The notes beneath the pieces are model-generated. The model did no database searches. It saw nothing but the letters and a program-made list of their open reading frames with translations, and was not told the origin of the DNA. 64,000 bases of DNA from Brevibacillus laterosporus DSM 25 (GTDB taxonomy: Bacteria > Bacillota > Bacilli > Brevibacillales > Brevibacillaceae). The position numbers were made by a program, and so were the translations under genes. Numbering within the stretch: position 1 is the first letter of the stretch; each line of letters starts with the position of its first letter. Shown piece after piece: positions 1 to 64,000 of the stretch. Where the stretch lies: contig NZ_CP017705.1 in assembly GCF_002706795.1 (NCBI RefSeq), forward strand, positions 1,134,001-1,198,000, in the 5' to 3' direction.

Positions 1-516
1 CATAGCCAGTCGGTTGTTCATAACGTTGATGTACATATACACTGGCTTCTCTTTGTTGCGGTCAGTAGGAGTGTAATCCTCAACCGACCATTGGTATAGT
101 ACTGGGTGACCTGTTAGCTTAAATGTAGGTCGTGTGGTCAATGGAAGCTCTACAGGCTCCTTACCTTCCAGCCCTTCAAGCAACTGAACTGTCAAGGTAC
201 TATGTTCATCGTAAGCAGGTTTAGATGAAGGTGACGTTACACGCGGAACAAGTGCATGGTTGATGAAGCTTACATAGAACTTCTTGGTAATCGGAGCGGC
301 TTGTGTACCAATCGTAATTACCCCTTGAAGAATAAGTTCTTTTACACGGTCATTTTCGTCTTTCTCCTCATAGAACACTTCCCACAGGTTTTGCACTTGA
401 GCTTCCTTTGCTGTAGTCTCGAACGGATAACTATCAAACCCAGTAACCTCGTTTCTAATATGTGTCAGTACGTCCTGGGAAGTGGTAATTGTCTCAACGT
501 ATTTGAAGTTTGCCAT
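1..516 (-). CDS. tail-region structural protein, incomplete at the left edge
   Basis: The reading frame opens at an ATG at 514-516 with a GGGGGA ribosome site about ten bases upstream and runs off the left edge, so 172 N-terminal residues are visible (begins MANFKYVETITTSQ). It lies 16 bases after the 650-residue protein, in the run of tail-tip genes. I recognise no family. Position suggests a baseplate, tail fibre or tail-tip component. Confidence 0.7.
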   Translation of the reverse strand, partial: MANFKYVETITTSQDVLTHIRNEVTGFDSYPFETTAKEAQVQNLWEVFYEEKDENDRVKELILQGVITIGTQAAPITKKFYVSFINHALVPRVTSPSSKPAYDEHSTLTVQLLEGLEGKEPVELPLTTRPTFKLTGHPVLYQWSVEDYTPTDRNKEKPVYMYINVMNNRLAM

Positions 517-532
517 CGAGTTGAAGTCCCCC

Positions 533-2485
533 TTATTTTATCTCTTTCAAGAACGCAATTGTAATTACGTCAGGTGATGGTGAGTGCTTGAACAGGTTCA
601 ATGGACTCTTGATACTGAAGAACTTGTACACTTCAGTCCAGGTACCTAACGCAGGATTTTCATTGTCTTTATGAATCTCAGTGTCAACGATAAGCTCGTC
701 ACGGTTAATTAAGTTATGGTCGTGGATTGCAACAACTCCGTCCATGTAGCCACGATAACCCTCAGCTTGATGGACTAAGTAGATCGGACTTGCATGGTAC
801 TTGTCCGTCCACACCGACTTTTGAAAACCGTCCTTGTCAACAATTAGTTTAGACAGACCTGGTGGAAGTGTACCTACCGATGGATAATTAGGGAGATGCG
901 TAATGAATGCAGGATAGTATCGTTGGAATAATACGTTACTTCGCGTCCTCAACATCGACATCGAATCCATCCCATTTGAAGTATACTCTCCATACTTCGC
1001 GTACAGCTCAGGATTGAGGTCAGTAAGTACGTCTTCCTTTGTGAAACCTGTCATGTCTGTTAACAAGTCGCCCATACCCACTGTAACACCGAAGTTACCT
1101 GCATGGTCGTACTCGTTGAATGAAACGATCTTACCAATGTACCCGAAGCTACGGTAGTACCCGTGAATGTTTGGCGAAGGGTCTCCTTCAAGAACTAAGA
1201 CCACTCGATCATTATTCACGGACATTGTATACGCCACCAAGTAGTCAGGTCTTCTCTTCTTGTTAGGCAACCATGATGTTGTTGAATCCCTACCATGGAA
1301 GAAGTGAGCCGCAGGGCTTACGATCTCCGTTTTACCGTCATAGTCAAGTCTCCATTTAATAGATGGCGGAGTGAACGGTTGAACAGCTTCTGGGTCATTC
1401 CATGTCAGGTACATATGGTGAGCCTTTAACTGGTCGATAACTTTTGGTGCCACCCCAATCTTGATGGTGTCAGGGTCACAAATGCCATCATAGGTCTTTG
1501 CCCCTTCGCCTTGAGCCAACTTTCCCTCAAAACCTTCTCCGTAGTATACGTTGATGTAGTTCCAGTCATCGGGTTGCTCAAACATTACGAAATAATCTCG
1601 AACAGGGATTCCAGTCGGAACGGTTGGAGTACCTTTAATAACTGCTCGCGCGGGTACATGATGCAACGGGTCTGCTACATAGAATCGCTCATTAAACTTG
1701 TATAACTGCTTGGTAGGTTCGTAGAAGCTGTCAACAAAAGCTCCCCAATTCCAACCAGGAGAATTATCATATTTTTGAACTGGTCTACTGAAGTTGTACT
1801 GGAACTTACCTCTAGGCGCTAACTTAATAGCGTATGCCCAGTCAGTCGGCATCTCCGTGACAATCTCAAATTGATTCCACTCAGACGTAGGCACTGTTGT
1901 CCCGTCCAACTTCTTGATAACCTGACGAACTAAATAGGCTCGGTATCCCTCAGGAACGGAAACGTCTGGAACAACAGTAACTAAGCACCCTGGCACGTCT
2001 ACATACTTGGTCTCGTTTGTCAGACTGTCTATGTAGGAGAACTGCACTACCTGAATCTTCCTTCCTGTCTGATAGTTCCCACAATGTCTTCCAATATCCG
2101 ATGAATTAGGCTCAGACCTATCTTCGACTGCTTCATCCCAGTAAGACTGCCTTACTTCCCAAAGGTTACCTTCCTTATCAACAGCAAAATCTCCCTTACT
2201 GTTCTTTGCTTCAGTCCAGTCTGGGATCTTGTACACCTCATAGAGGTTACCATCAGTATGTTTATACATACCTTGTATGTCCTTGTGGTAATCCTTCTTA
2301 TAAGTAACCCACTTTGACCCTTCAGACTGGTAAACTCCCTCCCACCTATTAGCATCAGTGCCTCCCTCGATTCTAGGGACTTTAGCCCCTACAATCTCGT
2401 CAGCCAAGCTAAAGATGAGGTTCTGTGCTTCAGTTTCCCCATCAATAAAGGCACCTACATTGTTTAGAGGTTTCTGTAATACCAC
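533..2485 (-). CDS. large tail-associated protein, function unknown
   Basis: This 650-residue protein starts at GTG (2483-2485) with a strong AAGGAGGGTGAC site. It has no signal peptide or membrane segment. The sequence is rich in Tyr, Trp, Pro and short beta-type stretches, as is common in phage fibre and receptor-binding proteins, but I recognise no domain. It lies downstream of the tail lysin and the small proteins at 2.5-3.3 kb. A fibre or tail-tip role is inferred from position only. Confidence 0.75.
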   Translation of the reverse strand: MVLQKPLNNVGAFIDGETEAQNLIFSLADEIVGAKVPRIEGGTDANRWEGVYQSEGSKWVTYKKDYHKDIQGMYKHTDGNLYEVYKIPDWTEAKNSKGDFAVDKEGNLWEVRQSYWDEAVEDRSEPNSSDIGRHCGNYQTGRKIQVVQFSYIDSLTNETKYVDVPGCLVTVVPDVSVPEGYRAYLVRQVIKKLDGTTVPTSEWNQFEIVTEMPTDWAYAIKLAPRGKFQYNFSRPVQKYDNSPGWNWGAFVDSFYEPTKQLYKFNERFYVADPLHHVPARAVIKGTPTVPTGIPVRDYFVMFEQPDDWNYINVYYGEGFEGKLAQGEGAKTYDGICDPDTIKIGVAPKVIDQLKAHHMYLTWNDPEAVQPFTPPSIKWRLDYDGKTEIVSPAAHFFHGRDSTTSWLPNKKRRPDYLVAYTMSVNNDRVVLVLEGDPSPNIHGYYRSFGYIGKIVSFNEYDHAGNFGVTVGMGDLLTDMTGFTKEDVLTDLNPELYAKYGEYTSNGMDSMSMLRTRSNVLFQRYYPAFITHLPNYPSVGTLPPGLSKLIVDKDGFQKSVWTDKYHASPIYLVHQAEGYRGYMDGVVAIHDHNLINRDELIVDTEIHKDNENPALGTWTEVYKFFSIKSPLNLFKHSPSPDVITIAFLKEIK

Positions 2486-2498
2486 CCTGTCACCCTCC

Positions 2499-2909
2499 TT
2501 ATCTCAAGAATTTAATGTTGTACCATACCGACTTTGCCTGACCACTCGTGTTTACGAAGTCAAATTTGATTGGAGTTCCCGCCTCAATAGGGTAAACGAT
2601 ACCAAAGCTGTTACCCATCGAGACTGACTCAGGAAGCTCTTTAGTAAAAATAGTCTGACACACCTTTTCTTTTCCAATAGTTAATTCCCAGTAATCCCCT
2701 ACACAGTACTGACTTGCCGCGAAAGCGATAGACAAGAACTCTGTATCGTATGGAAGGCTAAATGTGTCAGATTTAGTGGTCTTAGCGGCAGGTATGTCCA
2801 ACATCTGACCCCTAATGAAAGGGATAGTTTTCTTGCTGAAGTGTGGATATGGCAACTCGCGCACTTTGTCGATAACTCCGCCCGCGACATATACAATATT
2901 AAATGCCAC
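2499..2909 (-). CDS. small virion-region protein, unknown
   Basis: 136 residues from GTG (2907-2909), preceded by GGGGGTGG. No family is recognised. It is the first gene after the ECF-like promoter at 2931-2958, which lies inside the 3' end of the upstream gene, so this gene and the 650-residue protein may be transcribed apart from the main tail operon. The chain is mostly beta-like (for example a stretch with FSLPYDTEFLSIAF), compatible with a small jelly-roll or adaptor, which is a guess. Confidence 0.7.
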   Translation of the reverse strand: MAFNIVYVAGGVIDKVRELPYPHFSKKTIPFIRGQMLDIPAAKTTKSDTFSLPYDTEFLSIAFAASQYCVGDYWELTIGKEKVCQTIFTKELPESVSMGNSFGIVYPIEAGTPIKFDFVNTSGQAKSVWYNIKFLR

Positions 2910-2927
2910 CTAACCACCCCCTAATTT

Positions 2928-3344
2928 CTATATACGATTCACACTTGTCCCAGTTAAGCGTCCTTCATCATCATAGTTTAGACTGATGTGGTAAGTGACT
3001 ACCGACTCGCCATTTGGATTAAAAGCCCGCTGTGTGACTTGCGTCAAGCGGAAGTGCTTATAATAAGAATAATCAGGGTGGGAGTATCCAACGCCCGCTG
3101 GAAATCCTAAACCATCCTCCGAGCCAAACTTCATCCAAACTGAAATCTTCCACGCAGATTCGTAGAGCATGTCAGCTCCCGTTACTCGGTCAACATCCAT
3201 CGGGTGTTCCCTAAATAAAGTAACGGAAGGCACCCCTTCAAGAGGGTCGCCTTCCATATTGTTGATGTTGGTATACTTACGAATTTCCCTATGGATGAGG
3301 TCAAGGACAGGAAAGACTATGTTATCATTAACTATACCCGCCAT
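2928..3344 (-). CDS. tail-region protein, unknown
   Basis: 138 residues beginning MAGIVNDN. I chose the ATG at 3342-3344 because AAAGGAG lies ten bases upstream and the ATG overlaps the stop of the tail lysin (TAATG), so the two are translationally coupled. A longer open frame to 3371 lacks its own ribosome site. No family is recognised. The small alpha/beta composition and position resemble a tail-tip or baseplate accessory. Confidence 0.7.
   Translation of the reverse strand: MAGIVNDNIVFPVLDLIHREIRKYTNINNMEGDPLEGVPSVTLFREHPMDVDRVTGADMLYESAWKISVWMKFGSEDGLGFPAGVGYSHPDYSYYKHFRLTQVTQRAFNPNGESVVTYHISLNYDDEGRLTGTSVNRI
2931..2958 (-). promoter_or_regulatory. ECF-like phage promoter, CTTAAC-N16-CGTATA
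   Basis: On the minus strand CTTAAC (2958-2953) is followed after exactly 16 bases by CGTATA (2936-2931). It is the only copy found on the minus strand. It lies in the last codons of the 2928-3344 gene and would start RNA at about 2924, just before the ribosome site of the gene beginning at 2909. Confidence 0.65.
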
Positions 3345-6300
3345 TAGACTATTGCTCCTTTCTGAGACCACATGAGGTCAATAACTTGAATCATTCCACT
3401 ATCAATAGAGAAGCTAGTTCTGATTCCCTTAATAGTGTAGACGGAACGTGTTGTGGTGGTTTTATCCGAGATGAGCACGTTGTCCAACAATTCCAGAGCA
3501 GGGTTAGCAGGGATGGAAACTTGAAGAGTTCGGCACAATCGCTTCATATCGAAGAATGCCTTTTCTGCAACAGCCTTCTTTGCTTCAATAGTCTTAGCCC
3601 ATGCCACAGGAGCGACCATCGTTCTGATCTCCCCCTTCAACTCAAGCAGAATCTCCTTATCAATGAAGTTTCCGTGGTTTCCGTCCGAGTCGATGACTGC
3701 TACGTGACTTCTTCCCCGAGACCAGTCAAGGGATTTATTGATAGAGATTAGGTTCTCATGCTCTGTGAACTCTGCAACAACTGGCTTATTGTAGTTAATT
3801 CGCTCAAACCTGTAGGTTCCGTACCTGTCGCAATAGCTCCTATAAGCGAGATCACCTATGACTTCAGAGAGGGCTTCAGCTACCTTTGTAGAATACTTTT
3901 CAAACGTCCTTCCATATTCCTCTACAAAAGGATTCTTCCATCCGTTAGGTGTAAGGATAGTGCTTGCAACCTTGACTTCAAACTCTCCTTCTTGACCAGG
4001 GACAGGGACAATAACCCTACCAGTCTTCTGATTTACTTCGATAAGGTATGTCTCGTCAATTACATAGTCAGGGTAGGCTAAGTCTTCGCTTGTTGCCCGC
4101 CACCCGACCATACCTGCATGTTTTACAAGATCAAGGATGACCGTAGACTTTACCCATGCAGGTTTCTCTAAGTCCATAGGTTGTTTAGCGGCAGGTGGTG
4201 CAGAAGGAGTCGAAGCAGTTCTCTCCCAGTTGCTTGGGTTAGCTAGCATCTCCTGATAATAAGTCCAAACTCTATTAACCCAGTTATCTCGGTCTCCTGA
4301 CCAAACCATCGGAGCAATGTCGCCGCCACCATGGAAGTACAACACATCTGCCTTAGTTGCTACCTTCTTACCACGGGATGCTAATGCTTTCGACATACGC
4401 TCGGCTCCGCGCTTCATCTGCTCTTGTACACCTTTATATTGAGGATGGCAGTATCCATCTCTAACACACCCGTATCCCAAGACGAAGCTACCATTAGCTT
4501 CTGTACCCATGCCCGCCGTACCAAGGGCTGTCTCATGCTTACAGATAGCAAGTAGAAACTTGTGATCGGGAACTCCGTAAGCCGCCGCTTGAGTCTGAGC
4601 CGCTAAGATGATCTCGTTCAGACGACCTCCACCTCCTGATGGAGGAACAGGGTCGGGAACATTGTCTACATGCCCTACGTCAGGGTAAGCCTTCTTCTCG
4701 CTAATTACTTTCTCGATTATTTTCTTGTACATGTCTCTAGCAGAGATGTCCAATATTGAACCCTCACCTGTCATATCCACCTTATCAATGAGTCCAGTGA
4801 ATACCCTCATTAGGTGCAGTCCGTAACCCATGTAAATTCTGATTGGTGTGTTCTCGCTAAGCACCCCGATATGGAAACCGTTGACGAAGTACGACCACGG
4901 TGAGGTGATTCCGACCATCTCTGGAAAGTAAGCAGGGTTGTAATCAGGGGAGAAATAACCTCTTGGATTTGAGATTGAAATTCTCGCTTCCATTGCTTCT
5001 GCTTCGTACTGATTGTCAACTTCAACATTAATGATATTCGGAAGAACTTGGGTATCCATGTATACGAACGAACCAACTTGTAAGTAGTCCACTTGAGTTA
5101 TTTCGTTATTAATGAAAGTATTATATTCCAATTCATGCCAGTACCCTTTTGAAGGGTCGAGACCTTCTTCCGATTTATCGTTTGTCGGAGGTGCGGGAAG
5201 CAACTCTTGAATACGGATGTAGTCAATCGCTAACTTCTTAGGCTCAGGGAACCCTTTATAGAACTCCTGCATTTTCCCCCCATAAACGACTTTAATCTTT
5301 ATGATCTTGGAATTAGCAGGTACTACAATGTTCTTCAGCTCTGTTAGCTTTGAGAGGTCGTAGGCACCAGTGAATTCGGTGACATTTGCGAAAGCCTTGC
5401 CATCAATAAGGACTGTAAACGAATCCCCGTCCGTTGAACTCGTGAAGTTCGTACCTAGCCCAATACTAAGAAGTCCTTCAGTAGGCATACTCATCTTTGA
5501 GACATCAATCTCGAACTCAACAGTAGTGGAACTTTGTCCAAAGGTGTATACCAGTTTTCCACCTGAATCAAATAGAGTCCAACCTGTTTGAATCGAACCA
5601 ACTTGATGGAAGTTAAATCCTAGCCTATACACTCCATTCTCGTACCAGTTTCTCTTATCGAAGTTCTCGCTTAGCTTTACCTCTCCTGGAAACCCTGTTA
5701 CAAAACCCTCGTCCACTACGTTTCCAGTTGACACAGTATCACCGTACATCTTTCTCTGTCCCGTAAGGTATGCTTTCGGATTAACCGCCTTCCCTCCCTC
5801 ACCTGTTTTGGAGTCCTGGTTTACGCCATCCCAGATTTCAAAGTGAAGGTGACGACCTTTACCCTCAGCACGTTCAGCTTCAGATACTTTGTGCCCGTTA
5901 GTATAAACATTTCCCGTATTCCCTAACTTACCAATCATCTGACCTTGGGTAACAATTTCATCCAAGGAGCAATTGATCTCACTAAGGTGCATGTATTTTG
6001 TCATAACACCGCCCGCATGTTTAATGGTTACAGAGTACCCTGCACCTTCTGTTCTATTACGAGTAATATTTACTACCTTACCTTCCCACGCCGCTAAGAT
6101 TGGTTTCCCCATATCGTCCCATAGGTCAATACCTCTGTGACTCTTGCCGCCATCACGGCTCGCTCCGAACTCATCTGTAATCGTGATGGTGTCTATTGTT
6201 TTACCTTGTACTGGGAAGCAGATGTCTTGCCCGTTCGCAGAAGTAGACCCATCGTAAACCCCGTCAGTGGACTCAGTAATCCAAACCTTCTTAACCTGCG

Positions 6301-6460
6301 TAACCTGTTTAGGGTCGTTAATAATGTTCCTGAACTCCTCAGTACGACCTGGGATGAAGGCAAGCCTGTCCACCTCCACCCTTACATTAGGGAGAGACCT
6401 CTCCCCTAGTTTCAAGCGTTGAGATAGGACTTTTAAAACCTCCTCTGAAATTGGAATCAT
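3344..6460 (-). CDS. tail lysin / tail-tip hub with M23 peptidase and lysozyme-like domains
   Basis: 1038 residues. An M23 (LytM-type) zinc endopeptidase occupies about residues 85-235: HRGID gives H108 and D112, and HLHFE gives H204 and H206, the family's zinc and catalytic positions. A second, lysozyme-like peptidoglycan hydrolase domain covers about 610-740, with CKHETALGT carrying the likely catalytic Glu and a GYGC segment. The flanking regions (about 240-600 and 760-1038) look like tail-hub structural domains. The role is local wall digestion during DNA injection, cutting both peptide and glycan. It follows the tape measure and SLH tail genes, as tail lysins do. The start ATG is preceded by GGGGGAG. 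The M23 call is firm; the type of glycosidase is less so. Confidence 0.88.
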   Translation of the reverse strand: MIPISEEVLKVLSQRLKLGERSLPNVRVEVDRLAFIPGRTEEFRNIINDPKQVTQVKKVWITESTDGVYDGSTSANGQDICFPVQGKTIDTITITDEFGASRDGGKSHRGIDLWDDMGKPILAAWEGKVVNITRNRTEGAGYSVTIKHAGGVMTKYMHLSEINCSLDEIVTQGQMIGKLGNTGNVYTNGHKVSEAERAEGKGRHLHFEIWDGVNQDSKTGEGGKAVNPKAYLTGQRKMYGDTVSTGNVVDEGFVTGFPGEVKLSENFDKRNWYENGVYRLGFNFHQVGSIQTGWTLFDSGGKLVYTFGQSSTTVEFEIDVSKMSMPTEGLLSIGLGTNFTSSTDGDSFTVLIDGKAFANVTEFTGAYDLSKLTELKNIVVPANSKIIKIKVVYGGKMQEFYKGFPEPKKLAIDYIRIQELLPAPPTNDKSEEGLDPSKGYWHELEYNTFINNEITQVDYLQVGSFVYMDTQVLPNIINVEVDNQYEAEAMEARISISNPRGYFSPDYNPAYFPEMVGITSPWSYFVNGFHIGVLSENTPIRIYMGYGLHLMRVFTGLIDKVDMTGEGSILDISARDMYKKIIEKVISEKKAYPDVGHVDNVPDPVPPSGGGGRLNEIILAAQTQAAAYGVPDHKFLLAICKHETALGTAGMGTEANGSFVLGYGCVRDGYCHPQYKGVQEQMKRGAERMSKALASRGKKVATKADVLYFHGGGDIAPMVWSGDRDNWVNRVWTYYQEMLANPSNWERTASTPSAPPAAKQPMDLEKPAWVKSTVILDLVKHAGMVGWRATSEDLAYPDYVIDETYLIEVNQKTGRVIVPVPGQEGEFEVKVASTILTPNGWKNPFVEEYGRTFEKYSTKVAEALSEVIGDLAYRSYCDRYGTYRFERINYNKPVVAEFTEHENLISINKSLDWSRGRSHVAVIDSDGNHGNFIDKEILLELKGEIRTMVAPVAWAKTIEAKKAVAEKAFFDMKRLCRTLQVSIPANPALELLDNVLISDKTTTTRSVYTIKGIRTSFSIDSGMIQVIDLMWSQKGAIV

Positions 6461-6473
6461 ACTGCTCTCCCCC

Positions 6474-7871
6474 TTATTTAAATCTCTCGATAGTCCACTT
6501 TATAAATCTGTTAAGGAACGTAACAGCTTCCGCACGGGTCATTGCGGAGTCTCCTAAGAACCACGTTTCGGGTGTTTGAATTCCACCAACAGGTCTTCCC
6601 ATGTTGGTAACCACTGCCGCTCCACTTAGGGTCTTCTTAATAGGTATACCCTCGATGAGGTGGTCTCCATTTGAGAAGGTCTCATCCTCCATCTCCGATA
6701 CGGACACCTTCCACCAAACATTAGCGGCTTGATCTACCCTCTCATTCTTATTTTGATAGTAGAACGCTGAAGGTCTTCCGATGTCCTCAAACCGTTCGCT
6801 CTCACCCTTAACGTATTCCACATACACCTTATCCCCATCTAATAATGGGGAGTTAAATACGATAGTGTGGTTATCAATCTCCTTGTAGTGCTTGTCAACC
6901 TCACGCTTCGACCCATTTAGCTTAACTATCAGGTTCTTCGCCCCCGCAGGGTAGTTTCCGTTGATACGGATTACACGCTGACCTTGGTACGCTATTACCG
7001 TCTGCTTAACTCCATTGGTAGGTGCGTCTATATCAGTGAAGCGAGAATAGAAAATCTTCCTTAGTTTGTTGATGAGATGGAAGGCTTCTCCTCTTGTAAT
7101 GACCGCATTAGGAAAGAATCGGTTATTATATGAAGGGTTGGTTGATACCGCCTTTACATTCTGACTCATCAACTTGTAAGCACCATTCTCTACAATCCAG
7201 TAATTGAACTTGCAAGTAACCCCGTTCAGGTTAAATGGTAGAAATAATGAACCTCCTGGGCTTACACAGTAAACATCCGTTCGGTACCCGATTGCTTTAG
7301 TTGCAATTTCAGTTACCTTTGATACATCACCCATTGTGTTTGCCCAAACCTCTTTTGGAATACTTAGTCTCTTTAGAGGTTGCCCTCCAGCATAAAGATA
7401 CTCTTGGTGGCTTCGGCTGTAAGGGTCGTAGAAATACAGGTCGTTTTTAGGAATTACTGTTCTTGGAAGATCGCCTAACCAACTCTTGGGCGGTCGTTTC
7501 CAATCAGGGTCTAGTAGTGGTGCTCCGTAGCTACAGAAAGCCACGATCTGCCCATCCTTGCATCCCACAAACAACTCAACATCTGTTTTACCTGATGTGT
7601 TAGTCTTTGCGATCTTGTATATGGTCTGAACACCGTCAATAAAGACATACAAAGGATTACCGTCTGTAGGCTCGATCTTGACAGAAAGTTTAAAGACTTT
7701 CTGATCTTTGACAGCTTTGATCTCCTCAAAAAGGAATGGCTTACCCTCGGCGAACTGATTGTAATTAATACCTGCTACAAGCGGTTCCCCGTCTTCGAGA
7801 TATAGGTTAGTGGCTTCCATAATGTCGTTGTAGAACCAGTCACCTTCGTTAACATCTACCCACTTTCGCAA
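6474..7871 (-). CDS. tail protein with S-layer homology (SLH) repeats
   Basis: About 465 residues. I place the start at TTG (7869-7871), eight bases after AGGAGG; an upstream in-frame GTG at 7878-7880 overlaps that ribosome site and cannot use it. SLH-like segments recur: near the N-terminus (WVDVNEGDWFYNDI), mid-protein (VITRGEAFHLINKL) and at the C-terminus (AMTRAEAVTFLNRF). The last two carry the conserved [IM]TR.EA motif that contacts pyruvylated cell-wall polymer in bacterial S-layer proteins. With no signal peptide and a place between tape measure and tail lysin, it is most likely a virion protein that binds the S-layer anchoring polymer. The binding role is inference from the family. 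Confidence 0.75.
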   Translation of the reverse strand: MRKWVDVNEGDWFYNDIMEATNLYLEDGEPLVAGINYNQFAEGKPFLFEEIKAVKDQKVFKLSVKIEPTDGNPLYVFIDGVQTIYKIAKTNTSGKTDVELFVGCKDGQIVAFCSYGAPLLDPDWKRPPKSWLGDLPRTVIPKNDLYFYDPYSRSHQEYLYAGGQPLKRLSIPKEVWANTMGDVSKVTEIATKAIGYRTDVYCVSPGGSLFLPFNLNGVTCKFNYWIVENGAYKLMSQNVKAVSTNPSYNNRFFPNAVITRGEAFHLINKLRKIFYSRFTDIDAPTNGVKQTVIAYQGQRVIRINGNYPAGAKNLIVKLNGSKREVDKHYKEIDNHTIVFNSPLLDGDKVYVEYVKGESERFEDIGRPSAFYYQNKNERVDQAANVWWKVSVSEMEDETFSNGDHLIEGIPIKKTLSGAAVVTNMGRPVGGIQTPETWFLGDSAMTRAEAVTFLNRFIKWTIERFK

Positions 7872-7902
7872 TGAAAACACCTCCTCACTTTAGGATAGAC
7901 AG

Positions 7903-7927
7903 AAAAAGGAGTAGGTCGCCCTACTCC
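7903..7927 (-). terminator. intrinsic terminator between the two SLH tail genes
   Basis: GGAGTAGG and CCTACTCC pair around GCGA and are followed on the minus strand by CTTTTT. The stem includes the stop region of the 7921-8571 gene, so it could reduce transcription of the downstream tail genes. Confidence 0.7.
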
Positions 7928-8571
7928 CTGATGATTCGCTCTAGTAATCTCTTTGTTCTCATAAGGAACGTTACGAACTCAGCTCTCGTGATATAATCCT
8001 CTGGTCTGAAGTATAGAATAGGTGTACCATCAAGCTCAGTGACTACGATAAGTCCAAGGTTTGCCATCTCATCCACAGCCCCCTTCGCCCAGTGAGGTTT
8101 ACCTTCTGTTGTCTGTAAATCCTGGTACTGCATGACGCTCTTGGCATCATACCCATCCTTCTTAATCAGGGTCATTGTAAGTTCTACCTTGTAACCCTTT
8201 TGATCTATGTTAGGGTCTCTTTGATGATAGAACACAGGGTCAATCTTAATTGATTCAACCACCCCGTGATATATGTTCCCCTTCTCATCGTAGTACTTAT
8301 GAGTCCAACCTACGAACATAGCGTAGTCATGGTATGCTTCCTTGTCCTTAAATAACATGTTCAGGATGGCTTTATAAGATGAGACCCCCATCTGATGGAA
8401 GTGTGATGGAGCATTTATTATCTTAATTTCCTTAACCTGCGGTTGTGGGGATGGGGAGGAGTAAGGCTCGATGATACGAGCCTTTACCTCCACGAATCCC
8501 GCCCCAGTGTCAACGAACAGTTTACGCTTGTACTTATCATTGGGTGAACCAAACGGGTCACGTTGGGACAT
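7921..8571 (-). CDS. tail/baseplate protein with C-terminal SLH domain
   Basis: 216 residues. About residues 48-140 resemble a distal-tail or baseplate domain. Residues 158-210 read as one complete SLH domain: an HWAKGAVDEMANLGLI helix, a DGTPILYFRP turn and ITRAEFVTF. SLH domains normally anchor exported bacterial proteins to the secondary cell-wall polymer; here the protein has no signal peptide and follows the tape measure by a few bases (GGAGG ribosome site inside the end of that gene), so it should be a structural protein. The N-terminal assignment is weak. Confidence 0.8.
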   Translation of the reverse strand: MSQRDPFGSPNDKYKRKLFVDTGAGFVEVKARIIEPYSSPSPQPQVKEIKIINAPSHFHQMGVSSYKAILNMLFKDKEAYHDYAMFVGWTHKYYDEKGNIYHGVVESIKIDPVFYHQRDPNIDQKGYKVELTMTLIKKDGYDAKSVMQYQDLQTTEGKPHWAKGAVDEMANLGLIVVTELDGTPILYFRPEDYITRAEFVTFLMRTKRLLERIIRE

Positions 8572-8576
8572 ATTCT

Positions 8577-11500
8577 TTAGCCTCCTTTGATTCCTTTGTA
8601 GTTACTACCCATGTTCGCCTTTACGTTGCCCGCGAACTGGTTCACAAGGTACTGGTTGCTGTTGTTTTTCTTGAGGGTATTCTCAAGCGCAGAAGTCATC
8701 TTCTCAACATCCTTGGTGTCGCCTGTCATGTTGTCGATGTTCACATTCACAGTGACGTTACCTGCACCGACTATAGTACTCTTGTGAGTATTATTCTTAG
8801 TCATGTAATCGTAGTAGTCCATTACCTTGAGACCACTCGGAACGTTGAAGGTAGACTGTGGCTTGCTCATCTTCTTATTCATCTCAGCTAGGTTCTTAGC
8901 CTGTTCCACGCCAATGGACTGAAGATTCTTCCAAATGGTCATGTACTCATCAGAGTTAGGTTTAAACCCACCAGTCTTGAGAAGAACGTCCCACTCACCT
9001 TGGAAACCCGCAAGTTTCTCATTAACTGCTGATATACGTTCCTTGTTCAGCTTTACAACCTCAGGAGCGTCTTCCTTCCCGCCGTTACTAGCCAGAAGTT
9101 CGTACATCCTCTTGTCGTACCCCATTTGAGTAAGGTCAAGTTGGTCAGTCATCCTACGTTGAAGTTCGTCAATCTTACTATTCTTGACCCCTGTCAACTG
9201 AAGCTCGGATTGGGCTTTCTGTTGCTTCTTATCGTTCAGCTCCGCACCAACCTTGTCCTTTTCTACACCATCTGCCATCATATCGTAAGTCTCTTGGAGT
9301 TTATTGATGGCTTTGTCGAAGAACTTGATGTTTTCCCTGAGGTAGTTTTCCATCAGGTCACGCATCTGCTTAGAGTCCTCACGAACCCCGCTGATAAGAA
9401 GTCGGGAACGTGTTACTTGGTAGTCAGTCTCGTTGTTACCTACACTCTTGGCAAGCTCTCCGTTGATTTTCTGAAGAAGCGCATCGAGGCTTTCGTATGT
9501 TATCGTTTGGTTTGCACCGTCAGTTGCAGGGTCAAGTAATCCATCCTTGTTGGTATCAAGTGGATGGTACTTGTTTTGTTCCTCCAACTTCTTGTTAATC
9601 TCCATTTGGGCTTCTACCTTAGCATCGAGGGCTTCCTGTTCGTAGTTGTACTCTTTCTTGAGAGTTTCCTCTACGTACTTTCCGTCACCATCACCTACTG
9701 CCTTGAACCCTTTCCAGTAGTCACTCCACGAAGAGTTATTACCACCGAGCGCGGCTCCGATTCCACTAAATACACCGTCCCATGCAAGGTTGGCACCTTT
9801 CCACCAAGCACCTAAGCCAGAGGACTCCTCCCAATCCTTGAAGTCCTTAGCAAGCTCCTTCTTGTTCTCTGACCTGATTGCCTTCTTCTCATGGTCGGTC
9901 ATTCCCATTGCAGTAAGAGGGTCAATAAGAGCCATTAGTGCATCTGCCCCCGCAAGTGCTGTTCCGAGGTACGGAATCGCCTTCAGTGGTCGTAGCAACT
10001 TGCCAAACTTCCCTACAGTCTTACCTGCCTTGGTGATTCCACCGAGAAGACCTTTACCTGCTCTTGCCGCCGCCCCTGCTTCCCCTGCACCTGCCGCCCC
10101 TGCTCTTGCGGCACGTTCAGCGTTAACAGCCCGCTCTTTGATGACCTTGCCATCCAGGTCGCGGAGTATTTCGCCGTTAACTCCACGCATAGGCGTGTTC
10201 TTGCTGAACAGTGAACCCAGGCTCTTGGTTTGGAACACGTCCTTAACCTTACCGAACACACCACGCTTACCGCCGCCAATCAAATCCTTGGCTAGGAGAC
10301 CCATCATAGCCATATCCATGAGACCGACACCGCTGTGACCTGCACTTCCCACATTCGCAACACCGCCACCAGGGACACCCAGGGAACCTGTAAGGTGGGC
10401 ACGTTCAAGCTCCTTCATCTTGCTGACATATTTTGTGGCATCCATGGCACCTTCCTTGAAGGATTTGTTGAGCTTATCAACTTCTCGCTTCAACTTCGAG
10501 ATGTCGCCGTCCGACATTCCTGCTTCCTTACCGATCTTCTTGATCTCGGCATCATATCGAGAAGCATCTATGGTGCCAGTTTGGAACTCACGGTTCAAGA
10601 AGTTCAGGTTACTCTTCAGCTGTGTCGAGTCGATTCCCATGTCGTCCATTGCCAATGTCAGTGCCCTAGCACGATTTTGAAGTTGAGCCATCGCCCTACC
10701 ATTGTCACCAAGTTCAGCGTCCAGGGCTTCAAGACTACGTCTCGTCTTTCCGTCCTGCTGGTCCAATTGTTGAAGCTCCTTACGAAGCTGTTCAATCTCT
10801 TTACCCTTAGCTTTGGCTGTACTTTCCGCATGGTCTCGCTCTACAGAGTGGAAAGAAGCGGCTGTTGTATCACCTTTCTTAATAGCCTTCTCATAGAGAG
10901 ATTGGTGTTCGTCGCGTTTGGCTTTCAGTCCGTGAATTTCTCCCTCCTTACCCACGATCTTTGTGTTAACCTCAGCTCTGTAAGAGTTTCTAGCGTTCGC
11001 ACGGTTCTGATGGTGAGCGATCTCTTCTTGGATACCAATGCGTCTAAGATTTTCCATTCGAGCGTTCTCATTAATGGCATTACCGTAGCTCTCAATTTTC
11101 TTCGCGTGTTTCTTCTTATCTGCATTGTCCACCGCATCACTGAACTTGCCCCATGCGATCTTAACCCCTACGCCCGCCATAATACGAGCGATTAGACCCA
11201 TGGTGTCTACAATACCTCCCGCATTTTCACCGATCATACGCAAGAAAGAAGTAAGGTAAGTTGCAAGGTTAGAGAACTCCCCTTTTAGTTCCTCCCAAGC
11301 GTCATATGTGGAGATTTGCCATGCTGTTTTGACTTGGCTTTGACGGAACTTCCATGTATCCATCATTCCTGCACGGATGTACGTGGAGGTATCTTCATCT
11401 GCATTCTTGATGCTCTCAACGTAAGCATTTATGGATTCCTTAATGCTTAGTTCCCCATCCTTGTTGGCATCAAACTTGTCGTCTTTTGTGACGTGCATTA

Positions 11501-14500
11501 CCTTCTCCATGGTATGTTGAAGGTCTTGAGTGAATGCAGATACAGCCGCCGCACTACCCGTGTGCCATTGAGGGAACAGCGGCTTCCACATCTCGATACG
11601 GTCTTTATCTGTCATCTTCATGCTCGTTTCAAGGATACTTCCGAAGATGTCTACAAAGTCCCTAGCGGAGCCGTCCTTATTGTATGGATTAAGGTCTCCG
11701 AACAGCTCAGGATTCATAGATGCCATTTTCACAAGCTCATCTCGACCCTGTTTGGTATAAGGCTTTTCAATGATAGCTTTCCAGAACGTACCACCCTCCG
11801 TACCAGAGCGGGCAGTCGCTTGAACGAACATGGACGAGAAGGCAATGGAGTGTGCCAATGCGTCTTCTTTGCTCCTATTACCCATGGCATTACGGAACAG
11901 GGAACCTGCCTTTTGTTGAGTAGCAATAAGGTCTTCGATCTTCGCTTGAGATATGTTAGCCGCCATAATCATCATGTTAGAGACTTTTTGGAGAGTATAA
12001 CCGTTAATACCCCACTGCGAGGAGATGGCTTCAAAGCCCGTAGCCGTTTTCTCAACGTCAACTTCCTCAATCGAACGTACCTTAGCGACTTCCCTTGCAA
12101 AAGCAGTAGCTTCGTAAGGGTTATCGTACCTACGGGAAGCGATGTGGTAAGCAAGACCCACCTCCTGTTGATCAAGACCGTTTAGGAGGGCAATCATCTG
12201 AAGGTCTTTTACAACCCCTGTTTTCATGTACTCCTTTACTTCGGTTGTAGCGAGAGCAACTTCATCATCTCTCTTCTGTTTTGTCAGCTTACCACCGTTG
12301 CGATCTTCCAACTCTTTCATAGCCCCATCGACTAACACCTCACCAAGACGGGACATGTTAGGAAGAACTCGTGGAGCTGTAACCTTCTCCCCGTTGGAAT
12401 CAGTAATTTCGTAGTTACCTCCAACTGGTTCCAGGTACTTAACCTCGAAATTCTGCCTAGCCTTCGCAAGCTGATAGTCAAACTCCTTAGCAGACTGGAA
12501 GGATTCGTGCAGAAGCATTGTAGGGTACCCCATAAGCGCACCCGCTGTGATGTACCGCATGGTATTGACTACTGATGTACCAAATCCACCCCTAATCCCG
12601 CCGCCATTCTGACGTTTATCCTGGACAGGATTGCTCACGTAGTTTCCGAGGATATCACCCGTCCTACCGATTGTTGAACCGATGGAACTGGAAGCTCTCA
12701 TGGCGTTCTGAGTAACCATCTGCAATGCTTCACTGTGCTTGAACAGCTCACCAGTAGCTTTGTCGATTGAACCAGTAAGAGTTCTGAGATTACCCTCAGC
12801 ATCCCTTAGTTTAACCGTCCAGGTATTGGTAGCATTATTAACATTCATCTGAGTAATTTCATACCCTTTGAGGGCATCTACAGTCTTCAGAACAGAGTTC
12901 AACTGCTCAGTAAATACTACCTTATCACCCTTCAACATCGGAGACTCTGCAATCTTCTCGCCGCGCTTACGTCTGATCTCCTCTTGCTTCTTTAGCTCAC
13001 GGTTGATCGCCATAAGCTCAGATTTGAAAGCACGGGCTTCAGCAATGTCCTGAGGGTCAATAGCCCGATCAATGAGTTCAGCTAAGCGGCTCAACTGCCC
13101 TTCGTCAACGAGGCTGTCCATTCTAAGCGTTTCGAGGTCTCTGTTAAGAGCGTTCTTCGATACTTGAAGGGACTTCTCATGGCGTTGATTAGCATTAAGC
13201 TGTCTGCTTTCCCGAACAAGGTCAGCGTAGTACTCTTTCGCGTCTTTGAACTTCGAATGATCAGCGTATGAATCGTTAATGAGGTCACCAAGTCGAGCCA
13301 TCTTATTAACTGGCAACAGACTTCCCGCCATCAAACGGTTCATCTTCTCGCTAAGCTTGTCGATTTCACGCTCAATACCACTTACCTTCAGGATTCGGTC
13401 ATATCCCTTTGCAACCAAGTCAATCTCGCGGTTGAGCTGTCTCATAGCCTTCTGAGCTTTTGTGATGTCTTCCTCGTTAATAATGTCAGCATTGGCAAGA
13501 GAGTCTACCCTACGTTTTAAGCTACTAAGATGATCTTCCAAGTCCCCCATTTGCTCAGAATTGAGCTTTCCGATAAATTTGGTTCTTAGAGACTCCATCT
13601 TGATAGCAGAACTGCCTCGGTACTCAGTCAGCTTGTTCTTCATCTCCGCTACATTGGATTGAGTCGTTGCACCCAAGTTAATCTTCCTGAACTGCTCAAC
13701 CATGTATCTCAGTGACAAAGACGCATCAAGGATGGATTCACGCAAGGTTTGATAAGGAGACATATCCCCTACTCTATGACCTTGCTGGAATCTACTTACA
13801 GCTTCCTGCACCCGCACCATGTAGTCGTTGTCAAGAAAGTCATGCAAACGACTTCTTTGATCTTCGGAAAGGTTGCTTTTCTCGAATCTGTTCTTGGTGT
13901 TAAGAACCCTAATTCGTGCTTCCCTTTCCCAACGATTCATCATGTCGAACTCTGAGTACCCTTTAGGTGGCTTGTCTGCTGTAGGGTAACGTGTGTCTAC
14001 AGGAAGGTTCGCTCTCGGCTCTCCAAATGGGAATGGCTGAGAGGTCAATTCCAAAGAACCTCCCGCAGGTGGACGGTACCCAATACTCGATGTGATGTGT
14101 GGCAAATTCTTAATTCCGTCTATAGCACCTTTGTAGAAGGATTCCAAGTTCTTGGTAAGTACCTCGACCATACGGAACTGAACATTGTCCATCATCTCCC
14201 CAACACGTCTTACAAGGACATGAACGCTAGTAAGATCAGGTTGAACGTCTACTTTCCCCAAAGCTTCGCTGTATGCAGAAATTGCTGAGGAAGTATTCTT
14301 CGCAATTGCGTTATGGAACTTGTTAAGTACAGTACGTACCCCTTCTTCCATGATCTGACCAGTAGCCTTCTCAAGAGACACACCCGCCTTGAAAGCCTTC
14401 TCCCAGTCAGCTACTTTATCAAACCCTTCCGCTGTAGCCAGTGCACGTCTAACATCTTTATGGAGTTTCTTAGGGTTCAGAAAGATCGCATTAGCACCAT

Positions 14501-16790
14501 CAGCAATACCTCCCACACCTTCAACAACCTTGCTCGAAGCCATGTTCAGCATGGATTGAATGGCATTACGCATAGCTGTAGCAGGAGCATCAGTAGCGAT
14601 ATGTAAGGGAATAGAGTCAGGCTTCCATGCCGCGATATTGGACAATACAGCTTCATGTAGTTTCTTCTGAATGGTTGTGACAGCTCCCGTAAGAACCAAA
14701 GGCTCCTTAGCATCGAGGAACGTGATATTGCTCGTAGCAATCTTACGGTTCAGTTCCTCACTCAACTTACTGTGCATGGACTGAGCTGTAGCGACAGTCA
14801 TAGTGAAAGCCCCAAAAGCAGAATCTACTGCCTTCGTAAACTCAGTAACGGTCTTCTGAAGTGTCATCTCCATCTCTTTTTTAATTCGTGCTTGGTCGTC
14901 CTTCGTAAAGGATTGGAACCCGTTTGCACTGATTCCTTCAGCAAGGGTTCGAGCATTCTTGGATGCTTGGTCAACGATCAACTTAATCAGCTCTTTGGAC
15001 TCCTGTGCCATTACTGCATCAAGTTGAGCAAGATCAGAAGCAGATGGTTTTACACCTTCTCCCGCACGAAGCTGAGCCAACAACTGCTCGGATTGAGCCA
15101 TCAGAATACCTTTTAACGCAGTATTGATAGAGGAAGTAGTACTCTCAGGCAAGGTAACAGTATCTACTGTTCCTGCCGCCCCGTGAGGGACTGCCTTGAA
15201 TCCCTGAACCATCTCTTTTACTACTTTCTCTATCTCAGCAAGAACACGAGGACGTAGCTGATCTACTGGAAGGTTTACCATCACGTTACCTACAGCAGTC
15301 GGTTCAAATTGGAACTTAGCAACCCTAGTAATGGCTTGAGAAAAAGAGTCAAGAACCTCCTTGTTGCTTGCAGTTAGCTGTGCTGTCAGTTTCTCTAAGG
15401 AATGTTGGGAGTCAAGAAGCATCTTAGCTCTCATCTGAGAAGACCATTCACGGAAGTGGTTGATAATCAGGTTGAAGTCGATTCCTAAGTCAGCATGTGC
15501 AAGGTTCTTAACCGCACTTTCAGCAGAAGTAATAAGAAGCTCTTGCACCCCCTTGATACTGGCAATCCACTTATTGTTCTCACCTGCGCCCTTTGTGGAT
15601 GCTCCTGTTGCAGGGTCAATTCCAAGTCGAGCCGCCAAACCCGTAACCATACCATTGATCTCAGCTTGGATGTGCCTGTCTACTATATGACCAACATTGT
15701 CAAGAGTAGCCTTGTAGTTCGCGTACTCTTTAGTACCTAGTGGGACTTTCTTGATCTCCTCGCCCACACTTGTGATAAGTAAACCAACTTTATCCACGAT
15801 TGTCGTTCTAAGACCTTGAATTTTGCTAAGCACGGATGCCAATTCCTTCTCCTGACCGTTAAGGCGAAGACCTTTCAACTCAGCGTCAAGTTGAGTGATC
15901 TGTGCTACAGTGGTCTCCATCGCAGTACGGAAGTTCATCATGCTCTTGTCAAGGTTAGGGAGCTTCTTCAGTTCGTCCAGGTTAACATTCAGCAAATGCT
16001 TGTCAATGTCACCAATAGCTTCCTTGATACGTCCTACAGCCATGTTCAAACGAGCAGAGTCGAACTGTACTGGCTGAATGTTTCCGACTACAATGTTCTT
16101 AGGGTCACTAATATGCTTCATGAACTCATTGGATACAGTGTTCATAAGATGCTTCAGGTCTTCTTCCTTCACCTCAAACTTCATAGGCTTAGGAACCCTA
16201 GCCATCGTACCGTCCTTCATCTCCTTAGTTACACTACCCCAAGCGAAGGACATACGTGTAGAGATTGCGCTCTGAAGCTCCTTATTGAATCTCTCTTGAA
16301 GCTCACGGAATCCGTACTCCGAGAAGACGAAAGGTTTAACATTTCCTACCTTAATCGAAGACGCTTCAATGGCTTCTTTCATTTTAGCTCTTACCTCAGA
16401 AGTCATACTACTCCACTTCTTTTGCGTAAGGTTTACGCTAAGCGGTGACAGGTCTCCTTCGATATTGACCTTACCGTGTATAAGCTTAGATGCAATAGCA
16501 GACTCTACCGCACTCTTAATCGAATTTGCATTGAGCTTTATGTTAGAACCATCTTTGATTTCAGCAACAGCTCTAGCAATCTTGTCGCCAATAGCAAGGT
16601 TCATACGCTCAGAATCGTTAGCTACTTTATGAACAGCGTCCGAGAGGACATTGAATGAAGCCCCCAGTTTAGTAACCTCACCCGCGAACTTTCCAGTCTC
16701 AGATACGGACTGACCGAAGTCCATAAGAATCTCGGTTGTTAAAGAGTGTTTTTGTCCTTGAGTCTCACCCAAAATAATCACCGTCCTCAT
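8577..16790 (-). CDS. tape measure protein
   Basis: 2737 residues, the longest gene here, in the usual place after the tail chaperones. The sequence is largely helical and coiled-coil, with Gly/Ala-rich hydrophobic stretches near about 1430-1460 and 2240-2300 that could enter the host membrane. At the known scaling of about 0.15 nm per residue the tail would be near 400 nm. Unusually it contains a canonical EF-hand loop near residue 1775 (DANKDGELSIKE) and a second partial one near 2412 (DTNKDGLLD), suggesting calcium-dependent behaviour. The ATG at 16788-16790 directly follows the T-tract of a terminator and has a poor ribosome site; a TTG at 16770-16772, preceded by AGGACGGTGAT, is an alternative start. 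Confidence 0.92.
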   Translation of the reverse strand: MRTVIILGETQGQKHSLTTEILMDFGQSVSETGKFAGEVTKLGASFNVLSDAVHKVANDSERMNLAIGDKIARAVAEIKDGSNIKLNANSIKSAVESAIASKLIHGKVNIEGDLSPLSVNLTQKKWSSMTSEVRAKMKEAIEASSIKVGNVKPFVFSEYGFRELQERFNKELQSAISTRMSFAWGSVTKEMKDGTMARVPKPMKFEVKEEDLKHLMNTVSNEFMKHISDPKNIVVGNIQPVQFDSARLNMAVGRIKEAIGDIDKHLLNVNLDELKKLPNLDKSMMNFRTAMETTVAQITQLDAELKGLRLNGQEKELASVLSKIQGLRTTIVDKVGLLITSVGEEIKKVPLGTKEYANYKATLDNVGHIVDRHIQAEINGMVTGLAARLGIDPATGASTKGAGENNKWIASIKGVQELLITSAESAVKNLAHADLGIDFNLIINHFREWSSQMRAKMLLDSQHSLEKLTAQLTASNKEVLDSFSQAITRVAKFQFEPTAVGNVMVNLPVDQLRPRVLAEIEKVVKEMVQGFKAVPHGAAGTVDTVTLPESTTSSINTALKGILMAQSEQLLAQLRAGEGVKPSASDLAQLDAVMAQESKELIKLIVDQASKNARTLAEGISANGFQSFTKDDQARIKKEMEMTLQKTVTEFTKAVDSAFGAFTMTVATAQSMHSKLSEELNRKIATSNITFLDAKEPLVLTGAVTTIQKKLHEAVLSNIAAWKPDSIPLHIATDAPATAMRNAIQSMLNMASSKVVEGVGGIADGANAIFLNPKKLHKDVRRALATAEGFDKVADWEKAFKAGVSLEKATGQIMEEGVRTVLNKFHNAIAKNTSSAISAYSEALGKVDVQPDLTSVHVLVRRVGEMMDNVQFRMVEVLTKNLESFYKGAIDGIKNLPHITSSIGYRPPAGGSLELTSQPFPFGEPRANLPVDTRYPTADKPPKGYSEFDMMNRWEREARIRVLNTKNRFEKSNLSEDQRSRLHDFLDNDYMVRVQEAVSRFQQGHRVGDMSPYQTLRESILDASLSLRYMVEQFRKINLGATTQSNVAEMKNKLTEYRGSSAIKMESLRTKFIGKLNSEQMGDLEDHLSSLKRRVDSLANADIINEEDITKAQKAMRQLNREIDLVAKGYDRILKVSGIEREIDKLSEKMNRLMAGSLLPVNKMARLGDLINDSYADHSKFKDAKEYYADLVRESRQLNANQRHEKSLQVSKNALNRDLETLRMDSLVDEGQLSRLAELIDRAIDPQDIAEARAFKSELMAINRELKKQEEIRRKRGEKIAESPMLKGDKVVFTEQLNSVLKTVDALKGYEITQMNVNNATNTWTVKLRDAEGNLRTLTGSIDKATGELFKHSEALQMVTQNAMRASSSIGSTIGRTGDILGNYVSNPVQDKRQNGGGIRGGFGTSVVNTMRYITAGALMGYPTMLLHESFQSAKEFDYQLAKARQNFEVKYLEPVGGNYEITDSNGEKVTAPRVLPNMSRLGEVLVDGAMKELEDRNGGKLTKQKRDDEVALATTEVKEYMKTGVVKDLQMIALLNGLDQQEVGLAYHIASRRYDNPYEATAFAREVAKVRSIEEVDVEKTATGFEAISSQWGINGYTLQKVSNMMIMAANISQAKIEDLIATQQKAGSLFRNAMGNRSKEDALAHSIAFSSMFVQATARSGTEGGTFWKAIIEKPYTKQGRDELVKMASMNPELFGDLNPYNKDGSARDFVDIFGSILETSMKMTDKDRIEMWKPLFPQWHTGSAAAVSAFTQDLQHTMEKVMHVTKDDKFDANKDGELSIKESINAYVESIKNADEDTSTYIRAGMMDTWKFRQSQVKTAWQISTYDAWEELKGEFSNLATYLTSFLRMIGENAGGIVDTMGLIARIMAGVGVKIAWGKFSDAVDNADKKKHAKKIESYGNAINENARMENLRRIGIQEEIAHHQNRANARNSYRAEVNTKIVGKEGEIHGLKAKRDEHQSLYEKAIKKGDTTAASFHSVERDHAESTAKAKGKEIEQLRKELQQLDQQDGKTRRSLEALDAELGDNGRAMAQLQNRARALTLAMDDMGIDSTQLKSNLNFLNREFQTGTIDASRYDAEIKKIGKEAGMSDGDISKLKREVDKLNKSFKEGAMDATKYVSKMKELERAHLTGSLGVPGGGVANVGSAGHSGVGLMDMAMMGLLAKDLIGGGKRGVFGKVKDVFQTKSLGSLFSKNTPMRGVNGEILRDLDGKVIKERAVNAERAARAGAAGAGEAGAAARAGKGLLGGITKAGKTVGKFGKLLRPLKAIPYLGTALAGADALMALIDPLTAMGMTDHEKKAIRSENKKELAKDFKDWEESSGLGAWWKGANLAWDGVFSGIGAALGGNNSSWSDYWKGFKAVGDGDGKYVEETLKKEYNYEQEALDAKVEAQMEINKKLEEQNKYHPLDTNKDGLLDPATDGANQTITYESLDALLQKINGELAKSVGNNETDYQVTRSRLLISGVREDSKQMRDLMENYLRENIKFFDKAINKLQETYDMMADGVEKDKVGAELNDKKQQKAQSELQLTGVKNSKIDELQRRMTDQLDLTQMGYDKRMYELLASNGGKEDAPEVVKLNKERISAVNEKLAGFQGEWDVLLKTGGFKPNSDEYMTIWKNLQSIGVEQAKNLAEMNKKMSKPQSTFNVPSGLKVMDYYDYMTKNNTHKSTIVGAGNVTVNVNIDNMTGDTKDVEKMTSALENTLKKNNSNQYLVNQFAGNVKANMGSNYKGIKGG

Positions 16791-16829
16791 AAAAAAATCC
16801 CGTCCTACCTTAGTTTAGGCAGAACGGGA
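16791..16829 (-). terminator. intrinsic terminator just before the tape measure gene
   Basis: On the minus strand TCCCGT pairs with ACGGGA across an imperfect stem and is followed by seven T. It sits between the tail chaperone and tape measure genes and would lower tape measure transcription relative to tail tube and chaperones. Confidence 0.75.
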
Positions 16830-16839
16830 TAGAACTCAC

Positions 16840-17181
16840 TTACCCTCCAAGAGCTTGTGCTAAGAGACCGATGTCATCTTCGCTAATCTCAATATAGTCT
16901 TCATCATCGAAGGTTCTCTTACGTCTGATAGTTCCGTCAGCACCTACTGCTTCTGCTTCTTCTCCCCCACCGCCACCGAACATACGGAGAGGTGCTGTCA
17001 TAAGCTCAACCTCGAACTGAATGTACTTATCGGCTGACTTACACAGCTCCGCAACCTGAGGGAGTGTGTACTCCCATATCTCCCACTTGTTCAGTCCACA
17101 ATGCTTATGGAGGGTGAAGAAAATCTCTCCCCAGTGCAGTGGCTCCTGTGTCTCCACGTCACGGATTTCGGTGCCCTCCAT
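16840..17181 (-). CDS. tail assembly chaperone, downstream (-1 frame) part
   Basis: 113 residues from the ATG at 17179-17181, but the open frame extends upstream into the slippery site at 17205-17211, so it is probably made mainly as the C-terminal part of a -1 frameshift fusion of about 280 residues with the gene at 17202-17681. The ATG has only a cramped purine stretch three bases upstream, which argues against strong independent initiation. The residue string GGGGGEEAEAV forms a linker and the tail is acidic. The order (chaperone, frameshift partner, tape measure) is that of lambda G/GT and of most siphophages. Confidence 0.8.
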   Translation of the reverse strand: MEGTEIRDVETQEPLHWGEIFFTLHKHCGLNKWEIWEYTLPQVAELCKSADKYIQFEVELMTAPLRMFGGGGGEEAEAVGADGTIRRKRTFDDEDYIEISEDDIGLLAQALGG

Positions 17182-17201
17182 TGGCTCCCCCTCGGCGCGT
17201 T

Positions 17202-17681
17202 CTACTTTTTTAGACCGTTCAAACCGATAAGGATGTCGATCACCGAACGTGCGGTATTAAGATCAAGGTACTCGTCCAGGTAGTCTCGGTTCACAATATA
17301 CTCCCCGTTCTCTCCCTTAGTAACAATATGATGGTAGTTCTTGAACGCCATGGCTAGGATGTCGAACAAGTCGTTTTGCCGCTTCTCATCGTTCTCTGCA
17401 TCGTCCGTTGGGATGAAGTTTAGGATGATAGCATCTACGTTCACCGTCTTCAGGAGCTTCATCAATCGGCGGGCATCCTTCAGGTTACACGGAGGGATAC
17501 GGTATTTTCGTTTATCTCGGAGAGTAATAACCTCATCATCCTCGAAGAAAGCCCTCTCAGCGGCATCTGCTTCCTCCTGAGTTACCTTCTTGTTGTTTGG
17601 GTCATTCTTAAATCGTTCAGCGGCTTCAGCATTCATCTTCTCAGCCAACTCACGCTCTGCACGTTCCTTTTCTGTTTCCAT
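17202..17681 (-). CDS. tail assembly chaperone (gpG-like), frameshift donor
   Basis: 159 residues starting METEKERAEREL at the ATG at 17679-17681 with GGGGAGG eight bases upstream. Upstream in-frame codons lie inside a terminator hairpin and are not counted. The N-terminal 60 residues are charged, followed by a compact helical domain. The gene ends in CTA AAA AAG TAG, which contains the canonical A-AAA-AAG slippery heptamer directly before the stop. Proteins of this type coat the tape measure during tail assembly. Confidence 0.82.
   Translation of the reverse strand: METEKERAERELAEKMNAEAAERFKNDPNNKKVTQEEADAAERAFFEDDEVITLRDKRKYRIPPCNLKDARRLMKLLKTVNVDAIILNFIPTDDAENDEKRQNDLFDILAMAFKNYHHIVTKGENGEYIVNRDYLDEYLDLNTARSVIDILIGLNGLKK
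17205..17211 (-). promoter_or_regulatory. programmed -1 ribosomal frameshift site A-AAA-AAG
   Basis: The heptamer AAAAAAG is in the correct phase (codons CTA AAA AAG) immediately before the TAG stop of the upstream chaperone. A -1 slip continues as GTA GAA CGC GCC GAG GGG GAG CCA and then ATG, exactly in frame with the downstream chaperone gene. The same heptamer drives frameshifting in E. coli dnaX. Confidence 0.85.
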
Positions 17682-17715
17682 TATGTAATCCTCCCCTGAG
17701 TTTATATCCCCTGAA

Positions 17716-17784
17716 AATAAAAAACCTGGCAAGGCAAGGGTCTGTGCAGGGGAAGACACAGATTCCGTTCGATACCTTGCCAGG
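17716..17784 (-). terminator. intrinsic terminator after the tail tube gene
   Basis: CCTGGCAAGG and CCTTGCCAGG form a perfect ten-base stem enclosing a smaller TCTGTG/CACAGA hairpin; on the minus strand it is followed by TTTTTTATTTT. It separates the abundant tail tube transcript from the chaperones. Confidence 0.8.
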
Positions 17785-17800
17785 ATTATTCAGCTATAGA

Positions 17801-18628
17801 TTAGACCCTAGAAGTCGCGCTAAAGCGTTTGATGCTACCCAGTTTACCGTCAGCCCGTTCAGGGTCTAGGATTTGCAGTGAGATAGCAGACGCAGAAGCG
17901 GAAGCACGTTGAGCGTTGATACTGAACGTACCCTTTGCACGGCACATATACAGCTCGGTTTCTACACCCGCGAACGTACCATCTTTTTGTTGGAATGTAC
18001 CGTGGTGGATAACCGTGATTGGGAACGGTACTTCGTCAACAAGCAGGTCTACCATGTCAACGACTTCTTCGCGCTTGTAGTTCATCACGACATCTTTACC
18101 TACGTGAGCCGCGTTCAAGACAACAACTCCATTAGTATCATCGAAGTAGAACTCATCAGTCGCAAGGTCAGGTGTAGTACCCAGGGACGCTTTCTTCTTC
18201 AGCAACTTGTTAACATCCTTCAAGCGAACAGCCATCTCACCGTCAGCTCCGTAGATAGTATCCGCGAAGTTAGGAGTTACCTCTGCATACCCTTTGTTGA
18301 CGGTACTAGCAGAAGCCGAATCCTGTTCATTTAGCACCCACACGAAGGAGTTAACTTGATCCTGAACAGTGGAACCCATCATCAACTGAATCGCATCCAG
18401 ATCGAACTTCGCGTCCGTTGCGGATACTTCAATGGACTTGGATTTAACCAATACGTCAATTGCGAACAGACCGTCACCGCCGAAGATGTCCTCAAGCTCT
18501 ACGTTAAGGTCGATTTTCAAGTCTTGAAGTGTACCAAGAGTAATTACCTCTACAGCACCCAACGGGTCAGTAGGGAGGCGTTTAGCCATGAATGTACCTA
18601 CGCCCTTGATAATCATTTTCTTTGCCAT
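17801..18628 (-). CDS. major tail tube protein
   Basis: 275 residues starting MAKKMIIKGVG at the ATG at 18626-18628, eight bases after AGGAG; an in-frame GTG nine bases further up abuts the ribosome site and was rejected. Its position between the tail terminator and the chaperones, its length, and the beta-rich chain ending in an ITVIHHGTF...YMCRAKGTFS region fit a siphophage tail tube subunit, which polymerises in hexameric rings along the tape measure. No exact family is named with certainty. Confidence 0.78.
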   Translation of the reverse strand: MAKKMIIKGVGTFMAKRLPTDPLGAVEVITLGTLQDLKIDLNVELEDIFGGDGLFAIDVLVKSKSIEVSATDAKFDLDAIQLMMGSTVQDQVNSFVWVLNEQDSASASTVNKGYAEVTPNFADTIYGADGEMAVRLKDVNKLLKKKASLGTTPDLATDEFYFDDTNGVVVLNAAHVGKDVVMNYKREEVVDMVDLLVDEVPFPITVIHHGTFQQKDGTFAGVETELYMCRAKGTFSINAQRASASASAISLQILDPERADGKLGSIKRFSATSRV

Positions 18629-18656
18629 CTCGTTCACTCCTTTTAGTTAGTAAAAG

Positions 18657-19097
18657 TTACTCCTCAAGAGTCACCGAGAACTCGATGACTACCGTGAAGC
18701 AATACATATTTGTGACATCCACATCGGTTTCGAATCCTTGAACGAAATAAGACTCGAAACTCTCGATTCCTTGCATTGGGTGTAGCTCACCATCAAACAA
18801 CTTAATGATTCGATTTGCTAATCGCTGTGCGGCATCCACATCATCATTGGTGTAGATGTCGAAGACAAATGGGCAAACGTACACATAGTGATTATCAGGA
18901 TTGCGACCTCCGTTAGGTGTATAGAAAGCCACGAGTGGGACGTTATCCTCAACCAAGTTAGTAGGCTTAGAACGCTTCTGAATGCGTCTTGCCTTCGTGA
19001 GATTATTAGTACTACCCCCTACTCCTAAGTAGTTTAGAACGTCAGTGTCATTCGCTAACACCTTGTAGATACCGTTATACAAATCAACTACTGCCAT
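18657..19097 (-). CDS. tail terminator / tail-completion protein
   Basis: 146 residues. The N-terminal helix (DLYNGIYKVLANDTDVLNYL) followed by a beta-sheet core resembles the SPP1 gp17 / lambda gpU-like tail terminators that cap the tube and join it to the head. It lies directly upstream of the tail tube gene, the usual place. GAGGTGG precedes the ATG. Assignment rests on fold pattern and order. Confidence 0.6.
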   Translation of the reverse strand: MAVVDLYNGIYKVLANDTDVLNYLGVGGSTNNLTKARRIQKRSKPTNLVEDNVPLVAFYTPNGGRNPDNHYVYVCPFVFDIYTNDDVDAAQRLANRIIKLFDGELHPMQGIESFESYFVQGFETDVDVTNMYCFTVVIEFSVTLEE

Positions 19098-19111
19098 TTA
19101 GTTTTCCACCT

Positions 19112-19858
19112 CTAGTCTTTTCCGAGAGTAAATGTCTTTTTGGAAACGATATACTTTCTCGGGTCTACCTTATTGATTGCCGCCTTGTACTGGTCTAGGA
19201 CAAACTTCTTGGTCGAGAACTGTTTAAAGGCACTCCGAAACCAAAACTGTGCGCTAAAGTCTTGCCCAATCCTCTTTAATACTGGATTCCTCTCACCACC
19301 CCTTGGTGATTTAGTGATACGTATGTTCCCACCGAGGTCTCGCCAACGTCCTTTCCTCCCTTCAGGTTTGAATTTAGACCTTGTTACAGAATACTGCCCT
19401 GGACTACGCCAAGGGTTAGGGTCAGCCATAACTTCAATCCAGTAACCTGAAGGGTCTTGCTTTCCCCCAATACCGTACTCGTAGTAGAGACCCACATACG
19501 ACTTCTTAAACGATGCGTCCTGCTCCATTGCCCCTACACCCATCCTCAAGAGTGTATTGGCTTTACCACCGACAGAGCTTGACAACCACTCAGTCTGTAG
19601 AGCCACAATGGACTTTATCAAATCGTTTCTTCGGTCACGGTCACTCGTGATAGGCTGTCCTTCTATACGAACTGTCTTCTTTTCCCTCATGTCGAGTTTC
19701 CTTGCATTTGCAAGAGCAGTAGCAAGGATGTTCTGCCTGATAGTCATGGTCGATTCCTTCAGAGCACTCTTTAGTGCAATCAAAAACTCTTGCTCTTGGA
19801 AGTAGATAATATTATTCTTTTGTGACGGTCTTCCTCGTCCTCCTCGCGCCATTCGCAT
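19112..19858 (-). CDS. head-tail joining / minor tail protein (HK97 gp10-like position)
   Basis: 248 residues, very basic N-terminus (MRMARGGRGRPSQK). The ATG at 19856-19858 overlaps the stop of the previous gene (TGATG) and has AAGGAAG upstream. Between the connector genes and the tail terminator, the usual occupant is an HK97 gp10-like tail-completion protein, though this one is longer. No diagnostic motif is visible. Confidence 0.55.
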   Translation of the reverse strand: MRMARGGRGRPSQKNNIIYFQEQEFLIALKSALKESTMTIRQNILATALANARKLDMREKKTVRIEGQPITSDRDRRNDLIKSIVALQTEWLSSSVGGKANTLLRMGVGAMEQDASFKKSYVGLYYEYGIGGKQDPSGYWIEVMADPNPWRSPGQYSVTRSKFKPEGRKGRWRDLGGNIRITKSPRGGERNPVLKRIGQDFSAQFWFRSAFKQFSTKKFVLDQYKAAINKVDPRKYIVSKKTFTLGKD

Positions 19859-20469
19859 CACTTCCTTGTCTCAGTGCAAACATCAGCAATGACAACACCT
19901 GCAAAACTAACATAGTCCACGGCATCTACCTTGAAAGGTACCTGCTTACCGTTGATGTCCAATGTGATCTTGTCGAGGAGCCTTACATCAATCAGCGGAG
20001 CGTATACGCGGAACTCCACTTCAGGCTGTAGTCCTGGCTTCTTCTGCTCGATAGTCGCCCGCCCCGACTCGACATAGACTTTTAGGTTGTCTGCCACCTT
20101 AACGGGAGTCTTCTTGATGTTCCCGTTATCATCAGCGGTCTCCTCAATTCGCTCAAGGGTCATACCGCTATTGCACTCAAGCATCCGACAGATGGTGGCG
20201 ATCTTCTCTGCCTGGACGATCTCATCCATTGAAGCAAGTACGAGGTAGTGAGTGTCCGTTATAACGCTTCGGATTAGGTTCCCGTTCCCCACAGCTACCT
20301 CGGGAATGAACTGCCCTTGCCTGTGGGCTTCCAGGGAGATTTCAGCGTAGGAAACCTTGTTTGCCTTACCTACGAGCGCAGTTGTAGATTCAACAACAGA
20401 TCCCGTGGAGTCGATAACCTCTACGGGAGTGCCCTCATCAAGAATGATTTGTCGTTTGATGTCCTTCAC
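19858..20469 (-). CDS. head closure protein (SPP1 gp16-like position)
   Basis: 203 residues from GTG with GGGAG upstream. The C-terminal half (PLIDVRLLDKITLDINGKQ onward) has the small beta-barrel look of head-tail adaptors such as SPP1 gp16, and the gene order (capsid, gp15-like, gp16-like, gp17-like) supports it. The N-terminal half is longer than in SPP1. Confidence 0.5.
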   Translation of the reverse strand: MKDIKRQIILDEGTPVEVIDSTGSVVESTTALVGKANKVSYAEISLEAHRQGQFIPEVAVGNGNLIRSVITDTHYLVLASMDEIVQAEKIATICRMLECNSGMTLERIEETADDNGNIKKTPVKVADNLKVYVESGRATIEQKKPGLQPEVEFRVYAPLIDVRLLDKITLDINGKQVPFKVDAVDYVSFAGVVIADVCTETRK

Positions 20470-20473
20470 TTAA

Positions 20474-20908
20474 TCACGCTCCCGAATCCCAGTTACGGTT
20501 GGACTTGATGACCGTCAGCAATGCGGCATCACCGTTTCCGTTGTCCACCTCTACCGTACTGATCTGACCTAAGGAGTTCTCACAATCAGCCAAGAACTGC
20601 TGTGCCCTTTCATCCCAGTCCACTTTGTCCTTCTTCCACTTCACATCAATGGTCGATACCTCTTGGTTCACCCGCCGTGACATGCTCGGGCAAACCAAGT
20701 AGCAGATATAACAGACCACAGCATTTTTAATAAGTAGGAGATCGACAGCATCAGTGATTTCGGAGTACTTGGGCACCCGTTTGGTAATCACAGCTTCAGC
20801 GAGGTCAGTTATTAGAGGTTGGTTGATCTCCTGGTTAGGAAGCTCAGACTCCTTAGCCCCCAACTTAGACCTGACAGATGTCTCATAACCTTCGCTTAGA
20901 ATTAGCAT
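20474..20908 (-). CDS. head-tail connector (SPP1 gp15 / HK97 gp6-like position)
   Basis: 144 residues, predominantly helical, with an ATG after GGAGGAGGGG. Helical proteins of this size directly after the capsid cluster are usually the first adaptor ring bound to the portal. The motif level is low and the call rests on order and helix content. Confidence 0.5.
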   Translation of the reverse strand: MLILSEGYETSVRSKLGAKESELPNQEINQPLITDLAEAVITKRVPKYSEITDAVDLLLIKNAVVCYICYLVCPSMSRRVNQEVSTIDVKWKKDKVDWDERAQQFLADCENSLGQISTVEVDNGNGDAALLTVIKSNRNWDSGA

Positions 20909-20922
20909 GGTGCCCCTCCTCC

Positions 20923-21408
20923 TTAGTTAGTAAACTGCTCGATACGTACCGTTGGTCGGCTTGCAGATCGAACGAACACCTTGTTGGCTCCCTTAAACTC
21001 TTTAGAAGCTCCTGGCTCCAATCGGTCAGCAGGGTCGAAGCTAATCGCGTCCACATCCGAGTAAAGGTCTCCCTCACCCAAGTTTGTGATGACCACCCGC
21101 TTAGCTTGCGGATGTACGCTGATGATCTTGTTCTCGTACAGTCGTAGATGATAGTCGAAAGCAACTAGCGGTTCAGCGTTGTTAGCTTTGTCTGTACCAT
21201 CATTGCTTGAGGCTTTAAGCTGTTCTTTCTCGACAACTGCTTTGCCAGTTCCCCCTTCTTCACCTTGAGTTCCTGCATCTGCTTGTCCATCCTGAACCTC
21301 CTCCTTCTCCTTGAGCAATGCTTTCAGCTCGTTGTATTCCATTTCCTCGATCTGCTCAGCAGGTACACCGAGGTCTTTGAGTGCCTTGATTACGTCAGCC
21401 TTCTTCAT
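20923..21408 (-). CDS. capsid-cluster protein with N-terminal HeH/SAP-like motif
   Basis: 161 residues. The first 35 (KADVIKALKDLGVPAEQIEEMEY... then KALLKE) look like the helix-extended-helix fold often seen at the ends of phage head proteins; an acidic Gly/Gln/Glu linker (about 36-75) joins it to a beta-rich domain. A head decoration or DNA-binding capsid role is inferred from position after the major capsid gene. Confidence 0.5.
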   Translation of the reverse strand: MKKADVIKALKDLGVPAEQIEEMEYNELKALLKEKEEVQDGQADAGTQGEEGGTGKAVVEKEQLKASSNDGTDKANNAEPLVAFDYHLRLYENKIISVHPQAKRVVITNLGEGDLYSDVDAISFDPADRLEPGASKEFKGANKVFVRSASRPTVRIEQFTN

Positions 21409-21436
21409 AGGGGTTAGCCCTCCTCAATTGGTTTAG

Positions 21437-21484
21437 AATAAGAAAGGTCGCTACCGCTAGGCGATAGCCTTACAGTAGCGACCT
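21437..21484 (-). terminator. intrinsic terminator after the major capsid gene
   Basis: AGGTCGCTAC and GTAGCGACCT pair perfectly, enclosing an inner AGGCTATCGCCT hairpin, followed on the minus strand by TTCTTATT. It would make capsid mRNA more abundant than downstream connector mRNA. Confidence 0.75.
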
Positions 21485-21497
21485 ATTGTGACGCGGA

Positions 21498-22472
21498 TTA
21501 GCCGCTGAACGGAATTACCGCATCTGCGAAGATGAAGCCCGCAACATCCGAGATCATCTTTTGGTTGTACCAACGCTCAGCTTCTACGATGGTAGCCTTA
21601 CGACCAACCTCGTACCACTTACGCACTTGGACAGCACCGTTACCGTCTTTGTTCCACATGAAGCTGTATCCAAGCGACACTTGCTTCCTGCCTGGACGTG
21701 GAGCAATGTATGCAAGAACTACCGAGGTTCCCCAAATGTAGTTCAGGTCTTCACGCTGTCCAGGCTGGTAAGACCCTGCGTTGGTCGCGTCAGACACTAG
21801 CGCTGAACCGACCAAGAAGTTATCAACGCCAAACACTGCTTTTAGCAGTTCAGTGGAGATGATTCCACGCTCAACATACTTGATGACTTCCTTGATCTTA
21901 GGGTGAAGTTTCAGCACGTTCATGACTTGCTCGGACATAATCATCGTGTTAGGACGAATACCCGATTTCTGGTGAAGTGCTTCCTTTGCCTTGTGAACGT
22001 CCAGGATTGGGTCGGAGTTCTCGTAGTCACTCCACTTGTACGTACCTGCCGTACCGAGAGTCAGCCGCAGATCATTGTGATAGTTGTTCGCGTTCATTAC
22101 TTGGTTAGCCGCGTCAACCTCTTTATTCAAGAGGATACCTTCGGTAACAAGCTCTGTACCCTCGGTTTCGAGGTCGAACTCCTCATCTGCGTTTGCCTTT
22201 TCTTCGTCAGCAATAGCGTGACGGAGGGCATGTCCTTCGGTGAAGTACGTATCATTGGAAAGCGTCCAGTTGATCTCATTCGCTTCTGTACCAGGGGCAC
22301 GAAGGTCGTTATGAGTACGGAACTTCTCCATACCGTATACGTAGTAACGGTCAGACTGCTTCTTTACTTCCAACGGTTTGAAGATTTGGTCAGCGATATA
22401 CGCTTCGTTCTTGTAGCCGATGGAGATGTTCGACAAGGGTTTGTCGATATGCACCTTCTGAACTGTTGGCAT
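21498..22472 (-). CDS. major capsid protein
   Basis: 324 residues. Length, the N-terminal segment (TVQKVHIDKPLSNISIGYKN), the central helical part with IRPNTMIMSEQVMNVLKLHP and the C-terminal VEAERWYNQKMISDVAG match the HK97-fold capsid proteins of the lambda gpE-like group. It follows a protease/scaffold and a decoration protein and precedes the connectors, as expected. No N-terminal delta domain is obvious, agreeing with scaffold sequence being fused to the protease upstream. Confidence 0.88.
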   Translation of the reverse strand: MPTVQKVHIDKPLSNISIGYKNEAYIADQIFKPLEVKKQSDRYYVYGMEKFRTHNDLRAPGTEANEINWTLSNDTYFTEGHALRHAIADEEKANADEEFDLETEGTELVTEGILLNKEVDAANQVMNANNYHNDLRLTLGTAGTYKWSDYENSDPILDVHKAKEALHQKSGIRPNTMIMSEQVMNVLKLHPKIKEVIKYVERGIISTELLKAVFGVDNFLVGSALVSDATNAGSYQPGQREDLNYIWGTSVVLAYIAPRPGRKQVSLGYSFMWNKDGNGAVQVRKWYEVGRKATIVEAERWYNQKMISDVAGFIFADAVIPFSG

Positions 22473-22530
22473 CTATGTCACTCCTTAGTTAATATTAGGA
22501 TAAGAAGGCTCCGTCTCCGAAGCCCAGTTA

Positions 22531-22965
22531 TTACTTTGTGAACAAGTGGTACGACATCCGTACAGGGATTACATCACCTGCAACCCCGCCCTTTTCAGCG
22601 AAGCCTAAGACGTTGTAAGTGCCCGCAGGAGCGTTGTCCACGGAATCACCCTTACCACCTGCAACCGTGTAGATGCGATCAGTAACCGCTACGGTACCCG
22701 CCAATTTGATACTTGCGATACCTTCCAGTTTGATTGCAATTTGGCGTCCTGCTTGAGAACCACCATCACGCAACGGGTCATCCACTCGTTCGTCATTGTC
22801 AGCGACACCCAACGGGATAGTGTTGGCACCTGCAAGCTTCGTCAAGTCTTCGCCGCTGTGCTCGACAATGCGGTACAGAGGAATCTCGTTCTTCCCTGTG
22901 TCAGGGTTGACGTTATTCGCATCAATGCGGTAAGACTTTTGATGTCTCGTGAATTGACCTGCCAT
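22531..22965 (-). CDS. capsid decoration / cement protein (DUF2190-like)
   Basis: 144 residues. The ATG overlaps the stop of the protease gene (TAATG). The stretch RQIAIKLEGIASIKLAGTVAVTDRIYTV, a beta-rich Ile/Val/Gly pattern, is typical of small capsid cement proteins of the DUF2190 kind that stabilise the expanded head. Position directly before the major capsid gene agrees. Confidence 0.65.
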   Translation of the reverse strand: MAGQFTRHQKSYRIDANNVNPDTGKNEIPLYRIVEHSGEDLTKLAGANTIPLGVADNDERVDDPLRDGGSQAGRQIAIKLEGIASIKLAGTVAVTDRIYTVAGGKGDSVDNAPAGTYNVLGFAEKGGVAGDVIPVRMSYHLFTK

Positions 22966-24428
22966 TACTCAGCACTCCCATCTTGTTTAGAATATTTCTT
23001 AAACATGAACTTAGTTGCTTCTGTGATCGAAACACCTTGTTCCTTTGAGTACTTGGTAGCTTCATCGGCTACGAAGTTTCGAAACTCTGTCTCATTCTCG
23101 AAATCTTCACGAGACTTTGGAGTACCATTATTCAATCGTTGCTCTCCACCAGTACTTCCGTCACTAACTCGCGCTCCTGAGAAGCGAGTGTTCACTTCAG
23201 CATCAAATCCTTGAATGACTTCCTTGATTTCAGCAACAGACAATGTACCCAAGAACTTCTCGTACATCTTCGAGTTAAAGGCATTGCCTTGTGCGCGAAC
23301 ACCTAGCTCAAGTGCTTGATTAGTCAAGTCTTGCCGATATGTGTTTCCCAGTTCAGCCTTCTCCGTCAGCTCCTCGTTCGTGCGAGTAAGTTCCTCGATA
23401 GCCTGGTCTTTAGTTGCAGATAGTTGTTTCTCAGCTTCTAAATCCGTAGTTGCTGTAGCTAGTTCACCGCGAACAGATTCAAGTTCAGCAGTCAAAGTTT
23501 GAACTTGCGAGTCTTTTGCTGAGAACGCTTCTTTAACCTTTGCAGTAAGTTCATCAGCAGTCAGGTTTTCAGTGATCTCAACACCTACTTGTGAGAACAT
23601 AGCTTGGATTTTTGCATATTCCACTTCGGATTCACTCCTTTGCTTCAGATATTCAGCACCGTCAGTGCGATCATCAGTATCCGTAAATAGTACAGAACCG
23701 TCTTTCGTGTAATACTGGGTAATGGTCGCGTTTAACGGAATGTTTTTGAAGTTCTCTACTAAGTGTAGTTTAGAACCTTTGGTTTCTCCGCTAACGCCAC
23801 CACCACGAGAAAAGTTATTCTTGATTGCGGCTCTATTACAAGCACCCGAATACACGAGGGAGTTCTCTAACAGTTCACCATCTCCGTCCTCGCCCGCCAT
23901 AACGTAACAAGTATCGGTACGGTAAACTCCATCTTCACCTTTAACCTCGTACTTCTCACCAGGAAAGTGAGAGCAGTTTATGTAATCTCTAATGTCGTGA
24001 TTACAGATTGTGCAGTTCCACTGTGTTGCATTGAATCCAATGGACGTATCGAAGATCGTACCTGCGTCAATCCCTTTAACAATGTCATCAGTGCTCATAC
24101 CGCTCTCGGTCTGCCTACCAAGGTCGATATAGAACTGTCCGTAGACAGATTGTGTGTACCCATACTCCTCGTCAAACTCCTCACGAATATCCGCACCAAA
24201 AGAGCGACCTACGGGTAGACTTCTGCTGTTATGGTTCATAAGAAGTCCTACCCCTTTGTTCGCGTCCTTGACGAATTTTCGAAGGAGGTTCGGGTGCAAC
24301 TTGGACGAATAAGCAGTCACCTGATCGTCAATCATCATGTTGGGGAAGACATATACTTCCTCAGTAGTCAACTCTCGTGCAGTGAATTTATTGATTCGCT
24401 CAAGTTGCTCGGGTGTTGGTCTTGGCAT
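22965..24428 (-). CDS. prohead protease fused to a scaffold domain
   Basis: 487 residues from the ATG at 24426-24428 (AAGGAGG eight bases upstream; the ATG seven codons earlier has no site of its own). The protease half shows NHNSRSLPVGR with a likely catalytic His66 and FDTSIGFNAT with Ser129, as in S78/HK97-type head maturation proteases. Between them and residue 160 lies a likely zinc knuckle: C139, C142, C152, H154. The C-terminal half (about 290-400) is coiled-coil and Glu/Thr/Ala-rich, a scaffold-like segment followed by a short globular end. Confidence 0.82.
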   Translation of the reverse strand: MPRPTPEQLERINKFTARELTTEEVYVFPNMMIDDQVTAYSSKLHPNLLRKFVKDANKGVGLLMNHNSRSLPVGRSFGADIREEFDEEYGYTQSVYGQFYIDLGRQTESGMSTDDIVKGIDAGTIFDTSIGFNATQWNCTICNHDIRDYINCSHFPGEKYEVKGEDGVYRTDTCYVMAGEDGDGELLENSLVYSGACNRAAIKNNFSRGGGVSGETKGSKLHLVENFKNIPLNATITQYYTKDGSVLFTDTDDRTDGAEYLKQRSESEVEYAKIQAMFSQVGVEITENLTADELTAKVKEAFSAKDSQVQTLTAELESVRGELATATTDLEAEKQLSATKDQAIEELTRTNEELTEKAELGNTYRQDLTNQALELGVRAQGNAFNSKMYEKFLGTLSVAEIKEVIQGFDAEVNTRFSGARVSDGSTGGEQRLNNGTPKSREDFENETEFRNFVADEATKYSKEQGVSITEATKFMFKKYSKQDGSAE

Positions 24429-24486
24429 GTGAACACCTCCTTGATTCATCTATTCTAAACTTAGAGTAGACACTTCTCCTCAAACG

Positions 24487-26082
24487 TCACTTGGTCGTGT
24501 CTGAGGGGTCTGTCGCGTCCTTCTCGTCTGTGGTTCCTTTCGTGTCACTTCCATCCTTGTTCTGAACCGTACTCTTACCCAAGTGCTCCCAGTCAGGCTC
24601 AGCCACCGCAGGAGTTCCCACAGCACCAATAGATGCCATTTCTTGGTCAATCCATCCTTGGTCACGCTTGTACGCCCAGTTTTGAAGTGCTATTTGCTCG
24701 AATTGTGCTTGCTCAAGCTCTGTGCGGATTTCAACTGGCTCGAACTTAAACTCCACGATTCCTTGCTTACCCATGATGTTGAGGTACAGCGTGAGTGCGC
24801 GACTCATAATACGCTCGACAACCTCTTGCATGGCTTCTACGCCCTTCAGGTAGAGCTTAATCTCCATCTTGGCAAAGCTTTCAGTGTTACCAGTGGAGCG
24901 TCTACCCAAGATCGTGGAGAGCGTCTTGAGACCTGCTGTGATGAGTCCATCTATAGCACGCATCAGCTTCTCAGGGTCGATCAAGGAACCGCCACCACTG
25001 CCGCCCTTACCACCAACCATTCCGATCTCGATGCTGTTGAAGTGAACAAACGTGTCATCGACTTCCAGGTTGTTGTACATGTCGATAATTTCTTTCAGCT
25101 TCTCATTCAACCACTTCTGTTTTGCCAATTCGTTATTTCGAATGTTCACAGGCATCCTTTGTAGAAGAACATCCTCAAGAATCGTAATGTCAAACCTCGG
25201 ATAACCTTGGTTATGGACAACCGCCTTGATGTCGTTCAAGACCTGCATCTGGAACATTACCGTGTTAATTGCTCCCAGTAGCGGAGATCGTCCGTAAGGG
25301 TCGTCTACGCGGGCATCTAGTGTCTCGTACAGGAACGTAGGAATGTCCAGGTTTACCTTGTCAGTGTCTTGGTACGGCACGTAGCGGTCTTGCTCAAACT
25401 TGAATGTGATCGTCCCTGGGTCAACTGGTGCCAGGAAAGCCACGTTCTGCAAATCCTGGGTCAGAACCAATTCAAGTGCCCCCGCCCCACGGGTGACCAC
25501 GCTAAGCAACAACTGGTTCAGAACCTTATGAATTGAGTGAGATGGCTCAAATTGCATGATGTTAGGAGCTTCAAGCCGTTGGAAAAGCTGTTGAATCAGC
25601 TTCTCCCCTGCCTTGTCGTTCTTATCACTGCCGACCTTGTACACCTTTGTGGTGAACTTTCCTCGCCCAAGTCGCAGGAAGTTCCAAAGCGCAAAGGACA
25701 TATCAGGGTGAGCATCCATAAGGATGTCGATAAGGTCTTCAATGGAAGAGCCTGACAAGCTCCGATCATCAAGACGCATGTCCCTCTGAACTCTCCGAGG
25801 TAATGCACCACCCGCGCCACCGCCGCCCGATGCAAACTTAGGAATCGTGGTACGGGTGCCGCCAAACTCAGAAGTGCTTTCACCCGTCCACAACGGGTCA
25901 CTACTGGTTATAATCTCACCTGCGGCAAGTCGTTGACCGCGCTTACTACCGCCACCGAACAGATTACCGAAGAACCCCTTCTTTTCGGGAGCCTTCTGCT
26001 GATACTGCTGATAGGTCTGTCGGCTTTGTTGCTCGGGCTTCTTCCTGCGGAACAGGCTTGTAAATCTATCAAGTAAACCCAC
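24487..26082 (-). CDS. portal protein
   Basis: 531 residues from GTG with AGGAGG upstream. It has the portal pattern: a basic N-terminus (LLDRFTSLFRRKKP), Gly-rich linkers, a conserved core with DLIDILMDAHPDMSFALWNF and LDARVDDPYGRSPLLGAINTV, and a helical crown with an acidic, Asp/Thr-rich C-terminal tail. It forms the dodecameric DNA entry ring. It lies upstream of the protease, the standard order. Confidence 0.9.
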   Translation of the reverse strand: MGLLDRFTSLFRRKKPEQQSRQTYQQYQQKAPEKKGFFGNLFGGGSKRGQRLAAGEIITSSDPLWTGESTSEFGGTRTTIPKFASGGGGAGGALPRRVQRDMRLDDRSLSGSSIEDLIDILMDAHPDMSFALWNFLRLGRGKFTTKVYKVGSDKNDKAGEKLIQQLFQRLEAPNIMQFEPSHSIHKVLNQLLLSVVTRGAGALELVLTQDLQNVAFLAPVDPGTITFKFEQDRYVPYQDTDKVNLDIPTFLYETLDARVDDPYGRSPLLGAINTVMFQMQVLNDIKAVVHNQGYPRFDITILEDVLLQRMPVNIRNNELAKQKWLNEKLKEIIDMYNNLEVDDTFVHFNSIEIGMVGGKGGSGGGSLIDPEKLMRAIDGLITAGLKTLSTILGRRSTGNTESFAKMEIKLYLKGVEAMQEVVERIMSRALTLYLNIMGKQGIVEFKFEPVEIRTELEQAQFEQIALQNWAYKRDQGWIDQEMASIGAVGTPAVAEPDWEHLGKSTVQNKDGSDTKGTTDEKDATDPSDTTK

Positions 26083-26097
26083 TCGTCACACCTCCTC

Positions 26098-26871
26098 TTA
26101 AATCAAGTCATCAATCTTGTGGAACACTTTTCGATGCTCCTCCGCGAACAGTTGAACTACTCCGTATCCTGGGAGACTCGCAGGGAACCCTTTCTGCTCA
26201 CCGTATCCGCCGTGTTCGAGGGATGCACCTGTGTTGACGAACATCTGCTTGAGTACTACAGGCTCGTCTTTCCCAGGCGCGGGTAAGAATACTTCACGTT
26301 CAAACTTCAGGAGTTTATGAGTGTGACCCATGAAGTACATATGCGCTATTGCAGTCTCACGCATCTTTAACATGGCATTGATAACAGACGATTCCGTTGT
26401 ACCGCCAGTGGCTCCGTGCCATGCGTATGTGGAATATGTCTGCCCACTACCAAGATTGAAGTTCACAATTCCAGAGAACTTGCCATAAGCATCAGGACGA
26501 CCAATTCGATGACAAAACTCTTGCATGATCTCAAAAGAGGTGTCTCGTATGATTCGCTCCTCGTGATTACCTTCGATTACAATGTCTATAAGGTCTGCTA
26601 CAGGTCTAAATGTCTCCACTGCGATCTCAAACTGTCTTTGAGTTGGGTATGCTTCATCGTAAACAGACCGTCCTACAGATGTCTTAGTAGCTACCTCCAT
26701 TAAGTCTCCCATCAATAGAATGCGAGTACGATTTCGGTTCTTAACAGCAAACTGCAATGCTTTGTCAAGATATTTGGGATTGTGGTACCTGTTTCCGAAG
26801 TGGATGTCTCCAATCGGTAGAACGTACATCGACTGGTGAGAGCCGCTGTATCCCGATAAGAACTGCTTCAT
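26098..26871 (-). CDS. calcineurin-like metallophosphoesterase
   Basis: 257 residues with all core motifs of the superfamily: GDIHFG (D22, H24), GDLME (D56), GNHEE (N102, H103), a WHG histidine (H152) and GHTH (H183, H185). These ligate two metal ions and hydrolyse phosphodiesters or phosphomonoesters. The substrate is unknown. It is unusual to find it between the large terminase and the portal; a role in DNA end processing, nucleotide turnover or removal of a defence second messenger are all possible. GGAGGAG precedes the ATG. Confidence 0.85.
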   Translation of the reverse strand: MKQFLSGYSGSHQSMYVLPIGDIHFGNRYHNPKYLDKALQFAVKNRNRTRILLMGDLMEVATKTSVGRSVYDEAYPTQRQFEIAVETFRPVADLIDIVIEGNHEERIIRDTSFEIMQEFCHRIGRPDAYGKFSGIVNFNLGSGQTYSTYAWHGATGGTTESSVINAMLKMRETAIAHMYFMGHTHKLLKFEREVFLPAPGKDEPVVLKQMFVNTGASLEHGGYGEQKGFPASLPGYGVVQLFAEEHRKVFHKIDDLI

Positions 26872-26966
26872 TCACTTTCTCCTCCCCTTATTTAGTCTTT
26901 ATATAGACTAGACCGAAACAAGTAGGCGGCAACGCAAGTCCTGACGCGGGAGGGGTTGGGGAGGGT

Positions 26967-26999
26967 ATAAGAAAAGAGCCTACCAAAAGTGGTAGACTC
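26967..26999 (-). terminator. intrinsic terminator between terminase and metallophosphoesterase
   Basis: GAGTCTACCA and TGGTAGGCTC pair around CTTT with one mismatch, followed on the minus strand by TTTTCTTAT. Confidence 0.75.
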
Positions 27000-27095
27000 C
27001 TTGGAAGAAAGTCCCGCGCAACGCGAGGGAATATTAGCATTGGTTATGCTCAGATTGGTTATTATCATCTTTATATTCTTTGTGCTCAAATTTTG

Positions 27096-27175
27096 GGATT
27101 TCATGTCCCAAAAAACAGGATTTCACGTCCCAAAAAATAGGATTTAATATCCCAAAAAACAGGATTTTATCGCAC
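27096..27175. repeat. 22-bp tandem iterons after the terminase gene
   Basis: Three full copies with exact 22-bp spacing (starting at 27096, 27118 and 27140) and a partial fourth from 27162. Each begins GGATTT, contains a GGGA...TCCC inverted core and ends in an A-run. They lie eight or more bases beyond the terminase stop. Two helical turns per unit suggests cooperative protein binding; a packaging (pac-like) signal or an operator are the main options. Confidence 0.8.
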
Positions 27176-27183
27176 TAAAGCAT

Positions 27184-28887
27184 CTACGACTTTCTACGTG
27201 CTCCTTGGATTACTGGCATAGCAAAGTGCTCAGTTGACTCGACTTCATCCATGGAACAAATCCAAGTAGCTCCTGCACGGGCATCGGAGAAGTCTTTAGT
27301 TTTGTCCTTGTCGTGGTCAATCTTATTCCCATTAATAAGCTTGAGGTTACGTAGCTCCTCATTGGCGTTCATGTGAGTATCCTCAGGGATTACATGGTCA
27401 AGAAGCTCAATCATCCCCGTATAGATCAAACCCTTGAGGTTGGTGTAGATTTGCAATTGGAACGGATTAGACCAGTTCTTGTCCTCGGCTTCAACCCCGT
27501 ACTGCATGAGCCGCTGAACGACATCTGCGGAGTTAAACTTATCGAAAATTGCCTTCTTAACATGCACTTGCTGACAGATCATCTCAAGTACCTCTGCTAC
27601 GTTCAGGAGATCAACAGGTAGCCTCTCCTTCTTGGAAGGCTTCCACTCAAGGATAAGGTCTTCTACAGGCTTATTAACCCACTTCTCAATTATCCCTCCA
27701 CCCTCATTTATCTGAATAATCGTAGGCTCCGCGTGGAATAGAGAGATACAGTAGGAGTCTGTTTCTACACCCCCGTCACCACCAAGGTAGTAGGTGAAGC
27801 TAGGGTCTAGTGCAAGATTATGTAACTCAAGACCAAGGAAGTGGCGCTCTACACCGTTTTGGAGGGTGCGTGTGGAAATTTTAGTCTGTACAACAAGGTT
27901 AGGACATTGCGACTGCTTCCCAACCTTGATAACCTCGTCAATTCGTTCAGGAAACTGGAATAGACCTTCTTTGTATTTCGGAGGTATACACTCATACTTC
28001 ATCATAGAGCCTTCAGGGTCTCGGTCATAGTCCTTCTTGAAGGAAGCTTGACTCTTGGATGTGTTTACCTCCCACGTCTTCCCGATCATACCATAAACCT
28101 CAGGGTCTCCTTGCAGATACTCTTCGTACTTTTTGAACATAAAGTCGTCTTGGGAACGCGGGAACGAAATGAAAATCATAAAAGCCTTACTCTCATAACG
28201 AGAGAGAGCGGAGGAACGGAAAGTCGCATAAGCGTCCTCAGCCTTGTCGTACTCGAAACCCGCGATCTCGTCAAAGATAATAACGAGAGGATTGTATCCC
28301 TCAAATGAATCTGCTTCTGAGTGGGCACTGTGAGCTGTAATGTTTTTGTAGAATCGGATTTGGTTCTTAGTGAGTTGGAACTCATTATAAGCTTTAGGTT
28401 CAGAAGAAACCCTCTTGAACCATGGACAATTGTTCAGACGCGCCTTCAGCTTCTTGAAGTATACGTTGTTTGCTTGATAGGCATTAATTGCCACGTTTAC
28501 AAGGTCGATATTCTCATCCTGACCAAAGCCGAAGTAATCCTGAGGGTCGTTCATACAGCACAGAAGGTAGCCTACGTAAGCCAAGATACCCGATGCCAGG
28601 AAGTCCTTGCCCGACCCCTTACCAAACATCACAACAAGCTCTGTGATCTGTCTGAGGTCTTCAGCGCACAGCTTTTCGTCACCTGTCATCTTGTACCATA
28701 AGATAGAATTGCACTTCTCTAAAAGCTCAGTCTGCTTACCAGGGTATGGCTTCTCGTTACAGAAGTCCTTAGATGAGAAAAAGGTTATTAGATCAACAGG
28801 CTCCTCCCGCCAAATACCTGTTTTCTGAATATTACCTTCCGCAAGATTTATGAAGTCGTCCATCAAGTTCCCTAAAAAATCACCCAT
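27184..28887 (-). CDS. terL: terminase large subunit
   Basis: 567 residues. ATPase: Walker A GKGSGKD (89-95) and Walker B LVIIFDE (201-207, D206/E207). Nuclease: a GGDGGVETDS segment with D371 begins the RNase H-like metal site. It packages DNA through the portal. Residues 405-416 (NKPVEDLILEWK) are encoded by 36 bases that also occur, identical and in frame, in the unrelated gene at 46810-47526. The ATG at 28885-28887 has AAGGACGG upstream. Confidence 0.92.
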   Translation of the reverse strand: MGDFLGNLMDDFINLAEGNIQKTGIWREEPVDLITFFSSKDFCNEKPYPGKQTELLEKCNSILWYKMTGDEKLCAEDLRQITELVVMFGKGSGKDFLASGILAYVGYLLCCMNDPQDYFGFGQDENIDLVNVAINAYQANNVYFKKLKARLNNCPWFKRVSSEPKAYNEFQLTKNQIRFYKNITAHSAHSEADSFEGYNPLVIIFDEIAGFEYDKAEDAYATFRSSALSRYESKAFMIFISFPRSQDDFMFKKYEEYLQGDPEVYGMIGKTWEVNTSKSQASFKKDYDRDPEGSMMKYECIPPKYKEGLFQFPERIDEVIKVGKQSQCPNLVVQTKISTRTLQNGVERHFLGLELHNLALDPSFTYYLGGDGGVETDSYCISLFHAEPTIIQINEGGGIIEKWVNKPVEDLILEWKPSKKERLPVDLLNVAEVLEMICQQVHVKKAIFDKFNSADVVQRLMQYGVEAEDKNWSNPFQLQIYTNLKGLIYTGMIELLDHVIPEDTHMNANEELRNLKLINGNKIDHDKDKTKDFSDARAGATWICSMDEVESTEHFAMPVIQGARRKS

Positions 28888-28901
28888 TTATGTTCACCGT
28901 C

Positions 28902-28929
28902 CTTAACTCTCAGTAGGTTCTTTCGTATA
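28902..28929 (+). promoter_or_regulatory. ECF-like phage promoter antisense to thymidine kinase
   Basis: CTTAAC, 16 bases, CGTATAGAG on the plus strand, in the gap between two minus-strand genes. RNA would begin near 28936 and run opposite to the thymidine kinase gene, with no plus-strand gene for 1.4 kb. Confidence 0.6.
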
Positions 28930-28964
28930 GAGAAAGTAGAGAACGATTAATACCCCTCCTATAG

Positions 28965-28994
28965 AGAAGCCATCCTGTTAAAGGGATGGCTTCT
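28965..28994. other. strong stem-loop at the thymidine kinase stop codon
   Basis: AGAAGCCATCC and GGATGGCTTCT form a perfect 11-bp stem with an 8-base loop that contains the thymidine kinase stop. Neither strand has a following T-run, so it may stabilise an mRNA end or fold a short antisense RNA from the promoter at 28902. Confidence 0.65.
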
Positions 28995-29523
28995 GCTTTG
29001 AGAAACATGTTCTGCACATAGGCTCGTACATGTCGTCCCGAGCTACAAATGTGCTACCGTCACCTCTGTAGTAGTTAAGTGAAGCAAACTCCCCACACGA
29101 GCACCGAGTTCTCAATTTGAAACAGTTATCAGCAATTGCCGCGATAGAGGGCATTTGGGAGAATGGGACTCCATGCCTGTCCATATCCAATCCAGTTACT
29201 ACTACGTTAACTCCGATCTCCCTTAGTGTTTGAATAGTTGGTATAAGAGTCGGGTCTTCGTAGAACAAAGATGCTTCCTCAATTCCCACAGTAGTCAGAC
29301 CTGGATTAACGTGTAGAAGTATTTCGCTTGCCTTTTTTACCCTCGTTACTGGGTACATAAGACCGTCATGCGTTCTAATAACATTAGGCTCGTCCCTATT
29401 ATCTGAGTAAGGCTTGAAACAGATCGCACCTGCACCCGCTTCTTTTAAGTTGGTGATCAGATTTGTTGATTTACCCGCGAACATAGTTCCCCAAAACACC
29501 GTCAGCTCTCCGTGCTTACTCAT
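28978..29523 (-). CDS. tdk: thymidine kinase
   Basis: 181 residues. P-loop GTMFAGKST (12-20), the conserved IEEASLF segment in place of the usual DE(A/G)QF, and a C-terminal zinc-binding set (RCSCGEF and MCRTCF) identify class II thymidine kinase, which phosphorylates thymidine for phage DNA synthesis. The ATG overlaps the end of the upstream gene and has GGGGGAAG before it. Its position inside the terminase operon makes it a late-transcribed nucleotide gene. Confidence 0.9.
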   Translation of the reverse strand: MSKHGELTVFWGTMFAGKSTNLITNLKEAGAGAICFKPYSDNRDEPNVIRTHDGLMYPVTRVKKASEILLHVNPGLTTVGIEEASLFYEDPTLIPTIQTLREIGVNVVVTGLDMDRHGVPFSQMPSIAAIADNCFKLRTRCSCGEFASLNYYRGDGSTFVARDDMYEPMCRTCFSKQKPSL

Positions 29524-30115
29524 TCGGCTTCCCCCTCATCATGTCTGCAAACCATGTTGTTCCCTTAGCCATTTTCAATTTCTCCGCGATCACAGGAATC
29601 TTCTCAGGACATTCATCTTGAAGTGTGGATAGGACAATTTCCATGAACTTTCGGATGTTATTGTAGTCGTTGATCTCTTTCTGAATTTCGGTCATTTGCT
29701 TCAAGAACTCTCGCATCTCGGAAACTAATGCCTTGTACTGGTACGGGTTAACAAACTTACCCTTTTCGTAAGCATCTTCTTCCATAGCTTCGAGAAGCAC
29801 CTTAGTTTTATTGAATAGAGAAGTTACCTCATGGATAATATCCAAGTGGTTGTTTACGACTTGAACAAGTCTTCGTTTGTCTTCCTTCACGATCTGTTTG
29901 TTAATATCAGGAAGTTTCTCGAAGAATCGCATGACCACGTACTTATCGAGAAGATCACCATCAGGAACTTTCCCACTCGCGTTCATCTCGTCAGCGATCT
30001 GCTGATAGGACATACCGCTCAAGCGAAGGTTCACTACATCTTCCTCAAGTTTGTACTTAACGATCTTGCTTTGCTTCGAGGTAAGTGAGAGTTCACTATT
30101 TCTCTCCTCTGCCAT
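29516..30115 (-). CDS. terS: probable terminase small subunit
   Basis: 199 residues from the ATG at 30113-30115, with GAGGTGAGG upstream. An N-terminal helix-turn-helix (LRLSGMSYQQIADEMN, about residues 30-45) is followed by long helices (about 75-170), the layout of small terminases that recognise DNA and oligomerise. It opens the morphogenesis operon upstream of thymidine kinase and the large terminase. An alternative is a late regulator. Confidence 0.65.
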   Translation of the reverse strand: MAEERNSELSLTSKQSKIVKYKLEEDVVNLRLSGMSYQQIADEMNASGKVPDGDLLDKYVVMRFFEKLPDINKQIVKEDKRRLVQVVNNHLDIIHEVTSLFNKTKVLLEAMEEDAYEKGKFVNPYQYKALVSEMREFLKQMTEIQKEINDYNNIRKFMEIVLSTLQDECPEKIPVIAEKLKMAKGTTWFADMMRGKPNE

Positions 30116-30175
30116 TGACCTCACCTCTTTCGCTTTATCTCTTAGGTTAGGCTGAACGCACCAAAACGCATCACG

Positions 30176-30199
30176 AAAAACCCCTCTACATGAGAGGGG
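30176..30199 (-). terminator. intrinsic terminator before the terminase operon
   Basis: CCCCTCT and AGAGGGG pair around CATGT and are followed on the minus strand by TTTTTCG. Confidence 0.8.
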
Positions 30200-30220
30200 C
30201 GGGTCTATTTGGTAAGTTAT

Positions 30221-30337
30221 CTATGGTTTGGCAACTTCCTTTGCTCGTTCCTTGATCTCGAACTCTTCAGCAGTAATGATATAGATTTGAGCACAATACT
30301 TTATCAGCCCTTTGCTGTGCCTCCAAAAATCGTTCAT
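30221..30337 (-). CDS. 38-residue small protein
   Basis: An open frame of 38 codons (MNDFWRHSKGLIKYCAQ...) ends 22 bases before the terminator at 30176-30199, and TATAAA stands just upstream of the ATG at 30335-30337. The ribosome site is weak (TGGA). The amphipathic sequence is plausible as coding, but there is no family to support it. Confidence 0.4.
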   Translation of the reverse strand: MNDFWRHSKGLIKYCAQIYIITAEEFEIKERAKEVAKP

Positions 30338-30375
30338 TCCATTTTATACAGAAAGAACCTGCATTAAATTAAAGC

Positions 30376-30403
30376 CTTAACTCTCAAGGAATGACCTCGT
30401 ATA
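30376..30403 (+). promoter_or_regulatory. ECF-like phage promoter, CTTAAC-N16-CGTATA
   Basis: CTTAAC (30376-30381), 16 bases, CGTATAGAG (from 30398). It lies 20 bases before the first plus-strand gene and heads the 30.4-33.1 kb unit. Confidence 0.7.
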
Positions 30404-30424
30404 GAGGAAGTGAGGGGGAATAAA

Positions 30425-30664
30425 ATGATGGACAGATTTAAGGCTCCCGATCACAAAGACGAGCCACTGCCTATCGGTAAGACCTGCCCCTACTGCGAGG
30501 AAGACATTGTTGAAGGCGACAACATTGACGTTCTGCATGGAGGTGAGATCACTCACACAGACTGCACATCGGATTACCTCCGAGATCAACATGTCGATGA
30601 GGGGAACCTTATCGCAGAGAGGGACGTGATTGCCATTGGGTACATTGATTGCACTTTTGTTTAG
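30425..30664 (+). CDS. small zinc-binding protein
   Basis: 79 residues from the first ATG after GAGGGGG. CPYC near residue 20 and a later HTDC suggest one zinc site. It is the first gene after the promoter at 30376. No family is named. Confidence 0.65.
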   Translation: MMDRFKAPDHKDEPLPIGKTCPYCEEDIVEGDNIDVLHGGEITHTDCTSDYLRDQHVDEGNLIAERDVIAIGYIDCTFV

Positions 30665-30788
30665 CGTGATTTTAGCCGCTCTAGCCTTCTGGTTCTTTGC
30701 GGCTGTGATCTTCGTCCGAGTAGCGAAGTTCGTAAGGAGATTAGCAAAACCGTTCATTGACAATTTAAAAGATAAAGAAGAGGGGTAG
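30630..30788 (+). CDS. single-pass membrane peptide
   Basis: 52 residues from TTG at 30630-30632, with AGAGAGGGA six bases upstream, overlapping the previous gene in another frame. It has one strong membrane helix (LIALLFSVILAALAFWFF) followed by a basic then acidic tail. It ends five bases before the SPFH gene and may be its membrane partner. Confidence 0.55.
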   Translation: MPLGTLIALLFSVILAALAFWFFAAVIFVRVAKFVRRLAKPFIDNLKDKEEG

Positions 30789-30793
30789 ATTGT

Positions 30794-31654
30794 ATGAGTA
30801 ATCGTAACTGGTTCGTCCTTGGTGGTAGTTTAGTAGGTACTCTCATAATTGGTGTACTGATCTATCTGGCGTTGACATTAACCATAATATCCCCTGGGTA
30901 TGTTGGTGTGGTATACGACCGCTCAGGTGGATTAGAGGAAGAAACCTTGAAACCTGGTTGGCACACAGTTTATCCTACTCAAAAAGTGACAGAATACCCA
31001 ATTAGCACTGAAACCGTACATTACAAGGGAGAAAGTGCATTCCGTATAGCAACGAAGGATGGCAAAGTCGTAACAGCCGAGTTAATGTATTCTTACCATA
31101 TGGATGAGAAACGTATACCACATTTATTTGCCAAGTTCCGTGGTCGCTCTGATGATGACATTGAAGCGACCTACATGAAAGACCGCCTCTCTGCTACCAT
31201 CCAGACAATAACTTCAAATTACGGTGTGCTTGAAGTATATGGTGATAAACGTGGCGAGATTAACGTAAAGGTTATGGAAGCATTTAAGAAAGACCTTGAC
31301 TCTGTTGGAATCGTGATCGAAACCTTTAACTTCAGTAAAATTGAGCCTGACGGTGAATCTCTCAAGGCTATTCAGTCCTTAGTTGACTCACAGCTCAAGC
31401 TTGAGCAGTTGAAGATCGAAAAGGCTCAAGCTGAAGTAACTGCTGAAAAGCAGTTGGTGGAAGCTCAAGGTAACGCCGAAGCCAAGATTGCGGAAGCTCA
31501 AGGTACAGCTCAGGCGAACGCTAAGCTCCAACAGTCTATCACTCAACATTTAATCGACTACGAAATGGCTAAGCGTTGGGATGGTAAGTACCCTCAGGTA
31601 ATGGGTGGTAATACGATCACACAACTCCCTGCATTACCTACGGCTGGCAAATAA
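30794..31654 (+). CDS. SPFH / band 7 (prohibitin-like) membrane protein
   Basis: 286 residues. An N-terminal membrane helix (about 8-32) is followed by SPGYVGVVYDRSGG, the start of the SPFH domain (to about 195), and by an Ala/Glu/Gln-rich coiled coil (about 200-250). Such proteins build ring- or cage-like assemblies at the inner membrane. In phages their role is unsettled; membrane protection, control of FtsH-type proteases or lysis timing are possible. Confidence 0.85.
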   Translation: MSNRNWFVLGGSLVGTLIIGVLIYLALTLTIISPGYVGVVYDRSGGLEEETLKPGWHTVYPTQKVTEYPISTETVHYKGESAFRIATKDGKVVTAELMYSYHMDEKRIPHLFAKFRGRSDDDIEATYMKDRLSATIQTITSNYGVLEVYGDKRGEINVKVMEAFKKDLDSVGIVIETFNFSKIEPDGESLKAIQSLVDSQLKLEQLKIEKAQAEVTAEKQLVEAQGNAEAKIAEAQGTAQANAKLQQSITQHLIDYEMAKRWDGKYPQVMGGNTITQLPALPTAGK

Positions 31655-31658
31655 AGAA

Positions 31659-31687
31659 GAGAGAGGGAGGAGAAATCCTCTCTTTTT
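31659..31687 (+). terminator. intrinsic terminator after the SPFH gene
   Basis: GAGAGG and CCTCTC pair and are followed by TTTTT. The purine-rich stem is short, so termination may be partial. Confidence 0.55.
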
Positions 31688-31720
31688 CCTATTCTAATGA
31701 AGAAAGGAGATGATTCTAAT

Positions 31721-31858
31721 ATGTACGATTGCCCTGATTGCATGTCTTTCCTAGTGAGTTGTCCTTGCTGTCAGCACTCATTCTGCCCTGACTGCGGAGC
31801 GTCTGAGAATGATATCGAAGCCAAGAAGGAACAGGAGGAAGATAGCGAAGATGCTTAG
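31721..31858 (+). CDS. 45-residue zinc-ribbon peptide
   Basis: ATG at 31721 with AAAGGAG upstream. Cysteines appear as CPDC, CPCC and CPDC plus one His, enough for two zinc sites, followed by an acidic tail. Four-base overlap context with the next gene suggests coupled translation. The function is unknown. Confidence 0.65.
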   Translation: MYDCPDCMSFLVSCPCCQHSFCPDCGASENDIEAKKEQEEDSEDA

Positions 31859-32012
31859 CACTACGGAGCTAATCCAAGAATGGCATAGGATAGCGGTTAA
31901 TGAAGAATCCCACTACGGTTGCATTAAAGACCCAACCTATTGTGGAATCACCCTTCCTAACGAAGGTGCTCGGGAGATCAGTAAGTGGAAAATATTTTTG
32001 AAAAAGCGTTAG
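31851..32012 (+). CDS. 53-residue protein, unknown
   Basis: It starts at the ATG at 31851, overlapping the zinc-ribbon stop (ATGCTTAG); AGGAGGAAG lies upstream within that gene. No domain is recognised. It ends just before the tRNA cluster. Confidence 0.5.
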   Translation: MLSTTELIQEWHRIAVNEESHYGCIKDPTYCGITLPNEGAREISKWKIFLKKR

Positions 32013-32107
32013 ATTCTACGAAATCATCCCTAATCTAGGTTTTAACAGATCACACCACGCGAGTGAGCGAGTCTCACAGCGCACAAGGGTGTGCCAATAT
32101 GGGGTGT

Positions 32108-32181
32108 AGGGGATTAGTTTAGTGGTAGAACAACGGTCTTTGAAGCCGTTCGCACAGGTTCGATTCCTGTATCCGTTGCCA
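32108..32181 (+). tRNA. tRNA-Gln (anticodon TTG)
   Basis: 74 bases with encoded CCA. The D arm is GTTT...GAAC, the anticodon arm ACGGT-CTTTGAA-GCCGT, and the T arm ACAGG-TTCGATT-CCTGT. The acceptor stem AGGGGAT/ATCCGTT has one G-G mismatch and one wobble, so the tRNA may be imperfect. Confidence 0.72.
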
Positions 32182-32182
32182 T

Positions 32183-32271
32183 GACCGTTATGGGGCACTT
32201 CCACGCAGGTTCGATTCCTGCTCACGAATAGAATGGGTGAAAGTATCGGTGGTTCAAATCCACCTACGGTC
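32183..32271 (+). tRNA. class II tRNA-like sequence (Ser-CGA-like), atypical
   Basis: GACCGT pairs with ACGGTC at the ends, GGTGG-TTCAAAT-CCACC is a perfect T arm, and GCAGG-TTCGATT-CCTGC would be an anticodon arm reading CGA, with a TCAC/GTGA variable stem. The D arm is short and the inner hairpin could equally be the T arm of a decayed tRNA. Confidence 0.4.
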
Positions 32272-32274
32272 TCT

Positions 32275-32352
32275 GTTGCTGGTGGCTAGGACGGTTTCTA
32301 GCGCGGCTCATACCCGTTGCAAAGTGGGTTTGACTCCCACACTTCAGCAACC
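32275..32352 (+). tRNA. tRNA-like sequence with CAT anticodon, atypical
   Basis: GTTGCTG and CAGCAAC form a perfect acceptor stem, CTAG...CTAG a D stem, CTCATAC an anticodon loop (CAT) and GTGGG-TTTGACT-CCCAC a T arm. Four extra bases separate the T arm from the acceptor and no CCA is encoded, so function is uncertain. Confidence 0.45.
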
Positions 32353-32382
32353 TAACAAGAGAAAACAGGGGGAAATGAGAAA

Positions 32383-33000
32383 ATGGCTAAGAAAACTACT
32401 CAAGAAACTAAAAAGGCTTTACTAGACGCATACGCACTTGTAATTGAAGAAGCTCGCCAGGAGTTTGAAGTTGAAAAAGCAGAGCAAGCGGCGACATGGA
32501 AAAAAGAACTGGCTCGCCAGAAAGAAGAAGACCTGTACCAGTTCAATAAAGAGAAACGTGCTCGTGAAGATAGCCTCGAAACAGAGTTACAAGATCGAGT
32601 AAAAGAAGTAGCTGATCGTGAAGCTAAAGTAGTTGAACGTGAAAACGCAATCGACCATGCAGAGCAAAGTATGGAAACACTTAAAGCTAAGGTAGACGCT
32701 ATTCCTGACCTGTTGGCTAAAGCGGAAACACAAGGCTTCAATAAAGGTAAGACAGATGCGAAGAAAGATTTCGACAACGAGATTCGTTTGCAGGATGCCG
32801 AGAACAAAGCCGACAAGCGTGTTCTTGAAAACCGCATCGCTACACTTGAAGAAACAGTAAGTTCTCAGGAAGATATGATCGAAACATTGCGTGAGGAACT
32901 GAAATCTGCTAACAGCCGTGTTGAATCTATCGCTACTAATGCTGTTGTAGCCGCAGGTCAGTCCAAAGTGACTGTTCAGACAGCAACAACTGGTAAGTAA
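32383..33000 (+). CDS. coiled-coil protein
   Basis: 205 residues, almost entirely Glu/Lys/Ala-rich helix with heptad character from about 15 to 185 and a short Thr/Ala/Gly-rich tail. AGGGGG precedes the ATG. No family is named. Such proteins in phages often serve as scaffolds or nucleoid-associated factors. It is the last gene before the terminator at 33109. Confidence 0.75.
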   Translation: MAKKTTQETKKALLDAYALVIEEARQEFEVEKAEQAATWKKELARQKEEDLYQFNKEKRAREDSLETELQDRVKEVADREAKVVERENAIDHAEQSMETLKAKVDAIPDLLAKAETQGFNKGKTDAKKDFDNEIRLQDAENKADKRVLENRIATLEETVSSQEDMIETLREELKSANSRVESIATNAVVAAGQSKVTVQTATTGK

Positions 33001-33108
33001 TCGAGCGGTCAGCCACTATTATCTACGGATGTAGATTGCAAGTAGACAGGAGACTCAAAACAAGTAATTTAGTTTGTAAATAAAAGTGTAACTTAAATCT
33101 AAATAATA

Positions 33109-33147
33109 AGACAAACGTCAGAATACAAGAGACTCTGACGTTTGTCT
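33109..33147. terminator. bidirectional terminator
   Basis: A perfect 14-bp stem (AGACAAACGTCAGA with its complement) lies between the converging coiled-coil gene and the accessory island. A/T-rich sequence flanks both sides. Confidence 0.7.
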
Positions 33148-33195
33148 ATTTAAAAGTTATTATCGGGACACGATCTGTAAATCGTATTTTAAATA

Positions 33196-33348
33196 CTACG
33201 ATTTTTTCTTTAATTCTTTGAACCCACGATACACATTTACGGAAGCTGATATCCCTAATAAGATCAGTATCATTGGGTTTACTTCAGAATTGAAATATAG
33301 GTAACCTAATAGACTAAACAGGACGACAGCTGTCAAAAAAGACACCAT
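33196..33348 (-). CDS. 50-residue two-helix membrane peptide
   Basis: It starts MVSFLTAVVLFSLLGYLYF, has a second hydrophobic segment (PMILILLGISASV) and a basic tail ending KELKKKS. AAGGAG stands 11 bases before the ATG at 33346-33348. It resembles small immunity or holin-like peptides but no family can be named. It is downstream of the secreted protein at 33389. Confidence 0.55.
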   Translation of the reverse strand: MVSFLTAVVLFSLLGYLYFNSEVNPMILILLGISASVNVYRGFKELKKKS

Positions 33349-33388
33349 AGTATAACTCTCTCCTTCCAGCTATCTCTATAAGTAATTA

Positions 33389-34033
33389 CTACCTACCATA
33401 GATCGAGATAACTACTGGTACCCAAGCTATATCGACGTTTACACCTTTCCCCTTATTTTTGCTAGTAAGTTTTCTTGCAAATTTTGCGTTTCCCCATGAC
33501 ATAATTGCTGAAGCAATACCTATACTTTGTCCACCTGGAACCAAGCCAGTAAGTGCTGACGCTAATGACCAATCAGTAGAATATTCTTCACACAAAGCGG
33601 CAAGTTCTTTTGTTTCTCTATTATTGTATTGCAGTGATATTCCCCACCAAAATTCTTCGTGATCAAATTGAGGATGTACTAGGTCTGTTTTTACTAATTT
33701 GTTATTTTGTATTTGATATTCTCCGCTGTTTAAAGCGTCATTGATTGTCTTAACGCCACGCTCGAAAATACTATACGCTTTCTCACCAATCAGTTCCTTA
33801 GCTTCAGGATCGAGATGTAGTAAATTATCTTTACCCAAGGTGACATATTGCCCCATGTCAACTTTTAAACCTGCTAACAAGGAGAGTCCTTCTTTGTCCA
33901 TCTCCGCTTGAACATATTGGTTTTTTTGTTCGATCGACAGATTAGAGTCAATGTTATTTGAAGCTACTGCTGGAATGATACCCGTTGATAACAAGGTTAC
34001 GGATAATACTCCAGTTAATATTTCCTTTTTCAT
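33389..34033 (-). CDS. secreted protein of unknown function
   Basis: 214 residues from the ATG at 34031-34033 (AAGGAG eight bases upstream). A signal peptide is clear: a Lys pair, a hydrophobic core (ILTGVLSVTLLSTGIIPAV) and cleavage after AVA. The mature part has a Gly/Ala-rich hydrophobic stretch near the C-terminus (ALTGLVPGGQSIGIASAIM), which could be membrane-active. It shares an operator-like upstream motif with the metalloprotease gene. Confidence 0.7.
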   Translation of the reverse strand: MKKEILTGVLSVTLLSTGIIPAVASNNIDSNLSIEQKNQYVQAEMDKEGLSLLAGLKVDMGQYVTLGKDNLLHLDPEAKELIGEKAYSIFERGVKTINDALNSGEYQIQNNKLVKTDLVHPQFDHEEFWWGISLQYNNRETKELAALCEEYSTDWSLASALTGLVPGGQSIGIASAIMSWGNAKFARKLTSKNKGKGVNVDIAWVPVVISIYGR

Positions 34034-34196
34034 ACATAACACTCCTTCTATAATATACCAAATTGATTAAAAAATTACAAATATTTACTTCATCATCTTG
34101 TGAAGATCAGCGTTTATAATGGGGAATTTTAGTCGTCTTCAAAGAATAGCTGGAACACGGCTTTATAATTATTCCCCCTATTGGGCTTTGTAAAGT

Positions 34197-34216
34197 TTCC
34201 CGTACAGCCTATTCAT
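34197..34216. promoter_or_regulatory. shared operator-like motif upstream of the secreted protein
   Basis: AATAGRCTGTACGGRAA occurs here and again at 37146-37163, each time upstream of a minus-strand gene for an exported protein, each with AGCTATTC further downstream. It could be a binding site for one of the two HTH-TPR regulators. Confidence 0.4.
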
Positions 34217-34302
34217 ATCGACCAACTAGTGTCTAATTCTTTTAAAAGTTTTGTGAATTTTTGTAAATCGCAATCATTTTGTGCTAAGATAGTTACAATA
34301 CT

Positions 34303-35736
34303 TCAATGTTTTACTGTTGGACGTTCCTTACTGAGGGGTTGGGAGCGTCCAATTAATCTTTCATCACGCATCACCTCCTCCAATTTTTTTTTGTATTCTA
34401 TTTCCTGATGAGCTGATGCTTGGTATCTATGCGCTTCAAATAGTGCTACGCATCGTATGAAATCTTTACTGCCATTCAATACAGTAGATAAAGTCATGCA
34501 TCTTAATATTTCTTTGATACCACTGTTAGGGCGCTTATTTTTTAAATGGTAAACAGCTAACTGATACCTAAATTGTAGATGTCGATCTACATTGGCTGAA
34601 TCATGGTAATTATCAAAATAGTTAATCTCCTTCGAGAACTTGTCTAGTATGATGTCTATTGAAAATCCATACTTGTTGGCTGATTCCACGATTGTTATAA
34701 AACCAAACAATAATTCTGTTGGGTTATATTCAAGGAATTCCACAAAGTCAGGAAGTATACTTGTATCTCCCATGAGGAGATCTAGCCTACACATGTTAAG
34801 CAACGCTAATTTCTTATATTTAGCTACCTCTGCCTGTCCAGACTCGTCAAGTAGTTCAAACCAGCTCAGATCAGCATAACCAGAAACAAATTCCTTGGCT
34901 TCTTCATACAGCCCTTGTTTCTCTAAAGATACTGCTTTTAAAAGATAGCCCTGACCATAGTAAGCGACCAAATGACTCTCAAGATTAAGCAGTTCTATTC
35001 CGTCACCATTTCCCCTCTTTTTCTTAGACAGCTCATCTTTGTAAACCAAATTAGTAAGTTCTAAAAGTTCGTCCGCAAATTTCTCTACCTCTTTCCATCT
35101 ACGCAATGTACAACAATGATTTCCTAGTCGTAAAAGCGCATCCAATTGGCAATATATAGACAGTTCCCTCCGAACAGGCTCAAAAATAAGAACAGCCTTC
35201 CATAGTGCCTCGGTGTTTGTGCTCTCTGAGAGTTGAAATAGCCGGTAGTGACTCATGATGATTGGTTCTTTGAACATATTTTTTTCGTTATCGACCACTA
35301 ATTGGTAAAAAAAGATGGACTCCTTCTGTCTCCCTTTGTAAAACAACTGTTCTGCTACACCAAAAAAAATTTTAATTTTATCAGGGTGTTCCAAGAGTAG
35401 AGGAATTACCAACTGAATACAATCATATCTCCCTAATTCTGCACATTGCACCAGAAATGATTTCGCTCGTCTGAGAGTAATTTTTACTCTATAGAAGTAT
35501 TCCTCAACGTATAAATCGTATAACCACCCATCAGGTTTTTCAAACACTTGTCCAATTGCATTCAATTGGTCAAGTGTTAGTTTCCTATACTTATGTCCCT
35601 TCAAATACCCACTTAGATGACCAGTATTGATATTGGTCAATTCACTGAGCTTACTAAGCGTGTAGTTATATGATTTGAGATGGTGTTCGATCTCAGCCCG
35701 TATTGGACTGGTTGCAAGTTTCTTTAGCGCTGTCAT
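34303..35736 (-). CDS. HTH-TPR regulator (RRNPP-like), first copy
   Basis: 477 residues from the ATG at 35734-35736 with CAGGAG upstream; longer in-frame codons lack a site. A Cro/CI-type helix-turn-helix covers about residues 10-70 (SKLSELTNINTGHLSGYLKG) and the rest is helical-repeat (TPR-like) sequence. That is the layout of peptide-sensing RRNPP regulators (NprR, PlcR, AimR). No clear peptide precursor follows; after the stop, 28 more sense codons in the same frame may be a relic. It overlaps the small gene at 35693-35893. Confidence 0.7.
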   Translation of the reverse strand: MTALKKLATSPIRAEIEHHLKSYNYTLSKLSELTNINTGHLSGYLKGHKYRKLTLDQLNAIGQVFEKPDGWLYDLYVEEYFYRVKITLRRAKSFLVQCAELGRYDCIQLVIPLLLEHPDKIKIFFGVAEQLFYKGRQKESIFFYQLVVDNEKNMFKEPIIMSHYRLFQLSESTNTEALWKAVLIFEPVRRELSIYCQLDALLRLGNHCCTLRRWKEVEKFADELLELTNLVYKDELSKKKRGNGDGIELLNLESHLVAYYGQGYLLKAVSLEKQGLYEEAKEFVSGYADLSWFELLDESGQAEVAKYKKLALLNMCRLDLLMGDTSILPDFVEFLEYNPTELLFGFITIVESANKYGFSIDIILDKFSKEINYFDNYHDSANVDRHLQFRYQLAVYHLKNKRPNSGIKEILRCMTLSTVLNGSKDFIRCVALFEAHRYQASAHQEIEYKKKLEEVMRDERLIGRSQPLSKERPTVKH

Positions 35737-35893
35737 ACAAAAGCACTCCTGTTTGATTTTTGTTTTGGGGACTTTCTCCTGTAAGACGCTTACCTTCCAG
35801 TGACTTTTCAAAGTCAATTGCTCTCTGAACCTTTTTCTTGTCCCTTTGAAGCTGTGTACAATCAATAGGGTCGGAATCAGCCCAAGCTTGCAT
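35693..35893 (-). CDS. 66-residue charged protein overlapping the regulator start
   Basis: It opens at the ATG at 35891-35893, seven bases after AGGGGGA, and ends 44 bases inside the regulator gene, so the two are probably translationally coupled. It is hydrophilic, begins MQAWADSDPIDC, and has no recognised family or signal peptide. Confidence 0.5.
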   Translation of the reverse strand: MQAWADSDPIDCTQLQRDKKKVQRAIDFEKSLEGKRLTGESPQNKNQTGVLLYDSAKETCNQSNTG

Positions 35894-35917
35894 ATTACTT
35901 CCCCCTAAGTCTCAACT

Positions 35918-36505
35918 TTATGGAACTGACTTTTCGAAAATATCTTTATATTTTTCCACTACTTCATCTCTCAAATTTTGATAGTGGCTATTCTCTGATG
36001 CTAACCCTTGTACCTTATCAGACTCATCAATATCAAATTTGCCTTGGTATACACCTAACAAACTATAGTTTTCACCGTCATGAGCCTTTTTTAAGAACAG
36101 AAGGTACTCTTTTCCTTTTTCCATAGGTGTAAAACCCTCTATTGTTTCTAAATCGGCTTGATATTTAAAAGAGCTTTCTACATAGGCGGCGGCTTGAAGG
36201 ACAGGAATAACCTTTGTATCAGCGTCTCCTTTGAGGGTTTTATCAATGATGATATCAGTTTTTGTATAGAATTCTCCAACTCTTCCCTCTGAAGTATATT
36301 TAAAGGTTGGCTCATATTCTGAGAAGTCCCTTTCAAGATGTCCTACTACAATATAATCTGCTCCCCTTTCTAACGCTTCGACATTTTTGTAACCTACTAC
36401 TTTAGCCTCGACCTTCATAATTTTAGATGGCGTCAAAAAGTAAAAGCCACCAGCAACCAATGCAACCGAACAAACAATTGTTCCTGCCAGTTTTTTCATG
36501 CTCAT
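35918..36505 (-). CDS. membrane-anchored or secreted protein, unknown
   Basis: 195 residues. The N-terminus KKLAGTIVCSVALVAGGFYFL is a signal anchor, and the remainder (about 35-195) is a soluble Tyr/Glu/Lys-rich domain facing outwards. It begins four bases after the metalloprotease stop with GGGGGAAA as ribosome site, so the two are co-translated. It may be a partner or inhibitor of the protease, which is inference from coupling. Confidence 0.65.
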   Translation of the reverse strand: MSMKKLAGTIVCSVALVAGGFYFLTPSKIMKVEAKVVGYKNVEALERGADYIVVGHLERDFSEYEPTFKYTSEGRVGEFYTKTDIIIDKTLKGDADTKVIPVLQAAAYVESSFKYQADLETIEGFTPMEKGKEYLLFLKKAHDGENYSLLGVYQGKFDIDESDKVQGLASENSHYQNLRDEVVEKYKDIFEKSVP

Positions 36506-36508
36506 TAA

Positions 36509-37069
36509 CTATTTCCCCCACTTCAACTTCAGATTTTTCTCATCATCTGTCTGAATATCTGTACTTAATGCATATGGGTGCATAATCAAATCTGAGTCTG
36601 AGTTATTATGTGCTAAACTCAATGCATGTCCCATCTCGTGAGTAAATACGCCCCTTTGTTCGCTAAGCCCAATTCTCGATAGAGTATTGTCATATCCAAT
36701 AACATCTATGTTGTCCCAAATTTCATCTAGATCATAATCTCTAGCTCCATTGCTAAATGGCATCATAATCCCATATAAATCATCATTATCAGCATTTGTG
36801 AGTATCACACTCACTTTTGCACCAGAGTTACCCTCAGTTAGCTTAACCTTTGATGAAATTCCGTTCCAAGCCTCAACTCCAGCTTTCATTACATTTCTTT
36901 GATAGGAAGAACTTCCGCCAGCTATTACATACTTGATTTTCTTAACATCTGAAGCCCGTAACCCTCCCGTAAACAGATATTTCTTGCCGTAATCAGCATA
37001 TGCTACAGCAGAAAAAAGAGATACACATGATAAAGTAGTAACAATTGCAATCTTTAGTTTTTTTCTCAT
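36509..37069 (-). CDS. secreted zinc metalloprotease (matrixin-like)
   Basis: 186 residues. A signal peptide ends at AYA-D (about 26). HEMGHALSLAH (H144, E145, H148, H154) is the HExxHxxGxxH-type metzincin site with Gly replaced, and LIMHP supplies the Met-turn at M163. Small matrixins of this size are known in Firmicutes and their phages. It lies between the Spo0E-like gene and a membrane-anchored protein, 0.6 kb downstream of the pheromone precursor. AGGAGG precedes the ATG. Confidence 0.85.
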   Translation of the reverse strand: MRKKLKIAIVTTLSCVSLFSAVAYADYGKKYLFTGGLRASDVKKIKYVIAGGSSSYQRNVMKAGVEAWNGISSKVKLTEGNSGAKVSVILTNADNDDLYGIMMPFSNGARDYDLDEIWDNIDVIGYDNTLSRIGLSEQRGVFTHEMGHALSLAHNNSDSDLIMHPYALSTDIQTDDEKNLKLKWGK

Positions 37070-37161
37070 TCGTGCATTTCCTCCTAATTTAAAGGTCTGT
37101 CGGACTTCGAATAGCTAAAAACGGCTATTCATATATCGCAAGGGCTTCCGTACAGTCTATT

Positions 37162-37347
37162 CTAGTCTCGACATTCATTTAGATTTTTTGCCATCTTCTG
37201 AATTGCGACAATATATTCGTCTAGTTGTTGACTTATTTGCAACACTGTTGGACTTAAAAATGAACCTTCTGTACGATATAGTTCTACTAATTTTTGCTGG
37301 AGGTCTTCAAAAGACTTTAATAAATCATTTTCAGACAGTGAAATAAT
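37162..37347 (-). CDS. Spo0E-like aspartyl-phosphate phosphatase, probable ATT start
   Basis: 61 residues. It carries the family signature in order: LQQKLVELYRTEGSFLSPTV and SQQLDEYIV, matching the LRxKMxxxxxxxGL...SQELDxLI pattern of Spo0E proteins, which dephosphorylate Spo0A~P and hold back sporulation. No ATG, GTG or TTG fits; AAAGGAGG lies seven bases before an ATT (37345-37347), so an ATT start is likely, a codon otherwise best known from infC. An internal start is possible but would remove the first helix. Confidence 0.72.
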   Translation of the reverse strand: MISLSENDLLKSFEDLQQKLVELYRTEGSFLSPTVLQISQQLDEYIVAIQKMAKNLNECRD

Positions 37348-37409
37348 GCTTTTTCCTCCTTTAATTCGATGATATAATTTTTCTGAACAACGTTTTTAGT
37401 TGATCAAAG

Positions 37410-37450
37410 CGGGGTGTTCCAATTAGTTTAGCGACCGTTGGGACACCCCG
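37410..37450. repeat. long inverted repeat between Spo0E-like gene and pheromone locus
   Basis: CGGGGTGTTCC and GGGACACCCCG pair with one mismatch around a 19-base loop. There is no strong T-run on either strand, so it may be a weak terminator or an operator. Confidence 0.5.
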
Positions 37451-37518
37451 TTGTTTAACTGATACCAATTAACTAAATCCCTCCTTTTTCCTGTTATTGA
37501 TTATTTTACCATCCGTTT

Positions 37519-37542
37519 AGGGGAATCCCCCTATTTTTTTTT
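37519..37542 (+). terminator. possible plus-strand terminator
   Basis: AGGGG and CCCCT pair around AATC, followed by A and nine or more T. The stem is short. Confidence 0.4.
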
Positions 37543-37589
37543 CGAGGAAACGTTCTAACTATATTTATGATGAGCAATAAAATTTTCAC

Positions 37590-37621
37590 AAAAAAAAAGA
37601 ACGCTATTTATTTAGCGCTCT
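37590..37621 (-). terminator. terminator of the regulator-pheromone operon
   Basis: On the minus strand GAGCGCTA and TAGCGTTC pair around AATAAA and are followed by nine T. The reverse orientation also has TTTTTT, so it can work both ways. Confidence 0.8.
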
Positions 37622-37650
37622 CTTTTTTATTTGAGGATAAAACAATTGAA

Positions 37651-37794
37651 TTAATGACCAGGATCAACAAAATAAGATTGAGCTTTTTGCGGAGAATTTA
37701 ATTCTTTAGCACTTGCAGTTTCAGTATTTGCTGTAATGCCTAGAGTCATCACTAAGGCTAACGACAACATCAACATTCCATATGCTTTTCTCAA
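37651..37794 (-). CDS. peptide-pheromone precursor (Phr/AimP/NprX-like)
   Basis: 47 residues. The TTG start (37792-37794) follows the regulator stop with no gap, and AAGGAGGGG lies inside the last regulator codons, so the pair is translationally coupled. The N-terminus MRKAYGMLMLSLALVMTLG is a signal peptide with a likely ASA cleavage site; the exported part is short (KELNSPQKAQSYFVDPGH), and by analogy the active peptide would be its C-terminal five to eight residues (such as FVDPGH). Size, export signal and place directly after an HTH-TPR gene match Phr, NprX and AimP precursors. A terminator follows at 37590-37621. Confidence 0.75.
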   Translation of the reverse strand: MRKAYGMLMLSLALVMTLGITANTETASAKELNSPQKAQSYFVDPGH

Positions 37795-39081
37795 TTATAA
37801 CCCCTCCTTTTTGTTTGCAATATCAGTATACACCTCTTTTAGTCTTACAACATATTCCAAATCCATTGATTTAGAATTTGCTGTAAACAAAGCTAAAAAT
37901 TCGGTCATGCATTCTGCAAGTTCTTGAATTGCATAAACAGCTCCAAATGTCTTTAAGCTTAGTAAATATGATCTTGCTCCTTCATTAAATATGCAATTTT
38001 TGGTCAAATAATTCCCTTTATACTGGAAGTATTTACCGATAGCTATTTTTTTATAAGGAGTTGTTGGATTTTGAGGTAGAAATTCTGGCTCAAGGTTAAA
38101 AATTTCTTCAATCGAAGTAGAATCACTCTCCTGAAGATACAAATCTAATAATTCATTGATTACATGTATCTTCAAGTCACTTTGTACCACTTCATAGCAT
38201 TTTCTTAGTGCTGGAATAGCTATACTGAAATGTTTCCTTTTCCCTTGTATAATAGCTCTAGTAATTTTACATGAATCGGAAACGAACTCAAATCCGTATT
38301 TTTCTAAAAAGTCCAGATGGTACTCTGCCATATCGTAATTTTTCAGGAAACCATAGGAATTTATCATAGATAAATAAGCTCTAGCCTTCAACTCGTTGCT
38401 TGAAACATCTAGTCTAAGACCTGCTTCACAATACTCGATACACTCATTATATTTTTTAGTATTATGAGCATGTAAAGCCATTTTAAAGTAATATGTTATC
38501 TTTTCATTATCAGATAAAAAATCAACATAGTGAGTGATTTCTTCACCATCTCTAAAGGATTCTTCCAAACGTTTTAAATTTTGTCTCTCAATTAAGTATT
38601 TTTGATATAACCCTTTAGCTATGTAATGTGGTAGCCCATGCTGTCTAGAGTACTTCACAATTGTGTTATAGAGCGTTACCTTTGTATCGTTGTTTGTGCT
38701 GGAATCTGCAAATCGTTCCAAATGCTCCAGCGCTGAATCTGTTTCATGCTTAATATTTTCTAGGAATTTGATTGCCACTTTATCAATCAAAGAAGGGTTA
38801 GCAATTTCTATGGCTTCTTCCAAGAGATCATCGTAGACATCATAACGATATTCTGCCCTGATGCAATATTCAATTATTTCCTCATAAGGGATTTCTAAAA
38901 CATCGGCAATTGGCTTTAAAGTAGCCAGCTCTGGTCCTTTTGTTTCACCATTTTCAATCTTGGAAATCCCTCCCTTGCTAATGCCAGTTTTTCTGGAAAC
39001 CTCAGACAAACTAATACCTAAATCCTCTCTTTTCTTCTTTATCAGTTCCCCCAATGTTGTGGAAGTTAAAATTTCGTCCAT
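37795..39081 (-). CDS. HTH-TPR quorum-sensing regulator (RRNPP family)
   Basis: 428 residues. The XRE-type DNA-binding domain spans about 8-65 (LGISLSEVSRKTGISKGGISKIENGE); the remaining 360 residues form TPR-like helical repeats (for instance KKYNECIEYCEAGLRLD). Length and domain order match NprR (about 420) more closely than AimR (about 380). Binding of the reimported peptide encoded just downstream would switch DNA binding or protein contacts. Sequence is AT-richer than the structural genes, which suggests separate acquisition. GGAAGGGG precedes the ATG. Confidence 0.8.
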   Translation of the reverse strand: MDEILTSTTLGELIKKKREDLGISLSEVSRKTGISKGGISKIENGETKGPELATLKPIADVLEIPYEEIIEYCIRAEYRYDVYDDLLEEAIEIANPSLIDKVAIKFLENIKHETDSALEHLERFADSSTNNDTKVTLYNTIVKYSRQHGLPHYIAKGLYQKYLIERQNLKRLEESFRDGEEITHYVDFLSDNEKITYYFKMALHAHNTKKYNECIEYCEAGLRLDVSSNELKARAYLSMINSYGFLKNYDMAEYHLDFLEKYGFEFVSDSCKITRAIIQGKRKHFSIAIPALRKCYEVVQSDLKIHVINELLDLYLQESDSTSIEEIFNLEPEFLPQNPTTPYKKIAIGKYFQYKGNYLTKNCIFNEGARSYLLSLKTFGAVYAIQELAECMTEFLALFTANSKSMDLEYVVRLKEVYTDIANKKEGL

Positions 39082-39296
39082 ACAAATCCCCTTCCAGAAA
39101 ATTAATAAAACGTGATATTTCTTAACATATTACCTTAAATGTATATATTTGTAAATAGTAGTTAAATTATGTAATAAATATCTTAGATTCTGATGAGAAG
39201 GGAATTTGTGTTTTAAGGGGGACGATGGAAGTCTGTAGTACGCTCCTAGCAGTGGACGATGCTATAGGTTCCTATAGGTGGATTATCGTGTATTGT

Positions 39297-39312
39297 CTCG
39301 TATATACGAATC
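39297..39312. promoter_or_regulatory. perfect palindrome upstream of the secreted SLH gene
   Basis: TCGTATATACGA is a 12-base perfect palindrome about 55 bases before the SLH gene start, between the divergent regulator and SLH genes. It could be an operator. Confidence 0.4.
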
Positions 39313-39365
39313 AAATCGTTCTATGCTAATATGGGGAAACATCATAAGAAAGGCAGGTAGTAACT

Positions 39366-40163
39366 ATGAAGAAGAGGATTGTACTAGCGATAACACTAGC
39401 TTCATCACTGCTTATCGGCTCCACTGCCGCAAGCGCACAGACCTCCAATTTCAAAGATGTGAGTGAGACCCAACACTCGTGGGCGATCAGTTCCATCAGC
39501 TTCATGACCGAGAAAGGAGTAGTCACGGGATACTCGGACGGGACATTCAAGCCTGATGAGAAAGTCACCAAAGCCGAGTTTATCTCGATGACTCACAAGC
39601 TATTTGACAAGTACAGATCACAGGAGCTAGTTGTGGACAAATTCATTGATGTCCCGAAGAATTACTGGGCGTACACTGCGATCTACGACATGGCACCAAT
39701 GATGGATACTGGGAACTTCTCTTACTATACAAAGGAAGGTAAGGTGTTCGATCCTGATAAAGAACTTACAAGAATGGGGGTCGTGAACCTTCTGCCTGAA
39801 GTTTACAGTCCAATTTCTTTAGACGAAGCGTATAAGAGAGTCTCCAAGATGCAAGACTTCAAGATCGTAGTCTCCGATAACTACGATGACAACAGATACA
39901 TGTATGGAGTCGATATGACCAACACTGTATTCCCTTTCGTAATTGACTACTTAGACAATGGTACTATGAAAATCTTTGACGATTACACGGAAGTTGTTGC
40001 CCCGAAAGTGGCATCCCTTCAACAGCACGGTATCATGACAACATATAATGGAGAATTTGAAGCCGCCGATCAGGTCACCAGGGCTGAAGCCGTGACCATA
40101 TTACATCGCCTGTACAACCACCTAAAGGATAATGGCGAGCTATCTAAATATTCGAGTAAGTAG
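39366..40163 (+). CDS. secreted protein with SLH domains
   Basis: 265 residues. The signal peptide ends at ASA-Q (about 24). The first SLH domain is complete (FKDVSETQHSWAISSISF, YSDGTFKPDE, VTKAEF); a second begins FIDVPKNYWAYTAIYDM; the third ends ITT...VTRAEAVTILHRLY. Three such domains are what bacteria use to hold exported proteins on pyruvylated wall polymer. With almost nothing else in the protein, its job may be to occupy that polymer, blocking either S-layer assembly or adsorption of further SLH-tailed phages. Confidence 0.85.
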   Translation: MKKRIVLAITLASSLLIGSTAASAQTSNFKDVSETQHSWAISSISFMTEKGVVTGYSDGTFKPDEKVTKAEFISMTHKLFDKYRSQELVVDKFIDVPKNYWAYTAIYDMAPMMDTGNFSYYTKEGKVFDPDKELTRMGVVNLLPEVYSPISLDEAYKRVSKMQDFKIVVSDNYDDNRYMYGVDMTNTVFPFVIDYLDNGTMKIFDDYTEVVAPKVASLQQHGIMTTYNGEFEAADQVTRAEAVTILHRLYNHLKDNGELSKYSSK

Positions 40164-40170
40164 GTGTAAC

Positions 40171-40410
40171 ATGACAATCGCAATTGGAATCATTATATTC
40201 ATTTTAATAGCGGCATTCACCCACTCGTATCCTGCAACTAGCTTCATATCTTGCATTCTGATCGGTGTGGCTCTTGCTTACTTAGGAGCTTTGGAGTATC
40301 TAATAGATGAAGAAAACGGTAAGCAGGGTTGGCTTGTAGCCGCCGCCTTAGGGTTCGCACTAGGAGTAGTAAGCAAGGTATTTGACAAAGGTGAACCTCA
40401 AAACAGATAG
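40171..40410 (+). CDS. small membrane protein
   Basis: 79 residues from the ATG at 40171 with GTAGGTG upstream, seven bases after the SLH gene. Three hydrophobic stretches (about 2-16, 21-42, 52-66) predict a multi-pass inner membrane protein. It is probably co-transcribed with the SLH gene; it might be a superinfection-exclusion or lysis-control factor, which is a guess. Confidence 0.65.
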   Translation: MTIAIGIIIFILIAAFTHSYPATSFISCILIGVALAYLGALEYLIDEENGKQGWLVAAALGFALGVVSKVFDKGEPQNR

Positions 40411-41341
40411 CAACGGTCTGATCACGCTCGTACCTATGCTAGGGAAGTGCGCCCTGCCGAACATAACAGTAATCCGCGTAGCGGAAAAACGTATAATACA
40501 TATAAAGTAAGGTAACATCGTAACAATCACGGAACCGTACCGCACCAAGGTTCCACAAAAAATTCCCTGCTCCCCCAAGAGAGTCGCTTTCCTTATATAA
40601 GAGGAACGACTCTCTTTCAATTTGCCCTTCCCCTCTCCCAACACCTTACCAATCCCCCTTGCCAAAGACCCCGCCACCCTCGCCCCAAAACATTTCTCCA
40701 AGACAATTTCCTTTCCCCTTTCGCACCATCCGAGACCTCACGAGACACCCCCTTTAGAAAAGACCTATCGCGCATCAAGGTTCACTAAAAATTTCCCATA
40801 TGTATCATGACACTCCGTGCGCCGATTCGGAATCATTGAAAAAACCAAGACACTGGGGGGAGTACGATTTTGACTTCTGTTTGATTTTATTTTTTATAAA
40901 AAAACCTGTTCAAGAGGTATTGCAATCCGACTCTATTGCGTTCTTAGATATGGGTGTCGAATCGGTCGCCACGAACGACTCGAACGAGTAACAACTCGAA
41001 TGCAAGACATGTGGCAAGGCACGAAATGTGTCTCACGTCCTTTGACAACTCGATACCCGAAACATGCACTACATGTGCATGGGATACGCAACTTCTCTTG
41101 CCACACTTATGTGTGTGACATGACGGATTGAACTATGGCAACAGCCTACGCTTTACAGTTCATGCCCAACATGGCGAGGATATCACGCAATACGTCTGCG
41201 TTATGACGTGCATAGTACAAGGTGCGAGAGCCGACTGGTTCGGTGGTTACAGATGCCTTGCTATGCTAGAGGTCTGTTCATTCATGGGCTAATCAGGACT
41301 ACCAAAGGTAGTCAAACCACACCAAAGGAGACTGATTATCC
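40411..41341. other. 930-base non-coding stretch with repeats, hairpins and a C-rich tract
   Basis: I see no supported gene. It holds a direct repeat (40541-40567 and 40771-40797, 23 of 27 bases alike), a strong hairpin at 40577-40616, a nearly G-free C-rich tract (about 40620-40740, potential G-quadruplex on the other strand), small palindromes such as ATGCAC...GTGCAT near 41063, and the left arm of a 40-base inverted repeat at 41266-41307. Confidence 0.7.
40577..40623 (+). terminator. terminator after the SLH/membrane protein pair
   Basis: AAGAGAGTCG and CGACTCTCTT form a ten-base stem with inner TTCC/GGAA pairing, followed by TTTCAATTT. Confidence 0.6.
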
Positions 41342-41804
41342 ATGATAAACAAAGCTATCACTATGCCTAAATTCGAGAAGGAAGCGGCTAAACGAGCGCA
41401 ATCAAAGAAGGCACCTGAGAACATGAAAATAAGCGTGAACGACAAAAACAAGCTCATTATTGAGGTTGATTTGAACGTGATTGATAAGGAAGTTCTCACA
41501 CAAAGCGAGAAGTCTGCCCGCGTAGCATCTACTTTAGGCGGTATTCGCTTGAAAAAGGAAGGCTTTCAGAATGTAGTCTTGAACCTGAACGCCTATATCC
41601 CTATTGACGAGTATGTTTCACCAGTACAAGAACTTGCTACACCTGCTACCAGTGTACCTACCATGAGCGAGGAAGATGCTAAACTTTGGGCTGAGTTCCA
41701 AGCATTCAAGCAGTTCAAAGCGATGCAAGGCACTAACTAATATCAAGACCTACCCATGCCTATGCTTGGGTAGTCCTGACTAGCCCATGAGTGGCAGACC
41801 TAGG
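41266..41804. repeat. 40-base inverted repeat flanking one gene
   Basis: The left arm (41266-41307) and right arm (41765-41804) are near-perfect reverse complements; the core TCATGGGCTA..TCAGGACTACC differs at one base. They enclose exactly the 41342-41740 gene. In RNA they could pair and close the whole message into a loop; in DNA they resemble ends of a movable cassette. Confidence 0.75.
41342..41740 (+). CDS. protein of the duplicated beta-domain family, unknown
   Basis: 132 residues; CAAAGGAG precedes the ATG. The core (KLIIEVDLN ... STLGGIRL ... NVVLNLNAYIP) matches both halves of the protein at 43387-43863, so the three domains are paralogous. The N-terminus is basic and the C-terminus ends in an aromatic-rich helix. 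The function is unknown. The gene is enclosed by the 40-base inverted repeat. Confidence 0.7.
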   Translation: MINKAITMPKFEKEAAKRAQSKKAPENMKISVNDKNKLIIEVDLNVIDKEVLTQSEKSARVASTLGGIRLKKEGFQNVVLNLNAYIPIDEYVSPVQELATPATSVPTMSEEDAKLWAEFQAFKQFKAMQGTN

Positions 41805-42636
41805 AGCCTATTGCACATAATCCGTATTATGTGATGTTGTGGAATTAGCCAATAATCCAATGAGCCGCTATTCCTATATAAAGAAGTCAGTTCAACAGCC
41901 GCAATTTGGGTCTAAGTTATTACCACTTCACACACCACGCACCAACCGAGAGCTTGAGCAGAGAAAGCGAAGCCTAGTACTTCTGTACCCACAAGGGTAC
42001 GTCTAGGAGTGTACCTAGAAGGCTAATATGTAGCGGGTATGAGACTGCATAGGCAAGTACGAGTCACGGGTGAAGTCTATCCATGATGGTGACCGATACC
42101 TCGGCAGTCTCTCTTATAGCTTCCTTCTCTAGTGTCATGCTCTTATATGATGGGTGTCTCTTATATAGGAGTGTAAGCATCCAACAGGATACTCTGCCCC
42201 CGCCCGCCCCACTTTTGGTATGAGTGTGCCTAGCCATCCCCACGGGATACCGCTCAGGCTTATATAGACATGCCCTTTAATCCCGAGTGCAGTGTGAGTA
42301 GTCACATGATACGGTCAACCATACTTTACCCATCTAGCTGTGGTGGAGATAGCTTGAGGTGCCCACTCTCTACCCTATTGGTATACCTGAGTGCCCAAGA
42401 AGGCTACCCATACCCACGGCTAGGTATGTTCAAGCTCTTAACTCTTATATATCTGTATCGTATAGCTGAGTTGAGTGCCTGACCATGCCTAGCCCTACCC
42501 CCCGCCCCACCCCGATTTGGGGTACGGTGGTGCAGGAAAAAGCATACCCATGAGTACTGCTAGTACCTAAACGGAGTGTGCTTATATCCTGGGTTTCTGG
42601 TTGGCATAGATGTGTCAAATTCAAGGAGGAATCAGC
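41741..42636. other. 900-base structured non-coding region
   Basis: No gene is supported on either strand. It contains many hairpins: CTACCCA/TTGGGTAG (41750-41773), GTACCC-ACAA-GGGTAC (about 41985-42001), GAGACTGC/GCAGTCTC closing about 65 bases (42048-42111), five CTTATAT copies (42142, 42160, 42259, 42444, 42581) and several leader-element fragments. It may encode a large structured RNA; the ECF-like promoter at 42437 lies near its end. Confidence 0.5.
42437..42464 (+). promoter_or_regulatory. ECF-like phage promoter, CTTAAC-N16-CGTATA
   Basis: CTTAAC (42437-42442), 16 bases, CGTATAG (from 42459). It heads the 42.6-48.05 kb unit with a leader of about 165 bases before the first small gene. 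Confidence 0.68.
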
Positions 42637-42732
42637 GTGACTAAATTGATAGTGGCTTACTTTGGCAAAGTCGGCGGACTCATCGAATATCTCAGACAAC
42701 TTATAGCTGAACAGGAAAGGAAGGGTGCCTAA
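42637..42732 (+). CDS. 31-residue peptide
   Basis: GTG start with an excellent CAAGGAGGAA site seven bases upstream. The peptide MTKLIVAYFGKVGGLIEYLR... is amphipathic with a charged C-terminus. The strong ribosome site supports translation. No family is recognised. Confidence 0.5.
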   Translation: MTKLIVAYFGKVGGLIEYLRQLIAEQERKGA

Positions 42733-42733
42733 T

Positions 42734-42832
42734 ATGCTCACAAGGACTCAGCAGATCGTGGCAATTAGTAGGCTATCCCGAAGACTAGCATTCAGGAATC
42801 TATATATCTATGGTCAACTATCGCCCAAGTGA
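42734..42832 (+). CDS. 32-residue basic peptide
   Basis: ATG one base after the previous stop, with GGAAGGAAGG upstream. The peptide is Arg-rich (SRLSRRLAFR) and may bind nucleic acid, though evidence is only composition and spacing. Confidence 0.4.
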   Translation: MLTRTQQIVAISRLSRRLAFRNLYIYGQLSPK

Positions 42833-42837
42833 CTCAT

Positions 42838-42924
42838 CTTAGACACTGCTAGGGTATCTAACCTTCTGGTTAGGTATCCCCATGGAGTGCCTACGAGCAC
42901 TACTAATTCACCGAGGTGATTGGT
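42838..42924 (+). repeat. leader element A
   Basis: Begins AGACACTGCTAGGGTA, has stem CTAACC-TTCT-GGTTAG, then GGAGTGCCTACGAGCACTAC, then a GAGGTGA ribosome site. It is one of a family of related intergenic elements. Confidence 0.65.
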
Positions 42925-43062
42925 GTGAAATTTAAAGATTGGTTTGATGATGTAGTCGATGTGGAAACCCCTGATGAAAACGATCGGAGTCACTGGATTC
43001 AGAATGACGAACGCTACCTAGTCAAGGCGGTACAGGAGGGAGAGGAACTGAAATGGGTGTAA
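42925..43062 (+). CDS. 45-residue acidic protein
   Basis: GTG start eight bases after GAGG. The sequence MKFKDWFDDVVDVETPDEND is strongly acidic and overlaps the next gene by ten bases. The function is unknown. Confidence 0.5.
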   Translation: MKFKDWFDDVVDVETPDENDRSHWIQNDERYLVKAVQEGEELKWV

Positions 43063-43286
43063 TGACTCTTGATAGATCCACCTCCATCTTATCAAGTACC
43101 CAAGGGTTGCTTGAGAAAGCGATAGAGAGCAATCGTTTCAAGATCGCTAACCTTTCCGATAGATTGATGAACGGCAAGGTTAGCATAGATGAGATAGATG
43201 CAGTTGAGTTAGAGCTGAGGGAACTTAGAGAGCAAGGAAGACGATTGAACTCACTACAAGTTGAGCTGAGAAGATTGATGGATTAG
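43053..43286 (+). CDS. small coiled-coil protein
   Basis: 77 residues, GAGG seven bases before the ATG. After a Ser/Thr-rich N-terminus the chain is one heptad-like helix (about 20-75) ending LQVELRRLMD. It could oligomerise. The function is unknown. Confidence 0.6.
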   Translation: MGVMTLDRSTSILSSTQGLLEKAIESNRFKIANLSDRLMNGKVSIDEIDAVELELRELREQGRRLNSLQVELRRLMD

Positions 43287-43386
43287 ACACTACTAAGGTA
43301 CCTCACCCACCCGTGGGGTACCTAAAGGAGTGCCTAAAGGCACCAAAATAACTAGCCCCACTGAGGGCAAAAAGGAGAATGTACAC
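43284..43386 (+). repeat. leader element B
   Basis: ACACTACTAAGGTACC pairs through GGTACCT (stem AGGTACC/GGTACCT), followed by GGAGTGCCTAAAGGCACC and AAGGAGAA before the next ATG. Confidence 0.65.
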
Positions 43387-43863
43387 ATGGAAAACGTAAT
43401 CGTAAAATCGGTAGCTAACAACAAGGCAATCATCGAGGTAGACCTATCGCAAGACCTGGGCGTATCTGGTAGCGGCAAGAACATCCTTATCGCAAAAACA
43501 GGTTCCAATATGCCAATCGGTGCGGGCGGTGTGAAGATCAACCTGAATGTATACAAGGCTCTGCCTAAGAGTGCAGAAGAACCTGCGATTGACTTCAAAG
43601 GAGCCAAGGCTGAGATCGGCTTTGCAGGTGGTACTGCCAAGGTAGCAGGTTCTAAGCTGACTATTGCGGTTGACCTGACCTCTGACCTTGGTGAGTCGGG
43701 TAGCGGCAAGAACATTCTTATCGCCAAGACAGGTAGTAACCTGCCGCTGTTTAAGACCATCAAAATGAACCTGAACGTATATAAGCCTGTACCTAAGACA
43801 CCTGCCCAAGCACCTATCGACCTATCGAAGTCGGATAAGCCCGAGCAAATGACATTGGTGTAA
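43387..43863 (+). CDS. tandem-duplicated beta-domain protein
   Basis: 158 residues from the ATG at 43387 (AAAGGAG upstream). Two copies of one 60-residue unit: residues about 13-58 (IIEVDLSQDLGVSGSGKNIL ... INLNVYKALPK) and 91-137 (IAVDLTSDLGESGSGKNILI ... MNLNVYKPVPK). GSGKNILIAKTGSN resembles a P-loop only superficially. Related to the 41342 gene. Single-stranded nucleic acid or surface binding are possible; nothing is proven. Confidence 0.7.
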   Translation: MENVIVKSVANNKAIIEVDLSQDLGVSGSGKNILIAKTGSNMPIGAGGVKINLNVYKALPKSAEEPAIDFKGAKAEIGFAGGTAKVAGSKLTIAVDLTSDLGESGSGKNILIAKTGSNLPLFKTIKMNLNVYKPVPKTPAQAPIDLSKSDKPEQMTLV

Positions 43864-43942
43864 TAGATGCTACTAGGGTACCTCCACCATGGTTGGGGTA
43901 TCCGATGGAGCACCTATGAGTGCTACTTATACGATGAGGTGA
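43864..43942 (+). repeat. leader element C
   Basis: GATGCTACTAGGGTACC, stem closing at GGGGTATCC with inner CCACCATGGTTGG, then GGAGCACCTATGAGTGCTAC and a GAGGTG ribosome site. Confidence 0.65.
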
Positions 43943-43948
43943 ATGTTT

Positions 43949-44641
43949 ATGAAAAAGAAAGCTATGACTGATACGGCTCTGTTGGTGATTGAACAGGACA
44001 CAATACCTGATAGCCCCCGCAACTGGGACAATCTTGGCAAGATGGTCTGTTGGCACAGCCGCTACTCCTTGGGTGATAAACATACCCATGATTCACCACG
44101 TGACTTCCTGATGTCGCTTGCTGTTGATTATGACGAAAGTGACAGAGACTTGGACGAGCTGAAGGACTACGAGTTGATGGAGATTATCGACCCTCATATA
44201 GTCATCCTCCCCCTGTTCTTGTACGACCACAGCGGAATAACGATGAACACAACTGGGTTCTCTTGCCTTTGGGATAGTGGTCAGATTGGTTGGATATATG
44301 CCACAAAAGAGGCGTTCCGAAACGAGACAGGTTACACCGAGGAGGAACTGTTCAAAGGTGGCAAGGCTAAGGAGATGCTAAGGAACGAGGTTAAGGTATA
44401 CGACCAGTACCTAACAGGTGATGTGTACGGGTTCACCTTCGCAAAGATAGACACCGAAAAACTGGGTAAGTACCTTGAGCTGATCGGTGCCGAGCGAGAT
44501 GACTTGAGTGAGGATGAGCTGAACCGATTTCTCACTGATAAGGATAGCTATTGGGGATTCTACGGTAGCAACCCTGTAGAGAACGGGATAGCCGAGAACA
44601 TCCCCAAAGAGTACCACCATATGTTTGATGCACTGCAATAA
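43949..44641 (+). CDS. conserved phage hypothetical protein
   Basis: 230 residues; I chose the second ATG (43949), eight bases after GAGGTG. The N-terminal IPDSPRNWDNLGKMVCWHSR stretch and GDKHTH are characteristic of a widespread phage and plasmid hypothetical family with no assigned function. The central part (PLFLYDHSGITMNT) is well folded-looking; the C-terminal half is acidic helix. Cytosolic. Confidence 0.72.
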   Translation: MKKKAMTDTALLVIEQDTIPDSPRNWDNLGKMVCWHSRYSLGDKHTHDSPRDFLMSLAVDYDESDRDLDELKDYELMEIIDPHIVILPLFLYDHSGITMNTTGFSCLWDSGQIGWIYATKEAFRNETGYTEEELFKGGKAKEMLRNEVKVYDQYLTGDVYGFTFAKIDTEKLGKYLELIGAERDDLSEDELNRFLTDKDSYWGFYGSNPVENGIAENIPKEYHHMFDALQ

Positions 44642-44680
44642 GACGAGCCTAGATGAGCTGAGCTAAGAGGAGATAGAAAA

Positions 44681-44878
44681 ATGAGAAGTTTAGGAATGAG
44701 AGTGAGATTCAACAAGGATGAGAGGGTACGTATTGAGATTGGAGACCATGCAGGGATGTACGGTAGGGTCGCCCCCTCCCCTGACGGTACTAAGTACAAC
44801 TGGAAGAAGGAAGTATTCATCCAGTTGGAAAGCGGTGAAACCATCAAAAAATTTAAAAACGAGGTGTGCAAAACATGA
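44681..44878 (+). CDS. small basic beta-barrel-like protein
   Basis: 65 residues, AGAGGAGA before the ATG. The pattern (VRIEIGDHAGMYGRV ... VFIQLESGETIKKF) looks like a KOW/SH3-type small barrel, as in RNA-binding or ribosomal proteins. It is translationally coupled to the next gene (ATGA). Confidence 0.6.
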   Translation: MRSLGMRVRFNKDERVRIEIGDHAGMYGRVAPSPDGTKYNWKKEVFIQLESGETIKKFKNEVCKT

Positions 44879-45240
44879 GCTATAAATACGGATTGAACGG
44901 AAACGACCTAAACTGGGATGCTGTAACCTGCCTGAACAGCTTCACCCTTGAGCTTGAGCAAGCCATACTTCACGGGGAAGCTGAGCTTGACGATGAGGGC
45001 AATGTTACTGACCGTTACTATCAATCGGTCAGCGACATGAACCCTACCATCGTATACTACCCTGGGGATGCGATAGAGTTCAAGGATGTCGCAGGGAGCG
45101 GCAAGAACTTCCTTGAGTTCGTCCCTTGGTTCCTTACTCATGACACCAACAGTGACTTTGTTCAGGCTAACGGTGAGGTACCTGATGAGTACTACACCGA
45201 GGAGTACCTGAAGGATAAGCGGGAAGCTGAAGCCGCATAG
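44875..45240 (+). CDS. hypothetical acidic protein
   Basis: 121 residues; the ATG at 44875 overlaps the previous stop and GAGGTG lies upstream. It is rich in Asp, Glu, Tyr and Asn, with no domain recognised. Confidence 0.6.
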   Translation: MSYKYGLNGNDLNWDAVTCLNSFTLELEQAILHGEAELDDEGNVTDRYYQSVSDMNPTIVYYPGDAIEFKDVAGSGKNFLEFVPWFLTHDTNSDFVQANGEVPDEYYTEEYLKDKREAEAA

Positions 45241-45341
45241 ACACTGCTAGGGCACCCCCCCCCCAAAGGTGAGGTGTTCCAATGGAGTACCTATGAGTGC
45301 CAAGAGCACGAGTACTACTACCACGATGAGGAGCTGTTCTC
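45241..45341 (+). repeat. leader element E with a run of C
   Basis: ACACTGCTAGGGCACC runs into a ten-C homopolymer, pairs with GAGGTGTTCC, and continues with GGAGTACCTATGAGTGCC and a second GAGCAC/GAGTAC block. The C-run could be length-variable. Confidence 0.65.
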
Positions 45342-46214
45342 ATGAACACTAAGAAACTGGCTAATTATGAACCTGCAATCATCCTGACCAAGGACTTCTA
45401 CACCCATGAAGGTGTTCCGTACCACGTAGAGAGCCGCAACGCTAAACGCGGTGAGAAGATTATCACCACAAAAACGATAGGTCATTACAAGAAAGGTCAG
45501 GTGTATGAGGTATCTGACTATAACCGTCAGGAGGTTTTAGTTAAGAAGGACGAAGGTTTAATCCAAGTGTTACATAGTGAGTACTCGGTGCTTGTACCTA
45601 TGATTGAAGCCAAGCCCCTCCCCACCTCGGTATACTCCCCTTCCATGCTGAATCAGCTTGAATCGAGTGGTACCCCTATTTTCAACTGGTATAACCACAC
45701 TGTTCTTGACTTCGGTGAGGTTGAGGACGGTCACACCCTAGTCATGAAGCTACCCGCAGGTGACCACATTACGGTATGCGGCATGATTATGCGTGACCGC
45801 AAGGATGTGATTGTTGACATCCAGTATCACGGTGAGAACGGTCAGCAAATGATTGGATTCACTCCGAATGGTACACCGAGGGTTCAGGAGGATAGGATTA
45901 AACACAATCTATACAGCCTTGACCTAAGGGCTTCCAACAAAGAGAAGCCGTATGGTAGCTATAAGGATTTGTCCTACCGAAGACTGGACGAGGTAATCAT
46001 GGACATATCCATTCAGGTCGGTGCTTGGATAGCCCTAAACCAAGACAAGATGCCTGACGGTTACGACTCCCGCCGCCTCCTGAGTGAGATTCACGATTGG
46101 GCGGTAGAGTTCGAGAAGAAGTTCGGCACCCAAGCACGGGATGACTACTACAACAGGGTGGATAGGTTCACTCAGAATAAGATCAGCCAGTGGGCAAAAG
46201 AATACACCGAATAG
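45342..46214 (+). CDS. hypothetical protein
   Basis: 290 residues. The first 85 have a barrel-like pattern (KTIGHYKKGQVYEVSDYNRQ), the middle (about 110-190) is beta-rich with MKLPAGDHITVCG, and the C-terminal 80 are helical. It has no signal peptide and no recognised family. The ATG follows a GAGGAG site at the end of leader element E. Confidence 0.65.
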   Translation: MNTKKLANYEPAIILTKDFYTHEGVPYHVESRNAKRGEKIITTKTIGHYKKGQVYEVSDYNRQEVLVKKDEGLIQVLHSEYSVLVPMIEAKPLPTSVYSPSMLNQLESSGTPIFNWYNHTVLDFGEVEDGHTLVMKLPAGDHITVCGMIMRDRKDVIVDIQYHGENGQQMIGFTPNGTPRVQEDRIKHNLYSLDLRASNKEKPYGSYKDLSYRRLDEVIMDISIQVGAWIALNQDKMPDGYDSRRLLSEIHDWAVEFEKKFGTQARDDYYNRVDRFTQNKISQWAKEYTE

Positions 46215-46314
46215 TCGGACACCGTTACCATACCCCACCCTGCCGTGGGGTATAGGATAGGGTGCCTGATTGCCTAGAGCAACGCCACCACTAAATAGCA
46301 TGAGGTGACTTTAG
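46215..46314 (+). repeat. leader element F
   Basis: ATACCCCAC-CCTGCC-GTGGGGTAT is a perfect nine-base stem; GGGTGCCTGATTGCC and a GAGGTGAC ribosome site follow. Confidence 0.65.
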
Positions 46315-46794
46315 ATGTCAAAATTTGAAAATGTATTGGAAGCAACTAAACACTGGGTAAGGGACTTCAACTCTATCCCGCAATCATTCATCCTCCGCAC
46401 TTTCCCTTACGGTCTGGATGACAGCCACATTGAGGTACTTGCTACTGATCTTACATGTGACTATTGCGGTTGTACTGAATACACCACAGAAAGCTCCGAT
46501 GATGAAGATGACGACACCTTAATCTGCATGTCATGTGGGCGTAACGAGTTCCATGAAGCCCGCGACTTCCCTATGTGGGGAACTATGTGGACGTTCGGTG
46601 ACTCTCTCGATACTGACTGGGTACGAAATCATGGCGGTCTCGAAGCCATGCGAGAGTGTGGCTTTTGGGTGTACGATGACGATGATTTAGGTATCTTCTT
46701 CGGCATCAATGGTGCAGGGTACAACTTCTACGAAAGCCACTGGGTTCCACTTTACAAGAAGCGTGGTCTACGGTGGCACAATGAAGCGGTGTAG
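46315..46794 (+). CDS. zinc-ribbon protein, unknown
   Basis: 159 residues. CDYCGC and CMSCGR separated by an acidic loop form a zinc ribbon near residues 47-80. The C-terminal half (GGLEAMRECGFWVYDDDDLG, ESHWVPLYKKRGLRWH) matches a common phage hypothetical with no assigned role. The ATG follows GAGGTGAC. Confidence 0.65.
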   Translation: MSKFENVLEATKHWVRDFNSIPQSFILRTFPYGLDDSHIEVLATDLTCDYCGCTEYTTESSDDEDDDTLICMSCGRNEFHEARDFPMWGTMWTFGDSLDTDWVRNHGGLEAMRECGFWVYDDDDLGIFFGINGAGYNFYESHWVPLYKKRGLRWHNEAV

Positions 46795-46809
46795 GGAGGA
46801 TTGACCTAA

Positions 46810-47526
46810 ATGGACAAGGCAGCCTATGATAAAGTCGTGATTGAAGGTCAGTTTGCTGACGCATTATGTAAGAAGTACGACATGATGAACTACGCTACTA
46901 GCAGTGTATTCGCACTATTTGGAGTCCTTAGCAACTTCAGGTACCCCCTACTGAGGGGTATCTTGAACCTAGATTACGGTGGTAAGGATGATATGGAGAT
47001 AATCTTTCACCTTGAGGATGACCAATCAGGTAACGGTCACTTTAAGATGAATAAGCCTGTAGAAGACCTTATCCTTGAGTGGAAGACCTCAGGTACGGAG
47101 ATCACTCTCCTAACCACCCCTCGCAACCCTGGTGATCGTGATAAGCTAACCGATATAGCTCGTTACTTCAGCAACCTATTCAAGGCAGTCATGCAACGTA
47201 TGACTGACAACACTGTTAAGGTTAAGAAGCAAGAGAGCAAGGTACCCAAGATCAAAAAAGGCAAGGTTAAAGGTAAGAAAAGTAAGAACCGCACGGTATA
47301 CATTAGGCAGACCACCTACAGAGTAGTCACCCCTCCCCCATCCCCTACTGAGGAACGGGAAAAGAGAGATTATGAACGTCACACCCACAGATGGACTCGG
47401 AAGGGTCATCACCGTAGGTTAAGGAACGGTGAGGTAAGATGGTTCCCTGAAAAGGAGATCATCCTCGACCCTGATGCTGTTAAGGAAGCTAAGACCTACA
47501 AAATACAGAAAGGTAAAGGTGAGTAA
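46810..47526 (+). CDS. basic protein sharing a 36-base tract with the terminase gene
   Basis: 238 residues. Residues 81-92 (NKPVEDLILEWK) are identical, at base level too, to terminase residues 405-416. A Lys-rich stretch (about 145-165) and an Arg/His-rich stretch (about 185-205) give a strongly basic C-terminal half, suggesting nucleic-acid binding. GGAGG precedes the ATG by about ten bases. Confidence 0.65.
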   Translation: MDKAAYDKVVIEGQFADALCKKYDMMNYATSSVFALFGVLSNFRYPLLRGILNLDYGGKDDMEIIFHLEDDQSGNGHFKMNKPVEDLILEWKTSGTEITLLTTPRNPGDRDKLTDIARYFSNLFKAVMQRMTDNTVKVKKQESKVPKIKKGKVKGKKSKNRTVYIRQTTYRVVTPPPSPTEEREKRDYERHTHRWTRKGHHRRLRNGEVRWFPEKEIILDPDAVKEAKTYKIQKGKGE

Positions 47527-47528
47527 CC

Positions 47529-47987
47529 ATGACGATCAACCGTAAAGAGTTAGAAGAGAGGTATAACAAGGCTGAGGGTACTGTACCAGTGCCGATCAGC
47601 TACACATTGAACGACTTAGAGTGCATCCTGATTGGTGCTTGGGAAGGTGGTAGTACATACTGGGTAGGTAAAGTTGAGGTCAACCACCCGACCATCCCTG
47701 ACAAGAAGGAAGCACATGCCCATGACTGGTGCACCTCAGAGTGGGCTTTCCATGCCTTACTAGATGGTGGAACTATCTACTTCGAGGACAACGAGGGCGG
47801 CGAATACAATGGTACTCTCACTCTTGAAGGACTAAAGAAAGGTCTTGAGCTATTTGTTGCCAACCGAGCAGAGCGTAACACGGTGAATTTCGTTTACGAT
47901 GGGAAGCTAGACGCAGGTCAGCTTGACGCAGGTGATTCTGACGTGATACTCCAATTAGGTATCTTCGGAGAATGGGTGTTCGGATGA
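47529..47987 (+). CDS. hypothetical protein
   Basis: 152 residues beginning two bases after the previous stop. It resembles phage hypotheticals with a LIGAWEGGSTYWV motif followed by a conserved DNEGGEYNGTLTLEGLKKGL stretch. The function is unknown; cytosolic. Last gene before the strong terminator at 48052. Confidence 0.68.
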   Translation: MTINRKELEERYNKAEGTVPVPISYTLNDLECILIGAWEGGSTYWVGKVEVNHPTIPDKKEAHAHDWCTSEWAFHALLDGGTIYFEDNEGGEYNGTLTLEGLKKGLELFVANRAERNTVNFVYDGKLDAGQLDAGDSDVILQLGIFGEWVFG

Positions 47988-48051
47988 AAGACGGAAAAAT
48001 ATCCCTAGGTAGCTACATAGGTAACCCTTAACAGAATAGATGCTGATAGAG

Positions 48052-48086
48052 AGACCCATCCGATACCATTGGATGGGTCTTTTTCT
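48052..48086 (+). terminator. strong intrinsic terminator
   Basis: AGACCCATCC and GGATGGGTCT form a perfect ten-base stem, followed by TTTTTC. It ends the 42.4-48.0 kb unit 20 bases before the next promoter. Confidence 0.9.
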
Positions 48087-48106
48087 TGAGCACCTATCGA
48101 GTGCTA

Positions 48107-48134
48107 CTAAACAACCATCCCTATACCACGTATA
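48107..48134 (+). promoter_or_regulatory. ECF-like phage promoter, CTAAAC-N16-CGTATA
   Basis: CTAAAC (48107-48112), 16 bases, CGTATAGAG (from 48129). It lies between a terminator and a ribosome site and so defines the next unit. Confidence 0.7.
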
Positions 48135-48157
48135 GAGAAGGTAAAGGAGAGATTAGC

Positions 48158-49204
48158 TTGATTATACCTACGAAAAACACTATCCGTGAATGGATGACTG
48201 AGAACAACCTTTATGACGGAATTATCCCTTGCCTACGTAATGGTGAGGATTTCGCTATTGTGGAAGGTTGGTCAGCTATTAATAGATTACTGTTTCACTT
48301 GGTCAGCTCCCTCACCCCACAGGTTATGCCAATGTACCGTGAAGCAGGGTTGGTTCAACTAGATCAGTTGCTCACTTACGGTAGCCTAGCGTATGGAGGT
48401 TTTTCGGTTCCTAAAGAGCTTGAGGTAGCCTTGAGTACGGCAGGGTTTGATGGGCTATGGTTCGAGGACATATACGGTGAGTATGGGTTCTCAGATCAGT
48501 ACGAAAAGTGTTCTGAGTGTGAGGAGGTAATTGAGTTCAACTCATCATCCCCTGACATTTACTATCAGATAGAGAACGGAAAAGTATGCACCTCGTGCTT
48601 CAAGGATAAAAACTACAAGGACGACTACCTGAATCAATGCATCAACAATCCCAATAAGGCAGTGCAGTCCGCCCTCCTCTCCAAAGATGAGCTGATCGCC
48701 GCAGGGTTCAGGAAGTACAACGAGCATAGCTACCAGTTGGGACTGCACCAAGGTATGAACGACAAACCTTATGAAATTCTAGCCGACCTACAAAGCAAGA
48801 ATTTCACCGAGGTGGTGTTCTCGCTCGATTCGCAAAATCTATTCTATGCCGAGTTTAGCGCATGGGTTAGGGAAGTTCATTGGGAGCCTTTGCTACAGCC
48901 AACAGGGAGTCATTGGTATGACCTTTGGAATGACGATGATGGTAATATCGCTTACATCAATGCCGATATAACTCCTGACATCGTGGAAAAGCACCTTGCG
49001 GACTTTCGATCACAAGCAATCGAAAAAGCTAAGGAAAGTTCATTGAGTGAATCTGATGGGGACGATTATGTTGACCCTGATAATTGTCATAAACAAGCTC
49101 AGGAAATATTCGATGAAAATGACTTTCTCAAGTACTTGAGAAACATGGGCGTTCAGTACTTTCTTATTGAACGTCCTCACGATACCATAAAGATTTGGGA
49201 ATAG
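48158..49204 (+). CDS. hypothetical protein with a zinc knuckle
   Basis: 348 residues from TTG (48158-48160), eight bases after AAAGGAG. The open frame continues upstream to 48086, but those codons cover the promoter and a leader fragment, so I exclude them. CSECEE and CTSCF (about residues 133-165) form a zinc site. The remainder is acidic with no family named. Confidence 0.65.
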   Translation: MIIPTKNTIREWMTENNLYDGIIPCLRNGEDFAIVEGWSAINRLLFHLVSSLTPQVMPMYREAGLVQLDQLLTYGSLAYGGFSVPKELEVALSTAGFDGLWFEDIYGEYGFSDQYEKCSECEEVIEFNSSSPDIYYQIENGKVCTSCFKDKNYKDDYLNQCINNPNKAVQSALLSKDELIAAGFRKYNEHSYQLGLHQGMNDKPYEILADLQSKNFTEVVFSLDSQNLFYAEFSAWVREVHWEPLLQPTGSHWYDLWNDDDGNIAYINADITPDIVEKHLADFRSQAIEKAKESSLSESDGDDYVDPDNCHKQAQEIFDENDFLKYLRNMGVQYFLIERPHDTIKIWE

Positions 49205-49357
49205 ACCCCTACTAGAATAGCTCACCTGAAGGTGGGTTGTTCAATGGAGTGGTCTATGGTATCCCTTAGAAGGGACACCCCTCCCATGGGAAGCCGCTTC
49301 CCCACTCCACCCAATTCTAACAAGTGCCACGAGCACTCAAATCAAGGAGGATTTATC
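49205..49357 (+). repeat. leader element H with extra hairpins
   Basis: CACCT-GA-AGGTG stem, then a second imperfect stem around GGTATCCC...GGGACACC, then GTGCCACGAGCACT and CAAGGAGG. It is longer than the other elements. Confidence 0.55.
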
Positions 49358-49900
49358 ATGCAGAAAACTGACTTGGAACTAAAGGAAATTAAGAATGTAC
49401 AGGAGATCATCTCCGTAGCTGTAGAGGTTGACTCAGGTTGGTCGGGGGGCAGGTATCAGGTATCCATAGCTTATAACCCTGCCCGTGAGGTATACATTAT
49501 CTCGGCTCCTAACTATTGGGTATCTATGGAGACTACACAACCTACCAATTGTGCCTATAAACTTCAGGAGCATGACATCATGAGTGGTGATGCTGTGGTC
49601 ATTGAGAGTATAGTAACCGACATCCTCCTTCCTGCCCTTGACGCAAAGATGAGGGATAAATCTGTGGATAAGCCTGTGGGTAAGCCTGTGGAGTACCCTG
49701 ATGAGGTTATGGAAGCTATACGCCAGAACCTCGATCTTGAGAGTGACGACACCTCTATGGACAAAAAGATTATGAAGATGCCCAAGGATGAAATATTCAA
49801 CCTACTGCTTACGTGGAACGGGTTTATTGGATACGGCGATACTATTCGTGAGTGGGTCAACGATGTATATGGTGTAGAACTTGGTGAAGGTTTCCGTTAA
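49358..49900 (+). CDS. hypothetical protein
   Basis: 180 residues from the ATG at 49358, seven bases after AAGGAGG; upstream in-frame codons lie in the leader element. The N-terminal 90 residues look like an alpha/beta domain, followed by a (VDKPVGKP) linker and a helical C-terminus. No family is recognised. Confidence 0.62.
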   Translation: MQKTDLELKEIKNVQEIISVAVEVDSGWSGGRYQVSIAYNPAREVYIISAPNYWVSMETTQPTNCAYKLQEHDIMSGDAVVIESIVTDILLPALDAKMRDKSVDKPVGKPVEYPDEVMEAIRQNLDLESDDTSMDKKIMKMPKDEIFNLLLTWNGFIGYGDTIREWVNDVYGVELGEGFR

Positions 49901-49994
49901 ACCCTGCTCCCACCCATCACCTTCGGGTGGTGGGTGTCATGGAGGGCTTACCCCTCACTATTAGTGCCGCCGAGCACAGAAAAGAGGTAACCTA
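49901..49994 (+). repeat. leader element I
   Basis: CACCCATCACC-TTC-GGGTGGTGGGTG forms a long near-perfect stem; GGAGGGC, GTGCC...GAGCAC and AGAGGTAA follow before the next ATG. Confidence 0.6.
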
Positions 49995-50963
49995 ATGTCT
50001 TACTCCAAGATCGACAATGCTTATAATGCTCTCATCCGTTTCATTCCTGAGGATGAAAAACCACTTCGTGAGAGCCTGAGCTACATTGTGACTGAGATTA
50101 AGCAGGTGCAGTACAATAATATTCAGGCGTGGATTCCTGTCAGCAGTATCACTATGAAGTCCTCCGACATCAGTGAGTATGAATGGATGACCGATTACGA
50201 GATTGTGACGGGTACCCACACCGCCCCTAATGGTAGCGAATGGAGATCAGAAGAAGCATACCGTGAGCACCTTGAAGAAAAATCTGCTCTTGTTTACAAG
50301 ATCGAATCGCTATTTGTAGTTTACGACCCAAGATACCCTTCTATTACCTTCGGATGGGATGGTAGCGAAGCAGTTGAAGGCTCCACCTGCACGGATGTGG
50401 AAGATGCTGAGGAGGCTATTGCTTACCTCAAGGAGCATAGTGACGAGGAAGCTAATTGGTCATTCCGAAACCATTATGTAATATTCAAGTATGACCCCGA
50501 TAACGGTGACCTGAAAGATTTGGAGTCCGAGCATGAATCGGAACAGGTTGCTGAGGACGAGATTGATGAACTCCGAGTAGCCTGGGTAGAGGATGAGTTA
50601 AGTGAATTGGGTGAGTTAGTTTGCGATGAGATTATGCTGAACTATATATACCGTTACGGATACAAACGGACGATTAACCACGATCTCGCTCAAGACTTAG
50701 GTATGGCTGTCATAAGGTTCAATAAGGGTGAGCACGAGGATGAGGAGTTCATGGTCCCTAAAGAGTGCGGCACGGACATGACCCCTACCTATGTCTGCTA
50801 CAAGGCGATTGAGTTCGGGTACGTTGATGAGAATGATGTTAGGTGGTTTGAGGATTACAACCGAGATTATTTCATCAGCGAGGTGGGCTTGGACATGTAT
50901 AACCGTGCCCTCCAAGCACTAGACTTAGAACGGTTCATAAAGGAACAGAGTGATGTCTGTTGA
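49995..50963 (+). CDS. hypothetical acidic protein
   Basis: 322 residues, strongly acidic (runs such as DLESEHESEQVAEDEIDEL). An antirestriction-like or DNA-mimic character is conceivable from charge but unsupported. There is no membrane segment. AGAGGTAA precedes the ATG. Confidence 0.62.
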   Translation: MSYSKIDNAYNALIRFIPEDEKPLRESLSYIVTEIKQVQYNNIQAWIPVSSITMKSSDISEYEWMTDYEIVTGTHTAPNGSEWRSEEAYREHLEEKSALVYKIESLFVVYDPRYPSITFGWDGSEAVEGSTCTDVEDAEEAIAYLKEHSDEEANWSFRNHYVIFKYDPDNGDLKDLESEHESEQVAEDEIDELRVAWVEDELSELGELVCDEIMLNYIYRYGYKRTINHDLAQDLGMAVIRFNKGEHEDEEFMVPKECGTDMTPTYVCYKAIEFGYVDENDVRWFEDYNRDYFISEVGLDMYNRALQALDLERFIKEQSDVC

Positions 50964-51021
50964 ATATGAAGGTGTGACAAACACCAAAGGTGGTATTGGG
51001 ACACTGGTCTTAAAGGACTAA
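50953..51021 (+). CDS. 22-residue peptide overlapping the previous gene
   Basis: ATG at 50953 with AAAGGAAC upstream, overlapping the previous gene by 11 bases. The peptide is MSVEYEGVTNTKGGIG... followed by TLVLKD. Weakly supported. Confidence 0.3.
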   Translation: MSVEYEGVTNTKGGIGTLVLKD

Positions 51022-51058
51022 TTTCATCTAAGTATTAACTAACACAAGGAGGATTCGT

Positions 51059-51238
51059 ATGAATAAAGTAGGCGTAGTGGATGCAATCATGGAGCATTTT
51101 GGAGTTGAGTACGGGGATATATTCATAGACGCTGACGGGACTTTTGAACTGAACACCAGTGAACAGCGTTACCGATACATTGAGCTTCCCATGGAAGATC
51201 AGTCTGAGTTCCAATACGCTTTCCATGAAATTAACTAG
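51059..51238 (+). CDS. 59-residue acidic protein
   Basis: ACAAGGAGGA six bases before the ATG at 51059 makes translation likely. The sequence is small and acidic (DIFIDADGTFELNTSEQRY), no family. Confidence 0.6.
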   Translation: MNKVGVVDAIMEHFGVEYGDIFIDADGTFELNTSEQRYRYIELPMEDQSEFQYAFHEIN

Positions 51239-51344
51239 GACACCACTACCCTGCCACTGTCTACGGACGGTGGTAGAAAGGGGTGCCCTAGTGCATCAGT
51301 GGTAGTCCACACCCTCGCCCTGATACTACGAGAGGAGATTTAAG
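51239..51344 (+). repeat. leader element J
   Basis: GACACCACTACC pairs with GGTGGTAG around a CCACTGTCTACGGACGGTGG inner stem; GGGGTGCC, GTGCAT and GAGAGGAG follow. Confidence 0.55.
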
Positions 51345-51884
51345 ATGATTGAAAATGTTGCCACTTCATTGAGAGAGTACTATGAAGAAAAGTACGGAAA
51401 ACCTAATGGAGATAAAGAGACTTTAGATGTTCTGTGCAATATCTTCAAAGACTTGATGCAGTACAACTTTATCACTTCAGAAGTAAGAGAGGGAGTTAGC
51501 GAGTACTACAGATTGATTCAGAACAGAGGTCTTCCTGCTTATGAGTGGATTCTCGAAGCCTTTCATGTAGTTTCTAAGAAAAATGTAGAAAAGAGAAACT
51601 TCCCGTATGTCATCGGGATGTTACGCGGGTGGCTAAAGTTCGGTTTTGGTCATATACCCTCTCAAGAGGAAGTAGAAATCGTTGACTATTTCCAAGAGGT
51701 CACGGGTACTGAAGTCTCGTCTGAGACTCGTCAAATGTTGCAGAACATGATGGGTAGGTACGGTGTTCTCCGAATGACTAGGATGATCTCATCACTCTCT
51801 AAGGAATGGGAGAATGTAGATTTATCGAAGGTAAGGGCAGAACAGTTGTCTGAACTTCTCGCAAATAAGTACTCAGAAAAATAG
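51345..51884 (+). CDS. DnaD-like helical protein, possible replication factor
   Basis: 179 residues, all helical. The segment NFPYVIGMLRGWLKFGFG is like the NxxYIxxILxxW helix of DnaD-type domains, and the last 60 residues form another helical bundle. DnaD proteins help load the replicative helicase. The resemblance is partial, so this is tentative. AGAGGAG precedes the ATG. Confidence 0.5.
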   Translation: MIENVATSLREYYEEKYGKPNGDKETLDVLCNIFKDLMQYNFITSEVREGVSEYYRLIQNRGLPAYEWILEAFHVVSKKNVEKRNFPYVIGMLRGWLKFGFGHIPSQEEVEIVDYFQEVTGTEVSSETRQMLQNMMGRYGVLRMTRMISSLSKEWENVDLSKVRAEQLSELLANKYSEK

Positions 51885-51898
51885 TAGTTTACTACAGG

Positions 51899-51934
51899 AG
51901 ACCTACTCCATTACACGAGAGGTCTTTTCTTTAT
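51899..51934 (+). terminator. intrinsic terminator
   Basis: AGACCT and AGGTCT pair across a 15-base loop with additional contacts, followed by TTTTCTTTAT. It ends the unit started at 48107. Confidence 0.65.
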
Positions 51935-51959
51935 GCGAACGAGGAGGAGAACATCCTTT

Positions 51960-52151
51960 ATGAATTGTTTACGAAACAGAAAACCCTCTAACATGTTATC
52001 ACATACAGAGTTGTTACTTGAAGTAGATCAATTTATACTAGAAGCTAAAGAGACTCTACGGAAGGAGGTGATCGTGGGTGCAGATATTAAATGCACTCAA
52101 GCGACTAATGAGGTCGAAAAAATTATCAAGGGTTGTTTGGAAACAGCATAG
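51960..52151 (+). CDS. 63-residue protein, unknown
   Basis: ATG at 51960 after CGAGGAGGAG (12 bases). It is helical and hydrophilic (LSHTELLLEVDQFILEAKET). Its last 74 bases overlap the Com-like gene in another frame. Confidence 0.5.
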   Translation: MNCLRNRKPSNMLSHTELLLEVDQFILEAKETLRKEVIVGADIKCTQATNEVEKIIKGCLETA

Positions 52152-52254
52152 GTGTCCTTACTGTAACCACCTGCTCTACGAAGCGACGAATGATTATGTT
52201 AATGGCTCTGTCCGAATTAAGTGTCGAAAGTGTAAGAACATTGTTCATGAGTAG
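52078..52254 (+). CDS. Com-like zinc-ribbon protein in an overlapping frame
   Basis: 58 residues from GTG (52078-52080) with a full AAGGAGGTGAT site nine bases upstream. After a basic N-terminus, CPYCNHLLYEA and VRIKCRKCKNIVHE make the four-Cys ribbon typical of Mu Com-like phage proteins, which bind RNA. Mu Com activates translation of the mom DNA-modification gene. It begins inside the previous gene in another frame. Confidence 0.68.
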   Translation: MQILNALKRLMRSKKLSRVVWKQHRCPYCNHLLYEATNDYVNGSVRIKCRKCKNIVHE

Positions 52255-52416
52255 TTTAGACTTTTGAGGGAAATATTAGAAAGTGAAGTGTTCGAGGTGC
52301 TATTGCTAATTTCCCTCACTTGTCTTATTATTGTTGGTGACTCCTCAGACAACGCGGGATTAGACTACACTCAAGGGGAGAGCATAACAAGATCATTTAT
52401 CTCGGAGGTTATCAAG

Positions 52417-52689
52417 ATGACGTATTCAAATGCACAAATCGAAGCGATAGCTACCCACCTTAGGGACAGGTTTATGAGAGAGGAAGTTGAGGGGCACGAG
52501 ATAGTTGTTGCCTTAATAAGTATGGTTGAAGCCGAGAGAATTTTATTAAGTGATGTAGCTCCAATACTTTTTAAGGTTTATTTTGATAACCCTCAAGGGG
52601 TCTTAGTGGCACTTGAGAAAGCAAGCACGCTTATAGATGATAAGATGGTTACTGAAATAATAGAAGAAGTTAAGGCAGAAAGAAAATAA
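52417..52689 (+). CDS. small helical protein
   Basis: 90 residues from the ATG at 52417, with CGGAGG seven bases upstream. An upstream in-frame extension to 52264 includes a hydrophobic stretch but has no ribosome site, so I exclude it. Helical and acidic, no family. Confidence 0.5.
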   Translation: MTYSNAQIEAIATHLRDRFMREEVEGHEIVVALISMVEAERILLSDVAPILFKVYFDNPQGVLVALEKASTLIDDKMVTEIIEEVKAERK

Positions 52690-52700
52690 AACATACATAA

Positions 52701-52913
52701 ATGAGGTTGGTTGTGAAAGAGTTTTATTCCAAGTTATTTCCTGTAAGCATGTTATGCTTCCTTATATATGGGATGTCTACAATCACAAATTATTCATTTA
52801 TACAGGTGCTTCGCGTTATTTTCCACCTCACCCTGGTTATCCTAGTAATATACCTTATAGGATGGTATGAGGAGCGGAGAAAACGGAAGGAGCAGAACAT
52901 ATGGAGAATTTAA
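52701..52913 (+). CDS. small membrane protein
   Basis: 70 residues with two hydrophobic segments (about 14-28 and 35-54) and a very basic tail (EERRKRKEQ). The start is ATG at 52701 or the GTG at 52713. It overlaps the next gene. A holin- or exclusion-type function cannot be told apart. Confidence 0.5.
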   Translation: MRLVVKEFYSKLFPVSMLCFLIYGMSTITNYSFIQVLRVIFHLTLVILVIYLIGWYEERRKRKEQNIWRI

Positions 52914-53143
52914 ACAGAGCAGTACTCTATCTTGCAGTTATTGGAACAATGATTGAAGCACTGCAAGGGATGGAGGTTGACCAATCTGAGTTGGTAGACT
53001 CTTTAGCTATGCTTGGATTCGACCCTACGGAGATTATGTACAATACAAAAACACTTACTGCTTTCCAGAAGGTATGTAGAGGTTTTTCTGAGCTTGACCT
53101 TGACCTTACTGAAGATGATATTTTGGCAATGCATCAGGTATAG
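52901..53143 (+). CDS. 80-residue acidic protein
   Basis: AAGGAGC precedes the ATG at 52901 by nine bases. The N-terminus is helical (AVLYLAVIGTMIEALQGM) and the remainder acidic. No family is recognised. It abuts the next gene. Confidence 0.5.
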   Translation: MENLNRAVLYLAVIGTMIEALQGMEVDQSELVDSLAMLGFDPTEIMYNTKTLTAFQKVCRGFSELDLDLTEDDILAMHQV

Positions 53144-53638
53144 TTGCTAATGCATTCATTAGACATTATTTCCAAATATAAACGAAATGGGATTGTTATT
53201 TTTAGTGCGCTCAAGCCCCGAAACTACCCCCTCTACCTATATTTGAAGTCCAATCTTGGGCACCTTGCCCCCTCACTTGCCGAACAAGGTGTGGAGGTAC
53301 TGGATGATTCAAAAACTTTAAGATCATATGAGAAGATCAGGATGTTTTTAAGATACCACTATGGAGAGATCGTTGACTTGTCTGAGGTCAGGCAAGTATA
53401 CAGGACGGTATATAACTACCTCCTTGAACTAGGCTCACCTAAGGAGGTAGTTGAGGGCATGGGTTTTAAGGTTCAATACAAATCCCGTACAATTGACATC
53501 GAAAAAGATCTGAGGAAGCTAAGGGCAGATGATGGCTCCTTCCCTCCCCTTCCTCAGTCCATATACAACAAAGTCTACTACCGTGCTAAAAAGCAGGGTG
53601 TTGACGTTAAACATTACCTCAAGTCTCTAGGGACTTGA
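53144..53638 (+). CDS. basic helical protein, unknown
   Basis: 164 residues from TTG at 53144, or 162 from the ATG at 53150; neither has a strong ribosome site, so translation may be coupled to the previous stop. A helix-turn-helix-like stretch (YLLELGSPKEVVEGMGFKV) suggests DNA binding. The last codons form the terminator stem. Confidence 0.55.
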   Translation: MLMHSLDIISKYKRNGIVIFSALKPRNYPLYLYLKSNLGHLAPSLAEQGVEVLDDSKTLRSYEKIRMFLRYHYGEIVDLSEVRQVYRTVYNYLLELGSPKEVVEGMGFKVQYKSRTIDIEKDLRKLRADDGSFPPLPQSIYNKVYYRAKKQGVDVKHYLKSLGT

Positions 53639-53651
53639 GGTTTTCTTTTTT
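53616..53651 (+). terminator. intrinsic terminator
   Basis: ACCTCAAGTC and GACTTGAGGT form a ten-base stem with loop TCTAGG, followed by TTTCTTTTTT. The next promoter starts 11 bases later. Confidence 0.88.
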
Positions 53652-53661
53652 AAAAAGAGAA

Positions 53662-53689
53662 TTTAACATACCCATACTTAATTCGTATA
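53662..53689 (+). promoter_or_regulatory. ECF-like phage promoter, TTTAAC-N16-CGTATA
   Basis: TTTAAC (53662-53667), 16 bases, CGTATAGAG (from 53684). It drives the helicase unit. Confidence 0.7.
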
Positions 53690-53710
53690 GAGCAACTAGG
53701 AGGTGTTGAC

Positions 53711-55570
53711 ATGATAAGAGCTGAAAAGATTAAAGGCAATGATGGTAAATGGTGGATTAAGGCTTCTTTTCGCTCCGTCAAAACCCTAGTTGATGCAATG
53801 AGTCAAGTTAAAGGGGCTATCTACAGTCCTGCTCAAAAGGTTTGGGCTATCCCTCTCGCATTTCGTGAGGATTTTGAAAGTAAGATGGGTGGCTTCCTAA
53901 TCAACTGGACTGACGAGGAAAAAAGAAGCAACGGCGGTATAAGTGAAGACGACATCCCTTCTGAGCCTACTGTTCCTGGGTACGGAGTCACTTATAACGA
54001 GCATGGAGAGATTATTGACCATAGGGGGTTCAAGACACGCCCTTGGGGTGAATTTCAAGTCAAAGGGTTCAACCTCATGGTTAGCAAGGATTTCCTGATC
54101 TTAGCCGATGATGCGGGACTCGGGAAGTCTTGGCAGGTAGCTAATGCCATCGAAGCTAAGAAGAAGCTTGGTCATTTAAAGCGCGGAATTGTCCTAGCGA
54201 AGGCTAGTCTGCTATTTAACTGGCGTGACGAGATACACATGCACACTAATCTCAAGTCAGTTGTCATGGCGGGAACGGTTAATCAACGTGCCAAGCTGTA
54301 CAACCAACTAACCAATGATGAAGATTGGGATGTCATCATTATGTCCTACGAGACTTTTAGATGTGATATCCATAATCTTGAGCTATTAGACAACTATAGG
54401 GAACTTCAATTCTGCGTCATGGACGAAGCTCACAAGATTAAGAACCCTAATAGTAAGATTGGTTCCCTGATTCATAGAATTAACTTTCGCAGTCGCTATG
54501 TTCTGACCGCCACACCACTCCCCAACAGCCCTATTGAGTCCTTCAACTACCTTAGATTCGGTAAACGAACGGATTACAACTGGTGGCAGTTCCAAGCCCG
54601 CTACGCTATCATGGGTGGCTTCAATGGTAAGGAAATTGTGGGTTATCAGAATATTATGGAGCTGAAGAACCTTATTCAGATCAACATGCTCCGAAGACGT
54701 AAGAAGGACAAGCTCAAGGAGCTTCCTGAGGTAGCATTTAAGAAGATCAACCTTAGCATGACCCCTACTCAGTCCAAGTTGTATCAGGCTGTCAAGGAAG
54801 AGATCACGGAGGAATTGAAGGATACGTCATTAGATAGGATTCCATCAGCACTAACCAAGCTACTACGACTTCAGCAAGTAACAGACTCTATTGAGTTAAT
54901 CGGGGTTTCCCCAGGTAAGAACACAAGCTCTAAGCTTCTTGCCCTTGATGAGATGATCGAGGAATTGGTTGATAGTGGCGAGGAAAAAGTTATCATATTC
55001 TCCCGTTTTCGCACAATGGTTGAACTTATTGAAAAACGGTATTCTAAATACCAACCTGCGGTTATACATGGTGACGTGGATGCCAACGGTAAAACAGAGA
55101 ACTCCGCTGTACGTATCCTGAAGAAAAAGTACAGACAGGAATGGTACGACATGCCTGAGGAGCAGAAAAGGAAGCTACTCGATGAGACCATGACATCTGA
55201 TCGGCAGAAGGAAGTATACCGATTCCAGAATGACAATGACTGCAAAATTTTCATCGGGTGTACACCTGCTTGTCGTGAGGGGCTAACTCTTACCAAGGCT
55301 ACTCACGTTATCTTCCTTGACTGTGAATGGTCACCTGCTTATGTAGAGCAAGCCTTCTCCCGCGCCCACCGTATTGGTCAGCAGAACGCCGTGACGGTCT
55401 ACTATCTTGTGTGTGAGGGAACGATTGACGAGCATGTTCAGGAGACATTACAGCGCAAAGAAGCCATGGCTCAAACCATGCTTGATGAGGGAATCAACAA
55501 CCTCGATCTTGGCGTGGCGAAGCAGATCATAGCGTCACTTGCAGGTATTGATGAAAGGATGATTACATGA
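53711..55570 (+). CDS. SNF2-family DNA helicase/translocase
   Basis: 619 residues. After an N-terminal HARP-like region (about 1-75: KVWAIPLAFREDFE), motif I is DDAGLGKSWQ (about 133), motif II VMDEAHKIKNP (about 237), motif III LTATPLPNSP, and the C-terminal RecA domain has FSRFRT, CREGLTLTKATHVIFLD and motif VI QAFSRAHRIGQQ (about 547). This set defines SNF2 enzymes; the layout recalls annealing helicases such as SMARCAL1, in a compact form. Such proteins in phages support replication or recombination. AGGAGG precedes the ATG. Confidence 0.9.
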   Translation: MIRAEKIKGNDGKWWIKASFRSVKTLVDAMSQVKGAIYSPAQKVWAIPLAFREDFESKMGGFLINWTDEEKRSNGGISEDDIPSEPTVPGYGVTYNEHGEIIDHRGFKTRPWGEFQVKGFNLMVSKDFLILADDAGLGKSWQVANAIEAKKKLGHLKRGIVLAKASLLFNWRDEIHMHTNLKSVVMAGTVNQRAKLYNQLTNDEDWDVIIMSYETFRCDIHNLELLDNYRELQFCVMDEAHKIKNPNSKIGSLIHRINFRSRYVLTATPLPNSPIESFNYLRFGKRTDYNWWQFQARYAIMGGFNGKEIVGYQNIMELKNLIQINMLRRRKKDKLKELPEVAFKKINLSMTPTQSKLYQAVKEEITEELKDTSLDRIPSALTKLLRLQQVTDSIELIGVSPGKNTSSKLLALDEMIEELVDSGEEKVIIFSRFRTMVELIEKRYSKYQPAVIHGDVDANGKTENSAVRILKKKYRQEWYDMPEEQKRKLLDETMTSDRQKEVYRFQNDNDCKIFIGCTPACREGLTLTKATHVIFLDCEWSPAYVEQAFSRAHRIGQQNAVTVYYLVCEGTIDEHVQETLQRKEAMAQTMLDEGINNLDLGVAKQIIASLAGIDERMIT

Positions 55571-55746
55571 AAACCGTGCTCATAACGGGTGCGACCAGTA
55601 AAGGAGCACGGTACCGAAATAAGATTGGTCAAGGCTTACTCGTTAAAGGGGAAGCTGAGTCCATTTTGGGTACCATGAGATATTCCGTGGTTGGTTATGT
55701 CGCCCGTTGGATTAGAGCTTCAGATACAATTGTAATTGGGGGTTAG
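55567..55746 (+). CDS. 59-residue protein, unknown
   Basis: The ATG overlaps the helicase stop (ATGA), suggesting translational coupling. The sequence begins MKTVLITGATSKG, reminiscent of a nucleotide-binding Gly loop, but is far too short for a dehydrogenase. Confidence 0.5.
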   Translation: MKTVLITGATSKGARYRNKIGQGLLVKGEAESILGTMRYSVVGYVARWIRASDTIVIGG

Positions 55747-55750
55747 AATT

Positions 55751-55942
55751 TTGAACAAAGTCACAAATACAGAAAACTTCCTTAGACAATCAGATCAAGC
55801 CGCTGTAATATACATGGAGTCTTACGCGGTATACCTTCAATATAATGAAGTTCATCCTGATAAAATCACAATCATAGACGACTGTGTTGACATAAAAGAC
55901 GTGAAGCACTTCAATAACTGGCTGAATAACCGTCCTTTATAG
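55751..55942 (+). CDS. 63-residue protein, unknown
   Basis: TTG start (55751-55753) eight bases after GGGGG. It is acidic with an alternating hydrophobic pattern (AAVIYMESYAVYLQY). No family. Confidence 0.5.
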   Translation: MNKVTNTENFLRQSDQAAVIYMESYAVYLQYNEVHPDKITIIDDCVDIKDVKHFNNWLNNRPL

Positions 55943-55973
55943 GGCGGTTTCATTATGAAAGAAGGTTATGCTG

Positions 55974-56168
55974 ATGAAGGTTATTGACTTAAACGAATAT
56001 CGTAAACCGCGAGTTGGTGAGTGGGGCTTTTGTCAACGTCACGGCTACGGCAGGATAGCTGAAGTAAGTGAATGTGGGTGGTGGTACCTCTTCGATGGAA
56101 AGGATACCCCCGTTAATAAACCATCTGTAAAAAGGGCTACAAACAGAGAAATACAACTATGGAGGTAG
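55974..56168 (+). CDS. 64-residue protein, unknown
   Basis: I used the second ATG (55974), eight bases after AAGG. The pattern VGEWGFCQRHGYGRIAEVSE with paired Trp suggests a small beta barrel. Confidence 0.5.
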   Translation: MKVIDLNEYRKPRVGEWGFCQRHGYGRIAEVSECGWWYLFDGKDTPVNKPSVKRATNREIQLWR

Positions 56169-56172
56169 TGAA

Positions 56173-56439
56173 ATGTCTAAACCTATTGGTAAAGTAAAAC
56201 TTCCTGATGTCCCCCCTATTCCTGAGGGGCATAAAAGAAGATGGATGTGGTGCAGGAAGTGTGATGAAATATCTTACTACGACTACATCCCCTACTCTAC
56301 TGAAATGCCTAACTTCAAATACACAACCTGTGGGCATGACTTTATTTATGACCTTGAATATCTAAAAGATAACGAAGTGATTGGGGGACTTCCCGATGGA
56401 GAAAAGGAGATTTCTACTCGACCTAAAAAAGGTACCTAA
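56173..56439 (+). CDS. small zinc-binding protein
   Basis: 88 residues, with CRKCDE and CGHDF giving a Cys/His zinc site (about 27-55). GGAGG precedes the ATG. Cytosolic; role unknown. Confidence 0.6.
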   Translation: MSKPIGKVKLPDVPPIPEGHKRRWMWCRKCDEISYYDYIPYSTEMPNFKYTTCGHDFIYDLEYLKDNEVIGGLPDGEKEISTRPKKGT

Positions 56440-56454
56440 TGATCAGAACACGAA

Positions 56455-56652
56455 TTATGGCTTCCTTGCCAATAATCCTTTCATTGGAACATTTGGATAA
56501 TCAACTAGGTAATAATCTTTTAAGTCATGATGTACGCTTGTTTTTATCCAAGTTATATCTAGCTTAACCTCAATTTCATCACCTGTTGTAAAGTATTGTC
56601 CGTTAGGTAAGGCATATCTACCCTGAAAATTCTTTGTTAGAGTGCCGATCAA
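56455..56652 (-). CDS. DUF5348-like small protein, isolated on the opposite strand
   Basis: 65 residues from TTG (56650-56652), eight bases after GGGAG; the TTG nine bases earlier touches the ribosome site. The order GTLTKNFQGRYALPNGQYFT, GDEIEVKL, W, DYYLVDY and a final GLLARKP matches the DUF5348 pattern of small Firmicutes phage and mobile-element proteins. It is the only minus-strand gene between 39.3 and 62.3 kb. Confidence 0.65.
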   Translation of the reverse strand: MIGTLTKNFQGRYALPNGQYFTTGDEIEVKLDITWIKTSVHHDLKDYYLVDYPNVPMKGLLARKP

Positions 56653-56838
56653 AAATATCAACTCCCATTAATCATTTTGATAACAGTCTTAACATTTAAG
56701 ATAACAGTTAAACATTATTGAACTTTTGATCAAAATTTTTGACAGTAATACGATAAATTACCCACATTTGTGTCATTAGTCAATAGCAAGAAGTTTGGTA
56801 AGAATATCTTTGGGAGAAGGTCATCAACATAGCCCGCC
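56653..56838. other. AT-rich intergenic stretch
   Basis: It contains no gene and should hold the promoter of the minus-strand gene at 56455-56652. I cannot assign a confident -35/-10 pair. Confidence 0.4.
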
Positions 56839-56877
56839 CAAAAAGCCGCTCACGATTTTAAAGAGCGGCTTTTTTTA
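56839..56877. terminator. bidirectional intrinsic terminator
   Basis: AAAAGCCGCTC and GAGCGGCTTTT form an 11-base stem with T-runs on both strands. The next promoter follows eight bases later. Confidence 0.88.
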
Positions 56878-56884
56878 TGCAGGT

Positions 56885-56912
56885 CTTAACTGCTCTTATC
56901 CGACTTCGTATA
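56885..56912 (+). promoter_or_regulatory. ECF-like phage promoter, CTTAAC-N16-CGTATA
   Basis: CTTAAC (56885-56890), 16 bases, CGTATAGAG (from 56907). It heads the unit that includes the PRPP and NMN synthesis genes. Confidence 0.72.
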
Positions 56913-56938
56913 GAGAAAGTGAAGGGAGATGAGAGCAA

Positions 56939-57409
56939 ATGAACTCACTAGCAAATCATGTTTTAGGTAAAGAAACCTCCTCTGAGGTTGAAGCAGAAAA
57001 GGATGTATTCGCTCAGCAATCTTCGGTAGGTGAAGAAACCCTACAAGAGTATCATTTCCGTAACGAGCGCAAGAAGCAGGACGAGAAGTGGCTCAAGGTA
57101 AACAAGGGTCTAATCCTAAAGGGTCTGCAAGAGCTAGGAAAGCGTAAGGCTGACTGGGGTGGATTCCGAGCTTCCTACTCTACGCCTGATAAATCCAACT
57201 TCGATATGGAGAAGGTCAAAGAGTTTCTTGAAGCCAACCTCCCATACAAAGTGGTGGAATCCATTATAGAGGTTCGTAAGGTTGTCAATGAAGGGGTGCT
57301 TTCTGAGTATATCGAGCGTGGTGAAATCGACCTTGAAGCACTGAAGGCTCATGCTTGGATTGAGAAGTATGATGCTCCTCGTCTGATTGTATCGGCGGTC
57401 AAAGGATGA
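56939..57409 (+). CDS. hypothetical protein
   Basis: 156 residues. GAAGGGAG lies 11 bases before the ATG at 56939. Helical with an acidic N-terminus; the part NKGLILKGLQELGKRKADWG is basic and could contact nucleic acid. First gene after the promoter; coupled (ATGA) to the next. Confidence 0.62.
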   Translation: MNSLANHVLGKETSSEVEAEKDVFAQQSSVGEETLQEYHFRNERKKQDEKWLKVNKGLILKGLQELGKRKADWGGFRASYSTPDKSNFDMEKVKEFLEANLPYKVVESIIEVRKVVNEGVLSEYIERGEIDLEALKAHAWIEKYDAPRLIVSAVKG

Positions 57410-57831
57410 TTAATGTCGGTGACCTTGTGTTTGTCCTCCCCGCCCACTCCCTAAGATTTGCAGGAAGGTGGGGAGAGGTTATGGAGATCACCGAGGATGA
57501 GCTAATGCCCTTGTTGTTACGCTTCAAGGGCACCGACATCCTGTACCGATTCGATTCCCATAGTGTCCTTTCAACCAAGGACTACTACTCCTGGTTCTCA
57601 ATTAACCGTCCCTGCCTTAACAAGCTGACGGGTGAGGTTATCGAGATACAGACCAAGCCCTATCCTAATATTTGGGACACTCACGGAGAATTACACCACT
57701 TTGGGAACCTACTACCAGTCACATTCTGCGAACGGTGTCATTGTAATACAACTGGCGAGTTCACAGCGCTTTGTCAAGACTGCACATATCCACTACCTAT
57801 TGAGCAAGGAGATGAAACTAACCATGGCTAA
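57406..57831 (+). CDS. zinc-ribbon protein, unknown
   Basis: 141 residues. The N-terminal 60 residues form a barrel-like pattern (VGDLVFVLPAHSLRFAGRWG); near the C-terminus CERCHC and CQDC make a zinc ribbon. The ATG overlaps the previous stop. Confidence 0.6.
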   Translation: MINVGDLVFVLPAHSLRFAGRWGEVMEITEDELMPLLLRFKGTDILYRFDSHSVLSTKDYYSWFSINRPCLNKLTGEVIEIQTKPYPNIWDTHGELHHFGNLLPVTFCERCHCNTTGEFTALCQDCTYPLPIEQGDETNHG

Positions 57832-58249
57832 AACAACCATGAGTGTTTATTACAAAGGTACTGAGTACCAAGCTGAAGACGTTTACCGTAGCTCTACTAC
57901 GTTTGTCCAGTACGAGATTGTATCGTTTATGAAGATTGAAGGTCAGGACTACGTTGTGCTAAAAATTAGCGACCATGATCGACCTTCGATGCATCCGTTA
58001 AGTGAGTTGCATCAACTGGTCGATCTAAATGATCTAGCTAAGGTACCTCGTCCTAAGTACCATGTAGGAGACCAGTTCGATCACCCTATGTCTAGCCGTA
58101 CCATGAAGGTTGTCAGCATATCACCTCAGTTGTGTGGGGTGAATAACAGCTTCACCTACTTCGTTGAGGTTATCAAAGGAAACGGTACACCGTTCTACAA
58201 CGTTATGAGCGAAACCTTCCTCGACAAATGTGTTAGGGATAAGTTCTGA
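57824..58249 (+). CDS. hypothetical protein
   Basis: 141 residues from the ATG at 57824 (AAGGAG 13 bases upstream); an upstream open frame to 57632 is discarded because it overlaps the previous gene and lacks a site. It is beta-rich with two similar halves (YKGTEYQAEDVYRSSTTFVQ and a later VGDQFDHPMSSRTMKVVS), perhaps a double small barrel. Confidence 0.58.
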   Translation: MAKTTMSVYYKGTEYQAEDVYRSSTTFVQYEIVSFMKIEGQDYVVLKISDHDRPSMHPLSELHQLVDLNDLAKVPRPKYHVGDQFDHPMSSRTMKVVSISPQLCGVNNSFTYFVEVIKGNGTPFYNVMSETFLDKCVRDKF

Positions 58250-58545
58250 TGGGTGAGATCGCTGATTACTACTACGAGCAAGCCATGATGGATGCTTATT
58301 TCGATCAACCTGATGACCCAATGGATGAACTAATGGCTGTACAGGAAGATGAATTGATTAGGAGGATACGCATACTCTACCGAGCTTCCAAAGAGCTTTC
58401 AGGACAAATGGACGGGTTTGACAGACTCGTACAAAGTATCTGTAACCACCACCAACTAGTTGGTTACATCACTCATAAGCAGAAGTTATCGCTCTGTAAA
58501 TACATCATCTACTATCCGAGGAGGATTCACCCATGCCTAAAGTAA
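58249..58545 (+). CDS. acidic helical protein, unknown
   Basis: 98 residues; the ATG overlaps the previous stop (TGATG). The N-terminus is acidic (MMDAYFDQPDDPMDELM) and the remainder helical and basic. Confidence 0.55.
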   Translation: MGEIADYYYEQAMMDAYFDQPDDPMDELMAVQEDELIRRIRILYRASKELSGQMDGFDRLVQSICNHHQLVGYITHKQKLSLCKYIIYYPRRIHPCLK

Positions 58546-58760
58546 CCGAAGTGTACGTTGAAGCAACATTCACTAAATCTCTACCTAATTATCAAAACTA
58601 CAAGCCGACAGCGGGTGTTCGTATGGTACCTGCGAAGGGCGAAACCACGGAGGAAGTATTCTCCTTTGGGTGGGGTTTGGTTCATGATGAAATCGCTGAG
58701 CAGTTGAAGGCGTTTGATGACAAGCTACAGTATGGTACTTCTAAAGGTCTTGGTAAGTAA
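58533..58760 (+). CDS. 75-residue protein, unknown
   Basis: GAGGAGG seven bases before the ATG; the gene overlaps the previous one by 13 bases. Small alpha/beta pattern; no family. Confidence 0.55.
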   Translation: MPKVTEVYVEATFTKSLPNYQNYKPTAGVRMVPAKGETTEEVFSFGWGLVHDEIAEQLKAFDDKLQYGTSKGLGK

Positions 58761-58783
58761 GCAAATAAAGGGGGAGCCATTTT

Positions 58784-59614
58784 ATGATTAAATTGAACGG
58801 TACCCCCCTCAACTTCAAAGTCTTCCCTAACGGGGAGACTTTGGTTGACGGGGAACAAATTATCGAACTTCTTAAATTCAAATCAAGAGAGGTAGAAGTT
58901 GAAGTAACTCTCAAGTATGAGAACGATAGCGATCTTCTGAAGCTCCTGTTCGTTAAATCATTCTTGGATAGCTATTATTTCACAACCAACCTAACTATCG
59001 CGTACATGCCTTACAGCAGGATGGATAGGGTAGAAGGGAACTCTGTGTTTACCTTAAAGTATGTAGCCAATATGATTAACGGCATGAATTTTGAGTATGT
59101 CACGGTGATCGAGCCGCACTCGGACGTGACTATGGCTCTCCTTGATCGTAGTGTAGCACTCTACCCTACAACCAGGTTGCTACACGAAGTCATGGCAGAC
59201 CTGAACTTCGACATTGAAAAGGATTACCTATTCTTCCCCGATCAGGGTGCTCAGAAGCGGTATGGCAAGCACTTCACCAAGTTTAAGCAACTGGTAGGGT
59301 TTAAAGAGCGTGACTTCAAGACAGGGCAGATTGACAAACTCCAATTGGTTGGCTCTGTCGAAGGTAAAGGATTCAAGGCTATTATTGTTGATGACCTTTG
59401 CTCCTACGGTAACACCTTCATCCGTAGTTCTAACGCTCTCCGTGATGTCGGCGCGGATAAGGTATACCTCCTAGTTACCCACGCTGAGGACTCCATTTTC
59501 AAGGGCAGTGTGTTCACATCCGATCTGATCGACAAGGTGTACACCACCAACACACTGCTAATCGAAATCCCTGAGGTTTGGGAGAGCAGTATCCAAGTAA
59601 CGGAGATGATCTAG
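58784..59614 (+). CDS. prs: ribose-phosphate pyrophosphokinase (PRPP synthase)
   Basis: 276 residues, a little shorter than bacterial Prs (about 310). The N-terminal domain keeps AYMPYSRMDR (the ATP-side YxxYxRxDR motif) and IEPHSD; the C-terminal domain has the PRPP-binding loop IIVDDLCSYGNTF (about 201-213). It makes PRPP from ribose-5-phosphate and ATP. In phages it is commonly paired with nicotinamide phosphoribosyltransferase, as here. AAGGGGGAG precedes the ATG. Confidence 0.9.
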   Translation: MIKLNGTPLNFKVFPNGETLVDGEQIIELLKFKSREVEVEVTLKYENDSDLLKLLFVKSFLDSYYFTTNLTIAYMPYSRMDRVEGNSVFTLKYVANMINGMNFEYVTVIEPHSDVTMALLDRSVALYPTTRLLHEVMADLNFDIEKDYLFFPDQGAQKRYGKHFTKFKQLVGFKERDFKTGQIDKLQLVGSVEGKGFKAIIVDDLCSYGNTFIRSSNALRDVGADKVYLLVTHAEDSIFKGSVFTSDLIDKVYTTNTLLIEIPEVWESSIQVTEMI

Positions 59615-60021
59615 TGGCTGACTTCTTCCTAGACCAGTACAACGTAGTTCAGCGTCTTCTGAAGGAATGGCGTGAGCATGGCAAGATAATTATAGCCTAC
59701 GACTTCGATGACACCGTATTCGACTTCCATAAGCGAGGGGATAAGTACAATGACGTGATCTCGCTCCTTCAACGGTGCAAACGTGCAGGTGCCCACTTCA
59801 TCGTGTTTACCTGCTGTCATGAAGGTCAGTACGATGACATCCGTGAGTACCTTCACGAGAATCTTATTCCTTACGACAAGATCAATGAGAACATGGACTT
59901 CACCCCGTTTGGTGGTCGCAAGGTATACTACAACATCCTGCTTGACGACAGAGCAGGTTTGCACTCGTCTTATTACGCACTGCTTGAAGCAGTATCCCAA
60001 ATCGAAAAGGGGCTTACCTAA
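59614..60021 (+). CDS. HAD-superfamily phosphatase
   Basis: 135 residues from GTG (59614-59616), overlapping the prs stop, with GGAG eight bases upstream. AYDFDDTVFDF (about 28-38) is the catalytic DxD motif, FTCC the motif II position, and LLDDRAG the acidic motif. Placed between PRPP synthase and NMN synthase, it may act on a nucleotide or sugar phosphate of this pathway; the substrate is inference. Confidence 0.75.
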   Translation: MADFFLDQYNVVQRLLKEWREHGKIIIAYDFDDTVFDFHKRGDKYNDVISLLQRCKRAGAHFIVFTCCHEGQYDDIREYLHENLIPYDKINENMDFTPFGGRKVYYNILLDDRAGLHSSYYALLEAVSQIEKGLT

Positions 60022-60022
60022 T

Positions 60023-61513
60023 ATGTCTACGACCAATAACTTCCCGCCTGAACTCATGTGTGACTTCTATAAACTGTCTCACCCCGAGCAGTACCCTGAA
60101 GGAACAGAGTATGTGTTCTCCACATGGACTCCTCGTGGTAGCCGCAATCCAGGTATCAATAAAGTTGTGGTGTTCGGGGTACAGGGATTCATTAAGGACT
60201 TCTTGATTAACTACTTCAATGACAACTTCTTCGCCCGCCCGAAGGAAGCTGTGATCGCTGAGTATGTTCGCTTTATTCGTCATACATTAGGTCACACAAA
60301 TCCTGACTGTTCACGTATAGCCGCTCTCCATGACCTAGGATACCTGCCGCTGAAGATCAAAGCCTTGAAAGAAGGTAGTCGCGCTGAGATACGAGTTCCA
60401 GTAGTTACAGTAGAGAACACTTTACCAGAGTTCTACTGGCTTACAAACTTCATCGAAACAGTTATGTCCTGCGAAGTTTGGATGCCGTCAACGAGTGCTA
60501 CGATTGCCTTCCAATACCTTGAGATTCTGACTAAGTATGCAAAATTGACAGGGGGCGACCTGAACGCTGTACAATTCCAAGGTCATGATTTCTCTATGCG
60601 TGGTATGGCAGGTCGTTCAGCGGCGGCTTCAAGCGGTGCAGGTCATCTTCTATCCTTTAGTGGTACGGACACCTGCCCCGCTATCGGCTATCTTGAGAAG
60701 TACTATAACGCAGACATCGAGAAGGAATTAGTGGGAACCTCTATTCCTGCTACCGAACACGCTGTAATGTGTGCCAATGGGCAGGATGAAAAGACTGTAA
60801 TTAAACGATTGATTACAGAGGTATATCCCGAAGGATTCGCGTCTATCGTTTGTGATACGTGGGACTTCTGGCATGTTGTGGGAGAGGTTATCCCTTCCCT
60901 TAAAAAAGAGATCATGGGTCGTGACGGTAGAGTGGTTATTCGCCCTGACTCAGGAGACCCTGTTCTTATCCTATGTGGTGACCCTGATGCGGAGGATGAG
61001 ATCGTTCGCAAGGGATTGATCGAAGTACTATGGGATACCTTCAATGGCTCGTTAACACCTAGGGGGTACAAACAGCTCGACCCTCATATTGGAGCTATCT
61101 ACGGAGACTCCATTACTCTCGACCGCGCTGAGGAAATCAGTAAGCTTCTAATGGCAAAGGGGTTTGCTTCTACAAACGTAGTGTTTGGAATCGGTTCTTT
61201 CACCTACCAATACAACACCCGTGACACATTCATGTATGCTATGAAAGCCACTCAAGTAGTTATTAACGGTCAGGAACAGCTAATCTACAAAGACCCTAAG
61301 ACAGACAGTGGCATTAAGAAATCCCAAAGAGGTTTGGTCGCTGTAATGTCTGACGGTAACGGTGGTTTCAAGTATGTTGACGGAATGTTCCGTGAGGATT
61401 ATAACGAGATCGCGCACCTCGATCAGCTCGAAGTAGTGTTCCTTGACGGTAAGTTGCTTCGTGACGAGAGCTTAGGAGAGATTCGCGCGAGACTCCAAAG
61501 CCAGATTGTATAG
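60023..61513 (+). CDS. nadV: nicotinamide phosphoribosyltransferase
   Basis: 496 residues from the ATG at 60023. Recognisable parts include LMCDFYKLSHPEQYPEGTEY, FQGHDFSMRGMAG, GTDTCPAIGYL, VCDTWDFWHV, RPDSGDP (PRPP and phosphate contacts) and IYGDSIT, all characteristic of NAMPT/NadV. The enzyme joins nicotinamide and PRPP to give NMN, one step from NAD. With prs directly upstream it forms a short NAD salvage route; an NMN adenylyltransferase is not in this window. Confidence 0.93.
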   Translation: MSTTNNFPPELMCDFYKLSHPEQYPEGTEYVFSTWTPRGSRNPGINKVVVFGVQGFIKDFLINYFNDNFFARPKEAVIAEYVRFIRHTLGHTNPDCSRIAALHDLGYLPLKIKALKEGSRAEIRVPVVTVENTLPEFYWLTNFIETVMSCEVWMPSTSATIAFQYLEILTKYAKLTGGDLNAVQFQGHDFSMRGMAGRSAAASSGAGHLLSFSGTDTCPAIGYLEKYYNADIEKELVGTSIPATEHAVMCANGQDEKTVIKRLITEVYPEGFASIVCDTWDFWHVVGEVIPSLKKEIMGRDGRVVIRPDSGDPVLILCGDPDAEDEIVRKGLIEVLWDTFNGSLTPRGYKQLDPHIGAIYGDSITLDRAEEISKLLMAKGFASTNVVFGIGSFTYQYNTRDTFMYAMKATQVVINGQEQLIYKDPKTDSGIKKSQRGLVAVMSDGNGGFKYVDGMFREDYNEIAHLDQLEVVFLDGKLLRDESLGEIRARLQSQIV

Positions 61514-61524
61514 ATTATTCCGAG

Positions 61525-61556
61525 AGGAAGTGGGTACTCCACTTCCTTTTTCTTTT
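61525..61556 (+). terminator. intrinsic terminator after nadV
   Basis: AGGAAGTGG and CCACTTCCT pair around GTACT, followed by TTTTCTTTT. Confidence 0.88.
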
Positions 61557-61605
61557 GGGCAAGTGTATACTATTTCGTATAAACTCCTTGGAAGGGTCGA
61601 AATCA

Positions 61606-61683
61606 GTGTCAGTCGGGGAACCGATCAGTAAAATTGTTGAGGATGACGTTAACGAAAATAAACCGATTGGAAGTAATTCCTAA
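61606..61683 (+). CDS. 25-residue peptide, doubtful
   Basis: GTG at 61606 with GGAAGGG nine bases upstream, preceded by TTCGTATAAAC, which looks like the -10 half of the ECF-like promoter but lacks the AAC half. Acidic peptide MSVGEPISKIVEDDVNE... Coding status is uncertain. Confidence 0.3.
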   Translation: MSVGEPISKIVEDDVNENKPIGSNS

Positions 61684-61762
61684 TCTCTCATAAGGCTAAG
61701 TCAAAACGATTCCCCTTCAAGATAGGAAATTCGTGAAACCAGGAAAAGTTGAGGTGTCTAAT

Positions 61763-62317
61763 ATGTACGAGAACATCATGCCATATGAGGAATTTATGAA
61801 GATTGAGCCACAAGAAAAACGTGCTCAAGTACTGCAAGGGTGGAGAGACAAGTTCAACAACGCTACGATTGAGCGCACCTGGGGAATGAAAACCCATCAG
61901 TACTACAAGGTAGTTAAAGAACATGGTCTGAAAACGGCTGTTCCAGGTAATGCAAAAAGTAAACAACAGTCAATAGGTGCCAATAGCGTCCAACGTCAGA
62001 ACAAAAGTAACGTGGTAACACTAAACAACGAGGGATTAGGAATAAGCTATGCAGGGGAGTTTAATGTAACTGACCTCGAAGCTAAGTTCAAGAAAATCGT
62101 TGGGTTCTTGGAAGATGAGGGTGGTGAATTCTCCGTAAACATCTCGGTGTTTGAGAGCATTGCCCCTGAGCAATCATCAGAGGGCATCAAGATCAACTAC
62201 AATGGAACATTCAGTGGAGATGAGCTGTTGGCTCGTTTCAACAAGATCAGTAGCTTCTTGAAAGACGAGCAAGGGAAGTTCAATGTACGTATCCTAGTTA
62301 AAGAAGAATTGGCTTAA
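61763..62317 (+). CDS. DNA-binding-like protein with a duplicated C-terminal motif
   Basis: 184 residues from the ATG at 61763 (GAGGTG eight bases upstream). The N-terminal 55 residues look like a helical DNA-binding region (YEEFMKIEPQEKRAQVLQGW). Two tandem repeats follow: about 92-130 (GISYAGEFNVTDLEAKFKKI) and 141-180 (IKINYNGTFSGDELLARFNK). This arrangement recurs in Firmicutes phage proteins of unknown role. Confidence 0.6.
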   Translation: MYENIMPYEEFMKIEPQEKRAQVLQGWRDKFNNATIERTWGMKTHQYYKVVKEHGLKTAVPGNAKSKQQSIGANSVQRQNKSNVVTLNNEGLGISYAGEFNVTDLEAKFKKIVGFLEDEGGEFSVNISVFESIAPEQSSEGIKINYNGTFSGDELLARFNKISSFLKDEQGKFNVRILVKEELA

Positions 62318-62323
62318 AAACTA

Positions 62324-62359
62324 AGAGGAGAGGGGTATCTATCCCTCTCCTCTTTATTA
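62324..62359. terminator. bidirectional terminator between converging genes
   Basis: AGAGGAGAGGG and CCCTCTCCTCT form a perfect 11-base stem, flanked by TTTATTATTT on one side and AAGCC/TTTAAG on the other. Confidence 0.8.
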
Positions 62360-62566
62360 TTTGTCGTCAAGATAGCCTTTACTCTCAGTCACGGGGTTAT
62401 TAAGAACACCCAGTGTGACAAGAATCTCTAACCCTCGCTGAATGTAAGTTTCGATCTCAGCTCTCACTGGTATATCTACCACACCTGTAAAGATCAAGAT
62501 GTCCAAGACGAGGGCGACAATAGCAACCAGTGTAGGAACGTTCCTCAAACGCTTCATAATGTCCAT
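62357..62566 (-). CDS. small phage holin (phi LC3-like)
   Basis: 69 residues with one membrane helix (VAIVALVLDILIFTGV) and a C-terminal NPVTESKGYLDDK. The NPTT(x)GLSDS-like ending fits phi LC3-family holins. It lies directly downstream of the amidase. GGGGAG precedes the ATG. Confidence 0.7.
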   Translation of the reverse strand: MDIMKRLRNVPTLVAIVALVLDILIFTGVVDIPVRAEIETYIQRGLEILVTLGVLNNPVTESKGYLDDK

Positions 62567-62588
62567 TGTGTTTAACTCCCCTCATGTC

Positions 62589-63353
62589 CTAGGAGGCTTT
62601 CTTCCGTCTACGCTCATCTATAATCACTTTCAGCAAGATCAACTCCCCGTAAGTTAGCTTCTTCTTACGAACCTTCTCAACCCACTCCCAGTCTATGATG
62701 ATCTTATCGTTGTAGGCATCACCAACATACTGATCAAGTTCACCCCACGCCCAGTTATCATATTCCAGTACTTTGTTCACTTGGTCTTCCTCCTCCACAG
62801 GTTTTGGCGGGTTCAACTTATTGTTAACCGCCTCTTTGAATCTTTCAAACTCGCTAGGCTTCCTAACCCAAGGCAACGGGCAGTCCTTCCACCCTACAAC
62901 ACCCTTATGAGTGAATATCACATTAGGGAACCCACGCTCTTTAATCAAATACACCACAAGGTCTACAGCATTATTGAACGTGTCTTCGTGGATGCTACCG
63001 TCCTTCTCAATACACATCTCAATTCCCACCGTGCTGTTGTTAGGGTAGCTCCCGAGCCTTGCCAGAGCTTCCTCGGTGTAAGTCTCACTACCACAATGGT
63101 AAGCAAGCTCATCATCAGGGATGCTATTGTAGATCGAGGTTCGGTCAACAGAGTATTGAGCACTTGCGTAACGATCTTTTATATTATCGTTTGGGTTCTG
63201 ATTAGCAAGCCCCTTAAAGTGATTGCTGATATTCTTTGCAGGTGCTCCTGGTGAAGCCGTATAGTGCATCACAATACCCTTCTTGGATTTTAGCTTCTTG
63301 CCTACCCTACTGAAAGGGTTAATCGGTAGGTAATCTTTCGTAATAGGTAACAT
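62589..63353 (-). CDS. N-acetylmuramoyl-L-alanine amidase endolysin
   Basis: 254 residues. The catalytic domain (about 1-170) is amidase type 2: VMHYTASPG (H30), GIEMCIE (E112), FTHKGV (H149) and WKDCP (C158/D157). After a Pro-rich linker the C-terminal 80 residues (Trp- and Lys-rich) probably bind the cell wall. It cuts the bond between MurNAc and the stem peptide to lyse the host. Confidence 0.88.
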   Translation of the reverse strand: MLPITKDYLPINPFSRVGKKLKSKKGIVMHYTASPGAPAKNISNHFKGLANQNPNDNIKDRYASAQYSVDRTSIYNSIPDDELAYHCGSETYTEEALARLGSYPNNSTVGIEMCIEKDGSIHEDTFNNAVDLVVYLIKERGFPNVIFTHKGVVGWKDCPLPWVRKPSEFERFKEAVNNKLNPPKPVEEEDQVNKVLEYDNWAWGELDQYVGDAYNDKIIIDWEWVEKVRKKKLTYGELILLKVIIDERRRKKAS

Positions 63354-63354
63354 G

Positions 63355-63786
63355 TTAACCCTCCTTACTTTTGTTTTTGCTTATGTCTTCTTCTTCCCCA
63401 CGTAGTTTAATCAGTGCAGACGTAATGAACTGAGGAACAGGAAGACCCATCTTGCCAAGATTCTCAAAGATACTGATTCCCTCTGTACCGATAACGAACA
63501 TGAGCATCGTGTTTCGCATGAAGCCATTTGTGTTTCCTGCTACTACATCAAGTTGGTGGGCAACGATGATGAAGACAAGGGTAAGGGATTTTCGGATAAG
63601 ACCCCACCACCCAACTCGGCTCGAAAGCTCTTTTTTGTACCACGCTGAAATTACTCCTGTTATGTAGTCCAGTCCTATAAAAATAGTTACAGCGATAAAC
63701 AGACGGTCGATACCACCGACCAAGTAGACCAAAGAGGATAGTGCCCACCCGAAAATTGCTGTAAGAGCAACGTCCCACTTATGCAC
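63355..63786 (-). CDS. phage holin (holin 4 family)
   Basis: 143 residues from GTG. Three to four hydrophobic segments with FIGLDYITGVISAW (the characteristic LDxxTG motif), GxxGLxRK-like GWWGLIRKSL and EGISIFENLGKMGLPVP identify the toxin secretion/lysis holin family. It lies one base upstream of the amidase gene. Confidence 0.88.
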   Translation of the reverse strand: MHKWDVALTAIFGWALSSLVYLVGGIDRLFIAVTIFIGLDYITGVISAWYKKELSSRVGWWGLIRKSLTLVFIIVAHQLDVVAGNTNGFMRNTMLMFVIGTEGISIFENLGKMGLPVPQFITSALIKLRGEEEDISKNKSKEG

Positions 63787-63855
63787 CCCCTATACCCCCT
63801 CTCTAAAACCCTCTCTTAGATAGAGTAGACGGAATAGGGATACAGCTCTCACAAA

Positions 63856-63894
63856 GCAAAGAAAAAGAGACCAGGATTTACCTGATCTCTTTTT
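63856..63894 (-). terminator. terminator upstream of the lysis genes
   Basis: AAAAAGAGATCAGG and CCTGGTCTCTTTTT pair with one mismatch and are followed on the minus strand by T-rich sequence; it can work in both directions. Confidence 0.75.
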
Positions 63895-63906
63895 CAATAA
63901 TTTACA

Positions 63907-63942
63907 TTATTCGTTGTAAACCATCTTAGGAGCAGTACTCAT
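63907..63942 (-). CDS. 11-codon peptide, doubtful
   Basis: MSTAPKMVYNE, with GAGGAGGAA six bases before an ATG that overlaps the previous stop (ATGA). The ribosome site is strong but the frame is tiny. Confidence 0.25.
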   Translation of the reverse strand: MSTAPKMVYNE

Positions 63943-64000
63943 ACGTATTCCTCCTCAGGATGCTCAAGATCGAACTGTTTCAACTTCTCAAGTCTCTTGA
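63939..64000 (-). CDS. C-terminal end of a protein cut by the right edge
   Basis: Only the last 19 or 20 residues are visible (KRLEKLKQFDLEHPEEEYV). An XkdX-like or tail-fibre accessory protein often precedes the holin, but this cannot be judged from the fragment. Confidence 0.5.
   Translation of the reverse strand, partial: KRLEKLKQFDLEHPEEEYV

Follow-up and report, generated by a model that had tools for sequence, protein, structure and literature searches.

The gene pair described here, located in Brevibacillus laterosporus DSM 25, raises the question of whether a DNA-binding protein and the small gene directly behind it constitute a peptide-pheromone system and, if so, what is regulated by it. 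The window analysed comprises 64,000 nucleotides (contig NZ_CP017705.1, positions 1,134,001 to 1,198,000), to which the positions given refer; the pair, the genes behind it in the cassette and their promoter, terminator and leader elements are located on its minus strand. The upstream gene (37795-39081, ATG start) encodes a protein of 428 amino acids with an XRE-type helix-turn-helix (HTH) and a TPR-like superhelix, as judged from the open reading frame (ORF), the HTH_3 domain and a structural model. It is followed with zero spacing by an ORF of 47 amino acids (37651-37794), which starts at TTG and ends in KAQSYFVDPGH. The start codon stands behind a good, strong ribosome-binding site (AAAGGAGGGG-TTATAA-TTG, the site itself at 37801-37810). 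A putative sigma-70-like promoter (TTTACA-N17-TAATAT, 39127-39155), assigned by its match to the consensus, precedes the receptor gene. By eye, the same -35/-10 pattern lies upstream of most close paralogs listed in the alignment, and the TATACA within the spacer recurs in close paralogs. The operon is closed by a terminator (37590-37630; folding energy -18.1 kcal/mol, z -5.9), and in 14 aligned loci a hairpin with a T-run is seen by eye at the same place. The first-pass annotation, made from the letters of the window, had described the HTH-TPR regulator, the zero-spaced TTG gene ending in SYFVDPGH and the terminator, all of which were found again here.

That annotation also assigned a signal peptide with an ASA cleavage site to the small protein. 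Using a heuristic based on N-terminal charge and hydropathy only, we found features of a putative signal peptide, namely a basic N-terminus, a hydrophobic core averaging 2.4 on the Kyte-Doolittle scale across 12 residues, and an AxA site. By eye, the ASA site is not conserved among the paralogs. The mature peptide probably corresponds to the last 5-8 residues of the propeptide. Judged by its substitution pattern, the propeptide is under purifying selection: the pooled pN/pS was 0.27 (range 0.12-0.69) over 9 pairs of orthologs or near-paralogs, 11 pairs having been planned and 2 dropped for a partner (L063, ending in NEDLGH) without the motif introduced below. Between the window and its ortholog in genome G003, 7 synonymous and 3 nonsynonymous changes were counted, none of them within the last 14 residues. 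At that orthologous locus (L077, G003:C1:4568324-4569602) the receptor frame is split and the peptide still ends in SYFVDPGH, i.e. the signal is kept beside a broken receptor.

For the receptor, Pfam sees mainly the HTH, with 47.5 bits for HTH_3 (cut-off 23) and 21.5 bits for TPR_1, which is under its cut-off of 27.8. No NCBIfam family exceeded its cut-off for six cassette proteins. A single-sequence search against solved structures delivered 44 matches, mostly to the HTH alone and with neither NprR nor AimR among them; the best 60 of 113 matches of a profile search included designed TPR proteins and again neither NprR nor AimR. An AlphaFold model, built from six sequences (pLDDT 81.7, pTM 0.62), is all-helical and forms a TPR-like superhelix. 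The highest-scoring RRNPP structure compared with this model was apo NprR (Z 17.8, rmsd 5.9 over 283 residues), followed by NprR-NprX (Z 17.6), RapF with its inhibitory peptide (Z 17.4) and AimR (Z 15.6, residues 7-421, rmsd 18.4). Since scores equal to that of NprR are also reached by eukaryotic TPR proteins (LGN, Z 18.1), the modelled fold is consistent with an RRNPP receptor rather than diagnostic of one. With respect to the earlier label of an NprR/AimR-like regulator, both proteins are matched by fold, and by sequence neither is among the matches listed. Fusing receptor and propeptide in one model, with the stop codon read through, gave a pLDDT of 25-46 for the peptide tail, which speaks neither for nor against docking. 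Rap proteins are not known to have an HTH domain. Membership of the receptor in the Rap group was rejected, HTH_3 being well over the cut-off; loss of the HTH is treated in PMC12700828.

A survey of the receptor family carries more of the argument. The survey set comprised 51 receptors of at least 250 amino acids from the window, five genomes of the genus, phages and plasmids; it includes orthologs, and its members are hence not independent. A signal-peptide-like ORF lies downstream of 48 of them, and in 37 of the 51 an ORF ends in [DN]P[GQL][HYFWG], compared with 1 of 788 control ORFs, which were the signal-peptide-like ORFs elsewhere in the window and in loci L056-L102. The single control ORF with the motif belongs to a locus that also contains receptor fragments. 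Part of the survey data had already been seen when the motif was written. Three of the 14 receptors without it have no signal-peptide-like ORF at all, and other endings, for example IEPEW, STDPNW, THGGIHPW and VKTFLQ, occur among the motif-less loci. A later viral set consisted of 11 loci, five of which matched the HTH only and six most of the receptor length; two of these six, the present prophage and phage Sundance, had been seen earlier. The remaining four all have the motif (DYDPGY, RDDPGH, LDDPGY and RDDPQG). The residues preceding DPG differ between copies (FV, VV, VY, AY, FE, NE, HD and TG, among others), as expected from these sequences if they spell a signal dialect. We rejected the reading of the propeptide as a chance ORF, which is contradicted by the co-occurrence, the four later finds and the purifying selection. 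Receptor and propeptide almost certainly form a real pair, and the RRNPP architecture of receptor and pheromone precursor, also put forward in the first-pass annotation, has good support from the co-occurrence across the family, from the purifying selection and from the fold.

Bernard et al. 2023 (PMC10075063) define RRNPP systems by receptors of 250-500 amino acids, propeptides of 10-100 amino acids, TPRs and direct adjacency of both genes, with a Sec signal peptide on the propeptide as a further criterion. Here, the receptor has 428 and the propeptide 47 amino acids, the spacing is zero, and TPRs are present at the level of fold, the superhelix resembling NprR, Rap, AimR and other TPR proteins. 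Among the candidate RRNPPA subfamilies of that work is a Paenibacillaceae cluster 8, which is subfamily 08 in PMC12700828, and for B. laterosporus LMG 15441 a plasmid with two systems is reported, one of them AloR-AloP and the other a novel one of cluster 8 (PMC10075063). On pBRLA33, a plasmid of this strain, BRLA_RS22615 is 42% identical to the 428-residue receptor over 418 columns and is followed by a peptide ending in DYDPGY; BRLA_RS22620 is 59% identical to a second receptor of the window and is followed by a peptide ending in EHGVGG, resembling the SHGRGG of AloP13. BRLA_RS22615 would then be the cluster 8 member of the LMG 15441 plasmid. Because the pBRLA33 genes pair up in this way, RS22615 with the 428-residue receptor and RS22620 with the AloR-like one, the 428-residue receptor is most simply placed in cluster 8, and we regard its membership in subfamily 08 as very likely. 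Common to both are the Paenibacillaceae, a propeptide of putative Sec type after the receptor and DPG peptides, the members of the subfamily occurring on chromosomes, plasmids and phages; the window copy differs in its location in a Brevibacillus prophage, in the dialect SYFVDPGH and in the orphan AloR-like receptor nearby. The DPG motif is described as widespread in peptides of subfamily 08 and AimR, and FoldTree puts subfamily 08 in the AimR clan (both PMC12700828).

The AloR-AloP systems of Paenibacillus polymyxa (PMC7425212) are likewise receptor-propeptide operons, several with spo0E downstream and with many copies per genome. The second receptor of the window (34303-35736), recognized by similarity, fits there and has relatives on pBRLA33 and elsewhere in the same genome. 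The 428-residue receptor, in contrast, is only distantly related to it in a profile comparison (hhalign 91.8%, E 7e-7, 17% identity), and the peptides of its family end in DPG[HYFW] instead of SHGRGG or EHGVGG. Compared by BLAST with three AloR-like receptors, the 428-residue receptor gave no full-length match, and its AloR membership was rejected at this level. The second receptor hits a plasmid of P. polymyxa ATCC 842 with 29% identity, and this plasmid is absent from the 7 records hit by the 428-residue receptor. The receptor on this plasmid overlaps a small peptide gene ending in STQGYIGGA, so HGxGG is no rule for the AloR-like family. A propeptide was sought for the AloR-like receptor of the window and was not found, as was also the case for SecTim467 gp69. 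AloR13 itself was sought by two primer-based patterns, with 0 matches and then 15, one of which (Cohnella, L054) belongs to the same taxonomic family; a receptor search of L054 found nothing. AimR-AimP (arbitrium) shares with the window pair a phage-borne receptor of HTH and TPRs, and DPG motifs are reported in both (PMC12700828), but the pair stands in a low-GC cassette with spo0E adjoining and has no solved AimR among the matches listed. NprR-NprX has the same receptor layout but a different peptide and taxon, and no solved NprR is among these matches either.

Not only the pair but also its surroundings are relevant for the question of what is controlled. It belongs to a low-GC cassette (33350-39330, borders set by eye), with 35.8% GC compared with 43.5-46.3% in the surroundings, which is probably mobile. 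Downstream of the pair follow a frame for a Spo0E-family phosphatase, discussed below, a matrixin-like metalloprotease (36509-37069; Peptidase_M10 at a marginal 24.6 bits, cut-off 24), a hypothetical protein (35918-36505, an ORF in conserved gene order), the AloR-like orphan receptor and an ORF matching phrog_30375 (33389-34042); by eye, the protease, the hypothetical protein and the phrog_30375 protein have signal-like N-termini. A B. halotolerans plasmid carries receptor, Spo0E, matrixin and hypothetical protein in an order matching the window. A stretch with ATAGGCTGTACGG (about 34135-34247) was noticed ahead of the 33389-34042 gene. It is also present at the G003 ortholog locus, there downstream of spo0E, and on pBRLA33, there in front of the AloR-like gene, and is possibly an AloR-type operator. 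Phage SecTim467 has a low-GC cassette of the same kind (receptor gp71, Spo0E gp70, AloR-like receptor gp69), to which the window adds the matrixin-like gene and its neighbour. Merrill et al. 2016 (PMC4909266) described the SecTim467/Sundance region as a putative transposon ("transposable region") missing from Jenst, in a description that makes no mention of quorum sensing. The SecTim467 propeptide (ending in YTDDPGY and overlapping the 3' end of the receptor) is unannotated, and that of Sundance (L014) is annotated as a hypothetical protein. Jenst gp67 (L016) represents the N-terminal, HTH-bearing part of a receptor only, where SecTim467 gp71 (L015) has the whole cassette; quorum-sensing content thus differs between closely related phages.

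By sequence comparison, the cassette is placed in a prophage of about 113 kb: an IMG/VR contig of 112,978 bp is identical to the window over the 13,284 bases compared. Portal and terminase genes are located to the left, the terminase being 51% identical to those of Jenst and SecTim467. When the far end of the IMG/VR contig is projected by position, it coincides with a serine integrase next to the host pyruvate carboxylase gene. This integrase (G000:C1:1083341-1084852), some 87 kb from the receptor-propeptide pair, marks where the prophage ends on the left. On the right, the end is provisional, with lysis-type genes continuing beyond the projected border at about position 62318. A search of the two boundary stretches revealed neither a shared direct repeat of at least 14 bases nor a tRNA. 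The prophage, the low-GC cassette, the orphan AloR-like receptor and the spo0E-like frame had been overlooked in the first-pass annotation, the last perhaps because it has no standard start codon.

This frame (37162-37395, stop to stop; PF09388 37.6 bits, cut-off 23) has no ATG, GTG or TTG ahead of the domain, and ATT or CTG behind a GGAGG would be needed to start it. The spo0E copy on the B. halotolerans plasmid also has no standard start near its ribosome-binding site, and the record annotates a CDS of 83 amino acids from further upstream. With pN/pS values of 0.16 and 0.28 against two relatives, the frame is, by this measure, under purifying selection. In the 14 aligned stretches behind the propeptide we saw by eye the terminator and then, in most, an extended -10 element and a long stem-loop; in the window, alignment places the putative -10 element (TGGTAAAAT) of the spo0E-like gene at 37503-37511 and, together with folding, the stem-loop in its leader at 37410-37450. 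Between terminator and spo0E promoter lies a candidate operator, ACGTTTC (37547-37553), suggested by its recurrence: the element occurs at +130 to +320 in 16 of the 51 loci, where 0.015 would be expected per locus, although related loci are not independent. Eleven of these 16 have a Spo0E-like ORF, three of the pBRLA33 type are without one, and one more has a different context. Behind 17 of the 51 receptors a Spo0E-like ORF was found, some of them weak or degenerate, at loci including phages Sundance and SecTim467 and two Paenibacillus plasmids.

Taken together, the spo0E-like gene is probably a main target of the receptor. It cannot be the sole one, because for 34 of the 51 receptors no Spo0E-like ORF was detected within 2.5 kb on the same strand, some stretches ending sooner. 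The same count speaks for a different reading, in which the RRNPP pair is real but acts mainly on another target: the matrixin-like protease and the gene next to it, the orphan AloR-like receptor, or genes elsewhere. This reading is also in line with the conserved genes for the protease and its neighbour in the cassette, with the missing standard start codon of the window spo0E and with the finding that AloP13 altered other alo genes too (PMC7425212). Cross-talk is likely as well, since by sequence the host has about ten related receptors. Against a main target other than spo0E stand the ACGTTTC element, which precedes the Spo0E-like ORF in 11 of the 17 loci having such an ORF, and the purifying selection on the window frame, and we consider this alternative rather unlikely.

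The interpretation we favour, and hold to be reasonably probable, is that of a cytoplasmic peptide-pheromone receptor of RRNPPA subfamily 08 and its pheromone gene in a prophage cassette, the peptide controlling transcription of the spo0E-like gene and thereby tuning sporulation of the host. The steps of processing, binding and regulation are modelled on the way RRNPP systems work. The propeptide would be exported through Sec and trimmed outside to a C-terminal peptide, e.g. FVDPGH or YFVDPGH. The host oligopeptide permease would take this peptide back into the cell, where it would bind in the TPR groove of the receptor. The bound peptide may then change the action of the receptor at the spo0E promoter and perhaps at the receptor's own promoter. 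In this way the prophage would adjust the amount of a Spo0A-P phosphatase, and with it the sporulation of the host, to the density of carrier cells. In P. polymyxa, AloR13 directly controls the adjacent spo0E, and in a B. subtilis reporter it activates the spo0E promoter and the peptide shuts it off (PMC7425212). By analogy with AloR13, the peptide would reduce spo0E and so allow sporulation once the density is high.

An arbitrium-like lysis-lysogeny switch, in which peptide density sets repression or induction of the prophage and the spo0E-like gene is a passenger, would agree with the prophage location of the pair, with its relatives in other phages and with the place of subfamily 08 in the AimR clan and the DPG motifs common to both (PMC12700828). 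However, the pair lies in the low-GC cassette beside structural genes and about 87 kb from the integrase, and no phage repressor was found among the neighbouring proteins scanned around the cassette. Relatives also occur on plasmids, and phage Jenst keeps only a receptor remnant (PMC4909266). We therefore regard such a switch as unlikely.

In the genome of the window, 10 further copies match the receptor across 360 residues or more; two of these are interrupted by an internal stop, and several fragments are present besides. Such broken copies, the split receptor frame of the G003 ortholog and the lack of a standard start in spo0E might indicate decaying cargo which is little expressed and has lost its signalling, a reading that is compatible with the others. 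Receptor and propeptide of the window are intact, though, and equipped with a promoter-like site, ribosome-binding site and terminator, and the pN/pS of the propeptide is low, which makes decay improbable here. An ordinary XRE repressor beside a chance or unrelated small ORF, for which one could cite the dominance of the HTH in Pfam and in the single-sequence structure matches, is hardly credible in view of the co-occurring DPG-type ORFs, the four later finds, the purifying selection and the TPR-like superhelix.

The leader of the spo0E-like gene shows a further peculiarity. Its stem-loop has a conserved stem (GGGCGTTCC/GGAACGCCC) around a loop of 18-19 nt that can face either way, which looks like the inversion of a very small segment: among 15 related loci, one orientation scores better in 8 and the reverse complement in the other 7, in some cases by small margins. 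L095 is a 16th match with an unrelated loop. Two further copies are present in the same genome beside apparent spo0E remnants. Rfam gave 0 matches at gathering scores in 33000-39400, which includes this stem-loop. As a tentative and rather doubtful extension of the favoured interpretation, the giant prophage and its relatives may carry a swappable quorum-sensing cassette, consisting of receptor, DPG-anchored peptide with variable front, viral spo0E, protease and orphan second receptor, which reads the number of carriers and sets sporulation, with the spo0E leader additionally controlled by the flipping stem-loop with its 19-nt loop.

Much of this is already in print, namely the family (PMC10075063), the DPG motif (PMC12700828), the control of spo0E by a related receptor (PMC7425212) and a homologous phage cassette (PMC4909266); the idea of phage quorum sensing over sporulation is likewise found in PMC10075063. 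The first-pass annotation had suggested that the signal code may be new. With the DPG motif already described in PMC12700828, this narrows to the dialect SYFVDPGH at most, and only this dialect of the window peptide may be new. In the open-access literature, preprints being outside the scope, no experiment on subfamily 08 or on quorum sensing of Brevibacillus phages was found. Because the window copy is intact, prophage-borne and adjoins a sporulation-phosphatase frame, two published proposals can be put to a direct test with it. One holds that Paenibacillaceae receptors related to AimR have DPG peptides as their signals, the other that phages steer host sporulation by peptide quorum sensing. 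Since mainly the residues before DPG differ, the paralogs within this one genome moreover represent a ready set for studying how the specificity of receptor and peptide diverges.
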